The position numbers and the translations under genes were made by a program. The notes under the pieces are model-generated. The model was not told where the DNA came from, made no database searches, and was given only the letters and a program-made list of their open reading frames with translations. DNA of 64,000 nt from Wohlfahrtiimonas sp. G9077 (GTDB taxonomy: Bacteria > Pseudomonadota > Gammaproteobacteria > Cardiobacteriales > Wohlfahrtiimonadaceae): NCBI RefSeq assembly GCF_002252155.1, contig NZ_NEFD01000001.1, forward strand, positions 186,001 to 250,000, in the 5' to 3' direction. Within the stretch, counting starts at the first letter, position 1; every line of letters starts with the position of its first letter. Shown here in pieces: positions 1 through 64,000 of the stretch.

Positions 1-313
1 TGGCCATCACGGCGCCTAAGCCAGAACCCACAGAAACGCCTAAAATGTCTGGGGACACCAACGGGTTTTTAAACATGCCTTGGTACGTTGCGCCTGCAAC
101 AGATAAAGCAGCACCGACACAAATGGCGGCTAAAATGCGTGGCCAGCGGATGTGCCAGAGGACAAATTCTGCATCTGTGGCTTCTGAGTTTGTCCATAAG
201 CCTATGAAAGCTTGCCATAATTCAGACAATGAGAGCGGCACTTTGCCCACAAGCATGGCAAGGATCATCAGCATAACCAACAAAGTTGGCGCAATGAACA
301 ATCGTTTACGCAT
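1..313 (-). CDS. FecCD-family ABC transporter permease (partial, N-terminal 104 residues)
   Basis: This is the inner-membrane permease of an iron-siderophore, heme or cobalamin-type ABC importer. The gene runs off the left edge, so only the N-terminus is present. Reading minus from ATG at 313, it shows a first membrane helix (about residues 4-21), then R-W-P-R-I-L and the family signature AGATYQGMFKNPLVSPD, followed by a glycine-rich turn. This is the classic BtuC/FecD/FhuB start. Its ATG overlaps the stop of the binding-protein gene by 8 bases (ATGCGTAA), so the two are translationally coupled. The ATPase gene presumably lies beyond the edge. The family call is secure; the substrate cannot be read from this fragment. 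Confidence 0.9.
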   Translation of the reverse strand, partial: MRKRLFIAPTLLVMLMILAMLVGKVPLSLSELWQAFIGLWTNSEATDAEFVLWHIRWPRILAAICVGAALSVAGATYQGMFKNPLVSPDILGVSVGSGLGAVMA

Positions 314-1358
314 GCAGATCTCCAGAGAGCATGCTCAATGCCTCATCTGTCAGATCATATTGATAAAAGTGTTTAAAGTAACCGGTGATCCATTCTGCAT
401 ATTCATCATAAGGCATGAGCTCAGGATAGAGAACGCGGCTTAGCCAAATGGTGCCAAGCAATCGATTAGTGCTCGGTGGGCGATCAAGCCAGCCATAAGG
501 CAGCGTTGGGGCTAAATAAACGCGGCGATTTTTAACCGCATTGAGGCGTTGCCAAAGGGGTAAAGTATAAATTTTAGCATGAAATTCTGGGTCCATGGTG
601 ATGATGACATCGGGCTGCCATTGCATCAATTGCTCCATGGAAACACGTGCAATGATCTCATCACCAGCCGCCGCTGCCACATTATGCGCGCCCACCCAAT
701 CGAGCACTTCTGTATGAATCGAACCGCCTAAGCCTGTTTCTAAACCATCCGCACCACGGGCAGAATAGACTTTCATTTCAGGCAATTGGGAAGATTTGGC
801 GAGTAAATGTGTGCGATCAAGCATTTGAGTGGCATAATTGGCCAAGTGATCACCGCGTTCGCTGACACCTAAAAGATCACCCAAAGTTGAGAGCTGCTCA
901 GGACTGTCTTTAAGCGTACCATCCATCAATACGTAAGGTACTTTGGTTTGTTGATGCACACGCTCGGCGGTTGTGACGTAGGTGGCGCTGATGCTGCCAA
1001 TGTCCACAATGATGTCAGGCTTGAGTGCAATGATGTTTTCAAATGATAAAGTGGAGCCTTTGCCGGCTAAGCGCCCTGTTAAAGGTAAATCACGAAACTT
1101 TGGGCTGAAAAAAGGTTGCTGCATTTTTGACAATGGGCGCGTTGAGAGTCCCAATAATTTTTCGGGGGCTAAACTCATCAATAAGACATCGGCAACAGGA
1201 CCTGCGCTTAAAATGCGTTGCACACTGTCTGCTTTAGGCAATGCACCAAAGCTCTGTAGCAATGATGTCTCACGGGATTTAGCCCACACAAGGGCAGGGC
1301 AATGAGCCATTAACGCGGTGGCGAGAATGGATTTTAAAAAGGATCGACGAGTGTGCAT
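306..1358 (-). CDS. Tat-exported periplasmic substrate-binding protein of a metal-chelate ABC importer
   Basis: This is a FecB/BtuF-type binding protein of 350 aa that should capture a metal chelate in the periplasm and deliver it to the permease encoded next. The N-terminus is a twin-arginine signal (RRSFLK at residues 4-9, hydrophobic stretch, likely cleavage after VWA near residue 26), so it is probably exported folded through Tat. The body has the expected pattern: an S-A-G-P-V-A-D-V strand near residue 50, a long linking helix in the middle, and a W-L-D-R-P-P-S segment near residue 290. The start has the Shine-Dalgarno AAAGGCGG. A minus-strand TTGACA at 1422-1417 with TAAGCT 17 bases on is a possible promoter. 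I see no Fur-box match, so iron regulation is not supported by the sequence. Substrate unknown. Confidence 0.85.
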   Translation of the reverse strand: MHTRRSFLKSILATALMAHCPALVWAKSRETSLLQSFGALPKADSVQRILSAGPVADVLLMSLAPEKLLGLSTRPLSKMQQPFFSPKFRDLPLTGRLAGKGSTLSFENIIALKPDIIVDIGSISATYVTTAERVHQQTKVPYVLMDGTLKDSPEQLSTLGDLLGVSERGDHLANYATQMLDRTHLLAKSSQLPEMKVYSARGADGLETGLGGSIHTEVLDWVGAHNVAAAAGDEIIARVSMEQLMQWQPDVIITMDPEFHAKIYTLPLWQRLNAVKNRRVYLAPTLPYGWLDRPPSTNRLLGTIWLSRVLYPELMPYDEYAEWITGYFKHFYQYDLTDEALSMLSGDLHA

Positions 1359-1441
1359 ATCCGCCTTTGATGCGCTGCAAAAGAGAAGCGCTCAGCTTAA
1401 ATTAACCGATATATATTGTCAAATATAGCGAAAAAGTCGCC

Positions 1442-1469
1442 TTGCCATTTCGATAATATCGGCTACAAT
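1442..1469 (+). promoter_or_regulatory. promoter of the yhhQ riboswitch transcript
   Basis: TTGCCA (1442-1447) and TACAAT (1464-1469) are separated by 16 bases. The predicted transcription start, near 1476, places the first nucleotides of the transcript directly at the riboswitch stem that begins at 1479. The arrangement is read from sequence only. Confidence 0.6.
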
Positions 1470-1478
1470 GGCACGCTT

Positions 1479-1514
1479 CGTGGTTCGCAAACCTCCCACG
1501 CAAAAAAACTAAGG
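1479..1514 (+). promoter_or_regulatory. preQ1-I-type riboswitch in the yhhQ leader
   Basis: The leader has stem CGTGG (1479-1483) paired with CCACG (1496-1500), enclosing a loop that starts TTCGC. It is followed by an A-rich tail and CTAAGG (1509-1514). Stem, pyrimidine-rich loop, A-tract and terminal CUAAGG reproduce the compact preQ1-I (H-type pseudoknot) pattern. The AAGGA at the 3' end is also the Shine-Dalgarno of the queuosine-precursor transporter gene 10 bases downstream. Ligand binding would therefore be expected to hide the ribosome site and lower transporter synthesis when preQ1 is plentiful. The pairing is seen; the ligand is inferred from the pattern plus the gene it precedes. 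Confidence 0.75.
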
Positions 1515-1524
1515 AATTTATTGT

Positions 1525-2199
1525 ATGTATGCATTTACGCCTGAACAGCGCCGCCGTGCGTTGTATCAATTGTCATTTTTTCACATTTTAATCATTGCAT
1601 CGAGCAACTATTTGGTGCAATTGCCCTTTACCATTTTTGGTTTTCACACCACATGGGGCGCATTTACTTTTCCATTCATCTTTTTAACCACGGATTTGAC
1701 GATTCGCATTTTTGGGGCATCGTTGGCGCGGCGCATTATTTTTGTGGTGATGATGCCGGCATTATTGATCTCATATGTGTTATCGGTGGTCTTCTTTAAA
1801 GGGCAATGGCTTGGACTTGGAGAGTTAAGTCAATTTAACCTCTTTGTGGCGCGCATTGCGCTGGCCAGTTTTTCTGCCTATTTGGTGGGGCAATTGATGG
1901 ACATCAGTGTCTTTAGTTATTTGCGCCGTAATCAACGCTGGTGGGTGGCACCAAGTGCGGCAGCTGTCGTGGGTAATATGATTGATACCTTGGTGTTTTT
2001 CAGCGTTGCCTTTTATCAAAGTGATGATCCCTTTATGGCGGCCAATTGGATGGAGATTGCGTGGGTGGATTATGGCTTTAAGATTGTCATTTGTGCGCTA
2101 TTTTTCTTGCCATTGTATGGCATTTTGCTCAATTACTTATTGAAAAAGATGTCTGCGGCGCAGCGTTTAGAAAATCCTAAGGATTATAGAATCCTTTAA
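1525..2199 (+). CDS. yhhQ: queuosine precursor transporter (YhhQ/VUT family)
   Basis: This is a 224-aa inner-membrane protein of the DUF165/YhhQ family, which takes up preQ0/preQ1 for synthesis of the queuosine tRNA modification. About six hydrophobic segments are visible. Typical features are the early polar SSNYLVQ turn (about residues 27-33), the TFPFIFLTTDL block (about 50-60) and the conserved GNMIDTLVFF helix (about 150-160). Length is normal for the family. The start is ATG 1525, with AAGGAA as ribosome site inside the preQ1-like riboswitch, which strongly supports both the family and the substrate. A short hairpin (AAGGATT/AATCCTT) overlaps the 3' end of the gene. Confidence 0.92.
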   Translation: MYAFTPEQRRRALYQLSFFHILIIASSNYLVQLPFTIFGFHTTWGAFTFPFIFLTTDLTIRIFGASLARRIIFVVMMPALLISYVLSVVFFKGQWLGLGELSQFNLFVARIALASFSAYLVGQLMDISVFSYLRRNQRWWVAPSAAAVVGNMIDTLVFFSVAFYQSDDPFMAANWMEIAWVDYGFKIVICALFFLPLYGILLNYLLKKMSAAQRLENPKDYRIL

Positions 2200-2213
2200 T
2201 CTTGCTTGGATTT

Positions 2214-2245
2214 TGTGCACATTTGCGCTAAGTTAAATGTGCACA
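2214..2245 (+). promoter_or_regulatory. 11-bp perfect inverted repeat before the lipoprotein gene
   Basis: TGTGCACATTT (2214-2224) and AAATGTGCACA (2235-2245) form a perfect 11-bp stem with a 10-base loop. There is no T-run, so it is not a standard terminator. It ends 11 bases before the AAGGAGC ribosome site of the small lipoprotein gene. It could be an operator or an mRNA hairpin that separates expression of the two genes. Function not known. Confidence 0.55.
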
Positions 2246-2264
2246 TCAAACACAAGGAGCACGT

Positions 2265-2495
2265 ATGAAAACATTCATCAAACTAACAGCAGTTATGACC
2301 ATGATTGGATTATTGGCAGGTTGTTCAACTTGGAACAGTATGAGCACTCGTGAAAAGGATGCTGTGGCTGGGGCAGGTGTTGGTGCTGTCACAGGTGCTT
2401 GGCTCTTTGATGGTGCGGTGCTCGGTACAGTGGGCGGCGCTGCCGTCGGTGGTCTCATTGGTGATCAAGTGGGTAAAAGCACAGATCATAAATAG
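2265..2495 (+). CDS. small glycine-zipper outer-membrane lipoprotein
   Basis: A 76-aa precursor with a lipoprotein signal peptide (lipobox L-L-A-G-C, Cys20 as lipidated residue). After a short linker, residues about 34-68 are a glycine-zipper membrane segment rich in Gly and Ala at alternating positions (A-G-A-G-V-G-A-V-T-G, then G-G-A-A-V-G-G-L-I-G). This is the architecture of OsmB/SlyB-like small envelope lipoproteins. Ser at position +2 suggests outer-membrane sorting. It has its own strong ribosome site (AAGGAGC) and a terminator directly after it, so it may be monocistronic. The exact function is unknown; a role in envelope stability or stress is inference from family architecture. Confidence 0.85.
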   Translation: MKTFIKLTAVMTMIGLLAGCSTWNSMSTREKDAVAGAGVGAVTGAWLFDGAVLGTVGGAAVGGLIGDQVGKSTDHK

Positions 2496-2500
2496 TCATC

Positions 2501-2529
2501 AAAAGGCTTTGGAAACAAGGCCTTTTTTA
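2501..2529 (+). terminator. rho-independent terminator of the lipoprotein gene
   Basis: AAAGGC pairs with GCCTTT around a short loop and is followed by a T-run (2522-2528), immediately after the lipoprotein stop codon. Confidence 0.75.
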
Positions 2530-2545
2530 AATGGTGATGACCAAC

Positions 2546-2558
2546 TGACCGTCGGTCA
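2546..2558. promoter_or_regulatory. TetR-type palindromic box, copy 1
   Basis: TGACCGTCGGTCA is a perfect 5-bp inverted repeat around a 3-base centre. Its flanks (AATATA on one side, CCAAC on the other) match those of the copy at 32563-32575 in inverted orientation. It lies between two converging genes, with no promoter visible beside it. Confidence 0.6.
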
Positions 2559-2591
2559 ATATATTTTGTAGTCAATATAAATATCTTCATA

Positions 2592-2618
2592 CAAAAAAAT
2601 CCCCATTTCTGGGGATTT
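2592..2618 (-). terminator. terminator of the ygiB-ygiC unit
   Basis: Read on the minus strand, ATCCCC pairs with GGGGAT around a 6-base loop and is followed by seven T residues. It lies about 20 bases after the stop of the YgiC-like gene. Confidence 0.75.
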
Positions 2619-2638
2619 TATTTAATCAATCTATAATC

Positions 2639-3802
2639 TTAATCAATAATTACATGCGGATAAAAACGTGATAAATCCTGCGTGATCAATGCTTTATCCT
2701 CACGGATACAAATACCCGCCGATTGATCACCTACAACCCAGCTGCCAATCAATGTGGTGTTGTCATCAAACTTTGGCAAAGGATAATAGGCTTGATGAAT
2801 GTAGCCTTCTTCGCCATATGGACCATCTGCTTCGGCCACAACTTGCCCGCGATCTACAATCGAAATGTTCGCGCCTTCACGAGAGAAGAGGGGCTTTTTC
2901 ACATAAGATGATAAATTGCCTGCGGCGGTATCTTCTGCAAAATAGCTCTCCAACAAATTCGGATGATTTGGGAACATGGACCATAAGAGTGGCAAAATGG
3001 CTTTATTGGATAAAATGCTTTTCCAACCAGGTTCAAGCCACAAGGTTTTACGATTGTCTAAGTATTCTGCAAACTCTTCGCGGAACATCATTTCCCAAGG
3101 ATAGAGCTTAAACATCGTGCGGATGATCTCATCATTGACATCGGTAAATTGACCATATTCATTGATGCCAATGTCCTCAATAAAGACAAAATCATTGGGC
3201 AACTCTGCATCTAACGCGCAATCTTGTAGATATTGGATGGTGCCACGATCTTCTTCTGTGTCAGAGCAGCAGCTCAAATGCATGTGAGAGATGCCGTGCC
3301 AACTTTTAAAGAAGGCAAAGCGCTCGATGAGTTTTTCTTGAATGCTGTTGAATTGGTCGGCATTGTCCGGTAAATGACCAGTGGCGATTTGATCTTCGAG
3401 CCAAATCCATTGGAAAAATGCGCTCTCATATAAAGAGGTTGGGGTGTCTGCATTGTATTCCAACATCTTAGGTGGCGTTTTGCCATCATAGGCAAAGTCA
3501 AAGCGTCCATACAGTGAAGGATCTTTATCTTTCCATGAGGTGGCCACAAAGTCCCACACATGTTCAGGGATGCGGAACTTTTTCAGTAACGCTTCATTAT
3601 TGATGACGAGTTCAACGGCTTCTAAAGACATTTGATGCAATTCATTGGTGGCATCTTCGAGCTCATCGATTTCGCGACTAGTGAAGGCATAATAATGATC
3701 CTCGCTCCAATAGGGCTCGTCATACATGGTGTGGAAATAAAAACCATATTCCACAGCTTTTTCTTGCCAATCGGGGCGCGGGGTAATTGGGATGCGTTTC
3801 AT
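2639..3802 (-). CDS. ygiC: YgiC-like glutathionylspermidine synthase-family ATP-grasp ligase
   Basis: A 387-aa protein of the glutathionylspermidine-synthase C-terminal (ATP-grasp peptide ligase) family, the length of E. coli YgiC/YjfC. Typical blocks are an early W-x-E-x-A-x-x-x-G-F/Y element (about residues 12-21), a [25 protein letters not shown] core (about 100-125), and a [11 protein letters not shown] nucleotide-binding element near residue 310. The stand-alone enzymes lack the amidase half of Gsp synthetase, and their true substrate is unsettled. The gene directly follows the YgiB lipoprotein gene with no spacer (stop TAA then ATG), reproducing the ygiB-ygiC pairing of E. coli. Function beyond ATP-dependent ligation is unknown. 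Confidence 0.88.
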
Positions 3803-4516
3803 TTAACCACCAAAAGATGTTGAACGATTAGACGAAGGCGCTTTAGTGGTTGAACCGGTTGAGCGCGATTGCGTGGCTTTTGATTGTGCAGCCATGCGCT
3901 GATTGTTCACCATTTGGCCAAAGCCACCGCGTTTAACGGTGCCGGCAGGCTTGGATTTTAGCTCATTTTTTGGCACAGAAACGGTGCGGCCAGATTGTGC
4001 AGCGCCATAGCTTTTACCGGTGCTGTCATAATAGTTTGTGGGGCGGCCGGATGCATCTTTTGGGGAATAAACGGGTTTATGGGCTGCATTGTTATTGCCC
4101 ATCATGCCACTCATGAGTTTACCCATCATGAAACCGGCAAGGAGTGGCATGAAGAAAGAACCGCCGCTGTCGTTATTGGCCATTTGTTGTGGATTGACAG
4201 TATTGTTTGCTTGTTGAACCGATTGGCAATTCTCTGCGCCAAAATCTGCGGTACATTCTTCAATGGTGGCGTATTTAGGTGCGGTTTCAATGGCCTCTTT
4301 AATGGCGCCTTCATAAACGCTTTTACATTCTGCCACCATGTTTGGATTGTTATTGATGCAGTCATTGGCATCTGAATAGATGGTCAACTGTTCAGTGTCA
4401 TTGCTGCTGCCACAAGCCACAACGCCAAAAGCCACTAAAAGTGATACAGCTAAGGGCTTGAGTTTAAAATTCTTACGAAATGTTGATTTATTAATAGAGT
4501 GTGTGCGCTTTTTCAT
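3803..4516 (-). CDS. ygiB: YgiB-family (DUF1190) lipoprotein
   Basis: A 237-aa DUF1190 protein. After a basic N-terminus there is a hydrophobic stretch ending in G-V-V-A-C, with Cys35 as probable lipidation site. Residues about 48-100 carry four cysteines in a D-C-I-N...E-C-K...E-C-T-A-D-F-G...N-C arrangement, typical of YgiB. The second half is low complexity: a glycine/methionine-rich stretch (about 118-143) and a Ser/Thr/Arg-rich tail ending T-S-F-G-G. The downstream gene is the YgiC ligase, a conserved pairing, so YgiB may present or be a partner of the YgiC product. That is inference. Start ATG 4516 has AGGAATC upstream. Confidence 0.85.
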   Translation of the reverse strand: MKKRTHSINKSTFRKNFKLKPLAVSLLVAFGVVACGSSNDTEQLTIYSDANDCINNNPNMVAECKSVYEGAIKEAIETAPKYATIEECTADFGAENCQSVQQANNTVNPQQMANNDSGGSFFMPLLAGFMMGKLMSGMMGNNNAAHKPVYSPKDASGRPTNYYDSTGKSYGAAQSGRTVSVPKNELKSKPAGTVKRGGFGQMVNNQRMAAQSKATQSRSTGSTTKAPSSNRSTSFGG

Positions 4517-4536
4517 AATGATTGATTCCTCAAGGA

Positions 4537-4860
4537 TTAAAACGTGAGCACTTTGTCGCTCTCTTCGGTGATTTTAACAGCGTCGATCATGGTGGTGACG
4601 GTAGACAATTGCGCGTCATCGCGGCGCTTTCTAAATTGTAAGCAAGTGCCGCATGAATAGAGCTTGCCGCCCAATTGTGCATACTTTTGCCATTGGTTTT
4701 GAATGTCAAACAGTTCATGATCCATAAATTCCACTTCAACGCCGCTGTTCATTAAAAATGCGGTCACAGTGTGTCCCATTTCAAGGGCAACATTCATATA
4801 GCGAATGGCATTCCAAGCTTTTTCAGTGTCATTAGATGTGATGAATACGCCAATTTTCAT
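4537..4860 (-). CDS. DsrE-family protein with a CGTC motif
   Basis: A 107-aa cytosolic protein with the DsrE/DsrF-like alpha/beta fold pattern: an initial K-I-G-V-F-I-T-S strand, then A-L-E-M-G-H-T-V-T-A-F-L, and an S-C-G-T-C element with Cys70 and Cys73 near the sulfur-carrying loop position. DsrE-like proteins bind or relay persulfide sulfur; here the vicinal Cys pair suggests a redox or sulfur-relay role. It sits between a DsbA/FrnE-like thiol oxidoreductase gene (28-base gap) and ygiB, so a common thiol-linked function for the unit is plausible but unproven. The start ATG is preceded by AAAGGA. Confidence 0.8.
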   Translation of the reverse strand: MKIGVFITSNDTEKAWNAIRYMNVALEMGHTVTAFLMNSGVEVEFMDHELFDIQNQWQKYAQLGGKLYSCGTCLQFRKRRDDAQLSTVTTMIDAVKITEESDKVLTF

Positions 4861-4888
4861 AATTTGATCCTTTCCTTTGATTGAGGGC

Positions 4889-5554
4889 TTATTGTAAGCC
4901 TTCTGTTGAGCCTGTGGTGTGGATTTTATCGATCACTTGGTAGAAGTTGACAGGTGTTTGTGCACCTGCCACGGCATCTGTGCGGTTAAAGACAAAAAAT
5001 GGCACGCTTTTAATGCCAAAGCCCATCGCTTCTGCTAAATCCACATCTTTTGCTTGGCTGATGGTGTGATCTGTTAAAATATCTGCAATGTTGACATCCA
5101 TTATGCCAACTTCTGCCAAAATCGCCGCGAGCACTTGATCATCTGCCAAGTTTTCGCCTTTGGCAAAATAGCCCTCAAACAAGCGCATATTGAACGCACG
5201 TGATTTGTCGAGATGGTGCCGCTGCACCCAAATGGCAATGCGATGAGCAATCGTTGTGGTGACGGGAATCACTTTGTCAAAATCAATGGTTAAGCCTGCT
5301 TCTTTGGCATAGACAACGGCATTTTCTGTCATGGCTTTCGCGCGATCAAGGGGCACATCATACTTTTGCGCAAGGTTTTCATAGTACGATAAATTTGTAT
5401 CAAATGGCGCATCTGGCGACAACTCATAGGCTTTAAAGAGGAGCGCCTCCTCAGTTTGATGTTCTGCATTGAATACATCTAACGCCAAATAAAAGTTATG
5501 CACGCCAATGTAACAAAATGGGCAAGAAAAATCTGACCAAACTTCAATTTTCAT
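4889..5554 (-). CDS. FrnE-like DsbA-family oxidoreductase, cytoplasmic
   Basis: The start is ATG 5554, chosen because GGAGT lies just upstream and the protein then begins directly with the thioredoxin-fold strand K-I-E-V-W-S-D-F. The product is 221 aa. The CPFC active site is at residues 11-14, followed by the long helical insertion of the FrnE/DsbA-like subfamily and the late cis-Pro region G-I-K-S-V-P-F-F-V-F near residue 180. No signal peptide is present, so it acts in the cytoplasm, unlike true DsbA. FrnE-type proteins are implicated in oxidative-stress tolerance. It is the first gene of the minus-strand unit with the DsrE-like and ygiBC genes and is divergent from lplA. Confidence 0.85.
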   Translation of the reverse strand: MKIEVWSDFSCPFCYIGVHNFYLALDVFNAEHQTEEALLFKAYELSPDAPFDTNLSYYENLAQKYDVPLDRAKAMTENAVVYAKEAGLTIDFDKVIPVTTTIAHRIAIWVQRHHLDKSRAFNMRLFEGYFAKGENLADDQVLAAILAEVGIMDVNIADILTDHTISQAKDVDLAEAMGFGIKSVPFFVFNRTDAVAGAQTPVNFYQVIDKIHTTGSTEGLQ

Positions 5555-5645
5555 AGTGACTCCTTCAATCTTTGCTGTGTGTATATTAACAGAGAAAAAA
5601 GATCTATCATGACAATTTGCCGACGAATGGAGAAAAGGAGTCAAA

Positions 5646-6662
5646 ATGTCCACTTTACGATTACTGATTTCAGAAAGTGTGGATCCGTGGTTCAATTTAG
5701 CGGTGGAAGAGACCATCTTTCAATCGATGGATCCGAACCAAAAAGTGTTGTTTTTATGGCGCAATGATCAAACAGTCGTGATTGGGCGCGCACAAAATCC
5801 TTGGAAAGAGTGCAATACGCGCAAAATGGCAGAAGATCACATTAAGCTTGCGAGAAGACAAAGTGGCGGCGGGGCGGTGTTTCATGATTTGGGCAACACC
5901 AACTTCACCTTTATGGCGGGCAAGCCTGATTATGATAAAACGCAATCCACGCAAATCATTATAAGAGCATTGGCCTCATTGGGCATTCATGCTACAGCTT
6001 CAGGGCGCAATGATCTGATCATTGAGCGCAATGGTGAAGTGCGTAAAATTTCTGGTTCTGCGTATCGGGAAAAAGCGGATCGCGGCTTTCATCATGGGAC
6101 ATTGCTCATTGATGTGGATTTTACCCGTTTGGCCAATTACTTAAATCCTGATCCCAAAAAATTGGCGGCCAAAGGCATTTCATCGGTGCGTTCACGCGTG
6201 GCAAATTTAACAGAAGTGCGCCCTGATTTAACTCATGAGATGATTTGTCAGGCCATTGAGACTGTGTTTTGTGAGGATTATGGCGGTTGTGTGACGCCCG
6301 AATACATTAGTGAAGCCAATCCGCCTGCCATTGAGGGTTTTGCGGAGCAGTTTGAAGTGCAAAGCAGCTGGGATTGGAATTTTGGCAAAGCCTTAGAATT
6401 CAGTCATCACTTTGATGAGCGCTTTACTTGGGGCGGTGTTGAGGTGCAATTGTTGGTGCAGCAAGGGGCGATTGTGATGGCCAAAATCTACAGCGACAGC
6501 CTCTATTTAGGTGCGCTTGAGGCTTTAGAGCAAGCTTTAATGGGTCAGCGCTATAAAAAAGATGACATTCATGCTATTTTCAATGGCGTCATAGAACATC
6601 ATCCTGAGGCACAGGACTCTTTATTAGAATTACAAAGGTGGTTTGTGCAGCAGATTCAATAA
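5646..6662 (+). CDS. lplA: lipoate-protein ligase A
   Basis: LplA activates free lipoate with ATP and attaches it to the lipoyl domains of 2-oxoacid dehydrogenases and GcvH. The 338-aa protein has the canonical [12 protein letters not shown] loop (residues 70-81), the G-N-T-N-F-T-F strand and R-K-I-S-G-S-A-Y-R with the adenylate-binding Lys134. A C-terminal accessory domain is present, as in E. coli LplA (same length). Start ATG 5646 has AAGGAG seven bases upstream. The gene reads away from the FrnE-like gene; the 91-base divergent region must hold both promoters, but I see no unambiguous pair. Confidence 0.95.
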
Positions 6663-6687
6663 GATAATAACAACCAAGGAGTGAATC

Positions 6688-7497
6688 ATGCATTACAAAA
6701 AAGGTGACAAAGTCAAACATCCCAAGCAAGAGGCTTGGGGCATTGGTTTGGTGTTAGAAGATCAGCGCGATGATAAGGTGCACATTCTCTTTGAGCATGC
6801 CGGACAAAAGCTATTGTCTGTACAATTTTGTTCACCTGTGAAGGTGGAAGTGGATGATTCACGTTTGGCCATGAATCAACCTTTAACGGCGCGATTTTTA
6901 AGTCTCTGCCCAAAAGGTGTGGCAGATGCCAAATTCATCAAAAACGTGACACCGTATCGTGATCTCTCTGAACAAGCACAAACAGAGCTCAATGAAGTGG
7001 ATGTGCGAGCATGGTTAAAGCGCGGCGAAGCAGATGTGATCGTCGCCCGTTTGGTGGCATTGTTACAAAGTGCGCCCAAAGGACTCATTCAATCGCCAGC
7101 GTCAGTAATTCAAGCGATTGAAAAGGGCAGTGCCCATGAGTTTGCCAGTCTTTGGTGTGATGTTGTTTATGGCAATGAAGAAGAGCGCGCGGAGGATTGG
7201 GCAGCATTTGCGGAATTATGCCGTGAGCTTGGCATTCATCAATGGAGTGCTTTAACGTATTTATTGGCGTTAATGAAGCCGATGCAATTGATCATCGTGA
7301 TGCCCAAAATATTGACGGCAATTGCGCCGTCATATGGCATGACGCTCAATTTCACAGATGATTTTACGCTTAAGGATTATGAGGCGGCGTTGACTTTAGC
7401 TGCAAAATTAAAGAGCGCAGCACAAGCGGCGGGCATTGAGCTTCGGGATATGATGGAAGTTGCTGTTTATGCAGCATTTTGTGTCAAAGCGTTATAA
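6688..7497 (+). CDS. DUF3553-domain protein of unknown function
   Basis: A 269-aa cytosolic protein. Residues 1 to about 52 match the DUF3553 pattern (Y-K-K-G-D-K-V-K-H-P-K-Q then W-G-I-G-L-V-L-E and F-E-H-A-G-Q-K-L-L), a small beta-barrel like those found at the ends of some DNA-repair helicases. The rest (about 60-269) is largely helical and I do not recognise it. It follows lplA by 25 bases with an AAGGAG site, so it is probably cotranscribed. Composition is normal for the neighbourhood. I cannot assign a function. Confidence 0.75.
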   Translation: MHYKKGDKVKHPKQEAWGIGLVLEDQRDDKVHILFEHAGQKLLSVQFCSPVKVEVDDSRLAMNQPLTARFLSLCPKGVADAKFIKNVTPYRDLSEQAQTELNEVDVRAWLKRGEADVIVARLVALLQSAPKGLIQSPASVIQAIEKGSAHEFASLWCDVVYGNEEERAEDWAAFAELCRELGIHQWSALTYLLALMKPMQLIIVMPKILTAIAPSYGMTLNFTDDFTLKDYEAALTLAAKLKSAAQAAGIELRDMMEVAVYAAFCVKAL

Positions 7498-7572
7498 CTG
7501 TAGTTAATATGTAGTTTTGTGAAAAATATTGCCCCGTCAAAAGTGTTTTCCTAGGCGGTGATTGGATACAAA

Positions 7573-7600
7573 ATGCCCAATTTATTTTTAAATTGGGCAT
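7573..7600 (-). terminator. perfect 11-bp hairpin, probable terminator of the phoX-like gene
   Basis: ATGCCCAATTT (7573-7583) and AAATTGGGCAT (7590-7600) are perfectly complementary around a 6-base loop. On the minus strand the stem is followed by TTTTG, so it best serves the minus-strand phosphatase gene ending at 7659. It may also stop transcripts from the DUF3553 gene. Confidence 0.6.
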
Positions 7601-7658
7601 GAATTTATGAAAAACTACCTTTTAGCAACTTAATCATTATGATTAATGAATCAATGGT

Positions 7659-9620
7659 TTAAGTTCCAATTATGCCGCCATCTGTGCGCTCAATGACCAC
7701 GGTTGCAGAACGTGGGCGGCGATTGTGATGATTGGGCCAGCTTGAATATTGCGTAGGATTGCTTGGATCTAGATTGCCTTTTGGCGGCTCACCGGGATGC
7801 TGAATGTTCACAAAGAGCGTTTGATTGTCTGGCGTAAACGCGATGCCTGTGATTTCAGCGCCATTTGGGCCTGTTAAAAAGCGCTTAAAATAACCCTCTT
7901 CCGGATCCACCACCAACATTTGATTGTTGCCCATGCCGGCATACTCTTTTTGATTGAGAATGGATGTTGAGACATCGGTTTGCACCCACAATAAACCATT
8001 GTGATCAAACTTTAAACCATCAGGGCTGCCAAACAGATCGCCGCGGTGATTGGCCATGTGGTTGCGCGTTGTGGTTTGATCACGGCCGGCGAGTGCTAAA
8101 ATGTCCCATGTAAAGGCATCGGTTGCGCCATTACCATTCTCTTCATTCCAATGGATGATGTGCCCAAAGAGATTGTTTGCGCGCGGGTTTGCGGCATCCA
8201 CATCAGGATAGCCTTCTTTGCCGCGATGGCTGTTATTGGTGAGCGTACAATAAATGGAGCCGGGCACCAAAGGATTGGCGGCAATCCACTCGGGGCGATC
8301 CATTTTTGTGGCGCCCACAATGTCTGCGGCCTTACGTGCATTGATCACCACATCGCCTTGATCATGAAAACCATTGGCGGCCGTTAAACCATTTTTGCCA
8401 TAGATTAAGGGCAACCAATCGCCGCTGCCATCTTCATTGAATCTGGCAACATACAGTGTTCCTTCATCCAGTAGTTGGCTGTTTTGTTTACCTTTTTTGG
8501 GATCAAATGCCTCTTTAGAGACAAATTTATAGATGTATTCAAAGCGCTGATCATCGCCCATATACGCCACAATTTGGCCGGTTGGGGCAATGATGAGTTC
8601 AGCGCCTTCATGTTTAAAACGACCAAGCGCTGTGTGCTTAATGGGCGTTGAATTTGGATCGGTGGGATCAATCTCCACAATCCAGCCAAAACGGTTTGGC
8701 TCATTGGGTGTTTGATCCACATTAAAGCGTGCATCGAACTCATGCCAGCGATATGCATCATCTTGATTGACAATGCCATAACGCGCTTCTAATTCATTGA
8801 GGGCACCTTTTTTCACAAAGATGTCCGACCAATTCTCCTCACAGGTTAAATACGTGCCCCACGGCGTTTGACCATTGGCACAATTTTGCAGGGTGCCAAG
8901 CACGGTTTCACCTTTTGGATCCGTGGCTGTTTGCATCAGTGGATGACCTTTGGCGGGGCCTTGAATGTGCATGGGTGTATGAGGCGTAATGCGTCGCGCA
9001 TATTGTGATGGGCGAACCACGCGCCATTGCTGACCATCTTTGATCACTTCAATGACAGAAACGCCCATGGCATTTTGGCTTTTGCGCACTTTATCTGCCG
9101 TCCATGTTTGATCACCATCGGGGAAGAGTAAGCCATTGTCCACATATTCATGGTTCATCACCAATAAGCCATGATTTGAATGCTCATTGAGAGGGAAATA
9201 TGCCATGCCATCGTGATGCATCCCAGCTTGCACCGCTTGTTCTTCTGCCGTATTGCTAGCATCTTCATTAAATTTTGGGCCATTGCCTTGAATCCCTACA
9301 GGATCGCCCCATTGATAAAGCACCTCTGCTTGATAACTTTTGGGCACAATGACATCATCTTGCGTGGAAAATGGCACTGATTGAAAGCGTAAATAGGGCG
9401 TTTGTCCATGGGTGAGTTGATTTTGACTGCTCGGTGCAATTGCTTTAGCCACATTGGCAAAAGGCAGTGTAAAAAGCCCAAGTAAGCCTGCACTCATGCC
9501 GGTTTTTGTGAGTACATCACGGCGTGAACGGGGTTTATTCAGGACAGCAGATAACACTGGATTGGGGCTTAAATTGCTGATCGCTTCTGTGGTGATCTCA
9601 ATGGTTTTTGGGCGACCCAT
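7659..9620 (-). CDS. phoX: PhoX-family (DUF839) alkaline phosphatase, Tat-exported
   Basis: A 653-aa secreted protein of the PhoX/DUF839 family, calcium- and iron-dependent phosphatases that release phosphate from organic esters outside the cytoplasm. It has a twin-arginine signal: SRRDVLTK near residues 32-39, a hydrophobic run, and A-K-A cleavage near residue 60. Family blocks are seen: Y-F-P-L-N-E-H-S-N-H-G-L-L-V-M-N-H-E-Y (about 140-160), C-A-N-G-Q-T-P-W-G-T-Y-L-T-C-E-E-N-W (about 248-265), H-T-A-L-G-R-F-K-H-E-G-A near 335, and a C-terminal N-I-Q-H-P-G-E motif. A CTGTCAT half of a Pho box lies upstream. Start ATG 9620 has a GAGG-type ribosome site. Confidence 0.88.
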   Translation of the reverse strand: MGRPKTIEITTEAISNLSPNPVLSAVLNKPRSRRDVLTKTGMSAGLLGLFTLPFANVAKAIAPSSQNQLTHGQTPYLRFQSVPFSTQDDVIVPKSYQAEVLYQWGDPVGIQGNGPKFNEDASNTAEEQAVQAGMHHDGMAYFPLNEHSNHGLLVMNHEYVDNGLLFPDGDQTWTADKVRKSQNAMGVSVIEVIKDGQQWRVVRPSQYARRITPHTPMHIQGPAKGHPLMQTATDPKGETVLGTLQNCANGQTPWGTYLTCEENWSDIFVKKGALNELEARYGIVNQDDAYRWHEFDARFNVDQTPNEPNRFGWIVEIDPTDPNSTPIKHTALGRFKHEGAELIIAPTGQIVAYMGDDQRFEYIYKFVSKEAFDPKKGKQNSQLLDEGTLYVARFNEDGSGDWLPLIYGKNGLTAANGFHDQGDVVINARKAADIVGATKMDRPEWIAANPLVPGSIYCTLTNNSHRGKEGYPDVDAANPRANNLFGHIIHWNEENGNGATDAFTWDILALAGRDQTTTRNHMANHRGDLFGSPDGLKFDHNGLLWVQTDVSTSILNQKEYAGMGNNQMLVVDPEEGYFKRFLTGPNGAEITGIAFTPDNQTLFVNIQHPGEPPKGNLDPSNPTQYSSWPNHHNRRPRSATVVIERTDGGIIGT

Positions 9621-9671
9621 GATGGTTTTCTCCTCGTTGTCAAAAGATGCACAAAAGGTTAAGTCATCAAT

Positions 9672-9689
9672 GTTGCACTTTTATGACAG
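9672..9689 (-). promoter_or_regulatory. candidate Pho box for the phoX-like gene
   Basis: On the minus strand, CTGTCAT-AAAA-GTGCAAC has a perfect first PhoB half-site, the expected 4-base A spacer and a degenerate second half. TAACCT follows about 10 bases downstream, where a -10 would lie in a PhoB-activated promoter. The first half-site match is direct; PhoB control is inferred from it and from the phosphatase it precedes. Confidence 0.45.
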
Positions 9690-9724
9690 GCGGAATCTAT
9701 TCTGAAAGCAGGGGGAGAATTCAT

Positions 9725-9730
9725 TATAAT
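9725..9730 (+). promoter_or_regulatory. -10 element of a probable gpmI promoter
   Basis: TATAAT stands 42 bases before the gpmI start. No good -35 hexamer is found at 16-18 bases upstream, so the assignment rests on the -10 alone. Confidence 0.45.
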
Positions 9731-9772
9731 GGACACATTTGTTAACGACGATGATCAAACGAGGAAAACATC

Positions 9773-11305
9773 ATGACGAAAGCACCAAGACCTGTGGTTT
9801 TATGTATTTTGGATGGTTGGGGTTACCGCACCGATATGAAAAACAACGCCATCATGGCGGCAGAAACGCCTAACTGGGAAGAATTTAAAACAGAAGGCGC
9901 ATGTACGTTGTTGAAAACATCTGGCATGGCTGTGGGTTTACCTGAAGGTCAAATGGGGAACTCAGAAGTTGGACACATCAACATTGGTGCAGGGCGCGTG
10001 GTGTATCAAGATTTAACGCGCATCACCAAAGCCTTTGAAAGTGGTGAATTTAAAAGCAATCCTGTGATTGAGAAAACATTGGCGGACTTAAAAGCATCCG
10101 GTAAAGCGTTGCACATCTTTGGTTTACTCTCTGATGGCGGCGTGCATGCCGATGAATCCCACATTCATGGTTTGATTCAGGTGGCAGCTGAAGCTGGCAT
10201 TCAAGAGATCTATTTACATGCATTTTTAGATGGCCGTGACACAGCGCCGCGCTCTGCACAAACATACATTGAGCGTGCAGAAGAAGCATTTAAAGCATGT
10301 GGTAAAGGCCGCTTTGCCAGCATCATTGGTCGTTATTATGCGATGGATCGTGACAATCGTTGGGAGCGCGTTGAGCAAGCTTATGATTTGGTGAGCCAAG
10401 GCTTGGCAGAATTTAATGCACCCACAGCACTGGTAGGTTTAGAGGCTGCATATGCGCGTGATGAAAATGATGAATTTGTCAAAGCCACAGTGATTGGCGA
10501 TGCCGTTAAAATGATGGATGGCGATGCGGTGATTTTCATGAACTTCCGCTCTGACCGTGCACGTGAATTGAGCTATCCATTTACGGAAGATGATTTCACA
10601 GGTTTTGTGCCAAAATACCGTCCAAAACTCTCTCATTATGTGTGTTTAACACATTATAAGGATGGTTTACATGGTGAAGTGGCATTCCCACCACAAAACA
10701 TTGTCAATGGCTTAGGTGAAGTCGTGGCCAATGCAGGTTTATCTCAACTTCGCATTGCAGAGACAGAAAAATATCCACATGTGACCTTCTTCTTTAACGG
10801 CGGCCGCGAAACAGTGTTTGAGAATGAAGAACGCATTTTGGTCAATTCACCAAAAGTGGCAACGTATGATCTTCAACCTGAAATGAGCGCGCCAGAAGTG
10901 GCCGATAAACTGTGTGCGGCGATTCGTTCTGGTAAATTTGATGTGATCATTTGTAACTTTGCCAATCCGGATATGGTTGGGCACACTGGTGTCTTTGATG
11001 CGATTGTGACAGCGATTGAAACAGTCGATGAGTGCATGGGCCATGTGTATGATGCTGTTAAAGAAGTGGGCGGTGAATTATTGATCACAGCGGATCACGG
11101 CAATGCGGAATTGACTTGGGATGAAAATACCAATCAGCCACACACATCACACACCACAGGTCCTGTGCCATTGATCTATTTAGGTCGTGAGGCATCTTTG
11201 TCACCAGATGGCGCCTTAAAAGATTTAGCCCCCACCATTTTGCATTTAATGGGTCTTGAGCAACCTAAAGAGATGACCGGACACAACCTCGTACATTTTA
11301 AATAA
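9773..11305 (+). CDS. gpmI: cofactor-independent phosphoglycerate mutase
   Basis: GpmI interconverts 3- and 2-phosphoglycerate in glycolysis and gluconeogenesis using two Mn ions and a phosphoserine intermediate. The 510-aa protein has the complete set of landmarks: L-D-G-W-G (metal-binding Asp14), M-G-N-S-E-V-G-H with catalytic Ser64, H-A-F-L-D-G-R-D-T-A-P near residue 150, N-F-R-S-D-R-A-R-E near 260, and the C-terminal T-A-D-H-G-N-A-E metal site near 443. Length is normal. Start ATG 9773 has GAGG upstream. The gene is followed after 17 bases by ctpA, an arrangement also seen in other proteobacteria, so both are probably cotranscribed. Confidence 0.97.
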   Translation: MTKAPRPVVLCILDGWGYRTDMKNNAIMAAETPNWEEFKTEGACTLLKTSGMAVGLPEGQMGNSEVGHINIGAGRVVYQDLTRITKAFESGEFKSNPVIEKTLADLKASGKALHIFGLLSDGGVHADESHIHGLIQVAAEAGIQEIYLHAFLDGRDTAPRSAQTYIERAEEAFKACGKGRFASIIGRYYAMDRDNRWERVEQAYDLVSQGLAEFNAPTALVGLEAAYARDENDEFVKATVIGDAVKMMDGDAVIFMNFRSDRARELSYPFTEDDFTGFVPKYRPKLSHYVCLTHYKDGLHGEVAFPPQNIVNGLGEVVANAGLSQLRIAETEKYPHVTFFFNGGRETVFENEERILVNSPKVATYDLQPEMSAPEVADKLCAAIRSGKFDVIICNFANPDMVGHTGVFDAIVTAIETVDECMGHVYDAVKEVGGELLITADHGNAELTWDENTNQPHTSHTTGPVPLIYLGREASLSPDGALKDLAPTILHLMGLEQPKEMTGHNLVHFK

Positions 11306-11322
11306 TTGATGGGAGATTCAGG

Positions 11323-12696
11323 ATGAGAGATTTTCGACGATCCTTGTTGGCAGCTTGTGTGCTGTCCTTGGCATCTTTAAGTGGTCACAGCATCGCTTTA
11401 GGTTTAGAGCAGCCACCTGCCGCCATGAGTGATGTGCATGTGGACACTGTGGTTGATTCTGTGTTGCCAGAAGCGCCTGAGCAAACATTGCCTGTGCAGC
11501 AGCTCTTGCTGTTTGTGAATGTGTTTGAGCAGCTAAAAGCCAACTATGTGGATGATGTCACCGATGAAACCATGATTAACAATGCCATCAAAGGCATGTT
11601 GTCAGGGTTGGATCCTCATTCTGAATTTTATGATGCCGAAGCGTATCAAAAGGTGCAAGAGACCACAACGGGCTCTTTTGCAGGCCTTGGCGTTGAAGTG
11701 GTGAGTGAAGATGGCCTCATTCGTGTGATCTCGCCGATGGATGGTTCGCCTGCTAAAAAAGCGGGCATTGAGGCGGGCGATTTGATCATCAAAATTGATT
11801 CAACCGCCGTGCAATCGATTGATGTGGCCAAAGCGGTGGACATGCTCAAAGGTGATCCTGGCACGGAAGTGACCCTCACCATCATTCGCGAAAAAGAGCG
11901 CTCACCTTTAACCTTTACAGTGGTCAGAGACATCATTAAAACAGAGAGCATTAAAAGTGAGCTCATTGATGATGCGTTTGGTTATGTGCGTTTGAGTCAA
12001 TTCCAAGATCGATCTGCCGAAGAGATGCGCACTGCCATCAATGAGTTAATGCAACAAGCACGCGCGAAAAAGAGCAGTTTAAAAGGTTTGGTGCTGGATT
12101 TACGCAACAATCCAGGCGGCGTTTTAGATCAAGCGGTGGGCATTTCTGATCTCTTTTTAGAATCGGGTTTAGTGGTGTACACACAAGGGAAATCGCCGGA
12201 GACGCGCATTGATTTTGCCGCCACCGAAGGGGATATTTTAAACGGTGCGCCTTTGATTGTTTTGATCAATGGTGGTTCTGCTTCTGCATCTGAAATTGTG
12301 GCCGGCGCCCTTCAAGATCAAAAGCGTGCCATCATTGCCGGTGAAAAGAGTTTTGGCAAAGGCTCTGTGCAAACGGTGGTTAACTTGATGGATGGGCAGG
12401 GCATGAAGTACACCACAGCCCTTTATTACACGCCATCTGGACGATCCATTCAAGGTGAAGGCATTGTGCCAAACATTGAGCTTTTATCTTTGAATGTTGA
12501 TTCAGAGAACAATTCAAACTTCATTCGTGAAGAAAATTTGGCCAAACATTTGAACAAAAATGGCGATGGAGATCAAACCATCACCACATTTGCGCAATCT
12601 AAGAAAACCCGTGAAATTGCGGTGGTGGACAATCAATTGTATGAGGCATTGAACCTATTGAAGAGTTTAATCTTTATGCAAGAAAACACCCAATAA
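11323..12696 (+). CDS. ctpA: S41 carboxyl-terminal processing protease with PDZ domain
   Basis: A 457-aa exported Ser/Lys protease. An N-terminal hydrophobic signal (about residues 7-27) directs it to the periplasm. Residues about 60-115 form the N-terminal helical part, about 115-200 the PDZ domain (with G-L-G-V-E-V and S-P-A-K-K-A-G-I), and about 205-390 the catalytic core. This has L-D-L-R-N-N-P-G-G (259-267), the nucleophile block G-G-S-A-S-A-S-E-I (317-325) and S-F-G-K-G with catalytic Lys346. CtpA proteases trim or degrade envelope proteins such as cell-wall hydrolases. It lies between gpmI and a terminator with a cUUCGg loop. Confidence 0.93.
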
Positions 12697-12720
12697 GCAG
12701 AGTCTTCCAACATTTATCCT

Positions 12721-12745
12721 TCTCTCCTTCGGGAGAGATTTTTTT
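12721..12745 (+). terminator. UUCG-tetraloop terminator between ctpA and uvrA
   Basis: TCTCTCC (12721-12727) pairs with GGAGAGA (12732-12738) around a TTCG loop and is followed by TTTTTTT, a textbook intrinsic terminator. It ends only 10 bases before the uvrA ATG. Confidence 0.88.
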
Positions 12746-12755
12746 GAGAGTGATC

Positions 12756-15572
12756 ATGGAAAATATAACGGTTCAAGGGGCACGTACCCACAATTTAAAA
12801 AACATTCATTTGACATTGCCGCGCAATCAACTGATTGTCATCACCGGTTTGTCTGGATCGGGTAAATCCTCACTTGCCTTTGATACACTGTATGCAGAAG
12901 GGCAAAGACGTTATGTGGAATCTTTATCGGCCTATGCGCGACAATTCCTTTCCATGATGGATAAGCCAGATGTGGATCACATCGAAGGATTGTCACCGGC
13001 CATTTCCATTGAACAAAAATCCACTTCTCATAATCCGCGCTCAACAGTGGGCACAGTCACAGAGATTTATGACTATCTGCGCCTGTTATTTGCGCGCATT
13101 GGGATTCCCCATTGTCCAACGCACCATTTGCCGCTCAATGCGCAAACGGTGAGCCAAATGGTGGATCAGATTTTGGCCCTTGAAGAAGATTCACGCATCA
13201 TGCTGCTTGCACCCATTGTGCGAGATCGTAAAGGCGAACACATTAAACTCATCGAAAGTCTAAAGGCACAAGGTTACTTACGTTTACGCATCGATGGTCA
13301 AGTGTATGACATCGATGAATTGCCCGAGATCAACCCAAAACAAAAGCACAGCATTGAAGTGGTGATTGACCGTTTTAAAGTGCGCAGTGACATTGGGCAG
13401 CGTTTAGCCGAATCCATTGAAACCGCTTTGGGATTGTCCGAAGGTTTAGTGTATGCCATTGACATGCAAAACCCTGACATTGAGCTCCATTTTTCTGCCA
13501 ATTATGCTTGCCCAGAATGTGGTTTTTCATTGCCAGAGCTTGAGCCACGTTTATTTTCCTTTAATAATCCCACAGGCGCTTGTCCAACGTGTGATGGTTT
13601 GGGCGTCAGTCAATTTTTTGATCGCACCAAAGTGATCACAGATGGTGATCTCTCTTTAGCTGCCGGGGCGATTCGTGGCTGGGATAAACGGGCATTTTAT
13701 TATTACTCCATGATTTTATCGTTGGCCAAACACTATCAATTTGATCCTGAAGCACCTTTTAATGCCTTGCCAAGCAAGATTCAAGAGATCGTTTTAAATG
13801 GCTCAGGGACAGAGGAGATTGACTTTGAATACTTTGGCTCAAATGGCAAAGTGGTGCAGCGTCGCCATGCTTTTGAAGGCATTTTACCGAATTTAGAGCG
13901 CCGTTACCGCGAAACAGAATCACAAAGCATGCGCGAAGAGCTTGCTAAATATTTAACCTCTTGTCCTTGTCAAGCATGCGGTGGTGCCCGTTTGAATCCT
14001 GCCGCCCGCAATGTATTGATTGATGATCAATCCATTGATCAAGTGACGGCGATGAGCATTGAAGATGCTCTGGCCTGGTCATCATCCATGGATTTAACAG
14101 GCGCACGCGCTGAAATTGCCGATAAAATTCTAAAAGAGATCAATGAGCGTTTAGGCTTTTTGGTCAATGTGGGTTTAGATTATTTAAATCTTTCCCGTTC
14201 TGCAGAAACCTTATCTGGTGGTGAGGCGCAGCGCATCCGTTTAGCATCGCAAATTGGTGCAGGTTTAGTGGGCGTGATGTATGTGCTTGATGAGCCTTCT
14301 ATTGGTTTGCATCAGCGTGACAATGATCGATTACTCAAAACCCTCATTCATTTGAGAGATTTGGGCAATACTGTGATTGTAGTGGAGCATGATGAAGATG
14401 CCATGCGAGCGGCGGATTACATTGTGGACATTGGGCCAGGTGCCGGCGTGCATGGTGGCCATGTGGTGGCAGAAGGCACCGCTGAAGAGATCATGCAAAA
14501 CCCGAACTCTTTAACAGGGCAATATTTATCAGGGCAATTGTCCATTGAAGTGCCCAAAACACGTAAAGCGAATGATCCTGATCAACAGCTGACCATTGTG
14601 GGTGCATCGGGGCACAACTTAAAGGATGTGACGGTGAACATTCCGGTGGGTTTGTTGACGTGTGTGACAGGCGTGTCAGGTTCGGGCAAATCAACGTTAA
14701 TCAATGATACGTTGTACCCCTTTGCGGCCAATGCATTAAACCGAGCCAGTCAAGAGGTTGCCCCTGTGAAAGAACTGAAAGGCCTTGAGCACATTGATAA
14801 AGTGATTAACATTGATCAAAGCCCCATTGGGCGCACGCCACGCTCAAATCCTGCCACCTATACCGGGCTTTTTACCCCAATTCGTGAACTCTTTGCCGGC
14901 ACAGCAGAAGCCCGTGCTCGTGGATACACAGCGGGGCGATTTAGCTTTAATGTTAAAGGTGGGCGCTGTGAAGCGTGCCAAGGCGATGGCTTGATTAAAG
15001 TTGAGATGCACTTTTTGCCGGATGTGTATGTATTGTGTGATGTGTGTAAAGGTAAACGCTATAACCGTGAAACCTTAGACATCCAATATAAAGGTAAAAA
15101 CATCAGCGAAGTGCTAGAGATGACTGTGGAAGATGCCTGTGAGTTCTTCTCGGCGATTCCTGTCATTCATCGTCGTTTGACCACTTTAATGGATGTGGGC
15201 TTAAGCTACATTACCCTTGGGCAAAATGCCACAACGTTGTCTGGCGGTGAAGCGCAGCGAGTGAAACTCTCCCGTGAATTGTCAAAGCGTGACACAGGTA
15301 AAACGCTGTATATTTTAGATGAGCCCACCACCGGCTTACATTTTCATGACATTGCACAATTATTGAGCGTTATTCACACCTTGCGTGATCAAGGCAATAC
15401 CATTGTTATCATTGAGCATAATTTGGATGTGATCAAAACAGCCGATTGGATTGTTGATTTAGGGCCAGAAGGCGGTTATAAAGGAGGTAGGGTGATTGCA
15501 CAGGGCACGCCAGAAATGATTGCCAGTCATCCGGACAGTGCCACCGGTCACTTTTTAAAAGATTTCTTATAA
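12756..15572 (+). CDS. uvrA: excinuclease ABC subunit A
   Basis: UvrA is the damage-recognition ATPase of nucleotide excision repair; a UvrA2 dimer loads UvrB at lesions. The start is ATG 12756 (product about 938 aa, beginning [16 protein letters not shown]); an in-frame TTG four codons upstream is less likely. Both ABC modules are intact: Walker [10 protein letters not shown] near residue 31 and G-V-S-G-S-G-K-S-T near 640, two L-S-G-G-E-A-Q-R signatures, and L-D-E-P motifs. Zinc-finger pairs C-P-E-C/C-P-T-C (about 250-280) and C-E-A-C/C-D-V-C (about 740-766) are present. No LexA box is visible upstream. The closely spaced terminator makes its promoter unclear. Confidence 0.97.
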
Positions 15573-15598
15573 GAATTCATCATTGAGGATAGAGAAGT

Positions 15599-16042
15599 AT
15601 GAAGAAACTACCCATGACAAATCCTGCCACACAAACAAAATATAGCGACTTAACAGGTGCAATCGAAATTGATTGGGAAGGTCGAATTTCTAGCCTTGTG
15701 GCACTTTGCCGCGAAAAAGGCATCAACATGGATCAATATTATCTCATTGGATTTGGCTTTGTGAGTTTTGAGGCCGATTATGTGACTTGTAAAGTGGTTT
15801 TATTAGACAGCACGAAATATGGTCAAACCTTTCAGGAAGTGGAAAACTCTGTGGCAAAACTCCATTCTGTGGAAGCGGTGCAAAAAAACTTTCAAATCCC
15901 CTATGCAGAACTTGAAAAATATATTAAACATATTAATGCGCTGGTATTTACGGATATCGGTTTGGCCATTCATGAGGTCGTCATCAAAGAGAATTTGGCA
16001 GATCATCATTATGACAGTGATGATTTACCACAATATAGTTAG
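15599..16042 (+). CDS. conserved-looking protein of unknown function
   Basis: A 147-aa soluble protein with no signal peptide or membrane segment. I do not recognise the family. It is acidic at the C-terminus (D-S-D-D-L-P) and shows alternating beta and helix patterns (Y-L-I-G-F-G-F-V-S-F-E near residue 48, helix-rich 75-110). It sits between uvrA (26-base gap) and ilvE (15-base gap) with normal codon use, so it is very likely a real gene. The start at 15599 has GAGGA upstream; a second in-frame ATG six codons later is possible. No function can be assigned. Confidence 0.7.
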   Translation: MKKLPMTNPATQTKYSDLTGAIEIDWEGRISSLVALCREKGINMDQYYLIGFGFVSFEADYVTCKVVLLDSTKYGQTFQEVENSVAKLHSVEAVQKNFQIPYAELEKYIKHINALVFTDIGLAIHEVVIKENLADHHYDSDDLPQYS

Positions 16043-16057
16043 AATGAAGGATAAGAG

Positions 16058-17077
16058 ATGTCAAACAATACAATCGATTGGGATAATTTAGGATTCAGTT
16101 ATATTCAAACGCCATACCGTTTTGTGGCTAAACATGAAAATGGTGTATGGCAAAAAGGGGATCTGACCGATGATCCTTATTTAAAAATTCATGAAGGCTC
16201 CACGGCGCTTCATTATGGCCAACAATGTTTTGAAGGCTTAAAGGCGTATCGCACGAAAGATGGCAGCATTAACTTATTCCGTCCATATGAAAATGCGCGT
16301 CGTATGAATGAAAGCGCTCGTCGTCTTCGTATGCCAGAGATTCCTGAAGAGATGTTCGTAGAAGCAGTGAAAGCCGTTGTGCGTGCGAATGAAGATTTTG
16401 TACCGCCTTATGGTAAAGGGGCAACCTTATACTTGCGTCCACTGTATATTGGCGTTGGGGCAAACATTGGCATTAAACCTGCACCTGAATACATCTTCAC
16501 GATTTTCTGTATGCCGGTGGGTCCTTATTTTAAAGGCGGATTGGCACCGACAAACTTTATTGTGTCTGATTATGATCGTGCAGCGCCAATGGGTACGGGC
16601 GCCGCTAAAGTGGGCGGTAACTATGCGGCAAGCTTATTGCCAGGTTATGAGGCGCATGAGCGCAATTTCTCTGACTGCATTTACTTAGATCCAGCCACGC
16701 ACACGAAAATTGAGGAAGTGGGTTCTGCAAACTTCTTTGGCATTACCCATGACAATAAATTCATTACGCCTGTGTCGCCATCGATTTTGCCATCCATCAC
16801 TAAATATTCGTTGTTGCACATTGCAAAAGAGCGTTTAGGTATGGAAGCGATTGAGGGCGATGTATATGTGGAAGATTTAGATCAATTTGCAGAAGCGGGT
16901 GCTTGTGGTACAGCGGCTGTGATTTCGCCCATTGGTGGCATTCAAATTGAAGATGATTTCCACGTTTTTTACAGTGAAACTGAAGTTGGTCCTGTGACAG
17001 AGAAGCTATACAATGAATTGGTGGGCATTCAATTTGGTGACATCGAAGCACCTGAAGGCTGGATTGTTAAGGTTTAA
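16058..17077 (+). CDS. ilvE: branched-chain amino acid aminotransferase (BCAT, class IV)
   Basis: This PLP enzyme transfers the amino group between glutamate and the keto acids of Leu, Ile and Val. The 339-aa length and features such as H-Y-G-Q-Q-C-F-E-G-L-K-A-Y-R (about residues 52-65) place it in the longer, eukaryote-like BCAT group rather than the roughly 309-aa enteric IlvE. The PLP lysine is Lys184 in G-A-A-K-V-G-G-N-Y. The E-A-G-A-C-G-T-A-A phosphate-binding segment is near residue 285. Together with ilvD elsewhere in the window it indicates branched-chain amino acid biosynthesis, though the two are not in one operon. A strong terminator follows. Confidence 0.94.
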   Translation: MSNNTIDWDNLGFSYIQTPYRFVAKHENGVWQKGDLTDDPYLKIHEGSTALHYGQQCFEGLKAYRTKDGSINLFRPYENARRMNESARRLRMPEIPEEMFVEAVKAVVRANEDFVPPYGKGATLYLRPLYIGVGANIGIKPAPEYIFTIFCMPVGPYFKGGLAPTNFIVSDYDRAAPMGTGAAKVGGNYAASLLPGYEAHERNFSDCIYLDPATHTKIEEVGSANFFGITHDNKFITPVSPSILPSITKYSLLHIAKERLGMEAIEGDVYVEDLDQFAEAGACGTAAVISPIGGIQIEDDFHVFYSETEVGPVTEKLYNELVGIQFGDIEAPEGWIVKV

Positions 17078-17101
17078 CCCTTTAATCATCATTCATCATC
17101 T

Positions 17102-17132
17102 CAAAAGCTGACCATTTGGTCAGCTTTTTTGA
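17102..17132 (+). terminator. terminator after ilvE
   Basis: AAAAGCTGACC pairs with GGTCAGCTTTT around a 4-base loop, followed by a T-run, 25 bases after the ilvE stop. Confidence 0.88.
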
Positions 17133-17423
17133 TTTATTTTTATACAGATTTGGTCAAAGGATGGCGGCGATTGACGGATAAAAATTGGGCGATTTTTGAC
17201 GAATGATGATCCATTAGCGAATCTGTCCATACATCTGTTTACATCACTCATGAAGGGGCATTGTGCTCCTACAAAACTTTACACAATCACCGTATGTTTC
17301 TAATTCCATGGCAATAGTCACTCAAACGGCTTGTCATTAATCGTTTAATTACGTTAATCAAACGGGGCGATTTTGTGATGAGATTTTCAGTCACACTTGA
17401 TGAAACATTACATATTTACTACT

Positions 17424-17461
17424 TTTTGATTGACATGACCAAATGTACGCTTCAATCAAAA
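17424..17461 (+). promoter_or_regulatory. 9-bp inverted repeat in the long pyc upstream region
   Basis: TTTTGATTG (17424-17432) and CAATCAAAA (17453-17461) are perfectly complementary, 20 bases apart, with no T-run. The region 17133-17575 (about 440 bases) has no gene I can support. Besides this repeat it holds an interrupted TGTGA/TCACA pair near 17375-17396 whose 12-base spacing is wrong for CRP. The repeat could be an operator for pyc; no regulator is visible. Confidence 0.4.
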
Positions 17462-17524
17462 GGTATCATTTAAGGATTGAATCTTTCGAAAAAGTCCATT
17501 ATAAAAGTAGAGCAATAAAAATCT

Positions 17525-17552
17525 TTGATAGAAAATTTATTGTGATTAAAAT
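17525..17552 (+). promoter_or_regulatory. candidate pyc promoter
   Basis: TTGATA (17525-17530) and TAAAAT (17547-17552) with a 16-base spacer stand 24 bases before the pyc ATG. This predicts a very short leader carrying the AAGGGCGAG ribosome site. Confidence 0.45.
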
Positions 17553-17575
17553 AATTACATTGATAAGGGCGAGTT

Positions 17576-20500
17576 ATGGGTATTCAAGCAGCATCTGATC
17601 TACAAACAGAACGTAAGATTAAAAAAATACTGGTTGCTAACCGTTCGGAAATTGCGATTCGCATCATGCGCGCAGCTTCTGAACTTGGCATTAATACTGT
17701 AGCGATCTACTCTGAGCAAGACATCAAAGCGGTTCACCGCTATAAAGCAGATGAAAGCTATTTAGTGGGCCAAGGTAAACCACCATTAGCAGCATATTTA
17801 GACATTGAGGACATCATCCGCATTGCTAAAGAGTCAGGCGCCGATGCGATCCATCCAGGTTATGGCTTTTTGGCAGAAAATCCAAATTTAGCGAAAGCTT
17901 GTCAAGAGAATGGCATTATCTTCATTGGTCCAGAACAGCGTATTTTGGAGCTTTTAGGTAATAAGGTCTCTGCTCGTAACTTAGCGATTTCAGCTGGCGT
18001 GCCTGTCATGCCTGCTTCTGAGCCATTGCCACACAATAATGAAGAAATTTTAAAGATTGCTGAAACCATCGGTTATCCCGTGATGCTCAAAGCGAGCTGG
18101 GGTGGCGGTGGTCGTGGCATGCGCGTGGTGGAATCTGCCGATAAAATTTTAGATGCCGTTGAAGTGGCTCGTCGTGAGGCGAAAGCTGCCTTTGGCAACG
18201 ATGAAGTTTACTTAGAAAAATTAGTGGTGCGTGCGCGCCACGTGGAAGTGCAGATCCTTGGGGATGCCGCTGGCAATATTGTGCATCTGTTTGAACGTGA
18301 CTGTACTGTTCAACGCCGCCATCAAAAAGTGGTGGAACGTGCGCCTGCGCCTTATTTAGATGATGCATTGCGTGCAGAAGTGTGTGGTTATGCCGTAAAA
18401 ATTGGTCAAACTGCGCGTTATGTCAATGCAGGAACCGTTGAGTTTTTGATGGATGCGGACACCAACAAATTCTACTTCATCGAAGTGAATCCACGCATTC
18501 AAGTGGAACATACTGTGACAGAAGCCATTACAGGCATTGACATTGTCAAAGCACAAATTGGCATTGCTGAAGGTTTAACCTTTGGGGATGCATTGCTTGA
18601 AGTGCCCACACAAGAAGGCATCAAAATGACAGGTGCAGCATTACAATGCCGCATCACCACAGAAGATCCTGCTAATGGCTTTGTGCCAGATCATGGCGTG
18701 ATCAATGCTTACCGCTCGCCCGCAGGCTTTGGTATTCGTTTAGATGGTGGTACAGCATATGCCGGCGCTGTGATTACACCTTACTACGATTCATTGCTTG
18801 TGAAAGTCACCACTTGGGGCAGAAGCGCTGCAGAAGCCATTGAACGAATGGATCGTGCATTGCGTGAATTCCGTGTGCGTGGTTTGGCCACAAACTTATT
18901 GTTCGTTGAAAATGTCATCAACCATCCATTGTTCATCAATGGTGAATGCATTACGCGATTTATTGATGAAACGCCATCATTGTTCACATTCCCAGTACGC
19001 CGTGACCGTGCGAGCTACTTATTAAAATATTTATCTGAAGTGCAAGTCAATGGCAACCCTGAAGTGGCAGGTCGTGAGATTCCTAAACACTTTGTGACGC
19101 CTGTTTTGCCAACGGTACAACCTAAAGAAGATGTGGCAGAAGTCAAAGGTACGCGCATCATTTTAGATGAGCTTGGTGCTAAAGGCTTTAGTGATTGGAT
19201 GCTCAATCAAAAAGAGGTGCTCATCACCGATACAACGATGCGTGATGCACATCAATCTTTATTTGCCACTCGCGTGCGCAGCCATGATCTATTGAAGATT
19301 GCGCCTTATTATCAAAAATTATTGCCAAAAATGTTCTCCATGGAATGTTGGGGCGGTGCCACATTTGACGTTGCCATGCGCTTTTTAAATGAAGATCCAT
19401 GGGATCGTTTAGAAAAAATGCGTGAAGCGATGCCGAACATTTTATTGCAAATGTTGATTCGTGGCGTCAATGGCGTGGGCTATACAAGCTATCCAAACAA
19501 CGCCATTCAATTCTTTGTTGAGCAAGCGGCGAAAAAAGGGATTGATCTCTTCCGTGTGTTTGACTCATTGAACATTGTCGATAACATGCGTTTTTGTATG
19601 GATTCCATCATCGATACTGGTAAATTGTGTGAAGCGACGATTTGTTACACTTCTGACATTCATGATGCAGCACGTCCGAAGTATCAATTAGAATACTATG
19701 TGAAGTTGGCCAAAGAGCTTGAAAAAGCAGGCGCACACATCATTGCCATTAAAGATATGGCGGGCTTGTGTCGTGCGCCAGCAGCGCGTCAATTGGTCAA
19801 AGCGTTGAAAGAAGAAGTGGGTTTACCGATCCATTTCCATACACATGATACATCTGGCATCTCTGGTGCGAGCGTGTTGGCTGCAGTTGAAGCTGGCGTG
19901 GATGCAGTGGATTGCGCCATTGACAGTTTCTCAGGCTTAACGAGCCAACCGCCAATGGGTTCGATTTTACGTGCCCTTGAGTACACCGATCGTGATCCTA
20001 AGTTTGATTATGATGCCATTACGCAAATCTCCACCTACTTTGAAGGCGTGCGCTCTTATTATGCACCGTTTGAATCTGGCGTGCGTTCCGGCACATCAGA
20101 CATTTATCGTCATGAAATGCCCGGTGGACAATACACGAACCTTAAAGAACAAGCGCGCAGCTTAGGCTTAGAATCTCGTTGGGATCAAGTGGCCAAAGCT
20201 TATGCAGATGTCAATACGCTCTTTGGGGACATCGTGAAAGTGACGCCAAGCTCTAAAGTGGTGGGCGACATGGCATTGATGATGGTGACGCAAGATTTAA
20301 CGCCAGAAGATGTGGTCAATCCTAACCGTGAAATTGCGTTCCCTGCATCTGTGACAGGCTTATTCAATGGTGAGCTCGGCATTCCTGAAAGCGGTTTACC
20401 AAAAGCATTGTCAGATAAAATTCTACAAGGCAAAGCGCCAGAGATTCAAAATGCAGGCAGCCAGTTGCCACCAGTGGATTTTGATCAATTGCGCACAGAA

Positions 20501-21058
20501 TTGACGGCGAAGTTTAAATACGATGTCTCTGATACGGATTTGGCATCATACATCATGTATCCCAAAGTCTTTACAGATTTTGTGAAGTTCCGTTATGAAT
20601 ATGGTGATGTGTCCATCATTCCTACGAAGCAATTTTTCTATCCAATGGCAGAAGATGAAACCTTCAGCGTACAGATCGAGAAGGGTAAGGATCTATTGAT
20701 CAGCTACCTTGTTGCCTCTGAGCCCGATAATAATGGCGATTGCCAAGTGTACTTTGAGCTCAACGGTGAGCAGCGCATCTTTAAAACACCGAAAAAAGGT
20801 GTGGAAGGTTTAGCTGCGAAGAAAGCAAAAGCCGACCCAAGCAATAATCATCACGTCGGTGCACCAATGCCCGGAATGATCGGTTTAATGCGCGTGAAAG
20901 TGGGGGATAATGTGAAAGAAGGCGATGCATTACTCACCATGGAAGCGATGAAAATGGAAACGATCCTACGATCTGAGAAAATGGGTGTGGTCAAACAAGT
21001 ATACGTGCAAGTGGGCGACACCGTTGAATCCGGCGACTTATTGATCGTGATCGAATAA
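17576..21058 (+). CDS. pyc: pyruvate carboxylase, single-chain
   Basis: This biotin enzyme makes oxaloacetate from pyruvate and bicarbonate, replenishing the TCA cycle and starting gluconeogenesis. The 1160-aa single chain has all three parts in order. Biotin carboxylase is at about 16-470 (K-A-S-W-G-G-G-G-R-G-M ATP loop near 170; F-I-E-V-N-P-R-I-Q-V-E-H-T near 302). The carboxyltransferase is at about 540-830 (D-T-T-M-R-D-A-H-Q-S-L-F-A-T-R; metal ligands in H-F-H-T-H-D-T). The biotinyl domain ends at the C-terminus (E-A-M-K-M-E, biotin on Lys1126). Single-chain Pyc rather than PEP carboxylase as the anaplerotic enzyme distinguishes this organism from E. coli. The gene is monocistronic, with its own candidate promoter and terminator. 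Confidence 0.97.
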   Translation: MGIQAASDLQTERKIKKILVANRSEIAIRIMRAASELGINTVAIYSEQDIKAVHRYKADESYLVGQGKPPLAAYLDIEDIIRIAKESGADAIHPGYGFLAENPNLAKACQENGIIFIGPEQRILELLGNKVSARNLAISAGVPVMPASEPLPHNNEEILKIAETIGYPVMLKASWGGGGRGMRVVESADKILDAVEVARREAKAAFGNDEVYLEKLVVRARHVEVQILGDAAGNIVHLFERDCTVQRRHQKVVERAPAPYLDDALRAEVCGYAVKIGQTARYVNAGTVEFLMDADTNKFYFIEVNPRIQVEHTVTEAITGIDIVKAQIGIAEGLTFGDALLEVPTQEGIKMTGAALQCRITTEDPANGFVPDHGVINAYRSPAGFGIRLDGGTAYAGAVITPYYDSLLVKVTTWGRSAAEAIERMDRALREFRVRGLATNLLFVENVINHPLFINGECITRFIDETPSLFTFPVRRDRASYLLKYLSEVQVNGNPEVAGREIPKHFVTPVLPTVQPKEDVAEVKGTRIILDELGAKGFSDWMLNQKEVLITDTTMRDAHQSLFATRVRSHDLLKIAPYYQKLLPKMFSMECWGGATFDVAMRFLNEDPWDRLEKMREAMPNILLQMLIRGVNGVGYTSYPNNAIQFFVEQAAKKGIDLFRVFDSLNIVDNMRFCMDSIIDTGKLCEATICYTSDIHDAARPKYQLEYYVKLAKELEKAGAHIIAIKDMAGLCRAPAARQLVKALKEEVGLPIHFHTHDTSGISGASVLAAVEAGVDAVDCAIDSFSGLTSQPPMGSILRALEYTDRDPKFDYDAITQISTYFEGVRSYYAPFESGVRSGTSDIYRHEMPGGQYTNLKEQARSLGLESRWDQVAKAYADVNTLFGDIVKVTPSSKVVGDMALMMVTQDLTPEDVVNPNREIAFPASVTGLFNGELGIPESGLPKALSDKILQGKAPEIQNAGSQLPPVDFDQLRTELTAKFKYDVSDTDLASYIMYPKVFTDFVKFRYEYGDVSIIPTKQFFYPMAEDETFSVQIEKGKDLLISYLVASEPDNNGDCQVYFELNGEQRIFKTPKKGVEGLAAKKAKADPSNNHHVGAPMPGMIGLMRVKVGDNVKEGDALLTMEAMKMETILRSEKMGVVKQVYVQVGDTVESGDLLIVIE

Positions 21059-21097
21059 TGAATCCTTAACTAAAACTTTAAATAAGTTTGAGTTGTT

Positions 21098-21130
21098 GAT
21101 CCCTTGAGCAATCGGGGGATCTTTTTTTTA
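21098..21130 (+). terminator. terminator after pyc
   Basis: GATCCC (21098-21103) pairs with GGGATC (21116-21121), followed by eight T residues. Confidence 0.8.
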
Positions 21131-21176
21131 TTTAAGCCTGAAAAGATTTGCCAAAGGGATGGGTTTTTAGATATAC

Positions 21177-21205
21177 TTTACCGACTGACTACCGGTCAAT
21201 ATAGT
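21177..21205 (+). promoter_or_regulatory. promoter with embedded TetR-type box (copy 2) for tetR-murQ-anmK
   Basis: TTTACC (21177-21182) and TATAGT (21200-21205) are spaced by exactly 17 bases. The spacer contains TGACTACCGGTCA (21186-21198), a slightly diverged form of the TGACCGNCGGTCA palindrome found three more times in the window. The flanks (GACTGAC on the left, AATATAG on the right) also match the other copies. A repressor bound here would block RNA polymerase. The TetR gene 43 bases downstream is the obvious candidate, giving autoregulation of the whole operon. The site is seen; the binding protein is inferred. Confidence 0.65.
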
Positions 21206-21248
21206 TTAAAAAATTATTCACATCCACATACACAATAGGAACATCACC

Positions 21249-21812
21249 ATGGCAAAAACATATGATGAACGGCATGCTGAAATTATGGATGTCTCATTGC
21301 GATTATTCATTCAATATGGTTTAAAAGATACAACCGTCAATGACATCGTCAAAGCCGTCAATATCGCAAAAGGGACATTTTATCATTACTTTCAATCTAA
21401 AGAGGATTTGATCCTAGAACTTCGCGCGAAATACATTCGCAGCTATTTATCACTGACCAATGATTACATGGGGCAATGCAAACACAGCGATTGGCATGGT
21501 AAAATCCGTGCTTGGTGCCAAGGCAGCATTGTTCATTATTATGAGCATCGGGCAGAGCACATTGCATTGTTTCAGCAACAATATTATTTAGACGAGCGCC
21601 GCGAACATTTGAGTGTCATTATCTTTTTAGAAGAATTTTTACGAACAGGCAATGAAGTCAATGCATGGAATGTGGCTTCACCTGATTTGGTGGCACTCTT
21701 GATTTATCAAGGCATCAATTTAGCGTTTGATGAATGCCGTGAAAAAAGTTTTGAAGAACTTGAAGGGATGACAGCGCGCCTTTATGATGTCTTCATCAAA
21801 ATGGTTTCATAA
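21249..21812 (+). CDS. TetR-family transcriptional regulator heading the peptidoglycan-recycling operon
   Basis: A 187-aa regulator. Residues about 8-55 are the TetR helix-turn-helix domain, with the family pattern I-M-D-V-S-L-R-L-F-I-Q-Y-G-L-K-D-T-T-V then I-A-K-G-T-F-Y-H-Y-F-Q-S-K-E-D-L. The C-terminal half is helical and would bind an unknown ligand. It is the first of four tightly packed genes (12-base gap to the next). A TetR-type operator lies in its own promoter, so autorepression is likely. In enterics murQ is controlled by the RpiR-type MurR; a TetR regulator in that position is unusual to my knowledge. A cell-wall fragment as inducer is speculation. Confidence 0.9.
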   Translation: MAKTYDERHAEIMDVSLRLFIQYGLKDTTVNDIVKAVNIAKGTFYHYFQSKEDLILELRAKYIRSYLSLTNDYMGQCKHSDWHGKIRAWCQGSIVHYYEHRAEHIALFQQQYYLDERREHLSVIIFLEEFLRTGNEVNAWNVASPDLVALLIYQGINLAFDECREKSFEELEGMTARLYDVFIKMVS

Positions 21813-21824
21813 CTGGGGGAATCG

Positions 21825-22349
21825 ATGCGAATTATCGCCGCGTTGTTGATGTTGGGTCAATTATCCATGGGATTGGCTGAGCCGATCACCCATGACATGA
21901 AAAATTTGATGCGTTTAGCTGTGGCAAAAAATGGTGATCAATATGGATTTACCAAAGAAGATGCGCAGCAATATCTAAACATCACTTGGGAAAAGTCGCC
22001 GCGATGGGGCGCAATTTATGCGTCTACTCATCATTTGGGCAAAGAACCTGATCAACCCACTTTTGAATACAGCGCCAACCGAGGCACTCGCATTTTAACC
22101 CTATATTTCACGGAGCCCGTCAAACCCTTTGTCAAAGCCATTGAACATTTGCGTGGATTTGAAGCCGCTTGGTTTCCCCGTCAGCAAGCAAATGGTTTGC
22201 CCATCTATTATTTTGAAGGCAAAAATCCCAGTGAATTCATTCCAACACGTAAATTGTGGATTCGAATTTATGAATGTGCAGACAAGCCTCAAACACCATG
22301 CATTCGTCGGGCTCAACTCATTTTTGCTAAACCAGGAGCCATATTATAA
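21825..22349 (+). CDS. secreted protein of unknown function in the murQ-anmK operon
   Basis: A 174-aa precursor with a Sec signal peptide (hydrophobic residues 3-17, probable cleavage after G-L-A at residue 18). The mature part is about 156 aa, with no membrane segment and two cysteines near the end (E-C-A-D-K-P-Q-T-P-C) that could form a disulfide. I do not recognise the family. The stop codon overlaps the murQ start (TAATG), so it is translationally coupled to a muropeptide-recycling enzyme. A periplasmic role linked to cell-wall fragments is a reasonable guess from context only. Confidence 0.75.
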   Translation: MRIIAALLMLGQLSMGLAEPITHDMKNLMRLAVAKNGDQYGFTKEDAQQYLNITWEKSPRWGAIYASTHHLGKEPDQPTFEYSANRGTRILTLYFTEPVKPFVKAIEHLRGFEAAWFPRQQANGLPIYYFEGKNPSEFIPTRKLWIRIYECADKPQTPCIRRAQLIFAKPGAIL

Positions 22350-23251
22350 TGACGCTTGTCATCCATACGCTGACCACAGAGCAGCAAAATCCTAACACGC
22401 AACACATCGATGCCATGAGCACGCTTGAGATGGTCAAAACCATGAATCAAGAAGATCAAGCGGTGATTGATGCCATTGGCCATGCCAGTGAAAGCATCAG
22501 CGATGCCATTGATGCCATTGTCGTTGCCTTAAAATCAGGTGGCCGATTGATTTATATCGGTGCAGGCACATCTGGCCGTTTAGGTGTTTTAGATGCATCA
22601 GAGTGTTTACCAACTTTTGGCGTTGGAGAAGAGAAGGTGATGGGCATCATTGCAGGTGGTGATCATGCATTGCGTCATCCGGTAGAAAATGCAGAAGATC
22701 GCCGCGAACTGTGCATTGAAGATTTACAGCGCATTGGTTTCAATGAAAAAGATATTCTCTGCGCAATTGCAGCATCAGGACGAACGCCATATTGTTTAGG
22801 TGGATTAGCTTATGCCAAATCCATGGGCGCAAAAAGCATCGCGCTGACATGTACAGACAATAATCCCATGTTAAGCGCCGCCGATTTCCCAATTGCCATT
22901 GTGACCGGAGCAGAAGTCATTACAGGATCAACGCGACTCAAAGCGGGCAGTGCACAAAAAATGGTGCTCAATATGCTCAGCACATGTAGCATGATTCAGC
23001 TTGGCAAAACCTATGGCAACATTATGGTGGATGTGAAACCCACCAATGAAAAGCTACATCAACGTGCCCTGAATATGCTCACTGGCATTTTAGAGATTGA
23101 TGAAATCGCCGCGAAAGATTTATTAGCACGTGCACATTTTCATGTTAAAACAGCGTTGTTAATGCATTTGCAATCCATGAGTTATGAGGCAGCAACATCT
23201 GCATTGGCAAAAGAAGAGCGTTTAGCCGTTTTATTAAAAGAGGAAAAATAA
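22349..23251 (+). CDS. murQ: N-acetylmuramic acid 6-phosphate etherase
   Basis: MurQ cleaves the lactyl ether of MurNAc-6-phosphate, giving GlcNAc-6-phosphate and D-lactate, a step in recycling of cell-wall sugars. The 300-aa protein has the SIS-domain signature Y-I-G-A-G-T-S-G-R-L-G-V-L-D-A-S-E-C (about residues 69-86) with the conserved Glu85. It also has a second SIS block A-A-S-G-R-T-P-Y near residue 140 and the G-S-T-R-L-K-A-G-S-A-Q-K element near 193. Length is normal. It overlaps the secreted-protein gene upstream and anmK downstream (TAATG junctions), so all are translated together. Confidence 0.95.
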   Translation: MTLVIHTLTTEQQNPNTQHIDAMSTLEMVKTMNQEDQAVIDAIGHASESISDAIDAIVVALKSGGRLIYIGAGTSGRLGVLDASECLPTFGVGEEKVMGIIAGGDHALRHPVENAEDRRELCIEDLQRIGFNEKDILCAIAASGRTPYCLGGLAYAKSMGAKSIALTCTDNNPMLSAADFPIAIVTGAEVITGSTRLKAGSAQKMVLNMLSTCSMIQLGKTYGNIMVDVKPTNEKLHQRALNMLTGILEIDEIAAKDLLARAHFHVKTALLMHLQSMSYEAATSALAKEERLAVLLKEEK

Positions 23252-24405
23252 TGGCGTATGGCATTGGCATTATGTCTGGCACATCGTTAGATGGCATTGA
23301 TGTGGCATTGGTTAACATCACAGGCGTGAATGAATCCACACAATGTGAACTCATCCATTATGAGAGTTATCCATATGATGATCATATTAGAGAAGCTGTA
23401 CTTCGCGTCAGTCATCCTGACACTTCAAATGTGGCAGAAATTTGTGCCTTAAACTTTGAGCTTGGTCAGTTATACAGTGAAGCAGTGAGCCGTTTATTAA
23501 AAACGCATCATTTTAAAGCGCCGCTTGATTTTATCGCCATGCACGGGCAAACCATTTATCACATCCCAAAAGCTACAGATGAATATTGCGCCTCAACTTT
23601 ACAAATTGGTGATCCTGCACGTTTAGCGTATGATCATCATACAACCGTGATTTCAAACTTTCGCCCGATGGACATGATGGCGGGTGGGCAGGGCGCACCT
23701 TTGGTGCCTTATACTGAATATCTATTATTGCGAAGCACCACGCACAATCGCTTATTACAAAACATTGGCGGCATTGGCAACATTACCGTATTGCCAAAAA
23801 ACTGTACGATGGATGAAGTCTTTGCCTTTGATACAGGCCCAGGCAATATGATGATCAATGGCGCGATGCAATATTTCTATCAATTGCCGTATGATGATCA
23901 AGGACAAATCGCCGCCCGTGGGCAAGTGATCCCTGAATTATTGAACGATTTGATGAATGATCCCTATTTCAAAGAAGCACCGCCAAAAGCCACAGGGCGA
24001 GAATTGTTTGGTGAAACACGCATTCAATCCATTTGTGAAAAATATACAGATCAAGCCAATGATGTCATTGCAACGTTCACAGAATTAACCGCAAAAAGTA
24101 TTGCCAACGCGGTTAAACAATTCATTCAACCAAAACTAATACTCAATCTGGATGATGAACTCATCATTGCTGGGGGCGGCGCATATAATTTACATCTTGT
24201 GTCACGAATTAAGCATTATTTGTCTATGCTTAAAGTGAAGACACAAGAAGAAATTGGCCTTAATAGTGATGCAAAAGAGGCTGTGGCTTTTGCAGTGCTT
24301 GGGCATCAAACCCTCAATCGTCAACCTGGTAATTTAACAACGGCCACAGGCGCCGCGCACAGTATGATTTTAGGTAACATCACTTTGAACCCTTGGGGGG
24401 ATTGA
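23251..24405 (+). CDS. anmK: anhydro-N-acetylmuramic acid kinase
   Basis: AnmK hydrolyses and phosphorylates 1,6-anhydro-MurNAc, released by lytic transglycosylases, to MurNAc-6-phosphate, the substrate of MurQ encoded just upstream. The 384-aa protein has the N-terminal ATP-binding G-I-M-S-G-T-S-L-D-G-I-D (residues 6-17), the Q-N-I-G-G-I-G-N block near 170, F-D-T-G-P-G-N-M-M near 192 and the C-terminal I-A-G-G-G-A-Y-N-L motif. ATG overlaps the murQ stop. It is the last gene of the tetR operon. I see no convincing terminator before the rpoD promoter. Confidence 0.95.
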   Translation: MAYGIGIMSGTSLDGIDVALVNITGVNESTQCELIHYESYPYDDHIREAVLRVSHPDTSNVAEICALNFELGQLYSEAVSRLLKTHHFKAPLDFIAMHGQTIYHIPKATDEYCASTLQIGDPARLAYDHHTTVISNFRPMDMMAGGQGAPLVPYTEYLLLRSTTHNRLLQNIGGIGNITVLPKNCTMDEVFAFDTGPGNMMINGAMQYFYQLPYDDQGQIAARGQVIPELLNDLMNDPYFKEAPPKATGRELFGETRIQSICEKYTDQANDVIATFTELTAKSIANAVKQFIQPKLILNLDDELIIAGGGAYNLHLVSRIKHYLSMLKVKTQEEIGLNSDAKEAVAFAVLGHQTLNRQPGNLTTATGAAHSMILGNITLNPWGD

Positions 24406-24493
24406 AATTATTAAAAGTATCACCATTATGCTGATAAGAGAAGGGGAAGCTGCATAAATTAACGTTGTGGCTTTTATTATGCGATATGAAATA

Positions 24494-24502
24494 TGGTATA
24501 AT
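24494..24502 (+). promoter_or_regulatory. extended -10 promoter of rpoD
   Basis: TGGTATAAT is an extended -10 (TGN plus consensus TATAAT, 24497-24502), 45 bases before the rpoD ATG. There is no clear -35, which is acceptable for an extended -10 promoter. Confidence 0.6.
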
Positions 24503-24546
24503 ATTATATTGCGTTTTTTACATTTTTGGGGTTATCGGAATTCATT

Positions 24547-26430
24547 ATGAGTAAGCAAAATGCTTTAACAGTTAAAGAACAACAAGCACGAATTAAAGAG
24601 TTAATTGCTCAAGGTAAAGAGCAAGGTTACTTGACGTATGCTGAAATCAACGATCACCTTCCTGAAGATATCATCGATCCTGAGCAAATCGAAAGCATCA
24701 TTGCCATGATCTCTGAAATGGGCATTAAGGTGAGTGACGAAGCGCCCGATATGGACAGCTTGTTATTAACGAATGACTCCATCGGCTCAGATGATGATGC
24801 CGTTGATGAAGCGGCCGCAGTATTGGTCAACATCGACAGCAGTGAAATTGGTCGCACAACTGACCCTGTGCGTATGTACATGCGTGAAATGGGTACTGTA
24901 GATTTATTGTCTCGTGATGAAGAGAAATCAATCGCCATCCGCATCGAAGAAGGTTTAAACAGCGCATTATTAAACTTAGCGAATTACTATCCTGCGGTTG
25001 ATCTTTTGATCGCCCGTTATGAAGAAACATTAGAAACAGATCAGCGCCTTGGCGACATTGCCACAGGCTTTGTGGATCCTAGCTATTATTCTGAAATCGC
25101 CGAAGATAAAGATGATGAAGAATTAGAAATTGTGGATGATGAAGCACCAGCTGATGATCTTGAAGATGATGAAGAAGCCGAAGGTGGCAGTGCAGCAGCG
25201 GCAGAAACAGGTCCAAATAAAGAGATCTTTGCAGAAAAAATTGCCGAGCTCAAAGCCATCATTGCAGAAATTGATGCCCTTCGTGGTAACAAGCGCAAGA
25301 AAAACATCGATGCTTTAATTTTAGATGCTCAAGAGCGTTTAAAATCAAAATTCATCGAGTTCCGCTTAGCACCTAAAATGCAAGAAGACATGGTGGCTTT
25401 ATTAAAAGAAACCATCGATCACATTCGCCCATTAGAACGTAAAATGATGAAAATCTGTATCGGCACTTGTAAAATGCCGCGCGATGCATTCATCAAAACG
25501 TTCCCACGCAATGAAACGAAAAAAGAGTGGGTTGAAGAAGTCATCAGCAGTAAACACAAATATGCCAAAGCCATTGAAGAGCATAAAGATGCCATCTTTG
25601 AGATTCAAGCACAATTGGCCAAAATTGAGAAAGCGAACAGCTTAGCCATTTTTGAAATCAAAGAGATCAACCGTGAAATCTCCATCAATGAAGCGAAAGC
25701 AAAACGTGCAAAACGTGAGATGATCGAAGCGAACTTGCGTTTGGTGATCTCCATTGCGAAAAAATATACTAACCGTGGTTTACAGTTCCTTGATCTGATT
25801 CAAGAAGGGAACATCGGTTTGATGAAAGCAGTTGATAAATTTGAATATCGCCGCGGCTTTAAATTTTCAACGTATGCCACTTGGTGGATTCGTCAAGCGA
25901 TCACGCGTTCAATCGCCGATCAAGCGCGCACCATCCGTATTCCTGTGCACATGATCGAAACCATCAATAAGTTAAACCGTATTTCTCGCCAAATGTTACA
26001 AGACATGGGCCGTGAAGCAACGCCAGAAGAACTCGCGGAAGCGATGGGTTTACCTGAAGATCGCATTCGTAAAGTGTTGAAGATCGCTAAAGAACCGATC
26101 TCAATGGAAACACCTGTGGGTGATGATGAAGATTCACATTTAGGTGACTTCATTGAAGATACCGGCATGGTCTCTCCATTAGAAGCGGCCACAAGCGTTG
26201 GTTTAAGTGAAGCCACGCGTGAAGTGTTAGAAACATTGACGCCAAGAGAAGCCAAAGTGCTTCGCATGCGTTTTGGTATTGACATGAATACCGATCACAC
26301 TTTAGAAGAAGTGGGCAAACAATTTGATGTCACGCGTGAACGTATTCGTCAGATCGAGGCCAAAGCCCTTCGTAAATTGCGTCATCCAAACCGTTCTGAA
26401 AGCTTACGCAGCTTTATGGACAATGACTAA
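24547..26430 (+). CDS. rpoD: RNA polymerase primary sigma factor (sigma-70)
   Basis: This is the housekeeping sigma factor. The start is ATG 24547 (M-S-K-Q-N-A-L-T-V), giving 627 aa; an in-frame TTG seven codons earlier is not needed. Region 1.1 is at about 1-85, and region 1.2 begins at [11 protein letters not shown]. The proteobacterial non-conserved insert carries a very acidic stretch (about 180-215). Regions 2.1-2.4 end in [12 protein letters not shown]. Region 3 and region 4 ([17 protein letters not shown]) follow. All core-binding and promoter-binding residues look intact. The gene is upstream of dnaG with four other genes between, unlike the usual rpsU-dnaG-rpoD order. Confidence 0.98.
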
Positions 26431-26456
26431 GCATCACTTAATTGCTTAACGTCTTT

Positions 26457-26489
26457 AAAACCTCTTAACATTTTAAGAGGTTTTACTTT
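26457..26489 (+). terminator. terminator after rpoD
   Basis: AAAACCTCTTAA pairs with TTAAGAGGTTTT around a 4-base loop, with T-rich sequence beyond. Confidence 0.8.
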
Positions 26490-26513
26490 TTAATATTCCC
26501 CGAGATTGTCATT

Positions 26514-27491
26514 ATGAACCATTATCACCGTTTCAGTGTTGCGCCGATGCTCAATTGGACCGACCGCCATTGCCGTTATTTTTACCGTTTGATGAGCCAA
26601 AAAGCCTTGCTATACACAGAAATGGTGACCACCGGTGCCATTTTACATGGGGATACAGACATGCATTTGCGCTTTGATGCCAAAGAAGCGCCGATTGCCT
26701 TGCAATTGGGCGGCTCAGATCCTAAAGATTTACAAGCGGCCGCAAAAATTGCCGAAGATTATGGTTATACAGAGATCAATTTAAACTGTGGTTGCCCATC
26801 AGATCGCGTGCAAAAAGGTCGATTTGGCGCATGTTTGATGACAGAGCCTGAGTTGGTGGCTGAATGTTTTGATGCCATGCAAAGTGCTGTGACGATTCCC
26901 GTCACCATTAAAAATCGCATTGGCATTGATCATCAAGATGATTATGCCTTTGTCCATCGTTTCATTGATGTGGTGAGTCAAGCAGGGTGCAAAACATTTA
27001 CGGTCCATGCTCGTAAAGCTTGGTTATCCGGTTTGTCCCCAAAAGAGAACCGCGAAATTCCACCTTTAGACTATGATCGTGTGTATCAGTTAAAAAACGA
27101 TTTCCCAGAATTAATGCTAATCTTAAATGGCGGTATAGAGTCGCCCGAAGCGGGTTTAAATGTGATGGAAAATTTAGATGGTGTCATGCTTGGGCGCGCC
27201 GTTTACCATTCACCATTTTTAATGAATGAAGTGGATCATCTCTATTTTGGTGATGAAGCCTCTGATCAATCGCCGTTTGATGTTTTGGCTGCATTTAGAT
27301 CTTATGTAGAAGAGCAATTGTCCACTGGCGTTAGGATTCATCACATGGGACGACATATACTTGGACTATTTAATGGCTACCCAAAAAGTCGCCAATGGCG
27401 CCGCCACCTCAGTGAAAATATGTTTAAAGATGATGCGGATTTTACCGTATTTGAAGAGGCCGTGAAAAAAGCCTTCGATAGAATTTTATAA
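26514..27491 (+). CDS. dusA: tRNA-dihydrouridine(20/20a) synthase
   Basis: This FMN enzyme reduces uridines 20/20a in the tRNA D-loop. The 325-aa protein begins with the DusA-type R-F-S-V-A-P-M-L-N-W-T-D-R-H-C-R-Y and continues with L-Q-L-G-G-S-D-P. It has N-C-G-C-P-S-D-R-V-Q, the catalytic Cys in G-A-C-L-M, and the DusA-specific H-A-R-K-A-W-L-S-G-L-S-P-K-E-N-R, which excludes DusB and DusC. The C-terminal helical tRNA-binding domain has H-M-G-R-H-I-L-G-L-F-N-G. Length is normal. It lies alone between the rpoD terminator and a lipoprotein gene. Confidence 0.95.
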   Translation: MNHYHRFSVAPMLNWTDRHCRYFYRLMSQKALLYTEMVTTGAILHGDTDMHLRFDAKEAPIALQLGGSDPKDLQAAAKIAEDYGYTEINLNCGCPSDRVQKGRFGACLMTEPELVAECFDAMQSAVTIPVTIKNRIGIDHQDDYAFVHRFIDVVSQAGCKTFTVHARKAWLSGLSPKENREIPPLDYDRVYQLKNDFPELMLILNGGIESPEAGLNVMENLDGVMLGRAVYHSPFLMNEVDHLYFGDEASDQSPFDVLAAFRSYVEEQLSTGVRIHHMGRHILGLFNGYPKSRQWRRHLSENMFKDDADFTVFEEAVKKAFDRIL

Positions 27492-27544
27492 TGATTTTCA
27501 TTGTGATATGATATGACGCGATTTAACCAAGGAAATAACATACT

Positions 27545-29080
27545 ATGAAAAAAACAATTTTAGCTGTCGCTTTACCTTTGATCATTTATGGTTGCTCTGA
27601 TGAGTCTAGCAATCTTTCAAATACCGATAAATTCAAAACTTTTGAACAAAACTACCTTGCTGCAACACAAACTGTGATTAACAAATCCACAGAGTTCAGC
27701 ACAGGCACCGTGGCGTATGAAGCAAACTTTAGCAACAATAATGATCAAGTTTCCTTACAAGATCAATTTGTGTATACAGACAATCAAAATGGCGCATCCA
27801 TTGAATACAACATTGCCTCAAAAGCCAATGTGGATTTAGCAAAATACAATCCTGACAATGGCCGCGCGTTGATTAAAGGGCAGGCCAATGGCGGCGTGTT
27901 GATCGATGTACAAGCGGCAGGTGAAACGGTTAAATTAGACAATTTATTTGCCAATGCAGATTATGAAGGCACATTAGACGAGAAGGCCAAAACCTTTTCT
28001 TACAATGTCAAAATGGCTAAAAACACGGTACCTGTATTATTGAGTGATGTGGCCATTGCTGAATTGACACTCAATGATTTTACCAATGACATCGTATTGA
28101 ACTTCAACAAAGATTACAGTGATTTAACTGCATTGAAATCTGGCTCTGAAGGCAAAAGCATTCAAATTAAACCAACCGGCGAATTGGCCAAAGAAGTGGA
28201 TGCGAACATTGATTTAATCAAATTAGTGTCAAGCACAAACTATCAAGCCAGCCCATTAAAATATGAAACCATCGCATCTTTAGGCAATTTATCAATTGCG
28301 GCAAAAGAGCAAAACAATGGGGAATCTTTTAAAATTGATTTGGCTAAAATTGAAGCGAAAAGTGGCATTTATGAAGAGAAAGGTTTACTCTCAGGTGATG
28401 TGGTTTACTATGTAGGTAACATCGCAGTCACAAAAGATCAATCTCCAAAGCTTGATTTTGGCACCATCTCTTTTGATACTAACGTCAAAGGCATCAAAAA
28501 CATCAAAAATTGGAAGGCTTTAATTGAACAAGCAAACGCATTATCTTCACAAGATCCATCTGACATGAATGAAGCAGAAGCGCAAGAATTTTTGAAAACG
28601 ATCGCCTCTTTGTTCACTAAAGATACCCGTTTGAACATGAGCTTTGAAAACAAATTAACCATTGGCGATGAACTCAAAGCGAGCATTGCATTCCAACCTT
28701 CTGAAAAATTGGTGGCATTGTTACAAGAAGGCCCTGATGCTATGGAAGCTGCATTTGAAAACCAAACGCCAGCGGATTTAATTGATGCATTCATCAATGA
28801 ATTCTCTTTCAAAGGTAAAGTAACAGAAGATTACATCATTGCACAATATGAAAAATTCTTAACTTTAAACAACCAAGAGACATCTTCAGCGAAAAAAGAT
28901 GTGCAAGGTGCCATTCAAATGGTGATGATGGTAGTGGGCATGCAATCTGCACAATTGGGTGCATCGCCACTTGAATACAAAGAAAGAACCTTGTTTATGG
29001 ACATCGAGTTCAAACAAGGCACTTGGAACATCAATGGTCAAAAATTAACCACAGCAGAAATTTTTGCAGCCTTTCAATAA
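27545..29080 (+). CDS. large lipoprotein, possibly DUF945/YdgA-like
   Basis: A 511-aa protein with a short lipoprotein signal (hydrophobic residues 4-16, lipobox I-I-Y-G-C, Cys17; Ser at +2 suggests the outer membrane). The mature chain is beta-rich with many Asn, Lys and Ser residues. It contains repeated patterns such as L-N-L/M-S-F-E-N-K-L-T and A-x-F-x-N-Q-T-P-A-D-L-I, reminiscent of the DUF945 (YdgA/YihF) family, but the resemblance is by eye only. It is bounded by a candidate start region after dusA and a strong terminator, so it is likely monocistronic. No function can be assigned. Confidence 0.7.
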   Translation: MKKTILAVALPLIIYGCSDESSNLSNTDKFKTFEQNYLAATQTVINKSTEFSTGTVAYEANFSNNNDQVSLQDQFVYTDNQNGASIEYNIASKANVDLAKYNPDNGRALIKGQANGGVLIDVQAAGETVKLDNLFANADYEGTLDEKAKTFSYNVKMAKNTVPVLLSDVAIAELTLNDFTNDIVLNFNKDYSDLTALKSGSEGKSIQIKPTGELAKEVDANIDLIKLVSSTNYQASPLKYETIASLGNLSIAAKEQNNGESFKIDLAKIEAKSGIYEEKGLLSGDVVYYVGNIAVTKDQSPKLDFGTISFDTNVKGIKNIKNWKALIEQANALSSQDPSDMNEAEAQEFLKTIASLFTKDTRLNMSFENKLTIGDELKASIAFQPSEKLVALLQEGPDAMEAAFENQTPADLIDAFINEFSFKGKVTEDYIIAQYEKFLTLNNQETSSAKKDVQGAIQMVMMVVGMQSAQLGASPLEYKERTLFMDIEFKQGTWNINGQKLTTAEIFAAFQ

Positions 29081-29107
29081 ATCTGAATTGACGCAAAAAA
29101 ATTAAGC

Positions 29108-29134
29108 AAAAGCCCTCGATTGAGGGCTTTTTTT
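29108..29134 (+). terminator. terminator after the large lipoprotein gene
   Basis: AAAGCCCTC pairs with GAGGGCTTT around a 4-base loop, followed by a T-run. Confidence 0.85.
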
Positions 29135-29188
29135 CTGCTAACTTCACAGATTCGTTCTATAATATTGTTTTTGAGAAGGAGTAAAGCA

Positions 29189-29635
29189 ATGAGCTTAAAA
29201 GCTAGAATCATGGAAGACATCAAAACCGCAATGCGTGAGAAAAACAAAGAAAAACTCGCAACTTTGCGTTTGATCAGTGCAGAAATCAAACAAGTTGAAG
29301 TGGATCAACGCATTGAGATGGATGATGCCGCAGTCACAGCAGTGTTGGTGCGCATGGTCAAGCAACGTAAAGAGTCCATTGATCAATTCCAAAAAGCGGC
29401 ACGTTTAGATTTAGTTGCACAAGAAGAATCTGAATTGTCCATCATCATGCCATATTTACCAGAGCAAATGAGCCAAGAAGATGTAGAAGCAGCCATCAGC
29501 GAAGCGATTAAAGCCACAGGTGCTTTGACCATGAAAGACATGGGTAAAGTCATGGGCGTATTAAAGCCACAATTAGAAGGCAAAGCGGACATGGGCGTTG
29601 TGAGTAAATTGTTAAAAGCAGCCTTGAATTCATAA
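29189..29635 (+). CDS. yqeY: GatB/YqeY-domain protein
   Basis: The start is ATG 29189, chosen for the AAGGAG seven bases upstream; an in-frame ATG at 29120 lies within the preceding terminator and is unlikely. The product is 148 aa, the normal YqeY length, beginning M-S-L-K-A-R-I-M-E-D-I-K-T-A-M. It has the family K-L-A-T-L-R-L-I-S-A-E-I-K, A-V-L-V-R-M-V-K-Q-R-K-E-S and C-terminal M-G-K-V-M-G-V-L-K-P-Q-L motifs. YqeY resembles the tRNA-binding tail of GatB and its role is uncertain. It commonly sits with rpsU, dnaG and rpoD. Here it abuts dnaG (TAA then ATG with no gap), indicating translational coupling. Confidence 0.93.
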   Translation: MSLKARIMEDIKTAMREKNKEKLATLRLISAEIKQVEVDQRIEMDDAAVTAVLVRMVKQRKESIDQFQKAARLDLVAQEESELSIIMPYLPEQMSQEDVEAAISEAIKATGALTMKDMGKVMGVLKPQLEGKADMGVVSKLLKAALNS

Positions 29636-31369
29636 ATGAGTAAAGGCTACATTCCCAATCAATTTGTTGATGAAGTCATCGGGCGCGTTGATATTGTTGA
29701 GATCATCAATCAACGCGTACCCCTAAAAAAGATGGGCAATAGCTTTAAAGCGTGTTGTCCATTTCATCAAGAAAAATCACCATCGTTTATGGTCAATCAA
29801 AGTAAACAGTTGTATCACTGTTTTGGTTGTGGTGCGAAGGGCAATGTGGTCACTTTTTTAATGGAGTACGAGAAACTAGAGTTCATCGAATCCATTGAAT
29901 ACTTAGCCCATCATGAAGGAATGGTGGTGCCATATGAACGACGATCAAATGTATCGCCGGAAGCAGAAAAACGGACACAAACCACATTAACAGCATTGGA
30001 AGAAGCCAATCAATTTTTCCAACGTGAATTGGCTAAACCCAATCATCAACATGCACGCGATTATTTAGCCAACCGCGATTTAAACAGCGAAGACATTGCA
30101 CGCTTTAACATCGGCTTTGCGCCAGACAGCTGGAATGCATTGTTGATGACTTTAAAATCAAAAGGCGCCAGCGAAAAAACATTGGAAGAGGCAGGGCTCA
30201 TCATTCCTGCACAAAACAAAGTCAATCACTTTTATGATCGCTTTCGTGATCGCGTGATGTTTCCGATCCGTAATCGCAAAGGGCAAACCATTGCTTTTGG
30301 TGGCCGGATCATTGGGGCTGGCGAACCGAAATATTTAAACTCACCAGAAACATCTGTTTTCCATAAAGGCAAAGAACTTTATGGACTGTATGAATTGCGC
30401 CGTGATGTGCGCAATTATCATGAGATCCTTGTGGTGGAAGGCTATATGGATGTGGTGATGATGTCGCATTTTGGCATTCAAAATGTGGTGGCAACACTTG
30501 GGACAGCAATGTCAAACACACAAGTAGCCAATTTATTTCGTTATACGCATTCCATTGTTTTTTGTTTTGATGGCGATGAGGCAGGGCAGAAGGCTGCCTA
30601 TAAAGCCATGGAAAATGCATTGCCTGTGATGCAAGTGGATAAAGAGATTAAATTTCTCTTTTTACCTGATCGCCATGATCCGGACAGCTACTTAAAAGCC
30701 CATGGACAAGCGGCATTTTTAACATTGGTGAATGAAGCATTGTCATTGAGTGAATATCTCTTTCACTATTTTGAACAGCGTTATTCATTAGAGAGCATCG
30801 AAGGGCGCTCGCAACTGTTAACGGATATGGGCACTTTGATCAACTCAATGCCAGACATTCCGCTTCGGGATTTATTGCGCATCGAGCTTGGTAAAAAAGC
30901 CAATGTTTCTGCCAGTATTTTAGATAAACATGTCAGCTCTGGCGTTGTGGCAAAACCCATGCGCAAAATGGTGCAACCTCAAGGTCAGAATTTGGTGGAG
31001 CGCGGCATTATTTTGCTCTTAAATAATCTAAATTTGGCTAAAACGATTCATAATTATGAATTTTTGCTCGATAGTGAAGAAAAAGGTGCTAATATTCTTT
31101 ATCTGATCGTCACAACCATTGTGGATCATCCTGAGATCAAAACAGCAGCGCAATTGCTTGGCCGTTTTCAAAATGAACCTTGGATTCAATATGTTGAATC
31201 ATTAAGTGTACTGGATCACATGCTAGATCCAAAATTGCATCAATCAGAATATATGGATGCCATGCGCCGTTTGGCCAAACGCGCTGATCCACGTAAACAG
31301 GTTTTGGCCAAATTTGCTCAAGGCTTGCCATTGAGTGCTGAAGAACTCAAGTTATTGAAACTTAATTAA
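29636..31369 (+). CDS. dnaG: DNA primase
   Basis: DnaG synthesises RNA primers at the replication fork. The 577-aa protein has the N-terminal zinc-ribbon (C41-P-F-H44 ... C62-F-G-C65). The RNA polymerase core includes R-D-R-V-M-F-P-I near residue 205 and F-G-G-R-I near 222. The TOPRIM motifs are V-V-E-G-Y-M-D near 266 and C-F-D-G-D-E-A-G near 310. A C-terminal helicase-binding domain follows from about 430. There is no separate strong ribosome site before ATG 29636, consistent with coupling to yqeY. The stop overlaps the next ATG. Confidence 0.97.
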   Translation: MSKGYIPNQFVDEVIGRVDIVEIINQRVPLKKMGNSFKACCPFHQEKSPSFMVNQSKQLYHCFGCGAKGNVVTFLMEYEKLEFIESIEYLAHHEGMVVPYERRSNVSPEAEKRTQTTLTALEEANQFFQRELAKPNHQHARDYLANRDLNSEDIARFNIGFAPDSWNALLMTLKSKGASEKTLEEAGLIIPAQNKVNHFYDRFRDRVMFPIRNRKGQTIAFGGRIIGAGEPKYLNSPETSVFHKGKELYGLYELRRDVRNYHEILVVEGYMDVVMMSHFGIQNVVATLGTAMSNTQVANLFRYTHSIVFCFDGDEAGQKAAYKAMENALPVMQVDKEIKFLFLPDRHDPDSYLKAHGQAAFLTLVNEALSLSEYLFHYFEQRYSLESIEGRSQLLTDMGTLINSMPDIPLRDLLRIELGKKANVSASILDKHVSSGVVAKPMRKMVQPQGQNLVERGIILLLNNLNLAKTIHNYEFLLDSEEKGANILYLIVTTIVDHPEIKTAAQLLGRFQNEPWIQYVESLSVLDHMLDPKLHQSEYMDAMRRLAKRADPRKQVLAKFAQGLPLSAEELKLLKLN

Positions 31370-32037
31370 TGTTTAATCTGTTCAGTCAATTCAATCTAAG
31401 TGCCATCGGCATTGCAGCTTTATGTACTGTAATGATTGTGGTGGCTTTGATGCCGAAAAAAAATCAACAAAAAAAATCACAGCGCATCGAACCCACTGTG
31501 GCCACGCAAATGCCACAAAAGAAGCCAAAATCCAAATCAGAAAGAACGGCGCGTGAATATCCAACTTTTAAAGATCAACAGCAAGTTTTTACTGAAAAGT
31601 CTAAACGGGAAGCTGCCGTACAAGCTGCAACTTTTGAAAAACATAGTTTGATGAACGTTGGCGAGACCATTGCATTTGAGCGCGTACAAAATATTTTGCG
31701 CTACAATAAAATCCCATTGCATGTTTATCCGCAAGTGCCATTGATGGCATTCATTGAAGAAACCACAGATGCGGATTATGTCTTACAATTGCAAAAAGGT
31801 TTGCGTCCGGATTTTGTCCTGACTGATTTACAATACAATGTTGTGGCTGTCATCGAAATCAATGGCAATGGACATCATGATAAATTTGATGAGACCAAAA
31901 CCATGATCTTAAATTCAGTGGGCATTGAAGTCATCAATGTGGATACAAATGGTTGGAATCGATCTGGATCTGTCACATATCAAAATCATGTGATCGCAAA
32001 AATTGATGCTGCAATGGAAATGTATTTATCCCAATAA
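31369..32037 (+). CDS. membrane-anchored DUF2726 protein, restriction-nuclease-like
   Basis: A 222-aa protein with one N-terminal membrane helix (about residues 9-28) and a basic, Lys/Gln-rich linker (about 30-85). The C-terminal domain (about 90-215) matches the DUF2726 pattern: F-E-R-V-Q-N-I-L, H-V-Y-P-Q-V-P-L, a D-F-V-L core and V-A-V-I-E-I-N-G-x-G-H. DUF2726 is related to the PD-(D/E)XK nuclease fold, with Asp and Glu in D-F-V...I-E-I-N as the likely metal ligands; activity is not established. Its ATG overlaps the dnaG stop (TAATG), an intriguing coupling to the primase gene. Confidence 0.8.
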   Translation: MFNLFSQFNLSAIGIAALCTVMIVVALMPKKNQQKKSQRIEPTVATQMPQKKPKSKSERTAREYPTFKDQQQVFTEKSKREAAVQAATFEKHSLMNVGETIAFERVQNILRYNKIPLHVYPQVPLMAFIEETTDADYVLQLQKGLRPDFVLTDLQYNVVAVIEINGNGHHDKFDETKTMILNSVGIEVINVDTNGWNRSGSVTYQNHVIAKIDAAMEMYLSQ

Positions 32038-32562
32038 GCATATAGTCATGAATTAACCCCATGGTTTCAATATAGATATAATTTCCACTTCTATATATTA
32101 TGTTAAATTATATTAATACAATGGAAATACACTTTCACTATGATCATTTGACATTGTTCTCTATTGGATGAAGGTTCTTTATTGGATTAACATCATCGCA
32201 TTTTAAACCTGGGCGTTGTCGTTATTGATATTTAATACTGAATGAGTAAACCTCTTAAGTTTGTTTGCTTTTTACCTCATAAGAGCTTATTGACTCAAGA
32301 ACCAAACCATAATTCTTCGTTTTGTCATTAGACATACAATGATTGATGGGATTTTTTTAGAAATGATCCATAAAAATATACGTGCTCAGTTTTTCTAGAA
32401 GCGACCTAATAGACACATTGGAGAATTCTACGCGCGTACGATGACATTTTTCAGGTGTATTATTCTGCCCTATCACCATATATTTTAGTTATTTTTGTGT
32501 TGAATTTGATTGTGAATTGTATGTTGGTGTTGTTGAGGATGTATTTTAATGCTAAAATATTT
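32038..32562. other. long AT-rich noncoding stretch, first part
   Basis: I find no supportable gene, RNA or terminator here. It is markedly more AT-rich than the flanking genes, with stop codons in all frames and no gene remnant I can recognise. A TTGACA at 32148 has no matching -10. Confidence 0.5.
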
Positions 32563-32575
32563 TGACCGACGGTCA
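32563..32575. promoter_or_regulatory. TetR-type palindromic box, copy 3
   Basis: TGACCGACGGTCA with flanks AAAATATT on the left and GTTGGT on the right. Inverted, it matches copy 1 at 2546-2558 over about 27 bases with one mismatch. No gene follows within 400 bases. Confidence 0.6.
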
Positions 32576-32762
32576 GTTGGTATACCAAGAACTCTTTGCA
32601 AAATAGATGGGCTGCAATTGAAATGGATGGCTAATAAAGATTGAAAATCGCATTGGCGTCAATTCTGGTTAAAAATGAATGGCGCTCATCATAACACATT
32701 CTGATTAAATGCCATCTAATTTTATATTTTGTGTGAATAGATTCATAACACTTTTAGTCACT

Positions 32763-32822
32763 TATAATGCAGTCCTTCGAACCAAATTAAAAGAATTTAT
32801 GGGCAATTTTATTGCCCTCTTC
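32763..32822 (+). other. noncoding stretch with an isolated -10 and hairpin
   Basis: TATAAT (32763-32768) is followed about 35 bases later by GGGCAAT pairing with ATTGCCC (32801-32818 region). No T-run follows and the -35 is poor, so a small RNA here is only a weak possibility. The rest of 32576-32927 shows nothing I can support. Confidence 0.25.
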
Positions 32823-32927
32823 ACTTGCATTTAAATACTGATTTTGACATCGGGTGTTTAATAATTTATTTGATATTTTGTAGTTTTTTATTGTTCGCGT
32901 TTTTCTGATATTTTTTATTAATCTATA

Positions 32928-32956
32928 TTGACCGACGGTCAGTCATTTAGTATAGA
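32928..32956 (+). promoter_or_regulatory. promoter-like element overlapping TetR-type box (copy 4)
   Basis: TTGACC (32928-32933) and TATAGA (32951-32956) are 17 bases apart. The palindrome TGACCGACGGTCA (32929-32941) covers the -35 and part of the spacer. Transcription from it would run into the 3' end of ilvD in antisense. The same TATATTGACC left flank appears, inverted, at the tetR promoter. Confidence 0.5.
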
Positions 32957-32958
32957 TT

Positions 32959-32982
32959 AAAAAGCCCACTTTCATGGGCTTA
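32959..32982 (-). terminator. terminator after ilvD
   Basis: On the minus strand, AAGCCCA pairs with TGGGCTT around a short loop, followed by TTTTTAAT, just after the ilvD stop. Confidence 0.75.
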
Positions 32983-32987
32983 AAAAT

Positions 32988-34838
32988 TTATTTTAATTTT
33001 GCCAAACGGCTCACATCCCTAACAGCGCCAAACGCTGCAGATGTTGCCAATGCACCATACACTTGTAACGCTGGGGAAACTTTACGTGTACGCACTTCTT
33101 TCGGAACAAATCCCATTTGGGCTTGTGCTGCCAATCGTGCTTCAATCTCTTCTGGCGCAACATTTAAATGAATTTTACGCTCAGGAATGTCAATGATGAT
33201 TTCATCTCCTGTTTCCACAATCGCAATGATGCCACCATCAGCCGCTTCGGGTGATGCATGACCAATGGATAAACCAGAGGTTCCGCCGGAGAATCGACCA
33301 TCGGTTAACAAGGCACATGCCTTCCCTAACCCTTTGGATTTTAAGTAAGATGTTGGGTACAACATCTCTTGCATGCCAGGACCACCTTTTGGACCTTCAT
33401 AGCGAATGATCACAACTTCGCCTGCTTTGACCTCATCATTCAAAATGCCTTTAACCGCAGAATCTTGGCTTTCATACACTCGTGCACGGCCAGTGAATTT
33501 TAAAATGGACTCATCAACGCCCGCTGTTTTTACAATACAGCCATCTTTTGCTAAGTTGCCATACAATACGGCAATGCCACCATCTTGGCTGTAAGCATGT
33601 TCACCACTTCTGATGCAGCCATTTTCACGGTCTGTATCCAATGATTCAAAATAACGATCTTGGCTGAATGCTTCTGTTGTACGCACGCCACCGGGAGCTG
33701 ATTGATAAAAATGTTGAACATTTTCATCCATTTGTGTCATCACATCCCAACGATCAATGGCATCTTTTAATGTCGGTGCATGCACGGTTGGGCAATCGGT
33801 GTGCAATAAATTCATGCGCGCCAGCTCACCTAAAATACCGATGATCCCACCTGCACGGTGCACATCTTCCATGTGATATCGACTGGTGGAAGGTGAAACT
33901 TTAGATAAATGTGGCACTTTGCGGGACAAACGATCAATGTCTTGCATGGTAAAATCAACGCCCGCTTCATGCGCTGCCGCCAATAGATGCAATACTGTGT
34001 TGCTCGATCCGCCCATGGCAATGTCAAGCATCATGGCATTTTCAAAAGCTTTGAAAGATGCAATCGAACGCGGCAACACTTGCTTATTGTCATTATCATA
34101 ATAATCACGTGTATTTTTCACGATGAGACGCGCTGCTTCTAAAAAGAGTTCTTGGCGATTTTTATGGGTGGCAACCAACGAACCATTGCCTGGCAATGAT
34201 AAACCTAAAGCTTCTGTCAAGCAGTTCATAGAGTTTGCAGTAAACATCCCTGAACATGAACCACATGTTGGACATGCATTTTCCTCAATCGCTTGGACTT
34301 TGTCATCCGCTTCACGATCATCGGCTGCCATGACCATGGCATCCACCAAATCAAGGCGCAACTTTTCATTGTTCCAAGTGAGTTTACCCGACTCCATTGG
34401 GCCACCGGATACAAAAATGGTTGGAATGTTCAAACGCATCGATGCCATCAACATCCCCGGCGTGATTTTATCGCAGTTTGAAATACAGATCATGGCATCT
34501 ACACAATGAGCATTGACCATATATTCTACAGAGTCTGCGATCAGATCACGACTTGGCAGAGAGTATAACATGCCATCATGCCCCATTGCAATGCCATCAT
34601 CCACGGCAATGGTGTTAAATTCTTTGGCAACGCCACCGGCTTTTTCAATTTCACGCGCCACCATTTGACCTAAATCTTTCAGATGCACGTGCCCTGGCAC
34701 AAATTGTGTGAAAGAGTTAACAACGGCAATGATCGGTTTTTTAAAATCTTCATTGTTCATTCCTGTGGCACGCCACAACGCACGTGCCCCCGCCATATTA
34801 CGACCTTGGGTCGATGTATGCGAACGATATTTCGGCAT
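32988..34838 (-). CDS. ilvD: dihydroxy-acid dehydratase
   Basis: IlvD dehydrates dihydroxy acids to the keto-acid precursors of Val, Ile and Leu, using an Fe-S cluster. The 616-aa protein matches the enteric enzyme. Cluster cysteines appear as Cys122 ([10 protein letters not shown]) and Cys195 ([11 protein letters not shown]). The metal Asp is in V-D-D-G-I-A-M-G-H, and the C-terminal [15 protein letters not shown] motif is intact. It is monocistronic here, with a long leader and its own terminator, away from ilvE. Keto-acid products would feed the IlvE encoded at 16058. Confidence 0.97.
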
Positions 34839-34879
34839 AGTTTTTCCCTGCTGTTCTAAATTCTATTAAATATTCCCTG

Positions 34880-34909
34880 CTCTAAAAAATTTTAGAGTGA
34901 TTGCCACTC
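34880..34909 (-). promoter_or_regulatory. two overlapping hairpins in the ilvD leader
   Basis: CTCTAAAA (34880-34887) pairs with TTTTAGAG (34890-34897), and GAGTG (34895-34899) pairs with CACTC (34905-34909). The two stems share bases 34895-34897, so they exclude each other, as in attenuators. The leader reading frame I could find (M-E-I-A-Q-K-A-K-W-I-K-T) is not rich in branched-chain residues, so a classical ilv attenuator is not supported. Confidence 0.35.
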
Positions 34910-35023
34910 ACAAATCATTGATCAATTTAGGTTTTGATCCATTTTGCCTTTTGGGCGATCTCCATGATGGTTCTAATTATATAGCACGCTTATCTAGCGA
35001 AAATCAACTCTAAAGCCGTATTC

Positions 35024-35053
35024 TAGGCACTTTGTTGACTTTGTGTAGGCACT
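35024..35053. promoter_or_regulatory. tandem TAGGCACT repeat in the ilvD/yjcH divergent region
   Basis: TAGGCACT occurs at 35024-35031 and 35046-35053, exactly 22 bases (two helical turns) apart. The second copy is followed by AAGTGC, giving a GCACT/AGTGC dyad. It sits between divergent ilvD and yjcH-actP, so a dimeric regulator site is plausible. Otherwise 34913-35340 is AT-rich; it also contains a strong AAGGAGGTG at 35255 that is not at a proper distance from any start. Confidence 0.35.
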
Positions 35054-35354
35054 CAAGTGCAAAAGTCTTTGAAAAATTAGGGAAAATCATCACAATACTG
35101 ATCAAAAACTATACATATTCTACTCATTAACTCATTGTAATTAAATATAACCATCAATATTTTAAAGCTAAGATAATCATCTTCAGATGGATCAATTATT
35201 TAAATGATCACCGTTTTTATTTGCAAAATTTTTAAAAATTCGTATCTTCTCATTAAGGAGGTGTTTTATATATTAAAAAATATGCATCAAACATACATGA
35301 GAAATTTAATTCATTAAAACAATACAACAACAAGTAAAATTTGAGGAGGACCCT

Positions 35355-35702
35355 ATGTCTAATGCTGTAGAACAGGATCGCCAATATGATGTCATTGTGC
35401 ATCGTATCTACAATGATCCGCGATTCAAAGAGATGGTGGCCAAAAAACAGAGATTCAGTCTCTGGCTACTGCTGCTCACATTAGGTTTTTATATTTTGAT
35501 CATCATTGGCGTTGCCTTTGCACCTGATCTCGTTGGATTGCCGATGGCATCTGACATGGTGACCACGTGGGGCATTCCTGCGGGATTCTTTTTGATCATT
35601 TGGACCATTTTAATGACAGGCTATTACGTCTATCGCACCAATACTTATTATGATCCGATGACGGAAAAGTTGTTAAAGGAGATCGCCAATGAAATTAAAT
35701 AA
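35355..35702 (+). CDS. yjcH: DUF485 membrane protein YjcH
   Basis: A 115-aa inner-membrane protein with two helices (about residues 37-57 and 74-95), conserved N-terminal [12 protein letters not shown] motif, and G-I-P-A-G-F in the second helix. It is the usual partner of the acetate permease ActP, encoded directly downstream with a 14-base overlap, and may assist its assembly. The start is ATG 35355 with a strong GGAGGA ribosome site. Confidence 0.92.
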
Positions 35703-37398
35703 TGTCTTTAAACAATTGTTGTGCTTAGCCATTTTGGGCGTTGGCAGTTTTGCCCTAGCACAAACAACGGGCGGCGGGAAAAACTGGACTGCCATCATCA
35801 TGTTCTTCGTCTTTGTCTTTGCAACGATCGCCATTACTTTTTGGGCATCGAATAAAACAAAATCTGCCTCTGACTTCTACACAGCAGGTGGTGGCATTTC
35901 TGGCTTTCAAAATGGTTTGGCAATTGCAGGTGACTATTTATCATCCGCTTCATTCCTTGGCATTTCTGCCTTAGTGTTTGCATCGGGTTACGATGGCTTA
36001 ATCTACTCATTTGGTTTCTTCATTGGTTGGCCGGTGATTTTATTTTTGATGGCAGAGCGCTTTAGAAACTTAGGTCGCTTCACATTTGCGGACGTAACAG
36101 CGTTTCGTTTGAATCAAACTCCAATTCGTATTTTGGCCGTCTTCTCCACAATGGCCATCGTATTGTTATATTTGATCGCACAAATGGTGGGTGCAGGTAA
36201 ATTGATCGAATTGCTCTTTGGCTTAAACTACAACATTGCGGTCTTCATCGTTGGTATTTTAATGATGATCTACGTATTGTTAGGCGGTATGTTGGCAACA
36301 ACATGGGTACAAATGATCAAAGCCGTTTTAATTTTGATCGGCGCCACTTTCATGTCCGTTGTGGTTTTATATTGGGTGGGCTTTAACCTTGAAACTTTAT
36401 TTGTTGAAGCCACAGATGTTCACAATGCCGGCACAGCATTGATGAAACCAGGCTTAGCGTATTCCAACCCAATCGATACCATCTCTTTAGGCATTGGTTT
36501 GATGTTTGGTACGGCAGGTTTACCGCACATTTTGATGCGTTTCTTTACCGTTAAAGATGCAAAAGAAGCAAGAAAATCAGCATTGTATGCCACAGGCTTC
36601 ATTGGTTACTTCTATTTATTGATGTTCATCATCGGCTTTGGCGCGATCTTATATGTGACCGGCAAACCTGAATACACCAACGCAGATGGCTTAATTGTGG
36701 GCGGCGCAAACATGGTGGCGATCCATTTATCGCACGCTGTGGGCGGTAATGTTTTATTGGGCTTCATGTCTGCTGTGACATTTGCAACATTGGTTGCCGT
36801 TGTTGCAGGTTTAACTTTATCGGGCGCATCTGCCATCAGTCATGACTTCTATGCCAACGTTATCAAAAAAGGCAAACCTGTCATGAAAACTGAGTTGATG
36901 ATTTCTCGCATCACAACCGCATCTTTGGGCATCATTGCCATTTTATTGGGTTTATTATTTGAACATCAAAACGTTGCATTCTTGGTGGGCTTAGCCTTCT
37001 CGATTGCGGCCTCTGCAAACTTCCCATTATTGTTCTTATCCATGTATTGGAAACGCTTGACCACAAAAGGCGCGGTCATTGGTGGTGCGGCAGGCTTAAT
37101 CAGTGCGGTATTGATGATCCTCTTTGGCCCAGAAGTTTGGGTGAAAGTTTTGGGTCACGACAACCCATTGTTCCCATACAATAACCCTGCTTTATTCTCC
37201 ATTCCGATTGCATTCATTGTCACATTTGTGGTTTCCTCCATGGATAACTCACAACAAGCGGAAGAAGAACGCGCGAAATTCATCAGCCAATATGTGCGTT
37301 CACAAGTGGGCGGCGAAGGCATCTCTGAAGCGATTCAACAATATCGCCAAGTGAATCATCCTGAGTTTTTCAGTGAAGAAAAAAACAAAGCATCTTAA
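35689..37398 (+). CDS. actP: cation/acetate symporter
   Basis: ActP is a sodium/solute symporter family permease that scavenges acetate and other short acids. The 569-aa protein starts with a cleavable-looking signal (to A-L-A near residue 24), as E. coli ActP does, followed by about 13 membrane helices. Family elements include [12 protein letters not shown] near 65, [11 protein letters not shown] near 83 and [10 protein letters not shown] near 280. The last part is hydrophilic. ATG 35689 has AAGGAG upstream inside yjcH. Acetate carbon entering here would reach oxaloacetate and gluconeogenesis; pyc and gpmI in the same window fit organic-acid metabolism. Confidence 0.95.
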
Positions 37399-37428
37399 AA
37401 TTTAATCGAACATCATGATCATTCATCC

Positions 37429-37458
37429 ATACCTGAACATTGTGTCAGGTATTTTTTT
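37429..37458 (+). terminator. terminator after actP
   Basis: ATACCTGA (37429-37436) pairs with TCAGGTAT (37445-37452), followed by a T-run. Confidence 0.85.
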
Positions 37459-37492
37459 ACCAAAAATGATGATGAATCATAGTCATTTTAAA

Positions 37493-37522
37493 TTGTAATG
37501 AAATGTTAATATTCGCTACAAT
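37493..37522 (+). promoter_or_regulatory. promoter of a candidate small RNA
   Basis: TTGTAA (37493-37498) and TACAAT (37517-37522) with an 18-base spacer. The predicted start, near 37529, coincides with the first base of a hairpin and no coding gene follows on this strand. Confidence 0.45.
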
Positions 37523-37528
37523 GATTTC

Positions 37529-37611
37529 AGTTTCATGGACTGTTGTGAAACTTAATCTATACGATTACTCTCCTTACAAAAAAGCCCTAAAAATATTTTA
37601 GGGCTTTTTCT
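37529..37611 (+). ncRNA. candidate trans-acting small RNA of about 83 nt
   Basis: The transcript would open with a 7-bp stem (AGTTTCA 37529-37535 with TGAAACT 37546-37552). A single-stranded pyrimidine-rich region follows, containing CTCTCCTT (37568-37575). It ends in a strong terminator (AAAGCCCTAAAA paired with TTTTAGGGCTTT, then T-run, 37577-37611). This order, hairpin, open region complementary to a Shine-Dalgarno, terminator, is typical of Hfq-dependent regulators. The terminator also serves rlmJ from the opposite strand, which weakens the case. No known family recognised. Confidence 0.45.
37577..37611. terminator. bidirectional terminator between the sRNA candidate and rlmJ
   Basis: AAAAAGCCCTAAAA and TTTTAGGGCTTTTT form a long symmetric stem with T-runs on both strands, 23 bases from the rlmJ stop. 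Confidence 0.85.
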
Positions 37612-37633
37612 TATGCATGAATGCGTGCAATCT

Positions 37634-38476
37634 TTAAGGGATTTTATAATCCAACGTCGAAGTGGCACCATGATCAACACCTAAATGTTTAACCAATGCT
37701 GGCAATACACTTTCCAATTCTTTTTTCAAAGTATACGGCGGATTGACAATGAACATGCCGCTGCCAAACATACCAAATTGATCACCTTTAGGTTCTGTGA
37801 CAGAAAGCGTGACATTAAGATAATTATCCTTAAACAATCGTTCCAATTTATTGGGCAAATTCAAACTTTCATTGCGTGGCAGCAACGGATACCAAACCAT
37901 ATAACAACCCGTTGAAAAACGCTCATGCGCTTCTTGCAATGTTTTGATCACCGTTTGATAATCTTTTTTATCTTCATACGGTGGGTCAATCAATACCACA
38001 GCACGGCGTGACGATGGCGGCAATAAGCCAATCAAACCTTTAAAGCCATCCGTGATGCCCACTTGGTACTTGACGCCTTGCCCTTTCATATTATTGATGA
38101 GAATTTCTGAATCCGTTGGATGCAATTCAAAGAGCTTCATGCGATCGGTGCTGCGCACCAACTTTTGGGCAATCACAGGTGAACCTGGATAAAAGCGTTT
38201 TTTACCCGTTTGAAATTGATTGATGAACAATAAAAAATCATCCAATGCTTTGGGCAAATCATCTGCTTGTTGCAATGTCCCAATGCCCGCTTCATATTCA
38301 CCTGTTTTTTCCGCAAAGGGATGATGCGTATCATACAAGCCTGCGCCAGAATGGGTATCAATGTACCAATACGGTTTATCTTTTTGATTATAATAGTTTA
38401 AAACAGAAAACAGCACAAAGTGCTTAAGGGCATCTGCATGATTGCCCGCATGAAAGCCATGACGATAACTCAGCAT
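37634..38476 (-). CDS. rlmJ: 23S rRNA (adenine2030-N6)-methyltransferase
   Basis: RlmJ methylates A2030 of 23S rRNA using SAM. The 280-aa protein starts L-S-Y-R-H-G-F-H-A-G-N-H-A-D-A-L-K-H, the hallmark of the family. The catalytic D-P-P-Y is at 164-167, preceded by R-R-A-V-V-L-I. A small substrate-specific insertion is present. Length equals E. coli RlmJ. It is the last gene of the minus-strand lepA block, starting 3 bases after the stop of the DMT transporter gene. Confidence 0.95.
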   Translation of the reverse strand: MLSYRHGFHAGNHADALKHFVLFSVLNYYNQKDKPYWYIDTHSGAGLYDTHHPFAEKTGEYEAGIGTLQQADDLPKALDDFLLFINQFQTGKKRFYPGSPVIAQKLVRSTDRMKLFELHPTDSEILINNMKGQGVKYQVGITDGFKGLIGLLPPSSRRAVVLIDPPYEDKKDYQTVIKTLQEAHERFSTGCYMVWYPLLPRNESLNLPNKLERLFKDNYLNVTLSVTEPKGDQFGMFGSGMFIVNPPYTLKKELESVLPALVKHLGVDHGATSTLDYKIP

Positions 38477-38479
38477 AAA

Positions 38480-39364
38480 TTATTTAGACTCAAAATAAGT
38501 GATGTAAAGGAGCGCGGCAACCATAATGATTGCGCCCATCCAAAATTGTGTGCCCACCGTCCAGCCAAAAAAGATGAAACCCAACAGCGTGTTCAACGGT
38601 AGTTTTAGATAGTCAAAGGGTTGAATGTAAATGGCATCGGCTACATGATACGCTTTGACTAAAGTAAATTGTGCAATCATGGTTAAAAAACCAAGCACCA
38701 ATAAATAGCCCATTAATCCCAAATCCCACACCAAATGATCCACTTTTAATGCATGCGTGAAATTATCCGTCAATGCCAGCACTAAATTGATGGGAAACAT
38801 GATGAGGTAAAGATAAAAAAGCAGCGTTAGCGGATGATCTTTATCAGCTAAGTATTTAATCAATAATGAATAAATGGCCCAAAAGAAGGCCGCAGCCAAT
38901 GGCAAAAATGCCACATAATTCATGGCCGCATAACTTGGGTTTAAAATGAGAATGGCGCCCACAAACCCCATTAACGTCACTAAAATTCGTACCCAAGTGG
39001 CCTTTTCTTTTAAAAATAAGAATGCGCCAATGCTCGCAAATAACGGTGAAGTCATCAGCAAAGCCACGCCTTCCCCAATCGGAAACTGAAGGTTTAAGGC
39101 TTTCACCCAAAGCTGAACCCCAACAATGGCAGCCAAAATGCGTAAAAAGTGAATCCAAAAACGCTCAGTTTTAGCGACTGTTTTCAGCCCAGCTTTTAAA
39201 AAAGTGGGCAGTAAAAAACAGAAAGCAAAACTGTATTGAAAAAAAGCAATCCAACTTGAGCTGATGGGATACTGCTGACTGATGTACGGCGTGATCACAT
39301 TGATGGCAGCAAAGGCAATACCTGTGGCCATCATCCAACAAGCACCCATCATTGGTTTTTGCAT
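38480..39364 (-). CDS. EamA/DMT-family permease
   Basis: A 294-aa inner-membrane protein with about ten hydrophobic helices arranged as two EamA repeats, typical of drug/metabolite transporters. The first repeat shows S-S-W-I-A-F-F-Q-Y near residue 36 and E-G-V-A-L-L-M-T-S-P-L-F near 98; the second shows a matching P-F-D-Y-L-K-L-P-L-N near 247. Export of an amino acid, sugar or small metabolite is typical of the family, but the substrate cannot be predicted. It is inserted between era and rlmJ and is probably cotranscribed with both (spacers of 1 and 3 bases). Confidence 0.88.
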   Translation of the reverse strand: MQKPMMGACWMMATGIAFAAINVITPYISQQYPISSSWIAFFQYSFAFCFLLPTFLKAGLKTVAKTERFWIHFLRILAAIVGVQLWVKALNLQFPIGEGVALLMTSPLFASIGAFLFLKEKATWVRILVTLMGFVGAILILNPSYAAMNYVAFLPLAAAFFWAIYSLLIKYLADKDHPLTLLFYLYLIMFPINLVLALTDNFTHALKVDHLVWDLGLMGYLLVLGFLTMIAQFTLVKAYHVADAIYIQPFDYLKLPLNTLLGFIFFGWTVGTQFWMGAIIMVAALLYITYFESK

Positions 39365-39365
39365 A

Positions 39366-40268
39366 TTACAACTCTGTACCCATATAACCTAAGGCATTGA
39401 GTGAACGTTCATCATCTGACCAACCTTGACGAACTTTCACAAATGCTTTTAAAAATACTTTTTTCTCAAACAATTTTTCTAGATCTTGACGCGCTTGTGT
39501 GCTCGCTTCTTTGAGTGTCACACCGCTTTTACCAATCACGATGCCCTTTTGACTTTCGCGCTCAACCCAAACAATGGCATTGATGCGAATGATTTCAGCT
39601 TCCACTTCAAAGCTTTCGATTTCAACGGTCAATGCATATGGAATCTCTTGATTCAAGCGACGCGTTAACTTCTCACGCAACACTTCACTGGCTAAAAAGG
39701 CACTCGATGCTGTGGTGATTTCATCTTCACTGAATAAAAAGGGTTGCTCAGGCAAATAATGGGTTAAGGATTTGATCACCAATTTCATCTGTTTTTCATC
39801 CAATGCAGAGATCGGAATGCATTCAGCAAATTGATATTTGCTCATCATTTCAGATAAAAATGGAAACAATGCTTCCTTATCTTTAACATGATCAATTTTA
39901 TTGACCACCAAAATCACTGGTTTATCAATGTATTTTAAACGTTTTAATGCCAAGGCATCATCATCGGTGAATTTTAAAGCTTCCACCATAAATAAAATCA
40001 CATCGGCCATTTCAAGCGAACTGGTGGCGGTTTTATTTAAATGACGGTTCAATGCTGAATGTTCTGCGACGTGCAAGCCTGGTGTATCAATGAAGATTGC
40101 TTGGCAATAATGATCTGTGTAGATGCCCGTAATGGCATGACGTGTGGTTTGTGGCTTACTTGATGTAATGCTCACTTTTTGACCAATCAAACGATTCATC
40201 AATGTGGATTTGCCCACATTCGGTCGGCCAATGATGGAAACGTAGCCTGAGTGTTGGTTTTGATTCAT
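39366..40268 (-). CDS. era: ribosome-assembly GTPase Era
   Basis: Era binds the 3' end of 16S rRNA and helps assemble the 30S subunit. The 300-aa protein has G1 G-R-P-N-V-G-K-S-T (14-22), a switch I T-T-R-H segment, G3 D-T-P-G-L-H, G4 N-K-I-D, and a C-terminal KH domain with G-K-S-G-V-T-L-K-E (near 255). Length is normal. It overlaps rnc by 4 bases (ATGA), the classic rnc-era pairing of gammaproteobacteria. Confidence 0.97.
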   Translation of the reverse strand: MNQNQHSGYVSIIGRPNVGKSTLMNRLIGQKVSITSSKPQTTRHAITGIYTDHYCQAIFIDTPGLHVAEHSALNRHLNKTATSSLEMADVILFMVEALKFTDDDALALKRLKYIDKPVILVVNKIDHVKDKEALFPFLSEMMSKYQFAECIPISALDEKQMKLVIKSLTHYLPEQPFLFSEDEITTASSAFLASEVLREKLTRRLNQEIPYALTVEIESFEVEAEIIRINAIVWVERESQKGIVIGKSGVTLKEASTQARQDLEKLFEKKVFLKAFVKVRQGWSDDERSLNALGYMGTEL

Positions 40269-40939
40269 AGTAACTTATCAAGCATCAACTGGGCGGCATT
40301 CTGCTCTGCCCTTTTTTTGCTTGTTCCTTCTGCGATTGTTGTAAATGATTGAGCATGACACGCCACTTTAAAGCTTTGAGCGTGGTCTTGTCCTTCAATG
40401 GCCACGATCTCATACTCTGGTATCGATTTATTGATGGCTTGTAAATGCTCTTGTAAACGGCTCTTTGGATCCTTCACAGATTCTGTGATGCATTGGAAAG
40501 AGCGCTCATTGATGGTGTGTAACTCCGCTTCATATAGGCGTAAAATCATGGCCTTGGCCGTTTCAAAGTTGCTGTCTAAAAAGACCGCAGCAATGATTGC
40601 TTCCACCGTGTCTGCTAAAATGCTTGCTCGCTTTGCCCCATCGTTTTTACGCTCACCATAGCTGATCACCAAATGTTTTTGTAAATCTAAGGATTTTGCA
40701 ATGGTGTGCAGTGTCTCTTCCTTCACTAAGTGGGCGCGAATGTTTGACAACTCGCCCTCTTTCGCATCCGGAAAACGCTCATACAATGCATGGGCAATTG
40801 TGAAATTTAAGCAGCCATCTCCCAAAAACTCTAAACGTTCATTGTGAACGCGGGAAACTGAGCGGTGAACCAACGCTTGTTTTAAAAGCGCAATGTTCGT
40901 AAATTGGTATCCGAGTTTTTCTTGTAGTCGATCAATCAT
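40265..40939 (-). CDS. rnc: ribonuclease III
   Basis: RNase III cuts double-stranded RNA in rRNA processing and mRNA decay. The 224-aa protein has the signature E-R-L-E-F-L-G-D-G (34-42), further catalytic acids in the D-T-V-E-A-I-I-A-A-V-F-L-D segment near 115, and a C-terminal dsRNA-binding domain (about 155-224) ending with A-E-Q-N-A-A-Q-L. Normal length. It lies between lepB (2-base gap) and era. Confidence 0.97.
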   Translation of the reverse strand: MIDRLQEKLGYQFTNIALLKQALVHRSVSRVHNERLEFLGDGCLNFTIAHALYERFPDAKEGELSNIRAHLVKEETLHTIAKSLDLQKHLVISYGERKNDGAKRASILADTVEAIIAAVFLDSNFETAKAMILRLYEAELHTINERSFQCITESVKDPKSRLQEHLQAINKSIPEYEIVAIEGQDHAQSFKVACHAQSFTTIAEGTSKKRAEQNAAQLMLDKLL

Positions 40940-40941
40940 AA

Positions 40942-41748
40942 CTATTTCAATACAGTGAAAATATGATCACAATCTTTCAATTGCGTTACACATTTGTAAT
41001 TCATCCAAATAAAATTGGCTTTACCCACCAATTGATTGTCATTGACAAAGCCCCAATAACGGCTGTCTAAACTATTATCGCGGTTATCGCCAAAAGCCAA
41101 GTATTGTCCATCTGGCACTTTAAACGGAAATGGGCGCAAAATGTCCAAACCGGCATCTGCACGCGTCAAGTATGGCAACTGTTGTACGCCATGCTCAACG
41201 ATGCCATCTTTAGATGGCAGGTATTCTTTAAAGATCAAATCTGATTCCGGCTCAAGGGCTGGGCCAACATATTCATATTTAACCGGTACACCATTGATGG
41301 TGAGCATTTTATCTTTATAATCCACCACATCACCCGGCAAGCCCACAATACGCTTAATGTAATTAATGCGCTCATCTTTAGGGTATTTAAACACGGCAAT
41401 GTCACCGCGCTCAACGCCATCACCAGCTTTGCTGAAAATGCGCTCATTGGTGATCGGATAACGCAAACCAAATGACCAACGATTGGCCACGATCATATCA
41501 CCGGCATATAATGTCGGCTGCATTGAGCCACTTGGGATGATGAACGGCTCTGCGATGAATGTACGCAGTACCGTCAAAAAGAGAACAACCGGAAACAAAA
41601 ATGCTGCCCAATCCACCAGTGCCGGCAATTTTGTATCCTTTGCGCGCTTTTTCTTAAAATATAAGCGATCAATGAGCAGAATTAAACCCGTCACAGGCAC
41701 TGCAAACACAATGGCAATCGCCAAGTAATGCGTGAATTGGGAAAACAT
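40942..41748 (-). CDS. lepB: signal peptidase I
   Basis: LepB cleaves signal peptides of exported proteins at the outer face of the inner membrane. The 268-aa protein has two N-terminal membrane helices (about 7-27 and 48-65), catalytic Ser75 in P-S-G-S-M-Q-P-T-L, Lys132 in Y-I-K-R-I-V-G-L-P-G-D and the late G-D-N-R-D-N-S-L-D-S-R box E near 219. Shorter than the 324-aa E. coli enzyme but typical elsewhere. It follows lepA by 15 bases, as in most relatives. Confidence 0.96.
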   Translation of the reverse strand: MFSQFTHYLAIAIVFAVPVTGLILLIDRLYFKKKRAKDTKLPALVDWAAFLFPVVLFLTVLRTFIAEPFIIPSGSMQPTLYAGDMIVANRWSFGLRYPITNERIFSKAGDGVERGDIAVFKYPKDERINYIKRIVGLPGDVVDYKDKMLTINGVPVKYEYVGPALEPESDLIFKEYLPSKDGIVEHGVQQLPYLTRADAGLDILRPFPFKVPDGQYLAFGDNRDNSLDSRYWGFVNDNQLVGKANFIWMNYKCVTQLKDCDHIFTVLK

Positions 41749-41763
41749 CGTAATATCCTTTGT

Positions 41764-43554
41764 CTATTTATCAACTTGCAATACAGCTAAGAAGGCAGAT
41801 TGTGGAATTTCCACATTACCCACTTGCTTCATGCGTTTTTTACCCGCTTTTTGTTTCTCGAGTAATTTGCGCTTACGGCTCACGTCACCGCCGTAACATT
41901 TGGCCAATACGTCTTTACGCATCGCTTTAACAGTGCTTCTTGCGATGATCTGTGCACCAATCGCCGCCTGAATGGCGATGTCAAACATCTGGCGTGGAAT
42001 CAACTCTTTCATTTTTTCCACCAAATCGCGACCACGATACACCGCATTGTCTTTATGCACAATGAGCGCTAATGCATCGACCGTTTCACCATTGATGAGG
42101 ATGTCCACTTTCGCAAGGTTTGCCGCTTCGTAGCGCACAAACTCATAATCAAAAGAAGCGTAACCGCGAGACACTGATTTTAAGCGGTCAAAGAAGTCAA
42201 GCACCACTTCACTCATGGGCAATTCAAATTGCAATTGCACTTGGGAACCTGCGTATACAATGTTCTTTTGCACGCCGCGCTTTTCCACACACAATGTGAT
42301 GATGTTGCCTAAATACTCTTGTGGCGTCAAAATATTGGCACGAATGATCGGCTCACGGATTTCACTGATTTTATTGGGTGCAGGTAAATCATTCGGGTTA
42401 TCAATCAACACCACTTCGCCATCGGTTTTTTCTAATTCATAAATCACCGTCGGCGCTGTTGTGATCAAATCCAAATCATATTCACGCTCTAAACGCTCTT
42501 GAATGATCTCCATATGCAACATGCCTAAGAAGCCACAACGGAAACCAAAGCCAAGCGCTTGAGAAGATTCTGGCTCAAAGTTTAATGAGGCATCGTTTAA
42601 GCGCAATTTTTGTAATGCTTCACGTAAATTTTCATACTCAGATGAATCCACTGGGAACAAACCTGAGAATACGCGGGATTGCACTTTTTGGAAGCCTGGC
42701 ACAGCTTCTGTGGCTGGATTGTTTTCCAAGGTTAATGTATCGCCCACTGGCACGCCATCAATCTCTTTAATCCCAGCGATCACAAAGCCCACTTGACCGG
42801 CAGATAATTCTGTTTTATCTAAACGTTTTGGTGTAAACACACCCACATGACTCACTTGATAGCTACGCTTTGTGCTCATCACTTGCATTTTATCACGCAC
42901 ACGAAGTGTTCCTTCAAAGATGCGCACCAAAGAGATGACGCCCACATATGGGTCAAACCATGAATCAATGATCAATGCTTTTAATGGCGCATTCGGATCA
43001 CCTTTTGGCGCAGGGATTTTTTGCACCAATGTTTCAAGCACATCTTCAACGCCCATACCAGTTTTAGCGGAGCACGTCACAGCATCCATTGCTTCAATGC
43101 CAATGATGTCTTCAATCTCAGCAGCCACCTTCATCGGATCAGCTGCTGGTAAGTCAATCTTATTTAAAACAGGCACCACTTCTAAACCATGATCAATCGC
43201 CGTATAACAGTTGGCCACAGATTGTGCTTCAACGCCTTGCGCGGCATCCACCACCAAAAGCGCTCCTTCACAAGCAAAAAGTGAGCGAGACACTTCATAA
43301 GAGAAGTCAACGTGTCCTGGCGTATCGATGAAGTTCAAATGGTAAACTTCCCCATTTTTAGCTTTATAGTCCAACGACACAGAGTGTGCTTTAATCGTAA
43401 TGCCACGTTCACGCTCAATGTCCATGGAGTCTAATACTTGAGCCTCCATTTCTCGTTCACTCAAACCATCACAAATTTGGATAAAACGATCGGCGATCGT
43501 GGATTTACCATGATCAATATGGGCAATAATGGAAAAGTTTCTAATGTTCTTCAT
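41764..43554 (-). CDS. lepA: elongation factor 4 (LepA)
   Basis: LepA is a ribosome-associated GTPase involved in translation fidelity and 30S biogenesis. The start is ATG 43554 ([19 protein letters not shown]), giving 596 aa; an in-frame TTG six codons upstream was rejected. G motifs [14 protein letters not shown] and N-K-I-D are intact. The LepA-specific C-terminal domain ends with [18 protein letters not shown]. It is the first gene of the lepA-lepB-rnc-era unit. No strong Shine-Dalgarno precedes the ATG. Confidence 0.97.
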
Positions 43555-43579
43555 GCAGTTAATGTCTACCAAAGTAAAG

Positions 43580-43635
43580 AGGAGAGAACTCTATATGATT
43601 CCTCTCCTAAATTCAAATAACAGCTTACAATTATA
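43580..43635 (-). promoter_or_regulatory. lepA promoter -10 and leader hairpin
   Basis: On the minus strand, TATAAT at 43635-43630 is a perfect -10 without a good -35. The leader then has AGGAGAG (43608-43602) pairing with CTCTCCT (43586-43580), a 7-bp stem that captures a Shine-Dalgarno-like sequence about 45 bases before the lepA ATG. Regulatory function is unproven. Confidence 0.4.
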
Positions 43636-43641
43636 ATGGAA

Positions 43642-44916
43642 TTACTGAGCTTTTGTTGAGTTTTTCTCAAGGTATGCTTTGTAGGCGCGATTGAACTCAT
43701 TTGGCAAAGGCTTAAGTACACCTAAATACTCATACAGCTCCGTTTGATATAAGCGATGCTGATATTTATGTGCTTTACTGCTAAATGGATACGCCACACA
43801 ATACAAGAAGGCAAAGAGCGACACCACAAACAACAATAAGCTCATTAAATTTGGCGAAGGCGGCGGTGCACCAAATTGATTGTTCCCTTCAATCCCAGGC
43901 ATTGAGAAGAGCAAAATCGCCCCGATGATCATAGCAGCATACACCACCCATTTGATGATGGCATCAATCTGCTGTAAAAAATGACGTTGGCTCGTTTGGG
44001 CTAAATAATCTTTCAACTCTGCCTTTAAAGCAAAATATTGCTCGCTCATGCTGTGTTCTCTAACAAAGAGCTCAGCAAACTGCACTTGAGCATCTTTAAG
44101 CACATAATAGTTTTGCACAAACAGACTGAAGATTAAGGTGAAGATCAAAATCGTCACAAATGCCATTTTACCAATCGATAAATTATCAATGTCACAAAAA
44201 CGCTGACTGACAATCATCAACATAAATGTAATTGCAAAAAAAATGAAGAAAAAAGAGATGATGAAACTTGCACTGCCTAACGCATCATATAGATAAAGCG
44301 GCAAAATATTGAGGCAACCAAATAAAATGGCAAATGCCAAAGTGATTCGGTACAGAAAATATAAACGCCCAATGCGCACACCACTATGCAATAAAGGCGG
44401 CGTTGGAGCAATGTCACGATCATCAATCTCAATATTATGATTGGGATTTGCACGGGTTTTGGCAATGCGCTTCATCTTCTCAACACGATTGCTTTCTAAC
44501 TCAGAAACATCATCCGTGTGGCGCATCAATGTCAATTCTTCAGGTGCTTTCAAATAATCTTTTGCGGCTAATTTTCGCTCAGTATGAGTCGGCGAATGAT
44601 CAGTCGCCGCAGGTTTAGCGTTAGGCGCAATGGTTTGTGTTCGCGTAACCTCCGGCATTGATAACTCAGGCATTAGGTCATCGACATCTAAATCAATGTC
44701 TGCAATTAAACCCGCATCTGCCAATGCTGTTTGATATTCAATGGCATCACCTTCAGACAAACCGGTGATCAACACAATCGATTGACCCCCTTTTGCAAAA
44801 AACCTCTGATAAACCTCTTCGGTCGTTTGATCAAAAAGATCAGACAAATTTTCAAGGATCATCTTTTGATCAACCGTGCGATCAACCTTTCCTCGAAAAA
44901 CGACTTTGTATTTCAT
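43642..44916 (-). CDS. membrane protein with DUF805-like region and N-terminal soluble domain
   Basis: A 424-aa protein. Residues about 1-75 form a soluble domain (K-Y-K-V-V-F-R-G-K-V then E-E-V-Y-Q-R-F-F and A-L-A-D-A-G), a module found in front of various small membrane proteins and of unknown role. A charged, disordered-looking linker follows (about 80-175). The C-terminal part has R-I-G-R-L-Y-F-L-Y-R (near 182) and S-Q-R-F-C-D-I (near 253), which resemble DUF805 landmarks, and about five membrane helices in all. It is upstream of lepA with a 60-base gap containing a lepA -10. Function unknown; I am confident it is a real gene. Confidence 0.7.
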   Translation of the reverse strand: MKYKVVFRGKVDRTVDQKMILENLSDLFDQTTEEVYQRFFAKGGQSIVLITGLSEGDAIEYQTALADAGLIADIDLDVDDLMPELSMPEVTRTQTIAPNAKPAATDHSPTHTERKLAAKDYLKAPEELTLMRHTDDVSELESNRVEKMKRIAKTRANPNHNIEIDDRDIAPTPPLLHSGVRIGRLYFLYRITLAFAILFGCLNILPLYLYDALGSASFIISFFFIFFAITFMLMIVSQRFCDIDNLSIGKMAFVTILIFTLIFSLFVQNYYVLKDAQVQFAELFVREHSMSEQYFALKAELKDYLAQTSQRHFLQQIDAIIKWVVYAAMIIGAILLFSMPGIEGNNQFGAPPPSPNLMSLLLFVVSLFAFLYCVAYPFSSKAHKYQHRLYQTELYEYLGVLKPLPNEFNRAYKAYLEKNSTKAQ

Positions 44917-45234
44917 AAAACCTTTTACACTCTAATGAATTAAGACAATTAAAAAAAGTTCTTAAATGAAAACCACTCGTGTCATCACTTAAAAACTGAA
45001 GTATATAAAATAAAATGGGCAGTGAGCATTTAAATTAGATCAAATAATACTCAAAAAATAGGAAGTGCCATACATTATATAATTTTTTAAAAAAAATAAT
45101 GCCATATCATGTAGAATATAGATAAATGTCATATTATGCGCAAGTAATCTAAAGGGCGTTCGCCCATTTGCTGCAAATACCATCACACCACACAATTTAC
45201 CTTCCACACTCATGATCTTTTTTTGAGGGTTTCA
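44917..45234. other. divergent intergenic region before the NhaD-type antiporter gene
   Basis: About 318 AT-rich bases between divergent genes. It holds two similar short motifs (TGCCATATCATG near 45103 and TGTCATATTATG near 45127) and a small GGGCG/CGCCC hairpin near 45156-45167. I see no clear promoter or known riboswitch. Confidence 0.4.
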
Positions 45235-46659
45235 ATGCGTATTTTTTTTGTTGCTTTGGTTGTCTTCTCCACATTTTTTTCCACAAGCTTTGCGAATAAT
45301 GTACAAAGCCACGCATTTGATGGCAATCATTTATCGATGCTCTATACGTTGCCTTTTATGGGATTGATTGCATCTGTGGCGCTCTTACCCTTAATCGCCC
45401 CTAAGCTTTGGCTCAATCATTATGGGAAAATCACCTTAGGTTGGAGCATCATTTTTTTCATTCCTTTGATCCTTAATTTTGGTTGGGGCGTCGGTGGAGC
45501 TGTGTTGGTGGACACACTCATCTCCGAATACATTCCCTTTATTTTATTGCTATTAACCTTATATGTGGTTTCAAGTGGCATTCAGATCACCGGTCACTTT
45601 GCTCCAAGCCCTGCTTTAAATGTGATGATTTTACTGATCGGTACTTTACTTGCGTCCATCATGGGTACAACAGGCGCCTCAATGTTACTCATTCGTCCAA
45701 TACTGCAAGCAAACCAACATCGCCGCCATAAAGTGCATGTGGTGATCTTCTTTATCTTCTTAGTGGCCAACATTGGCGGCGGCTTAACGCCCCTTGGGGA
45801 TCCGCCACTCTTTTTAGGATTTTTAGAAGGCGTGAGTTTCTTTTGGACACTGCAATACATGCTCTTACCCGTTATGATCACATCAAGCATGTTATTGATG
45901 CTCTTTTACCTTATTGATACCAAACTCTTTGCCCTTGAAGAGATCAAACCACAAAAATTAAAAGATAATCATTTTGTGATTAATGGGAAATTTAATTTTA
46001 TATTAATCGCCGCGGTGCTTGCTGGCATCATCATCTCCGGATTTTGGAATCCAAACATTCAATTAGAAGTGTTCCATTCCACCATTGCCCTTGAAAATGT
46101 CTTCCGTGATGTGCTCTTTTTACTTGTGATTTATCTCTCTTTTAAATTCACGCCAAAACAGCTGCGTATTGATAATCAATTCAATTGGGAACCCATTTTA
46201 GAAGTGGCTAAACTCTTTTTAGGCATTTTTCTCACCATTACACCGGTGATTCTGATCCTTCAATCGCCCGATCACCCTGTCACAGCATTTTTAATGCGCT
46301 TTGCACATGATGAAATCGGCGCACCTAACAATGTGACCTACTTTTGGATCACCGCCACATTGTCCGCTTTCTTAGACAATGCCCCAACCTATTTGGTGTT
46401 CTTTAAAATGGCCATCGGTGATCATGCCCAAGGCGCCGCTTACTTAATGAATGTGATTCCAACAACATTGCTCACCATTTCAATGGCAACAGTGTTTACA
46501 GGACCTTTAACCTACATCGCCAATGCCCCAAACTTTATGATCAAAAGCATTGCAGAACAACAAGGCATTCGCATGCCAAGCTTCTTCAGTTATATGCTGA
46601 TCGCCATTGGCACACTCTTACCCATTTACATTTTGCTCAATGTTATTTTCTTAATGTAA
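45235..46659 (+). CDS. nhaD: NhaD-type sodium:proton antiporter
   Basis: Integral membrane protein of the ArsB/NhaD ion-transporter superfamily, which exchanges cytoplasmic Na+ for protons. The start is ATG 45235 with GAGGG upstream (the TTG at 45223 is poorer), giving 474 aa. An N-terminal signal-like helix is followed by about 11-12 membrane segments. The motif N-I-G-G-G-L-T-P-L-G-D-P-P-L-F-L-G-F (near residue 180) and a late L-D-N-A-P-T-Y-L-V-F are characteristic. The symbol is by family resemblance; other substrates remain possible. Confidence 0.8.
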   Translation: MRIFFVALVVFSTFFSTSFANNVQSHAFDGNHLSMLYTLPFMGLIASVALLPLIAPKLWLNHYGKITLGWSIIFFIPLILNFGWGVGGAVLVDTLISEYIPFILLLLTLYVVSSGIQITGHFAPSPALNVMILLIGTLLASIMGTTGASMLLIRPILQANQHRRHKVHVVIFFIFLVANIGGGLTPLGDPPLFLGFLEGVSFFWTLQYMLLPVMITSSMLLMLFYLIDTKLFALEEIKPQKLKDNHFVINGKFNFILIAAVLAGIIISGFWNPNIQLEVFHSTIALENVFRDVLFLLVIYLSFKFTPKQLRIDNQFNWEPILEVAKLFLGIFLTITPVILILQSPDHPVTAFLMRFAHDEIGAPNNVTYFWITATLSAFLDNAPTYLVFFKMAIGDHAQGAAYLMNVIPTTLLTISMATVFTGPLTYIANAPNFMIKSIAEQQGIRMPSFFSYMLIAIGTLLPIYILLNVIFLM

Positions 46660-46660
46660 A

Positions 46661-47011
46661 TTAAAATGCATTGGCAATCCAAGTGATGCGCGGTGGGGAG
46701 AATGAGGTATCAATCCCCACCACATCAATGCGTGCATCCCCTTGATGATTCACTTGTTGTAAATAACGCTCAGCCGTTTTTCTAACTTTTTGCTGTTTAC
46801 CATGCGTAATGCTCTCTAAAGAATCACCATGTAAGTGTGTATTTCTCACGCGCACTTCCACAAAGACCAAAACGCCGCCAGTTTGCATAATAAGATCAAT
46901 CTCGCCCATTTTGCAGCGATAATTTTTCATCACAAATTGAAGTCCATGGGCTTCTAAATGTGCCCGGGCATATGCTTCGCCCCAATCACCTGTCAATTGT
47001 GGTTCGCTCAT
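46661..47011 (-). CDS. yraN: YraN-family (UPF0102) nuclease-like protein
   Basis: The start is ATG 47011 because AAGGA lies about nine bases upstream; a TTG 13 codons earlier would lack a good site. The product is 116 aa, typical of YraN, with the G-x-x-G-E-x-x-A start, the N-Y-R-C-K-M-G-E-I-D-L-I-M core and F-V-E-V-R-V-R. This is the PD-(D/E)XK-like UPF0102 fold; function is unsettled. It is divergent from rsmI, and yraN-rsmI adjacency is common in proteobacteria. Confidence 0.92.
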   Translation of the reverse strand: MSEPQLTGDWGEAYARAHLEAHGLQFVMKNYRCKMGEIDLIMQTGGVLVFVEVRVRNTHLHGDSLESITHGKQQKVRKTAERYLQQVNHQGDARIDVVGIDTSFSPPRITWIANAF

Positions 47012-47065
47012 TGCATCATTTCCTTGTATAATCGTAACCCTTAAATTCAAGAATCAGAGAACTCT

Positions 47066-47905
47066 ATGTCAATTTGCTACGTTGTTGCAACACCAATTGG
47101 AAATATTGATGATTGGTCACCGCGCGCCATCGAAACTTTAAAAAGCGTTGATGTCATTTTTGCCGAAGACACTCGACACTCCGCTAAACTGATGCAGCTC
47201 TTTAACATCCAAACGCCGATGCGCTCCCTGCATGATCACAACGAAACTGACCGCATAGATGAGATCTTAAATTTATTAAATGATGGACAAAATTGCGCCA
47301 TCATTTCAGATGCGGGCACGCCGCTCATCTCTGATCCGGGCTTTAAAGTGGTGCGTGCCCTTCGTGAAGCGATGCAAACTGTGATTCCCATTCCCGGCGT
47401 CAGCGCATTGATCACCGCATTATCCGTTTCTGGCATTGCTACGGATCGCTTTAGCTTTGAAGGTTTCTTACCTGCAAAATCCGCAGGCCGCAAAGCGCGC
47501 ATGAATGAGGTGCGTAAAGATTCCCGCACTTTGGTCTTTTATGAATCAAGCCACCGCATTTTGCAAATGCTTGAAGATGCCATGGCAGTGTTTGGCGAAG
47601 ATCGCTATGCCTTCATTGGCCGTGAAATGACCAAACGTTATGAAAGCTATCTCTCAGATCGCCTGAACAATCTGCATGAATACTATACAACCCATTCAGA
47701 TGAACAACGTGGCGAATATGTTGTGGTGATCGAAGGGGCAACAGTTGACGCCAGCGAGCCAGAAAGCATCGATTTAACGGAACTTTTGACCATTTTATTG
47801 GATGAATTGCCCTTAAAACAAGCGGTGAGCATTGCCACAAAAGTGACAAAATTATCGAAAAATCATGTGTATCAAGCTGCACTGGCGATCCAAAATAACG
47901 TATAA
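47066..47905 (+). CDS. rsmI: 16S rRNA (cytidine1402-2'-O)-methyltransferase
   Basis: RsmI adds a ribose methyl to C1402 in the ribosomal P site. The 279-aa SAM enzyme of the tetrapyrrole-methylase fold begins I-C-Y-V-V-A-T-P-I-G-N-I-D-D-W-S-P-R-A and has E-D-T-R-H-S-A-K. It also has I-S-D-A-G-T-P-L-I-S-D-P-G (near 91-103), I-P-G-V-S-A-L near 115 and F-Y-E-S-S-H-R-I near 160. A C-terminal tail of about 45 residues follows the catalytic domain. Divergent from yraN, 54 bases between starts. Confidence 0.95.
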   Translation: MSICYVVATPIGNIDDWSPRAIETLKSVDVIFAEDTRHSAKLMQLFNIQTPMRSLHDHNETDRIDEILNLLNDGQNCAIISDAGTPLISDPGFKVVRALREAMQTVIPIPGVSALITALSVSGIATDRFSFEGFLPAKSAGRKARMNEVRKDSRTLVFYESSHRILQMLEDAMAVFGEDRYAFIGREMTKRYESYLSDRLNNLHEYYTTHSDEQRGEYVVVIEGATVDASEPESIDLTELLTILLDELPLKQAVSIATKVTKLSKNHVYQAALAIQNNV

Positions 47906-47935
47906 TCCCTCTGCAAATTAAGGAGTTGAAAAGTA

Positions 47936-49165
47936 ATGTCAGACGCAACTGTCAATACCAGCACAAAATTATTACCGGGCGAACTCGGTCTTAGCCTCAA
48001 ACTCGCAGGGCTTTTTTCCATTCGGATGTTGGGCATTTTCATCATCTTGCCTGTGCTGACTCTATACAGCCAAAGCTTAACGGGCTCGACCCCATTTTTA
48101 ACGGGCCTTGTGTTTGCAAGTTACGCATTGACGCAGATCTTACTGCAACCGATCTTTGGCGTTGTTTCCGATAAAATGGGCAGAAAACCAGCATTAATCG
48201 CTGGTCTTGGGTTATTTATTGTGGGCAGCATCATCTTAATGTTTGCCAGCCACGTTTATGTGGCCATTTTAGGGCGCATCATTCAAGGCGCCGGCGCAGT
48301 GTCGGCTGTTGTACTGGCTTTGGCCACGGATTTAACCCGTGAATACATTCGCTCAAAAGTCATGGCCATGATCGGTGTCAGCATTGGTTTAACGTTTGGT
48401 GTGGCGATCTCCCTTGCTCCCATCATCTATATGGTGGCCAAAGGCTATGGAATTTTTGGTGTGTGTGCGCTCATGGGTGCCCTTGGCATTTACGCCACCA
48501 TCAAATTCATTCCCGATGCACCGATGCCCACTGAAGCGATGAAAACAAAACGCGAAAGCTTATCTGAGCTCACCCGCATCGCTTTTAGTAATGGCAATGT
48601 GGTGCGTTTATACTTTGGCGCTTTCATGCTGCATCTCTTATTAACGATGACGTTCGCCGCCATGCCAAGCCTTCTTGGTAAATTGGAAATCTCTGGCGGT
48701 TCTGCCACGCTCTATTATGTGAGCACCTTTTTCATCTCATGCATCATCATGTTTGCTTGCGTAGGTTTAGCAGAGCGTTTTTATCGTCACCGTGTCTTAT
48801 TTCTATTTGCCATTTTATTTTTAGCATTGGCATATTTAGGCTTAATTGTTTCTGAAGATGGCAGCCATGCCCTCTTTTTCTGGGGATTATTGTTATTCTT
48901 CTTTGGATTTAACGTCATGGAAGCGATGCAGCCTTCCATCATGTCGCGTGCTGCCGATCAGAACTATCGCGGCACCATTATGGGCGTTTTTTCCTCCTCA
49001 CAATTTTTAGGCACCTCCATCGGCGGGATGCTTGGCGCTACAATCAGCGGTTATTTTGGCGTACAATATGTCTTTTACTTGGCATTTCTTTTAGCAGCTG
49101 TTTGGTTCGCCATCGCATGGCCCATGCAAAATCCTGTGAAACCTCAAAAGAAAGCAGACGCATAA
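47936..49165 (+). CDS. major facilitator superfamily transporter, YajR-like
   Basis: A 409-aa inner-membrane protein with twelve predicted helices. The MFS motif A is G-V-V-S-D-K-M-G-R-K-P-A (near residue 76), followed by I-I-Q-G-A-G-A-V-S near 118. Overall pattern and the opening R-M-L-G-I-F-I-I-L-P-V-L resemble YajR, but the extra C-terminal soluble YAM domain of YajR is missing; the tail is only a short Lys-rich end. Likely a proton-driven exporter; substrate unknown. AAGGAG precedes the start; the stop overlaps the next start (TAATG). Confidence 0.85.
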   Translation: MSDATVNTSTKLLPGELGLSLKLAGLFSIRMLGIFIILPVLTLYSQSLTGSTPFLTGLVFASYALTQILLQPIFGVVSDKMGRKPALIAGLGLFIVGSIILMFASHVYVAILGRIIQGAGAVSAVVLALATDLTREYIRSKVMAMIGVSIGLTFGVAISLAPIIYMVAKGYGIFGVCALMGALGIYATIKFIPDAPMPTEAMKTKRESLSELTRIAFSNGNVVRLYFGAFMLHLLLTMTFAAMPSLLGKLEISGGSATLYYVSTFFISCIIMFACVGLAERFYRHRVLFLFAILFLALAYLGLIVSEDGSHALFFWGLLLFFFGFNVMEAMQPSIMSRAADQNYRGTIMGVFSSSQFLGTSIGGMLGATISGYFGVQYVFYLAFLLAAVWFAIAWPMQNPVKPQKKADA

Positions 49166-49905
49166 TGGAAGCAGAAACCTTAAAAATTAAAGTGGCACAA
49201 AAAATGATCGGGCTGATTGATATGCCCTATCTATTTTTAAACCTAGATGCAAACAAAGTGGCCGAAGAGGTCAAAAGCATCGGCGCCATCGCCTCAATCA
49301 CAACCTTTGCACAACACGTTGCACCCCTTCGTGAAGCATTTGGCGATGCTGTGCCAACCATTGCCACCATCATCAATTATCCCTATGGACCTTTTAATAC
49401 ATACAATGCCACCCAAGAGATGAAGCAAGCCTTGGATGCCGGCACCGATGAGATTGATTTGGTCTTTCCCTATCAAGCCTTGGTCAATCGCCAAGCGGGA
49501 TTATGTTTGAAATTTTTGAACACCATGCGGGAAACTGCAGGTGATACACCATTAAAGCTCACCATTGAAGCCGGCATCTTACAAGATGCCAAATGGATTC
49601 GAAAAGCCACAGAATTGGCTGTCAGAAGTGGCATGAATGTCGTCAAAACCGCTTCAGGTCGCAATCGTCAACAAATCACCCTCACCATGGTACAAATGAT
49701 GCTGACTGTGATTGAAGACATGAATCCTGAAACGGGCATTCACATCGTGACAACCAACAACAATTTTACCGAAGCTTCACAATACTTAGAAGAAGTCATC
49801 AGCCGCTTAGGCACATCATGGGTTGATGCTTCTCATTTCCGTTTGAGTGGTCCAAATTTAGTCAGCTCCATTTCAGAGCTACTGGCTCAAGACCATGCTA
49901 TTTAA
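49165..49905 (+). CDS. DeoC-family aldolase homolog with altered active site
   Basis: A 246-aa TIM-barrel protein clearly related to deoxyribose-phosphate aldolase. D-E-I-D-L-V-F-P-Y carries the conserved Asp98, and V-V-K-T-A-S-G carries the Schiff-base Lys161 (E. coli Lys167). The E. coli segment G-F-K-P-A-G-G, holding the second catalytic lysine (Lys201) and phosphate-binding glycines, is here I-V-T-T-N-N-N-F (194-201). The lysine and both glycines are gone. The Cys47 region also differs. The reading frame is intact, so this is a divergent protein, not a frameshift. It may act on another substrate or be inactive. ATG overlaps the MFS stop. Confidence 0.85.
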   Translation: MEAETLKIKVAQKMIGLIDMPYLFLNLDANKVAEEVKSIGAIASITTFAQHVAPLREAFGDAVPTIATIINYPYGPFNTYNATQEMKQALDAGTDEIDLVFPYQALVNRQAGLCLKFLNTMRETAGDTPLKLTIEAGILQDAKWIRKATELAVRSGMNVVKTASGRNRQQITLTMVQMMLTVIEDMNPETGIHIVTTNNNFTEASQYLEEVISRLGTSWVDASHFRLSGPNLVSSISELLAQDHAI

Positions 49906-49926
49906 TATTTTTAATCTGAGAGTTTT

Positions 49927-50706
49927 ATGAATCCACAATTAACCATCGCACAAAAAAGTGTTTCTAAAGTTAGCCGTTTAATCAACCAAATTTTTGAACA
50001 AACCGCTAAATTAAGCCAAGCACAACGCGAAGAGACCGAACGTTTTGACATCTTTTACGCACAAATTGAAACCGAGATTGCCAAAGAAATTTTATATGCA
50101 TACCCAGACCACACGGTAGAAACAAAACTCACAGGTGTGCACGGCCCTGCCCACAATAAATCGTATTGGTATGTCAGCGGCATCGTTGGTAAACAAAACT
50201 TCTTAGGTGGCAATGCTGACTTTGCAGTTTCTGTAGCCTACATGGTCGATGACAAATTAATGGCCGGTTACGTTTATGCACCAATGTCACAAAAAACCTA
50301 CATGGCTGTGAAAAATGAAGGCGCGACTTTAAATGACATTCGCATCCGTTTACCTCGCCACAGCGGCCGCATCAGCGATGCCCTTTTACTCACAGATGCG
50401 CGTTCATTGCGTAAAGAAAATGTCATGATGACTGCGCATTTACATCATCTCTCTTTAGGTGTTAGAGTGTTAGGCGATGAAGCATTGAGCATCTGCGAGA
50501 TGATTGAAGGGAAAGCCTCAGCAGCTTGGTTAAATGCCTTTGATCCTTGTGATCATTTAGCGGCTGTCTTGATTGCACAAGAAGGCGGCGCTTTAGCCAC
50601 TGACTTTAATGGCAATGAAGTGGACATCAGCGCTGAAAATGCAGCTTTTGCCACACCTAAATTGTTAAAACCTTTATTACAATCCATCCATCAAGCCAAA
50701 CGTTAA
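49927..50706 (+). CDS. SuhB/inositol-monophosphatase homolog lacking metal ligands (pseudoenzyme candidate)
   Basis: A 259-aa protein aligning with E. coli SuhB along its length and opening M-N-P-Q-L-T-I-A, like SuhB M-H-P-M-L-N-I-A. The metal-binding signature W-V-I-D-P-L-D-G-T-T-N-F is replaced by WYVSGIVGKQNF (81-92), so both aspartates are lost (Ser84, Val87). The E-E-S-G element is K-L-T-G (66-70 region), and only the late Asp209 in D-P-C-D-H-L-A-A remains. With four of five ligands gone, catalysis is not expected. SuhB also acts, independently of catalysis, in rRNA antitermination with Nus factors, and such a role is possible here. The frame is intact. Confidence 0.85.
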   Translation: MNPQLTIAQKSVSKVSRLINQIFEQTAKLSQAQREETERFDIFYAQIETEIAKEILYAYPDHTVETKLTGVHGPAHNKSYWYVSGIVGKQNFLGGNADFAVSVAYMVDDKLMAGYVYAPMSQKTYMAVKNEGATLNDIRIRLPRHSGRISDALLLTDARSLRKENVMMTAHLHHLSLGVRVLGDEALSICEMIEGKASAAWLNAFDPCDHLAAVLIAQEGGALATDFNGNEVDISAENAAFATPKLLKPLLQSIHQAKR

Positions 50707-51491
50707 TGAAGATCCGGAAATCTCAATTACTTGCCCCATTACTCACCCTGTGCTTCATGCCAGAAGCACACAGTTTATCGTTGTTGATGCAAAAGTATCA
50801 CAATGTTGAGTTTGCAGTTGTTGAGGTTTCCGAACATGATTCATTACAGCTTTTTTGGAAAAATCCCGCCACCGAGCAGCCTTATCAATCTTTTTCAACG
50901 CTCAATAAAACGTTACAAAAAGAGAAAAAACAGCTTCTCTTTGCCATTAACTCTGGCATTTTTGGGCAAGATCAATCGCCGCTCGGCTGGCATATGGAAA
51001 AAGGCGAACTCTTAAAGGGCTTAAATCAGATCACACGCACCAATGCCATTGGGAATTTTTCATTGATTCCAAATGGCGTTTTTTTTGTCAACCAAGATGG
51101 TTCGCGCCATGTTCTAGAAACTGAGAATTTTCTTCGCAATCAAAAACGTTATGCGCCTTTATATGCCACGCAATCTGGCCCAATGCTTGTGGTCAATGGT
51201 CAGTTGCATCCAAAATTTTTTGCGTCCTCCGACAGCTTAAAATATCGCAGTGGCGTGTGTGTCAAAAATAACAATACTTACTTTGCAGTCACACAAAACC
51301 CCATCAATTTTTATTACTTTGCTAAATTTTTTCAAGAAGAATTGGGCTGTCAAAATGCTCTTTATCTCGATGGTACGTTGTCACAACTCTCTTATCTTGG
51401 GAAAATTTATGGCGCACCCTTTTGGAATGTGCGCCCATACGTTGGCATTTGGGCGGTTACGAGCCCGATGACAAAGGAAATGTCAAAGTAA
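50706..51491 (+). CDS. secreted phosphodiester glycosidase-domain (NAGPA/DUF2233) protein
   Basis: A 261-aa precursor with a signal peptide (basic start, hydrophobic residues 8-18, cleavage near A-H-S at 23). The mature protein has the NAGPA-family marks: F-A-I-N-S-G-I-F near residue 79, Q-S-G-P-M-L-V-V-N-G near 157 and N-A-L-Y-L-D-G-T-L-S near 227. Family members remove or process sugar phosphodiesters, and some act on cell-wall or teichoic-type polymers; the substrate here is unknown. ATG overlaps the SuhB-like stop, and the last 35 bases overlap the 3' end of cpxA on the other strand. Confidence 0.82.
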   Translation: MKIRKSQLLAPLLTLCFMPEAHSLSLLMQKYHNVEFAVVEVSEHDSLQLFWKNPATEQPYQSFSTLNKTLQKEKKQLLFAINSGIFGQDQSPLGWHMEKGELLKGLNQITRTNAIGNFSLIPNGVFFVNQDGSRHVLETENFLRNQKRYAPLYATQSGPMLVVNGQLHPKFFASSDSLKYRSGVCVKNNNTYFAVTQNPINFYYFAKFFQEELGCQNALYLDGTLSQLSYLGKIYGAPFWNVRPYVGIWAVTSPMTKEMSK

Positions 51492-52785
51492 TCATCAATC
51501 CACCATCTTCATGATTTTTTGCCTCAATGGTGCCATGATGATGCTTGACCATTTGCCCTGCAATGGCTAAACCTAAACCGGCACCATTTGAATCGGGCAC
51601 CGCTTCATTTTCTGCACGATAAAATGCCTCAAACAATCGCCCTAAATCTTTTGGCTGCACGCCTGGGCCATCATCATGGACACTGATGATCAATTGATCC
51701 GCCGCCACATTAAAAGTCACATCAATGCGCGTTTTGGCATAATGAATGGCATTGCGTAAAATATTCTCAATGCCACTTTGGAAATTCTCCACATTCAGCA
51801 GCAGATGCATCTCCGGCACTTCTTCATAATACAAAGTTTTACCATTGGCATCTGCCTCAAATGCCGCTTCTGCCAATAACTCAATCAGTGCTGCTGACAA
51901 TGTCACAGATTCATGTTGCTCGCGGCGCAAAATCAGTTCACGAGATAAAGAGAGCATCGCCTGAATACGATCTTCAATTAAAATCAGATTTTGCTCAATG
52001 CGATCAATGTCTGGCGCTAACGATGCATCCGTTTTCCGACGCAACATGCCATTGGTCAAGCGAATGCGTGTCAAAGGCGTTCTAAGCTCATGGGACATGT
52101 TCCCAAATAGGCGATTTTTCTCTGCTTCTGCCTTTTGCAGCTCTTCGACCATTTGATTAAAACTTTGCCCAAGATAACTGAATTCCACCGTCCCTTTTTC
52201 AAGGGCAGGATCCACCTCCCAATCGCCCCTTGCCACGCGATCTGCCGCTTGCTTTAAGCGCTTAATTGGGCGATAGAGTGAATAGGTGAGTAAAAAGATA
52301 AAAGGTAAACTGGCAAAGAGCATCAACAATAGTAACAATGAGGGCGATTTAAACATCAAACTCACATAGTACGATTGCGGCAATTTTGGAAACAGCATAT
52401 AAAACTGATAACGCGCCCCTTCCACTTCAAATGGCCCCATGATCATTTGCGAGTTGATCACTTGTTGATGCGGCACATCTTCATCGGTTACGGCCGTAAT
52501 GAACTCTCGATATTCAGGATTATCCACACTGCTAATAGAATAGGCCAAATACTCAGGATCATTGGTTTTTGGAATGGCAATGAAGCGCCCTGCATTTTTC
52601 GCATGACGCATCTGCAACTGACGATCAAGGCGCTGTTGAATTTTCTCTCGCTCGGCACTTGGCACTTCACGAATGCGCCTTTGATCCAGCGTTGGAATGA
52701 TGATGGCAATGGACACCACCGCAATGCAATAGATCAAAAAAACAAAAAAGATCCGCACACTCAATAGAGAGAAAAATTTACGCAC
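51457..52785 (-). CDS. cpxA: CpxA-like envelope-stress sensor histidine kinase
   Basis: A 442-aa sensor kinase. Membrane helix 1 (about 12-30), a periplasmic domain (about 31-148), helix 2 (about 149-170) and HAMP (R-P-I-K-R-L-K-Q near 172) precede the H-box N-M-S-H-E-L-R-T-P-L-T-R with phosphoacceptor His232. The ATPase domain has an N-box with N-A-I-H-Y-A and G-x-G loops D-D-G-P-G-V and N-G-A-G-L-G-L-A-I. It matches CpxA in layout and pairs with a CpxR-like regulator 11 bases upstream and a Spy/CpxP gene beyond. Converges with and overlaps the NAGPA-domain gene by 35 bases. Confidence 0.88.
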   Translation of the reverse strand: MRKFFSLLSVRIFFVFLIYCIAVVSIAIIIPTLDQRRIREVPSAEREKIQQRLDRQLQMRHAKNAGRFIAIPKTNDPEYLAYSISSVDNPEYREFITAVTDEDVPHQQVINSQMIMGPFEVEGARYQFYMLFPKLPQSYYVSLMFKSPSLLLLLMLFASLPFIFLLTYSLYRPIKRLKQAADRVARGDWEVDPALEKGTVEFSYLGQSFNQMVEELQKAEAEKNRLFGNMSHELRTPLTRIRLTNGMLRRKTDASLAPDIDRIEQNLILIEDRIQAMLSLSRELILRREQHESVTLSAALIELLAEAAFEADANGKTLYYEEVPEMHLLLNVENFQSGIENILRNAIHYAKTRIDVTFNVAADQLIISVHDDGPGVQPKDLGRLFEAFYRAENEAVPDSNGAGLGLAIAGQMVKHHHGTIEAKNHEDGGLMITLTFPLSSGS

Positions 52786-52796
52786 GCCTTGCCCCT

Positions 52797-53483
52797 TTAT
52801 TCGATGAACATATACCCTAAACCATGAATGGTCTTAAACCATGGCATACCATTGTCACGATCCGGAATTTTTTTACGTAAATTGCTCACATGCATGTCAA
52901 TGACGCGATCAAATGCTTGATGGCGCTTACCTAAAATTTCACGACTCAATTCATCACGACTGATGGCTTTGCCGCGGTTTTTCACCATATACAGCAGTAA
53001 AGAAAATTCAGTATAGGTCAAATCAATCGGTTTACCAGCAAAGCTTGCCTGAAACTGCGCTTGATTGAGCTCTAATTGATCCACTTTAATCACATTGTGA
53101 TCCTGCGGTGCTTCTTCTGCATTCGCACGACGCAACAAAGCGCGGATGCGCGCAATCAATTCGCGATCATCAAAGGGTTTGCCAATGTAATCATCTGCCC
53201 CAAGTTCAAGGCCAAGCACGCGATCAATGCTGTCGCCTTTCGCTGACAACATCAACACAGGCAATAAAGGATGGGTGCTTCTCACCTCTTTTAATGTGTC
53301 CCAACCATTTTTTTTGGGCATCATCACATCTAAAATCAAGACATCTGGCGTTGTGTGTGCCATGTAAGCCAAACACTCTTCCCCATTATTACACACATCC
53401 ACCGCAAACCCTTCAAAGGTCAACAGCTCTGAAATCAATGCTTGCAGTTGTAAATCATCATCCACCAATAAAATATGTTCCAT
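52797..53483 (-). CDS. cpxR: CpxR-like response regulator
   Basis: A 228-aa OmpR-family regulator. The receiver has D9-D10, phosphoacceptor Asp52 in I-L-D-V-M-M-P-K-K-N-G and Lys in G-K-P-F-D-D-R. The winged-helix DNA-binding domain (about 130-228) has L-T-Y-T-E-F-S-L-L, R-V-I-D-M-H-V-S-N-L-R-K-K-I and W-F-K-T-I-H-G-L-G-Y. L-G-L-E-L-G-A-D-D-Y and D-R-V-I-D-M-H-V-S-N-L-R match CpxR closely. It should activate envelope-stress genes when phosphorylated. A consensus CpxR box lies 52 bases upstream in the divergent region shared with the Spy-like gene. Confidence 0.92.
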   Translation of the reverse strand: MEHILLVDDDLQLQALISELLTFEGFAVDVCNNGEECLAYMAHTTPDVLILDVMMPKKNGWDTLKEVRSTHPLLPVLMLSAKGDSIDRVLGLELGADDYIGKPFDDRELIARIRALLRRANAEEAPQDHNVIKVDQLELNQAQFQASFAGKPIDLTYTEFSLLLYMVKNRGKAISRDELSREILGKRHQAFDRVIDMHVSNLRKKIPDRDNGMPWFKTIHGLGYMFIE

Positions 53484-53534
53484 GACTACCTCCTTGCGCC
53501 ATTATAGCGGCTTCTCTACAACTGTCTAAAAACA

Positions 53535-53549
53535 TTTACGCCGCTTTAC
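53535..53549. promoter_or_regulatory. CpxR box (GTAAA-N5-GTAAA)
   Basis: Plus strand TTTAC-GCCGC-TTTAC, on the minus strand GTAAA-GCGGC-GTAAA, an exact match to the CpxR consensus. A third TTTAC follows at 53566-53570. It lies between divergent cpxR and the Spy/CpxP gene, the place expected for positive autoregulation. Confidence 0.82.
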
Positions 53550-53564
53550 ATTCTCTAGACTGCC

Positions 53565-53592
53565 TTTTACAAGCAAAGGATTAATCTATACT
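53565..53592 (+). promoter_or_regulatory. candidate promoter of the Spy/CpxP-like gene
   Basis: TATACT (53587-53592) with a weak TTTTAC (53565-53570) 16 bases upstream. The weak -35 next to a CpxR box fits an activator-dependent promoter. Confidence 0.5.
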
Positions 53593-53624
53593 TAATCCAC
53601 AAACACATAGATGAGGAAAGACAT

Positions 53625-54035
53625 ATGAAAAAATTGGCATTGGTCGTGATGGGTGTTGTCGCTCTTTCAAGCGCCGCGATGGCAAAACCAGATCGTGACC
53701 ACGACATGAATCGCTTACAGTTGACCAAAGAACAAAGTGCACAAATGCAATCATTGCATGAATCCATGCAAAAAGAGCGCGAAGCCACTCGTAATGCACA
53801 TCAAGCGGAGATGAAAAATCTCTTAGAAAATCCAACATTCAATGCTGATCAAGCACGCAAAATGCAGCAAAAACATCGTGATGATCGCGCTGTACAAAAA
53901 TTGCAACACAAGCATGCGGTTTACCAAGTCTTAACGCCAGAGCAACGGGCTGAATATTTAAAAGCCCACGATGGCAAAGGTCCACGCATGCATCAAGATG
54001 ATAAAGGACATAAAGGACATCGTCATCACCCTTAG
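53625..54035 (+). CDS. Spy/CpxP-family periplasmic stress protein
   Basis: A 136-aa precursor with a Sec signal (cleavage after A-M-A near residue 20). The mature helical protein has both LTxxQ-family repeats: L-T-K-E-Q (33-37) and L-T-P-E-Q (103-107). A basic and His-rich tail (G-H-K-G-H-R-H-H) might bind metal. Spy and CpxP are periplasmic chaperones or inhibitors of CpxA signalling. Divergence from cpxR across a CpxR box supports a CpxP-like role, but Spy and CpxP cannot be separated by eye. It is terminated by a strong hairpin. Confidence 0.85.
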   Translation: MKKLALVVMGVVALSSAAMAKPDRDHDMNRLQLTKEQSAQMQSLHESMQKEREATRNAHQAEMKNLLENPTFNADQARKMQQKHRDDRAVQKLQHKHAVYQVLTPEQRAEYLKAHDGKGPRMHQDDKGHKGHRHHP

Positions 54036-54073
54036 TTTCCCTTGATTTACCTCTATTCTCTCACACTCTCCTT

Positions 54074-54102
54074 ATCCCATCCTTGCGATGGGATCTTTTT
54101 TT
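54074..54102 (+). terminator. terminator of the Spy/CpxP-like gene
   Basis: ATCCCATC (54074-54081) pairs with GATGGGAT (54087-54094), followed by seven T residues. Confidence 0.85.
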
Positions 54103-54238
54103 GCCCATTAAAAATAACTACAAAATTATTACAATAAATTTAGGATAGCATCCTCAATCTAAATAGGAGTCTCAAAATTTACCGGGGAAATAGATTCTCA
54201 TCTTTTGAATCATGTAACCATCCTGTAATTCTGCCCAT

Positions 54239-54270
54239 AAAAAAAGGGATCAAATGATCCCTTTTTTTAC
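54239..54270. terminator. bidirectional terminator after mlaB
   Basis: AAAAAGGGATCA and TGATCCCTTTTT form a 12-bp stem with a 3-base loop and T-runs on both strands, 22 bases past the mlaB stop. The stretch 54103-54238 has an AGGAT/ATCCT mini-hairpin and a TACAAT, but no convincing gene. Confidence 0.8.
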
Positions 54271-54291
54271 GTTTGTAACGAACACATGGCA

Positions 54292-54573
54292 CTAATGAAC
54301 AAACCACTCGGCCACGTGATAGAGCGCCAGCAACTTTGTCAGCTGATCAGGCACCGCATCTAGAGCCAAATCAGGATAATCATGCTTATAGCTGATCAAC
54401 AATGCCACAAATGCACTGTCGCAGCTGCTGACAGTATTTAAAGACAACGCAGTGGGCGCCTCTTTTTTAAATGCAGCTCGAATCACACGATCATACTCAG
54501 GAATGGTGAATTTATTAAAATCACCCACCAACTGATACACACCTTGTCCGGTTGCCTGACAGCACTCACTCAT
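54292..54573 (-). CDS. mlaB: STAS-domain protein MlaB
   Basis: MlaB is the small cytoplasmic STAS subunit of the Mla phospholipid transporter, which stabilises the MlaFE ATPase-permease. The 93-aa protein has the STAS strand pattern and the central S-S-C-D-S-A-F-V-A-L-L-I element (about 49-60) in place of the usual D-S-A-G-x-A-L-L. It follows mlaC by 9 bases and is the last gene of this minus-strand run. The mlaFED genes are not adjacent. Confidence 0.8.
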   Translation of the reverse strand: MSECCQATGQGVYQLVGDFNKFTIPEYDRVIRAAFKKEAPTALSLNTVSSCDSAFVALLISYKHDYPDLALDAVPDQLTKLLALYHVAEWFVH

Positions 54574-54582
54574 CGTTCAATC

Positions 54583-55188
54583 CTATTTATTTTTTTGCGC
54601 TAAGGTTTCAATCATACCATCAATGCCTTTGGCATTCACCAATTCACGGATCTCAGTACGATAACTTGTCACAATGCTCACGCCTTCAATGGAAACATCA
54701 TACACCAACCATTTACCGCCAGATTTGATCATTGAATAGTTCACGGCTACAGGTTTATGGCTTGATGATGTGATTTCTGAACGCACTGTCACTTCATTTT
54801 TATTCTTCGCATTTGGTGGCAATGGGAATACATTGACTTTATCATCCGTGTATTCAAGCAATGCGCTACCGTAAGCATTGATCAACAATTTTTTAAATTC
54901 ATTCATAAAGCGATCACGCTGAGCAGGTGTAGCATCACGCCATGCGCGCCCCATCACCCATTGTGACATGGTGTTAAAATCAAAATATGGCACCGCCATT
55001 TTTTCAATAAAACCATACAAACGCTTTGGATTCTGCTTTAAGGCAGTTTCCTCTTTTTTTAAGGCATTGATCAATTGTGCAGAGGCTTTTTCAATGGTTT
55101 GCTCTGGCGTATCAGCTGCATACACCATTGAACACATCGAAACCACCACCATCAGTGCCACAGACTTCAATAATTTTACAAGTTTCAT
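54583..55188 (-). CDS. mlaC: phospholipid-binding protein MlaC
   Basis: MlaC shuttles phospholipid between the outer membrane and the MlaFEDB complex. The 201-aa precursor has a Sec signal (hydrophobic 8-22, cleavage near V-Y-A at 24). The mature domain has the MlaC pattern: P-Y-F-D-F-N-T-M-S-Q-W-V-M-G near residue 68, R-F-M-N-E-F-K-K-L-L near 93 and G-K-W-L-V-Y-D-V-S-I-E-G-V-S near 157-170. Normal length. Upstream on the strand is murB, 54 bases away, not mlaFED. Confidence 0.93.
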   Translation of the reverse strand: MKLVKLLKSVALMVVVSMCSMVYAADTPEQTIEKASAQLINALKKEETALKQNPKRLYGFIEKMAVPYFDFNTMSQWVMGRAWRDATPAQRDRFMNEFKKLLINAYGSALLEYTDDKVNVFPLPPNAKNKNEVTVRSEITSSSHKPVAVNYSMIKSGGKWLVYDVSIEGVSIVTSYRTEIRELVNAKGIDGMIETLAQKNK

Positions 55189-55242
55189 ACACTTCTTCCT
55201 ATGGTTAATAAAAACTGTTGTGTCCCATTTGCCATTCTACCA

Positions 55243-56241
55243 TTATAGAATGATCACTTCAGGCTCTAAACAAATATCAAATGCCGCCTCAACGGCCTTC
55301 ATCACTTTTAAACTGTGGTCATAGAGCGCTTGCCCTGTTGCCCCACCTAAATTCACTAAAATGAGGGCTTGCTTTTCATACATGCCCACATTATCCACAT
55401 ATTGCCCTTTAAATCCTAAGCGATCGATGAGTTGACCTGCGGATAATTTACATTGCTCACCATGAGGATAAACCACCAAATCAGGATATAAAGCTTTCAA
55501 CGCCGCAGCCTTTGAAGCATGAACCACTGGATTTTTAAAAAAGCTACCCGCACTGCCAAGCTCACTCACTTCAGGCAATTTTGAACGACGCACTTCAATC
55601 ACAGCATGAAAGATATCCATCGATGTGGGTGCATCAATCCCCTTATCCATCAAATGCGCCTGTAATGCAGGATAAAATCGCTCGTACTGATGCGGCGATT
55701 TAGACAATCGAAAATCCACACTCACAATCAAACGATCTTTTAAGGTGGATTTAAAAATACTGTCTCGGTATGCAAAGGCACATTCATCATTACTATATGA
55801 CTCAAATGTTTTCGTCATCGGATGATACACATGCACACGCTCAATGAATTGACATGCCTCAATGCCGTATGCACCAATGTTTTGCACAGGCGTTGCACCC
55901 ACTTGCCCAGGAATATAGGCCAAACATTCTAAACCATGCCAACCTTTCGACAAAGTATGCGCCACAAAAGCATGCCACGGCTCGCCAGCATATGCTTTAA
56001 TCAAAACAGAATCTGCATCCTCTTCGAGGATCTCAATGCCACGCATACAGTTATGCACCACCGTGCCTGAATAATCTTCGGTGAACAATACATTACTGCC
56101 ACCGCCTAAATAAAAGAGGGGCGCTTTTAAGTCGCTCAATTCTGCTAAATCATCTAGCGCATCAATGCGATAATAATGAGCCGCTTGAGCTGCAATGCCA
56201 AACGTATTCACATTGACTAAATTAAAATTATGCTCGATCAT
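55243..56241 (-). CDS. murB: UDP-N-acetylenolpyruvoylglucosamine reductase
   Basis: MurB reduces UDP-GlcNAc-enolpyruvate to UDP-MurNAc with NADPH and FAD, the second committed step of peptidoglycan synthesis. The 332-aa protein begins with the type I N-T-F-G-I motif (12-16) and has L-G-G-G-S-N-V-L-F (45-53). V-Q-N-I-G-A-Y-G near 115-123, Y-R-D-S-I-F-K near 169, and G-S-A-G-S-F-F-K-N-P with the catalytic Ser near 230 are also present. Normal length. The preceding Sel1 gene ends 5 bases before its start. Confidence 0.96.
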   Translation of the reverse strand: MIEHNFNLVNVNTFGIAAQAAHYYRIDALDDLAELSDLKAPLFYLGGGSNVLFTEDYSGTVVHNCMRGIEILEEDADSVLIKAYAGEPWHAFVAHTLSKGWHGLECLAYIPGQVGATPVQNIGAYGIEACQFIERVHVYHPMTKTFESYSNDECAFAYRDSIFKSTLKDRLIVSVDFRLSKSPHQYERFYPALQAHLMDKGIDAPTSMDIFHAVIEVRRSKLPEVSELGSAGSFFKNPVVHASKAAALKALYPDLVVYPHGEQCKLSAGQLIDRLGFKGQYVDNVGMYEKQALILVNLGGATGQALYDHSLKVMKAVEAAFDICLEPEVIIL

Positions 56242-56246
56242 ACCAT

Positions 56247-57458
56247 CTACTTTGTTGAAAGACGCTCAAGCGCCCTTTGTGCTTCCGTCACATTTGCTTT
56301 GGTCGCTTTTTGATACCAAGCTTTAGCTTCATCTAAATTTCTCACCTCAGGATACTCTTCAAAAATGCGCCCTAAATTATATTGTGCGTTACTGTCATCT
56401 TTTTGCGCCGCTTCACCATACCAATAAATGGCGCGCTCTAAATCTTTATCCACACCGATGCCGCGCTCAAAGGCACGCGCCACGCAATTTTGTGCTTCAA
56501 TGTTCCCCGCTTCTGCGGCGGATCGGTAGTAATCATAAGCGCGGCGATTGTCTTTTTCAACCCCAAAGCCGTGCTCATACAATCGCCCCAATGCCACTTC
56601 CGCAAGTGGAAATTGATTATTGGCCGCCTTTTGATACCAAAATTGCGCCGTTTCATAATCTTGCTTCGTGCCCAACCCCTCTTCATACATATAACCCAAC
56701 TTATATTGAGCGCTTGGCATGTCCTCGTTCGCAGCGCGCTGAAACAGCAATAACGCTTCACTGAGGCGATGGCGATCCGTTTGCAGATATAAATCACCTA
56801 AGCGTTCATAAGCCAATGGAAAATTCTCATCAGCAGCATTTTGATAATATTTCAACGCCTTCTCTAAATCCACTGGCGCGCCTAAACCAACTTCATACAT
56901 ATACGCTAAACCATAATCAGCAATGGGATTGCGCTGAAACTCCGTCGCTTTATAAAACCAATCACGGGCTTTTTGATAATGTGGATCTGAAGGATTTGGA
57001 TGATCTAAATAGTGGTTAAATAAATAAATATTGGCATTTTCTGAACCATGAAGCGCTGCACGCTCATAATGATCAAACGCTTTTTGTTCATCTTTTGGCA
57101 AGCGAATGCCTTGATCATACATCACAGCCAACAACTCATTGGCCCTTGGTTGATTGTCTTTAGCTAAGCGATTTAAAATCCCAAGTCCCCTTGCGATTTC
57201 AGAGGGATCATTGCTTGCAAGCATCACTTCGGCTTCATCGATCCATTCATCATCACTTAAGCTGACATCAAGGACATCAACCTCATCGATCATCAAATGA
57301 TTTTCCATCGGCATCGTTTGCAAAGGCGCATCACTGGCCTTTGTCAAAACGATGTCAGACAAATAATCTTGATCATTGCCATCATTGTGCAGCGTCATAT
57401 AGAGGAAAAAACCTGCAATCCCCGCATACGCCCCAATCAATAAAGTGCTATTTCGCAT
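56247..57458 (-). CDS. membrane-anchored Sel1-repeat protein
   Basis: A 403-aa protein with an N-terminal membrane anchor (about residues 5-22) and an acidic linker. About eight Sel1-like repeats (TPR-related, roughly 36 residues each) run from residue 80 to the end, with repeating A-x-x-x-Y-x-x-A-A and L-G-x-x-Y-x-x-G-x-G units. Sel1 proteins act as scaffolds for protein interaction in the envelope or in signalling. It is packed between ppiD (1-base gap) and murB (5-base gap), suggesting an envelope role; partner unknown. Confidence 0.85.
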   Translation of the reverse strand: MRNSTLLIGAYAGIAGFFLYMTLHNDGNDQDYLSDIVLTKASDAPLQTMPMENHLMIDEVDVLDVSLSDDEWIDEAEVMLASNDPSEIARGLGILNRLAKDNQPRANELLAVMYDQGIRLPKDEQKAFDHYERAALHGSENANIYLFNHYLDHPNPSDPHYQKARDWFYKATEFQRNPIADYGLAYMYEVGLGAPVDLEKALKYYQNAADENFPLAYERLGDLYLQTDRHRLSEALLLFQRAANEDMPSAQYKLGYMYEEGLGTKQDYETAQFWYQKAANNQFPLAEVALGRLYEHGFGVEKDNRRAYDYYRSAAEAGNIEAQNCVARAFERGIGVDKDLERAIYWYGEAAQKDDSNAQYNLGRIFEEYPEVRNLDEAKAWYQKATKANVTEAQRALERLSTK

Positions 57459-57459
57459 A

Positions 57460-59361
57460 TTACTCTGTCAAAAATGGGACTTGATACACTTCGATCTTGC
57501 TTTGATCATACAAGCCCTGCATGAATAAAAGGGTTTCGGCATTGGCCATATCAGAACGTAAATATTGGCGAATCAATGTCAATTCCTCTTGCGTATAATC
57601 AGACAATTTACCAGGCTCAATACCATTGACAATCACGCCATCGACATGATCATTGATGCTCAAAGCCACAAATGCAGCTGGCTGAGTTTTAGCCACAGAA
57701 AAGCCTTGCTCAAGGACAGCGGCCATTTCAGGATCATTGTTTGCAGCATCATTGATGTCCACTGCCGATAAATCTGTATAGTTTTTCACGGTTAGATCAT
57801 GCTTTGCTGCCACATCCGCCAATGCTTTACCTTCTGCCAACTCAATGTTGATGGCATCGATTAACGCGCGGGCTTTTTTCTCAGCTTCAGAGCGCACAAG
57901 CGCCGCTTTAATTTGAGGTTGTGCTTCATCAAATGTTAAAGGGCGCGCAGCCTCATAGGCTTCAACGCGCACAATGCGAATTTCGCCATTGTCTGCTTGA
58001 TAGGCTTCTGAATTTTTACCGCCCAGCAATTGCATCTCTTGGCTGATCATCTCAAAAGTTGCTTGATCCTGTAAGGCACCTGTTTTTTCCGTCAAACTCA
58101 ACCAATCGGTTTGCACCGGCGTTGTATTGAATTCTTGAGCCAATAAATCTAAGCTCTCTGCATTTTTTTCTGCCACTTCTTGAAAGCGCTGTTCATATTC
58201 CGCTTTCATGGCCGCTTCTTTGGCCTGCTTCACTTCTGCGGTGGCTTTTGCAGTCAATGCAGCATCACTTAAAGCATCATCGCCATCGATCGCCAATAAA
58301 CGCACCACGTGCACTGCATTGTCTGTCACAATCGGTGCTGAATAAGGCGCATCCATCGTTAATGCAAACAACGCTTTTTCAATGCCTTGCGTACTATTAC
58401 TGCGTAAATTGCCCGTTTGATAGTACAAACCCTCAGGATTTTTCTCAATGTCCGCTTTGGCATCCTCAAAAGAGAGATTGCCGGCTTTTAATGCATCGCT
58501 GATGCTTGTCAAAGCGGATAATGCTTTTTGTTTTTCATCTTCCGTGCTGAACTGAATGATCAATTGATCAGAATTGCGGCTCTCTGTGGCTTTTTGCTTT
58601 TCTAAAATCTCAGCTTTTTTCGCAGCCACCTCTTCTGTAGTCACGCTGACCTCTGCCGTTGCCAACTCAGGCAAGGACACATAAGCAATTTTAACGCGAG
58701 GCTCGGTTAAAAATGCCTGCTTATGGCTTTCATAATACGCTGCCAACATTTCATCGGTCACAATGGCATCTTTGACAAAACGGTCTAACGGCACAGAGAT
58801 CACAGATAAGTCGCGTTTTTCACGATCAATTTTTGCAAAGGCTTCGACGCTCTCTTCTGGCACAATGACAGAATTGGAAATGGCCTGAATTAACAACTGC
58901 GTGGTCATGTCACGGCGCAATAAGTTCTCCCATTGCTCGGCCGTTAAACCTTGTTGCTGCAAATAGTATTGATACAACTGTTTACTGAATTGACCATTTT
59001 CTTGTAAAAATGGCATTTTATGAATGGCATCGCGCACAGCTTCATTAGATGCCATGATGCCCATTTTCTCAGTGGCTTGCTGCATCACTTGTTCTTGAAT
59101 GAGGCCATTGAGGACATTTCTCTTCACCATCAATGCTGCAGTGCCTTCTGGTGTGACACCACCTTGCTCACGCAAATAATTCATATAAGCTTGCGTTAAG
59201 ACACTTGTGGAAATTTTCTCACCATTTACTTTCGCAACGGCAGGATCGCCAAGGCTGCCCATCATGCTTGAGCCACCAAAGCCCAAAAATGAGATGCCAA
59301 TCCCTAGAAATAAAAACTTAGCAAATTTACTCGTCGCTCGTTCGCGAATATACTGCATCAT
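57460..59361 (-). CDS. ppiD: PpiD-like periplasmic chaperone
   Basis: PpiD is an inner-membrane-anchored SurA-like chaperone near the Sec translocon. The 633-aa protein has one N-terminal membrane helix (about 14-34), a SurA_N-like helical domain (about 40-170), a parvulin-type region (about 255-360, poorly conserved as in PpiD, hence likely inactive as isomerase) and a C-terminal region. Two adjacent ATGs (59361, 59358) are possible starts. It matches E. coli PpiD in size and order (A-K-V-N-G/D-x-x-I-S start, L-I-Q-E helices). Length is close to E. coli PpiD. Confidence 0.88.
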   Translation of the reverse strand: MMQYIRERATSKFAKFLFLGIGISFLGFGGSSMMGSLGDPAVAKVNGEKISTSVLTQAYMNYLREQGGVTPEGTAALMVKRNVLNGLIQEQVMQQATEKMGIMASNEAVRDAIHKMPFLQENGQFSKQLYQYYLQQQGLTAEQWENLLRRDMTTQLLIQAISNSVIVPEESVEAFAKIDREKRDLSVISVPLDRFVKDAIVTDEMLAAYYESHKQAFLTEPRVKIAYVSLPELATAEVSVTTEEVAAKKAEILEKQKATESRNSDQLIIQFSTEDEKQKALSALTSISDALKAGNLSFEDAKADIEKNPEGLYYQTGNLRSNSTQGIEKALFALTMDAPYSAPIVTDNAVHVVRLLAIDGDDALSDAALTAKATAEVKQAKEAAMKAEYEQRFQEVAEKNAESLDLLAQEFNTTPVQTDWLSLTEKTGALQDQATFEMISQEMQLLGGKNSEAYQADNGEIRIVRVEAYEAARPLTFDEAQPQIKAALVRSEAEKKARALIDAINIELAEGKALADVAAKHDLTVKNYTDLSAVDINDAANNDPEMAAVLEQGFSVAKTQPAAFVALSINDHVDGVIVNGIEPGKLSDYTQEELTLIRQYLRSDMANAETLLFMQGLYDQSKIEVYQVPFLTE

Positions 59362-59443
59362 AATGGTTATTTTCCTAAAATATCATCGATGGATCATTTA
59401 AACTTCGCAATTCTATCAAACCTCAGGTTTGAATCAAACTCAT

Positions 59444-62035
59444 TTATCGGAAACGGTCCGCGAGATCAGTATCAACCTCGCCCACCACCAAAGTGAGCCA
59501 TTCATCATCTAAGCGTTCTAATTGCTTTTCGGTATTTTTCAGCGTGCGATCTTGATTGAGGGCATCAGACAAAATGGCCATTTGTAAGGCTAAACGTGCT
59601 TCACGCTCTTCTTCCCTGACTGGAATGTCCAGCATGAGTTCACGCAGCAACACCAAACGCATTGCCACTTGATCACGCTCAGCATACAATCCTTCTAAAC
59701 GCAAAAATGCCGCGCGTTGACCTGCCAAAATATTCAACAACGTTTGCACGCGTTTTTTTAAGATGGGATGCTGAACATTGCGCACAGGTTCAATCTCAAA
59801 GGGCAATCCTGACAATGCTGCTTCTTCTAAGGCACCGATGTCCGCTGCCATTTTAAACAAAGATGCGCGTTTTTCTGCATGCTGAGCAGCCCTACGCGCT
59901 TTTTGTGCCTGCTCAATCGCCGATAGTGCTGTTTTAAATGCACGCTCTAAGGATGGATGATCTGCTTTTGGCACGCGGCCAACTCGCTGCCAATCCTCTT
60001 GAATCTCAGAGAGATCCATGGATGGATCATCACCTGTATCCATTTGCGCAATGATGGCATCTAAACGCGCTAAAATCTCGCGTTTTTTGGCCACATTGCG
60101 CTGCTGCATCCGTGCTTCGGTGCTCATTTGTGTATCACGGGCAGCAAAGATCTGATCATTAACCAAACGCATCATCTTCCAAAGTTGATTCTCTTCTTGA
60201 TTCGTGGCGCGCACAGTGGGCGCAAAGTCACGATTAAAGGCTTTAGCCTGCGCCACCGCTTTTACAATATCACCTTGAGACAATAATGCATTTAACTCAG
60301 TGATCATCCCTTCTCTACGTGCTTTTTCAGCAGTGCGCTCTTGATCAATGGCCTGCTCTAAAGGCGCAATGATGTTGCGCATTTGTGTTTCTAACTGCTG
60401 CTTATCACGATGCAAAAAGAGTGGCGCACCGTAACTTAATACGCCATCTGTGGAATATTGATTTAAATAACGATTCCACTCTTTCAAAAACTGTTGGCGC
60501 ATCATGATCAATTGATCCCAATTCGGGGATTGCCAATCAATGTCATCCATCCATGATTGCAAAGCACTCAATAATCCTTGTGCTTCTGTCAGATAAATGG
60601 CACGCGCTGCTTGATCTTTGTCGCGCATTGCCACCACTTTTTGATGAATGGCATGACAGGCTTTTTCAAATCGTTGATGCAAGCTTCTTGGGACATGCGT
60701 AATGCCCACTTGTGCCGTTTGCCATTCGCTGCGTAATCCTTTTAGGCGCGCACCTAAATCGCTGGCATCACTGCCTCGCAATGCTTCGGCCTCATCACAT
60801 AAAGTAGACAATGCTTGATGCGTACGCCAACGCACCACATCTAATTGCGCATGCATCGATTCGGTTAAACGCTTTAACTCCGTGCGATATTTAGCAACAC
60901 GACTTGAATTTGGCACATCTTGCAATGTTGCCAATAAACTTGTTTCTAAATGTGCAGCTGCTTGCCATTCACCGCTGCTGATCAATTGCGTCAATGCCGC
61001 CAATGCATTGTCCATATAGTGCCAATCCACCGCTACTTCTGTCACTTGTTTGACTTTTGGCGGCGTTTGAACAATGGGCGAAGCTGCCATCTCAGCTTGA
61101 TGCTTCAATGCATCGAGCTCAGTGATTTTATTGTCTAGATTGGTTTTGAGCTGCCCGATCTCCACGCGTTCTTTGGCAGAAAGCTGATCATCTAGCAATT
61201 CATCAATCTCTTTGATGAACTGTTTTAAATGATCAATCTCATCACACGCCATGCTTTCTGTTTCGATTTTTTTCCACGCGGCCAAACGTGCTCTGCGCGC
61301 TTGATTCAGCGCTTGATGGCGCGCTAAATAGGCCGAACGCCATTTTTGGTGTTCATCACCAAGAGACAAGGATTGCCATGCAGCATCTAAATCACTCAAT
61401 TGATTGAGGGCCGCTAATGGCTCAGATTCTGCCAAGGCTTGATAAGCGTGCAATAACTCAGCCTGCTTAATTTCGCGCATTTTTGCCGCTTCTAATTCCT
61501 GAATGCGCTGTTTAAGGGCAAGCGTGCGCTGTTTTTCCTTACCTAAACTCTGTTGTAACCACTGTTTTAATGGCGCAATGTCATCAATTGCCTCAATTTC
61601 AGCGCCGCTGATGGCATAATTGGCATCAAGGAGCTGATCAACGGCCTCTTTGGCCACCACATATTGCATGAGTGTTGGTTTTAATGCCGCATCCTCGCAC
61701 GCCATCAATAAACGCGCCACAGGGAAATCACGCCGTACGGTCTTTTTCATAAAGTCATGAATGCTTTCTGCCCCACGATCGAGCGTGAAACGGCGAACAA
61801 TCTCTTTTAATAATGCAGATTGCGCCGCTTCATTCGGTTCTTGTAAAAAGAGCGCATAGAGCTCACCGAATCCTTCAATTTTGGTAAATGCACAAATGCG
61901 CACATCATGGGATGGATCCGATTGCGCCATCGATAAGATGATGCTTTCGGCTAAGGCTTCTGTTTTTAATGCGTGCTGCCTTACTTTTGGATTTTTATGC
62001 TGCCATTTTGGTTTAAAAAAACTCAACATCGCCAT
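59444..62035 (-). CDS. large DUF349-repeat protein
   Basis: The start is ATG 62035, overlapping the upstream glycosyltransferase stop (TGATG). The product is about 863 aa with no signal. The N-terminal 100-odd residues have HEAT-like helical repeats; the rest is helical and coiled-coil-rich, with several DUF349 units (for example W-Q-R-V-G-R-V-P-K near residue 700 and W-N-R-Y-L near 525). DUF349 proteins are found widely in gammaproteobacteria; their role is unclear. Length is within the family's broad range. Confidence 0.8.
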   Translation of the reverse strand: MAMLSFFKPKWQHKNPKVRQHALKTEALAESIILSMAQSDPSHDVRICAFTKIEGFGELYALFLQEPNEAAQSALLKEIVRRFTLDRGAESIHDFMKKTVRRDFPVARLLMACEDAALKPTLMQYVVAKEAVDQLLDANYAISGAEIEAIDDIAPLKQWLQQSLGKEKQRTLALKQRIQELEAAKMREIKQAELLHAYQALAESEPLAALNQLSDLDAAWQSLSLGDEHQKWRSAYLARHQALNQARRARLAAWKKIETESMACDEIDHLKQFIKEIDELLDDQLSAKERVEIGQLKTNLDNKITELDALKHQAEMAASPIVQTPPKVKQVTEVAVDWHYMDNALAALTQLISSGEWQAAAHLETSLLATLQDVPNSSRVAKYRTELKRLTESMHAQLDVVRWRTHQALSTLCDEAEALRGSDASDLGARLKGLRSEWQTAQVGITHVPRSLHQRFEKACHAIHQKVVAMRDKDQAARAIYLTEAQGLLSALQSWMDDIDWQSPNWDQLIMMRQQFLKEWNRYLNQYSTDGVLSYGAPLFLHRDKQQLETQMRNIIAPLEQAIDQERTAEKARREGMITELNALLSQGDIVKAVAQAKAFNRDFAPTVRATNQEENQLWKMMRLVNDQIFAARDTQMSTEARMQQRNVAKKREILARLDAIIAQMDTGDDPSMDLSEIQEDWQRVGRVPKADHPSLERAFKTALSAIEQAQKARRAAQHAEKRASLFKMAADIGALEEAALSGLPFEIEPVRNVQHPILKKRVQTLLNILAGQRAAFLRLEGLYAERDQVAMRLVLLRELMLDIPVREEEREARLALQMAILSDALNQDRTLKNTEKQLERLDDEWLTLVVGEVDTDLADRFR

Positions 62036-63630
62036 CAATCGCTCTCTTTTCTAGTCAGTAGATTTAAATTATCAATATCCGCCACCGAAAAAATTGCCAA
62101 ATAGCGATTGCGAAACGGTTGGTAATATTCCGCCATTTGCATGGTCGTCGGTGTCATTTTATCTAAGTACACAATGATGCGGCCGTTTGGCGCAAACGAT
62201 TTAAAGCGCTCAAACTCAATATCATGATCAATCACCACTAAAGGCTCAGCTAAGCGCCCTAAAAAGTGATATTGCCCCATATAGCGACCATTATTGGCCA
62301 CCACATAACCATTGTTTTGATACCAACTGATGCGCTCAGATGCCGGCAGCACATCGTAAAAATCGCGGGCGTTTCGAATCACGCCAAAATTAAAGGCCAA
62401 TGTTAATGCCACACTTGTTAAAGCGAGCGTCATCAAACGCGTCTCTTTAGCAAAAATGAGCAGCATCACACTAAAAATCAGTAAACCAATGCCCCAAATG
62501 GGCGAAATGGTAGACAGCCATTCAATGGCATGCGTATCTGACACAAATTTACGCGCATAAGGAAAGCTCATTAAAATGAGCCCCATCATGGCGATCACAG
62601 CAGCGACGAGCGCCACATCTTTACGGCGATTGATTGTGCCTTGATAAGCGCGCGCCACCAATAAGCAAAACGCAGGATACAGCGGGATCAATGGCACAAT
62701 AGAGGTTTTCATGGTGATCAGCACCACAAAGAGCGATGAGCACAACCATGCCACGCAAAATTTAAACGCCGCCTCTTGTTTATTCACCAGAGCAAATGAG
62801 CGATAAAGCGGCAACCAAAACACCCAAGGAAAAAGCATGATCACCAAAGACAAAAACGTCATGCCAAAAGGCATTGGATCATTGATTTGGGCAAGCAATC
62901 GGGGCAAACCCATGATATTGCTTAATGATAAAAATGGATAATGGTGCTTGACAAAATAGCCCCACGCCCAAAAAAGCACAAATGCACTAATGACAGCACA
63001 TGCGCCATACAGCGCACCTTTGCCATATTGCTTTAACCAAAGGGGCATCACCAATAACACAGGCAGCGCATAAATTAAAAAAGCGATGCCGGTGACAAAA
63101 AAACCGAGCAACAAAGCAAAGGCAACACCAAACCACCAAATGGCTGAATATTGCCAAGCTCTGATTAAAAAATTAATGTAAAGGAGGAGAAAAAAGGCCA
63201 CGAAAATCTGCTCAATGTGAGCGGTGGCAAAAACGGACCACATCAAACTGCCAATTAAAATGAGCGGTGCATTTGCCCGCACTTTTGGCAATTGTGGCCA
63301 GAGTTGTTTACCGGCCAGTGCCGTTAAAAACAGCGTACCTAAACTAAAAATCGCCGCCAAAAATCGAATGGAGAACTCACTGACGCCAAAAATCCGCCAA
63401 ATAAGCAATTCAAGCCAATGGACAAGCAGGTAAGATTCCTCCACCACTTGCCCATTTAAAGTGGGTATCCAGTATTGACCCGATACCCACATTTCCCAAG
63501 TGACTGCTGCGGTGCCCAACTCTTGATAAGGCAATAGTGGCCGACAAAACCATGCGGTAATCACTAAGGCGAGCCAAATGCCAATCCAATTGAACGCTTG
63601 TTTGCGTGTGATTTTAGGCGTCTGCAGCAT
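62035..63630 (-). CDS. ArnT/PMT-like membrane glycosyltransferase
   Basis: A 531-aa integral membrane protein with about 12 helices. It resembles GT39/GT83 (ArnT, dolichyl-mannosyltransferase) family enzymes: an early catalytic-type acidic loop P-Y-Q-E-L-G-T-A-A near residue 34, then L-V-H-W-L-E-L near 70, and R-F-L-A-A-I-F-S-L-G. These transfer sugars from polyprenyl-phosphate donors to lipid A or proteins at the periplasmic face. The acceptor here is unknown, and lipid A modification is only one option. It is downstream of fur, with stop/start overlap to the DUF349 gene. Confidence 0.75.
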   Translation of the reverse strand: MLQTPKITRKQAFNWIGIWLALVITAWFCRPLLPYQELGTAAVTWEMWVSGQYWIPTLNGQVVEESYLLVHWLELLIWRIFGVSEFSIRFLAAIFSLGTLFLTALAGKQLWPQLPKVRANAPLILIGSLMWSVFATAHIEQIFVAFFLLLYINFLIRAWQYSAIWWFGVAFALLLGFFVTGIAFLIYALPVLLVMPLWLKQYGKGALYGACAVISAFVLFWAWGYFVKHHYPFLSLSNIMGLPRLLAQINDPMPFGMTFLSLVIMLFPWVFWLPLYRSFALVNKQEAAFKFCVAWLCSSLFVVLITMKTSIVPLIPLYPAFCLLVARAYQGTINRRKDVALVAAVIAMMGLILMSFPYARKFVSDTHAIEWLSTISPIWGIGLLIFSVMLLIFAKETRLMTLALTSVALTLAFNFGVIRNARDFYDVLPASERISWYQNNGYVVANNGRYMGQYHFLGRLAEPLVVIDHDIEFERFKSFAPNGRIIVYLDKMTPTTMQMAEYYQPFRNRYLAIFSVADIDNLNLLTRKESD

Positions 63631-63639
63631 ACAAGGACT

Positions 63640-64000
63640 TTACTGACATCTTTTACAAATGCCGTAGATCGTCACTTTTGCTTCTTGGAATAAATAGCCA
63701 AAGTTTTTTGCGATCTCTTCGCTCTTGACGCGAAACTCTTCTTTGTGGAATTCATCAACATAACCACATTTAACACACACGATGTGACTGTGTTGATCGC
63801 CATTGTCTAGTTCAAATACAGATTGACCACCATCAAAGAAATGGCGTTGCACTAAACCAGCTTGTTCAAATTGCGTTAATACGCGATACACAGTGGCTAA
63901 ACCCACCTCTTCGCCCGATTCATTCAAACGTTGGTAGATCTCTTCTGCACTTAAATGATCTTCTGAGGATGCTGACACTAAAATGTTTAAAATTTTAAGC
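63640..64000 (-). CDS. fur: ferric uptake regulator Fur (partial, N-terminus beyond the window)
   Basis: Fur represses iron-uptake genes when loaded with Fe2+. The visible part covers the C-terminal 119 residues. The HTH segment has L-A-T-V-Y-R-V-L-T-Q-F, followed by the regulatory-metal region H-F-F-D-G-G-Q-S-V-F-E-L and H-S-H-I-V-C-V-K-C-G. A second C-x-x-C ends the protein (G-I-C-K-R-C-Q). The reading frame continues open to base 64000 (L-K-I-L-N-I-L-V), so the real start is outside; a GTG at 63978 is only an internal codon. The two CxxC pairs match the structural zinc site. Next on the strand is the glycosyltransferase gene. Confidence 0.93.
   Translation of the reverse strand, partial: LKILNILVSASSEDHLSAEEIYQRLNESGEEVGLATVYRVLTQFEQAGLVQRHFFDGGQSVFELDNGDQHSHIVCVKCGYVDEFHKEEFRVKSEEIAKNFGYLFQEAKVTIYGICKRCQ

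Follow-up and report, generated by a model that had tools for sequence, protein, structure and literature searches.

Deoxyribose-phosphate aldolase of the Escherichia coli type (DeoC or DERA; EC 4.1.2.4; PDB 1jcl) is a standard biocatalyst. In published accounts, K201 is described as critical to the E. coli enzyme, K167 and K201 are assigned to the sixth and seventh strands (PMC4725968), and the phosphate contacts named are K172, S238, G205, G171, V206, G236 and S239 (PMC8403123). Engineers have modified C47, F200, G204, S238 and S239. According to PMC8403123 and PMC6244999, mutants at these five positions lose activity on deoxyribose 5-phosphate (DR5P), or gain it on non-phosphorylated substrates or in acetaldehyde condensation. 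A search of titles and abstract openings in the open-licence PMC literature returned no report of a natural DeoC lacking K201, nor of the protein described here, and open-licence PMC text yielded nothing on an aldolase of Wohlfahrtiimonas.

Here we analyse a DeoC relative, called DeoCx below, encoded in a 64,000-nucleotide stretch (the window) of a Wohlfahrtiimonas genome of 2.1 Mb. The gene lies in a block of co-directional genes (Table 1) and is an open frame whose ATG overlaps the stop codon of the upstream MFS gene (TAATG). The protein belongs to the Pfam DeoC/LacD family PF01791 (38 bits against a gathering cut-off of 23.8) and scores below the cut-off of the curated deoxyribose-phosphate aldolase equivalog TIGR00126 (81.1 versus 117.3); the copies in W. 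chitiniclastica and L017 score 83.4 and 85.3 with the same model. DeoCx is 93% identical to its counterpart in W. chitiniclastica DSM 18708 and 68-75% identical to the W. populi and W. larvae proteins and to the proteins of two MAGs named Wohlfahrtiimonas sp. Protein and family searches found no second, ordinary DeoC in the window genome, DeoCx being the sole DeoC relative found. In plasmid and phage searches (179 and 6 records), all matches were below 60% identity. Near the block, a membrane protein (window 43642-44916) is diverging faster than its neighbours, with 42-48% identity to four more distant genomes.

Table 1. Features of the DeoCx locus, in window coordinates
Feature	Position	Strand	Remarks
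RsmI (tetrapyrrole methylase family with RsmI C-terminal domain)	47066..47905	+	Conserved upstream marker of the block
MFS transporter; stop overlaps DeoCx start	47936..49165	+	Scores under all NCBIfam cut-offs listed
DeoCx, DeoC-lineage TIM-barrel protein, 246 aa	49165..49905	+	K161 and D98 kept; H193 at the K201 position
Codons of residues 97-99 (I-D98-L), D102 equivalent	49453..49461	+	Position computed from the ORF start
K161 codon, equivalent of the Schiff-base lysine K167 of E. coli	49645..49647	+	Alignment
GIHIVTT codons, residues 191-197 = E. coli GFKPAGG 199-205	49735..49755	+	H193 at K201
SGPN codons, residues 228-231 = E. coli GASS 236-239, phosphate site	49846..49857	+	Alignment
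IMPx, inositol-monophosphatase family, metal-binding motifs lost (GEE to ETK, DPxDGT to SGIVGK)	49927..50706	+	Closest curated model E. coli-type SuhB
Phosphodiester glycosidase (NAGPA, PF09992) family protein	50706..51491	+	Start overlaps IMPx stop

The active site of DeoCx

DeoCx was aligned with DeoC of E. coli K-12, whose numbering we use for positions. The original prediction, made from the sequence alone, held that the Schiff-base lysine and the catalytic aspartate remain, and both are present: K167 corresponds to K161 and D102 to D98 in all six Wohlfahrtiimonas genomes. K131 and T162 are likewise invariant in the six. The same prediction stated that the second catalytic lysine and the glycine pair are gone; this also agrees with the alignment, in which K201 is replaced by H193, G204 by T196 and G205 by T197. 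It had, however, placed GFKPAGG opposite I-V-T-T-N-N-N-F, a register that is off by about two residues. The real counterpart of residues 199-205 is G191-I-H-I-V-T-T197, with I194 for P202 and V195 for A203. Replacement of the lysine by a run of threonines and asparagines is thus rejected, since the aligned position holds H193.

The predicted loss of the phosphate loop was borne out, and the change is wider than was claimed. Further replacements are T18 to P21, C47 to T46, F76 to Y72 and V206 to N198; in the phosphate-site motif, G236 has become S228, S238 has become P230 and S239 has become N231. K172 is R166 in DeoCx and serine in one Wohlfahrtiimonas genome. Of the phosphate contacts that PMC8403123 names, seven in all, G171 alone is therefore kept and the other six are changed.

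An AlphaFold model of DeoCx built from six sequences (pLDDT 72.6, medium confidence) has the DERA fold (Foldseek TM ~0.80), and the solved structures that it matches best are those of DERAs and their redesigned forms (Z 20-21). It matched the E. coli structure 1jcl with a VIA Z of 20.7 and an rmsd of 3.0 over 239 residues. The sixth predicted strand carries K161 and the seventh carries H193. A substitute lysine in the model had been named as a finding that would speak against the prediction. Apart from K131 and K161, which correspond to K137 and K167, the predicted strands contain no lysine, and on strand positions we reject the idea that another lysine fills the place of K201.

The predicted fold raises the question of whether DeoCx is a slower deoxyribose-phosphate aldolase, in which His193 would replace K201 and phosphate would be held at an alternative site. 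Loss of the lysine is tolerated by the fold: an E. coli chain with leucine at position 201 has been crystallised (1jcj), and a structure exists for the K184L mutant of the Bacillus halodurans enzyme (6msw), K184 presumably corresponding to K201. The number of altered phosphate contacts speaks against such an activity, as does the genomic context described below, and we consider it improbable.

Distribution and divergence of the altered site

Histidine occupies position 201 in 6/6 Wohlfahrtiimonas genomes. Among the other DeoC rows, lysine is present in 44 of 45 (40 of 41 distinct genes), the remaining row being masked there. These 45 rows comprise relatives from the family and the order, 29 class-level loci and E. 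coli, with four of the genes fetched twice; the class-level search covered 369 genomes, of which 48 matched and 30, including the window's own, had their sequences fetched. Because the histidine occurs in every Wohlfahrtiimonas genome and in none of the 40 readable distinct DeoC genes, its presence is not a matter of chance. The original prediction had asked whether the change is shared; it is genus-wide and mostly fixed.

The sister genus (g3; two genomes, L007 and L008) carries a DeoC at the same locus, between the MFS gene and IMPx. This protein keeps K201, C47, the glycine pair, the GASS motif and T18, has arginine at K172, and passes TIGR00126 with 153.6 bits. Since the syntenic gene retains these residues, the site was altered along the branch leading to Wohlfahrtiimonas. 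In a further genus (g4), the block YraN-RsmI-MFS-IMPx-NAGPA-HK-RR lacks deoC in the five genomes read, and a search of the five gaps between MFS and IMPx found no remnant of it (two chance-level matches, E 3.5 and 1.7). Away from the block, an E. coli-like DeoC adjoining deoB is encoded in two of nine g4 genomes. In the neighbouring family, several ordinary DeoCs adjoin ORFs that, judged by eye, resemble nucleoside transporters and thymidine phosphorylase. One genome (G027) encodes a second DeoC-like protein (L081:1468-2271, minus strand) with D102 changed to E, G171 changed to H and K201 kept; it adjoins an ORF resembling a divergent DeoA.

The six DeoCx rows group as a single clade (support 100/100) in the tree, on a stem of 2.31 changes per column compared with 0.61 for the sister branch. 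The grouping of g3 with DeoCx has support of 93/69; the bootstrap of the tree was not fully settled. Compared with eight outgroup rows, the g3 DeoC shows 36-42% identity and the DeoCx rows show 23-34%, g3 being the closer to all eight. We also counted 40 columns conserved to 95% or more across 33 other DeoCs, a set from which 12 further non-DeoCx rows were excluded (the g3 row, three of the B. subtilis type, and eight others: fragments, duplicate or masked rows and the odd L081 protein). The g3 protein keeps 36 of these columns. DeoCx keeps 21, including D16, D102, K137, K167, T168 and G171; another ten have changed yet are uniform within the genus (T18, A45, C47, V73, F76, T170, K201, G204, G236 and S238) and nine are variable, a division into kept and fixed that was made post hoc and was not planned beforehand.

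Within the genus, dN/dS of DeoCx could be obtained for three pairs with usable dS (window-W. chitiniclastica, W. populi-W. larvae and the MAG pair) and was 0.15, 0.06 and 0.09; dS was saturated for distant pairs. In the closest pair, the ratio of 0.148 exceeds those of seven neighbouring genes (0.028-0.078), and this counts against DeoCx being an enzyme. The differences between the window and W. chitiniclastica proteins are concentrated at residues ~14-79 (pN 0.129, compared with 0.005-0.027 further on), a cluster that perhaps reflects recombination.

The loss of catalytic residues, together with the absence of the gene from the block in the five g4 genomes, could be taken to mean that DeoCx is a decaying gene or a sequencing artefact. 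The frame is open in six assemblies, dN/dS is 0.06-0.15, and the active-site replacements are fixed even though the proteins are just 68-93% identical to the window's, so we regard this as very improbable. A pseudogene is rejected by the pattern of selection and by the fixed replacements. DeoCx has been rebuilt and selected, with purifying selection coming after a long stem.

The deoxynucleoside pathway and the neighbouring IMPx gene

Genes for deoB and for the C-terminal domain of pyrimidine nucleoside phosphorylase were each found in the same five of the 18 genomes of the family. In four of the six Wohlfahrtiimonas genomes, the window's included, neither deoA nor deoB was found, and DeoCx therefore has no obvious supply of deoxynucleosides in most genomes. 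For the same reason, it probably no longer serves deoxynucleoside catabolism. The two Wohlfahrtiimonas MAGs with deoA and deoB (G016 and G017) carry a separate DeoC of the B. subtilis type beside deoB (L011, L012 and L013; G017 has two copies). The separate DeoC, DeoB and DeoA of these MAGs may come from foreign contigs, that is, contamination. Absence of partners is a weak criterion, as the g3 genomes also lack deoA and deoB. From the g3 DeoC without partners it follows that the pathway was lost before the site was rebuilt, or independently of it. For a slow deoxyribose-phosphate aldolase these observations are unfavourable on three counts: the feeder genes were not found in most of the genus, the two genomes that have them use another DeoC, and the sister DeoC is unaltered although its partners are gone, showing that pathway loss alone does not force such changes.

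The gene downstream of DeoCx has also diverged from a known enzyme. IMPx belongs to the inositol monophosphatase family PF00459 (104 bits), and its best NCBIfam model is that of E. coli-type SuhB, NF008027, with 82-84 bits against a cut-off of 332. In Wohlfahrtiimonas, the motifs GEE, DPxDGT and WD are represented by ETK, SGIVGK and CD. GEE and DPxDGT are missing in all 14 IMPx rows read, which come from all four genera of the family (window 49927-50706; L040-L050, L054, L055 and L062), and in Wohlfahrtiimonas the gene is under strong purifying selection. The predicted structure of IMPx was unusable (pLDDT 38.6). A canonical SuhB as found in the rest of the order, where the best ten rows are 39-51% identical to E. 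coli SuhB, was not found in any of the 18 family genomes; the better-preserved relative in the window genome was scored best by the histidinol-phosphatase model. Because the motifs are lost, the best model is SuhB and a canonical SuhB was not found, IMPx is plausibly a SuhB that lost catalysis; the tree of IMPx and SuhB, with its long branches, is not enough on its own to settle orthology. According to PMC6614801, the consequences of a suhB mutation in E. coli can be relieved without the phosphatase activity of SuhB. The C-terminal repeats of NusA are present in 16 of the 18 family genomes, including all six of Wohlfahrtiimonas. SuhB-like proteins with broken catalytic motifs (TAIDGG; SPMDSQ) were also seen at L132, L141 and L147, which belong to three genomes from the neighbouring family, and loss of the SuhB catalytic motifs may have been repeated.

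IMPx shows that relics of enzymes devoid of catalytic residues are kept in this operon, which argues against reading DeoCx as an enzyme. DeoCx could itself be a pseudoenzyme, a barrel used for binding or scaffolding (as a ligand sensor, or as a partner of IMPx or the MFS protein) without turnover, with K161 and D98 serving folding or ligand binding. The loss of the second catalytic lysine and of most phosphate contacts would fit such a role, as would the score below the TIGR00126 cut-off and the precedent of an adjoining gene that lost its metal motifs and is nevertheless strongly constrained. A pure binder, on the other hand, needs no reactive lysine, and K161, D98, K131 and T162 are invariant; moreover, of the 19 conserved columns that have changed, ten are fixed and not drifting. 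We hold this to be a substantial but somewhat doubtful alternative.

A proposed reaction and comparison with known systems

DeoCx probably does a new job. The reading that we favour over a non-catalytic binder, and to which we attach an evenly balanced expectation, is that DeoCx may be a Schiff-base enzyme whose carbonyl substrate bears no phosphate and whose proton carrier is His193. Synteny and the tree suggest that its ancestor was an ordinary deoxyribose-phosphate aldolase, encoded between the MFS gene and IMPx before Wohlfahrtiimonas and the sister genus split. On the Wohlfahrtiimonas stem, as the alignment shows, the Schiff-base half of the site (K161, D98, K131 and T162) was retained and the second lysine gave way to His193 and the phosphate cup to other, mostly fixed residues. 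K161 would form a Schiff base with a carbonyl compound, and an aldol, retro-aldol or related enamine reaction would proceed on a phosphate-free substrate, protons being transferred by D98 and His193 instead of D102 and K201.

Further points weigh against an enzyme. A histidine may be unable to perturb the pKa of K161, and retention of K161 and D98 is in itself weak evidence, as 21 of the 40 class-conserved columns are kept anyway. The original prediction had offered three options: another, perhaps non-phosphorylated substrate, an altered mechanism or a role outside catalysis. In general terms this is supported, given the altered phosphate contacts, the absence of deoA and deoB and the genus-wide spread of the change, although sequence does not decide among the three. 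The prediction had missed the invariant histidine able to relay protons, the unaltered g3 version at the same locus and the degenerate gene next door.

DeoCx represents a natural lineage changed, under selection, at all five positions chosen by engineers and at K201 as well. With a relative of ancestral site at the same locus, it offers a before-and-after test of whether Schiff-base aldol chemistry requires the second lysine, and the pair also probes the capabilities of a DERA pocket that is free of phosphate. The adjacent IMPx is a separate natural test of whether the phosphatase activity of SuhB matters.

With E. coli-type DERA, DeoCx shares the TIM barrel, the Schiff-base lysine, the catalytic aspartate and the equivalents of K137 and T168; it differs in the histidine at K201, in six of seven phosphate contacts, in C47 to T and T18 to P, in its score below the model cut-off and in having no deo operon partner. 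The g3 DeoC occupies the same place and is 38% identical, but has retained the ancestral type of site. IMPx and SuhB have the inositol monophosphatase family PF00459 in common, IMPx lacking the metal-ligand motifs GEE and DPxDGT. The KE70 Kemp eliminase designs use a His-Asp dyad. Built on the E. coli DeoC scaffold (3npu, 8fmd), they are rebuilt sites in a DeoC fold and rank among the best structural matches to DeoCx; they are artificial, whereas DeoCx is natural, and the likeness seen is one of fold. Engineered DERAs (C47V/G204A/S239D, solved as 6z9h; S238D; F200I), made to favour the aldol reaction or substrates without phosphate, are changed at the same positions as DeoCx. In the available parts of the sources, however, they list no change at K201, which is H in DeoCx, and most substitutions differ residue by residue. 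F200I does give the residue found in DeoCx, but isoleucine at position 200 is non-specific, since the sister genus and other natural DeoCs also have I or L there. As a tentative picture that we put forward as possible, DeoCx could be a natural counterpart of the DERA redesigns: a Lys161/Asp98/His193 site without a phosphate cup, for an unphosphorylated carbonyl compound maybe handled by the MFS transporter, with a metal-site-free descendant of SuhB encoded next to it.

Follow-up and report, generated by a model that had tools for sequence, protein, structure and literature searches.

A SuhB ortholog of Wohlfahrtiimonas that lacks the metal site of inositol monophosphatases and is probably retained for rRNA transcription

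The 64,000-nucleotide window analyzed (contig NZ_NEFD01000001.1 of Wohlfahrtiimonas sp. G9077) contains a suhB ortholog whose product has lost the catalytic magnesium site and hence almost certainly phosphatase activity, to judge from the residues replaced. This protein is most likely a pseudoenzyme that remains in use as one subunit of the Nus/antitermination complex for rRNA transcription. The only SuhB of the family would probably survive solely for its part in transcription and ribosome assembly, because it is conserved and its partners in rRNA transcription are still present. SuhB carries the name and annotation of an inositol monophosphatase (IMPase). Work on E. coli suggests that its rRNA role is the one that counts, the link between both being open; there, the growth defect caused by suhB loss is absent from IMPase-defective mutants (PMC4807359; PMC6614801). 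Natural SuhBs devoid of the metal site, under strong selection beside an intact Nus system, bear on that link from the side of evolution: should the Wohlfahrtiimonas protein prove active in rRNA antitermination, that role would require neither metal binding nor catalysis. They also call for caution with annotations, because degenerate suhB genes are likely labelled as inositol monophosphatases. While SuhB itself and pseudoenzymes in general are already known, no report of a SuhB or inositol monophosphatase pseudoenzyme was found in the literature searched, a coverage that leaves out most subscription journals.

The source genome comprises 2.1 Mb in 14 contigs and is rated complete. Its SuhB protein shares 97% identity with the W. 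chitiniclastica DSM 18708 protein, 79% with that of W. larvae and 77% with that of W. populi. Wohlfahrtiimonas and its kin are fly-associated bacteria. The NCBI taxonomy places both Wohlfahrtiimonas and Ignatzschineria in the Ignatzschineriaceae (Cardiobacteriales), here called the family, and the sister genus g4 of this family is termed Ignatzschineria-like, a name assigned by inference. The features discussed are collected in Table 1.

Table 1. Features of the suhB locus in the window, and degenerate SuhBs of other gammaproteobacterial genera (residue changes in E. coli numbering).
Feature	Sequence	Position	Strand	Evidence or context
deoC-like gene, 21 nt upstream of suhB, probable shared transcript, second lysine site lost	window	49165-49905	+	Pfam DeoC/LacD, 38 bits
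Degenerate suhB (SuhB ortholog, catalytic metal site gone), 259 aa	window	49927-50706	+	Pfam Inositol_P, SuhB structure matches, tree
Residues 67-68, K-L, replacing metal-binding E67-E68	window	50125-50130	+	Alignment with E. coli SuhB and relatives
Residues 84-90, S-G-I-V-G-K-Q, replacing D-P-L-D-G-T-T; D84, D87 and T89 lost	window	50176-50196	+	Alignment
D209 (E. coli D212), sole side-chain metal ligand retained	window	50551-50553	+	Alignment
Residues 244-251, P-K-L-L-K-P-L-L; K248 and L251 equal E. coli K251 and L254 (NusA AR2 contacts)	window	50656-50679	+	Alignment; PMC6614801
Phosphodiester glycosidase (NAGPA) domain gene	window	50706-51491	+	Pfam NAGPA, 67.4 bits; neighbour in nearly all family members
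G158 degenerate SuhB: WVINPLDSYKNF, D212E	L162			iscS-iscR-trmJ / suhB / secF-secD-yajC-tgt-queA, ancestral locus
G054 degenerate SuhB: WVIQGIDPLANY, D212 lost	L163			Adjoins trmJ, ancestral locus
G037 degenerate SuhB: WYIFAFDGVKNY	L054	5128-5877	-	Adjoins secF, ancestral locus
G028/G030 (Cardiobacteriaceae) degenerate SuhB: WLISPMDSQINF, D212Q	L103/L105	4525-5697/4661-5833	-/+	
G021 (Cardiobacteriaceae) partly degenerate SuhB: WLITAIDGGENF, E67Q, D212 kept	L101			

The gene starts with ATG. Its frame is uninterrupted, as initially annotated. Its product belongs to the Inositol_P superfamily (PF00459), with a Pfam profile score of 104.4 bits against a curated cut-off of 27 over residues 5–255. 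A search of solved structures returned SuhB proteins as the top matches, aligned from residue 1 to 254/255; E. coli SuhB, a Nus factor and inositol-1-monophosphatase (PDB 6ib7, 6ib8, 6tqn, 6tqo, 2qfl), is alignable over nearly the full length. The earlier description as a full-length, SuhB-like protein agrees with these matches, the kept fold being what homology predicts; AlphaFold2 run on two shallow alignments (4 and 5 sequences) gave pLDDT values of 39.7 and 38.8, too low to inform on the fold, and three scans of viral contigs to deepen the alignment provided one usable relative. The protein scored 84.4 bits with the SuhB equivalog model NF008027, below the curated cut-off of 332, this being still its best NCBIfam model.

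Concerning the metal site, the reference was the SuhB sequence of E. coli MG1655, whose numbering is used. With respect to it, the Wohlfahrtiimonas protein shows the changes E67K, E68L, D84S, P85G, D87V and T89K, in addition to W211 to C and D44 to Y. The motifs of a catalytic inositol monophosphatase (EE, DPxDGT and WD, with ligands E67, D84, D87 and D212) are therefore absent, with K67, S84 and V87 in their place and only D212 retained. The alignment bears out the replacement of the DPLDGTT signature and the loss of the Glu-Glu element reported in the initial annotation. Its count of one remaining metal ligand out of five is correct for Wohlfahrtiimonas, where D212 is left, and does not extend to the Ignatzschineria-like genomes and another genus, in which D212 is lost too (the equivalent residue is T in the former, and Q in G006). 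The changes are far outside normal variation, because E67, E68, D84, D87 and D212 are all present in 38/38 canonical gammaproteobacterial SuhBs compared. In the family, E67, D84 and D87 are lost throughout and their substitutes differ between genera (K/N/D, S/gap and V/T/S, respectively), so the metal site looks free of constraint. As these three residues bind essential metals in IMPases, we infer that phosphatase activity is lost with them. For the M. tuberculosis enzyme, dimerisation on Mg2+ has been reported (PMC2080633). The Wohlfahrtiimonas protein could conceivably have remained catalytic by remodelling its active site or by acting on a different substrate, and the retention of D209 and of the loop parts G88 and N91 in Wohlfahrtiimonas would fit such an idea; the family-wide loss of the metal-holding E67, D84 and D87, together with that of D212 in the sister genus, makes it very improbable.

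The initial annotation had raised the question of a second, intact suhB. Profile searching of the source genome recovered two Inositol_P genes only, the degenerate suhB and a HisN-type phosphatase (L001/L116), and thus no intact suhB was found in this genome. The HisN-type paralog shares superfamily and genome with the degenerate SuhB and differs from it by its intact active site (GEE/DPIDGT) and by falling outside the SuhB clade in the trees; its best model was histidinol-phosphatase HisN TIGR02067 (226.6 bits, below the cut-off of 275). The degenerate copy occurs once in each of 18/18 Ignatzschineriaceae genomes, alongside an intact non-SuhB paralog (two of them in G006), and most other Cardiobacteriales genera have a canonical SuhB scoring about 211–254 bits. 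A tree obtained with IQ-TREE under a site-heterogeneous model, long outliers omitted, placed the degenerate clade within SuhB and grouped with Cardiobacteriales SuhB (SH-aLRT 96). FastTree also placed it inside SuhB with Cardiobacteriales proteins. The family SuhB sits on a long branch, and its nearest relatives are canonical Cardiobacteriales SuhBs (G018, G019, G020, G022–G027) which, unlike the degenerate clade, have the E-E, D-P-[LI]-D-G-T and W-D sites intact.

The degenerate suhB is under purifying selection and is not decaying. Pairwise dN/dS within Wohlfahrtiimonas and within g4 was 0.02–0.13 for this gene versus 0.02–0.07 for the intact paralog, these figures being rough since synonymous sites are often close to saturation. 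A gene on its way out could be suspected from an identity to E. coli SuhB far below that of canonical relatives. This is already contradicted by frames open in 18/18 genomes, by the dN/dS values, by the kept gene order and by the boxA found 5′ of the sister-genus gene (see below), which leave hardly any probability for decay.

E. coli SuhB contacts NusA AR2 through K251 and L254, with a Kd of 94 nM versus 141 µM for the KL251/254AA variant, which corresponds to a more than 1000-fold weaker binding (PMC6614801). In a comparison that concerns one interface from one structure, both residues were found retained in 18/18 degenerate family copies. The initial annotation had named two things that, combined, would speak against its reading, a lost NusA-binding surface and an intact suhB at another place; what was found is K251 and L254 of that surface kept and no intact suhB. 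Among representatives, K251, L254 and P247 are present in 13/13 degenerate sequences versus 21/38, 28/38 and 21/38 canonical SuhBs, respectively, and they are three of the 22 invariant positions among 251 in those 13 representatives. The stretch 247–254 is more conserved in the degenerate family than in canonical SuhB (Fisher p ~0.001 for near-invariance of the eight residues), K251 and L254 having been chosen from PMC6614801 and not from the alignment, and the bounds of the stretch being our choice. Fifty positions are shared by at least 90% of canonical SuhBs, and the family retains 14 of them but not the other 36 (at 90%): the retained ones include W81, N91, G132, R141, G186, E222 and G224, and the metal-site positions are gone. 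Two observations go against a role in the Nus complex. One is that R184, changes of which affect the E. coli SuhB dimer (PMC6614801), is replaced by V, I, C or M in family members, which mostly retain R183; the other is that K251, which is not universal in canonical SuhBs, is absent from most other degenerate lineages.

Regarding the partners of SuhB, NusA has AR1 and AR2 in 16/16 family sequences read (no NusA could be clearly matched in G006 and G012), with an AR2 35–46% identical to that of E. coli and the C-terminal DDLAEL...WF kept, and NusB is present in 5/5 family genomes tested. The rrn leaders were located by sequence patterns, as a 16S covariance-model search missed most genomes. Those of the source genome (L177, L180 and L184, at contig ends) carry a boxA GTTCTTTAACA and a boxC-like element TGTGTGGGAGCTTG, ordered as in E. 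coli rrnB. In these leaders and in those of G001, G012 and G015, boxA reads AGTTCTTTAACA or GAGTTCTTTAACA and the boxC-like element reads TGT(G/A)TGGG(A/G)GCTTG, with a spacing near that of E. coli rrnB. In addition, a stable hairpin lies 5′ of boxA in the Wohlfahrtiimonas leader (G001 sequence), like boxB in E. coli. If the E. coli mechanism applies, NusB/NusE would bind boxA as the rRNA leader emerges, and the suhB ortholog would probably serve, as a pseudoenzyme, in the Nus/antitermination complex.

A boxA is also found before suhB itself in part of the family. E. coli Nus factors repress suhB via a boxA in its 5′ UTR, an arrangement common among Gammaproteobacteria, and the sequence GTTCTTTAACAT at −28 of E. 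coli suhB is this known autoregulation element (PMC5725501). In 9/9 Ignatzschineria-like genomes, TCTTTAA[CA]A occurs at −23/−24 of the degenerate suhB, adjoining the ribosome-binding site. When the g4 upstream regions are aligned, conservation is confined to the boxA block, to the ribosome-binding site and to the bases preceding the start. The same motif was found within 60 nt of 0/63 other genes of the g4 loci, the expectation from the loci's own density being 0.004 per gene. In Wohlfahrtiimonas no boxA was found in the upstream regions of suhB, which there follows the deoC-like gene after 21 nt, and this is a third point against a Nus role. Taken together, the likeness to E. coli SuhB comprises K251/L254, the setting with NusA AR2, NusB and rrn leaders bearing boxA/boxC, and the 5′ UTR boxA that only the sister genus has; the differences of the Wohlfahrtiimonas protein are the erased metal site, the changed R184 and another gene neighbourhood. 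The proposal of the initial annotation, that only the antitermination role survives, thus appears supported by K251/L254, NusA AR1/AR2, NusB, boxA/boxC and the boxA of the sister-genus suhB.

The order of genes in nearly all family members is rsmI/MFS, degenerate suhB, the NAGPA gene and then a two-component pair, and in the window the start codon of the NAGPA gene shares one base with the suhB stop. G006 deviates from this order, on a short contig. The ancestral neighbourhood (trmJ, secF-secD) was not found in the Ignatzschineriaceae, where suhB is relocated, as in other Cardiobacteriales. A locus unlike the ancestral one, yet conserved across the family, a long branch and the 36 positions not retained could be read as signs that the protein has acquired a non-catalytic function unrelated to the old one, possibly in concert with the products of the neighbouring genes (the NAGPA-domain protein, the two-component system and the MFS transporter), the link to Nus being gone. 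This reading seems unlikely: the residues in contact with AR2 show higher conservation than they do in canonical SuhB, the sister genus has boxA control of suhB, no other SuhB is there to fill the Nus role despite the retention of boxA/boxC and NusA AR2, and canonical Cardiobacteriaceae suhB genes lie at varied loci too.

The deoC-like gene precedes suhB in Wohlfahrtiimonas and in g3 only. It is the sole deoC-type match in the source genome and scored 81 bits with TIGR00126, below the cut-off of 117.3. The Schiff-base lysine motif KT[AT]SG is retained, and the second-lysine loop GxKxSGG reads GIHIxTxNN in all Wohlfahrtiimonas, being intact in the g3 ortholog (L043, L045). It would seem that two adjacent genes, this one and suhB, have both lost active-site residues.

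Degenerate SuhBs were also found in five more gammaproteobacterial genera, D84 being lost and D87 kept in all of them (Table 1). Those of G158, G054 and G037 came from a survey of 140 gammaproteobacterial genomes, one per genus, ranked by score with inspection of the weak ones, a procedure that single-residue losses would escape; those of G028/G030 and G021 add to them from within the Cardiobacteriaceae. The first three are at the ancestral trmJ/suhB/secF site (secF, secD, yajC, tgt and queA were named from layout and sequence, not by profile search), so the catalytic site has seemingly been lost repeatedly. A FastTree grouping of all degenerate SuhBs, which would imply a single origin, was distrusted as long-branch attraction: the three distant ones, when placed singly, leave the Cardiobacteriales, and their synteny is ancestral. 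We read this as five losses or more, one each in the family, in G028/G030, in G158, in G054 and in G037, with G021 as a partial sixth. On balance we favour at least five independent losses of the SuhB phosphatase site in Gammaproteobacteria with the gene kept, in three cases at its ancestral place, so that the Nus role would be separable from enzyme activity across the class, beyond the case of E. coli mutants.

Some particular observations were made on these lineages. The G028/G030 SuhBs are extended at the C-terminus by about 120 aa rich in lysine, a tail that may bind RNA. The very diverged SuhB of G037, at the ancestral locus, coexists (L094, L079) with a NusB that scores weakly (57 bits), a NusA AR2 whose final WF is missing and an rrn leader in which no boxC is clear, so the whole antitermination system may be drifting or remodelled there. 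In G054, a single 767-aa frame (L163:2827-5127, - strand) matches trmJ plus iscS, which could be a fusion or a frame artefact. Finally, the semi-degenerate suhB of G021 (L101) is preceded by a boxA-like sequence, GTTCTTTGAAAA, 28 nt before its start.
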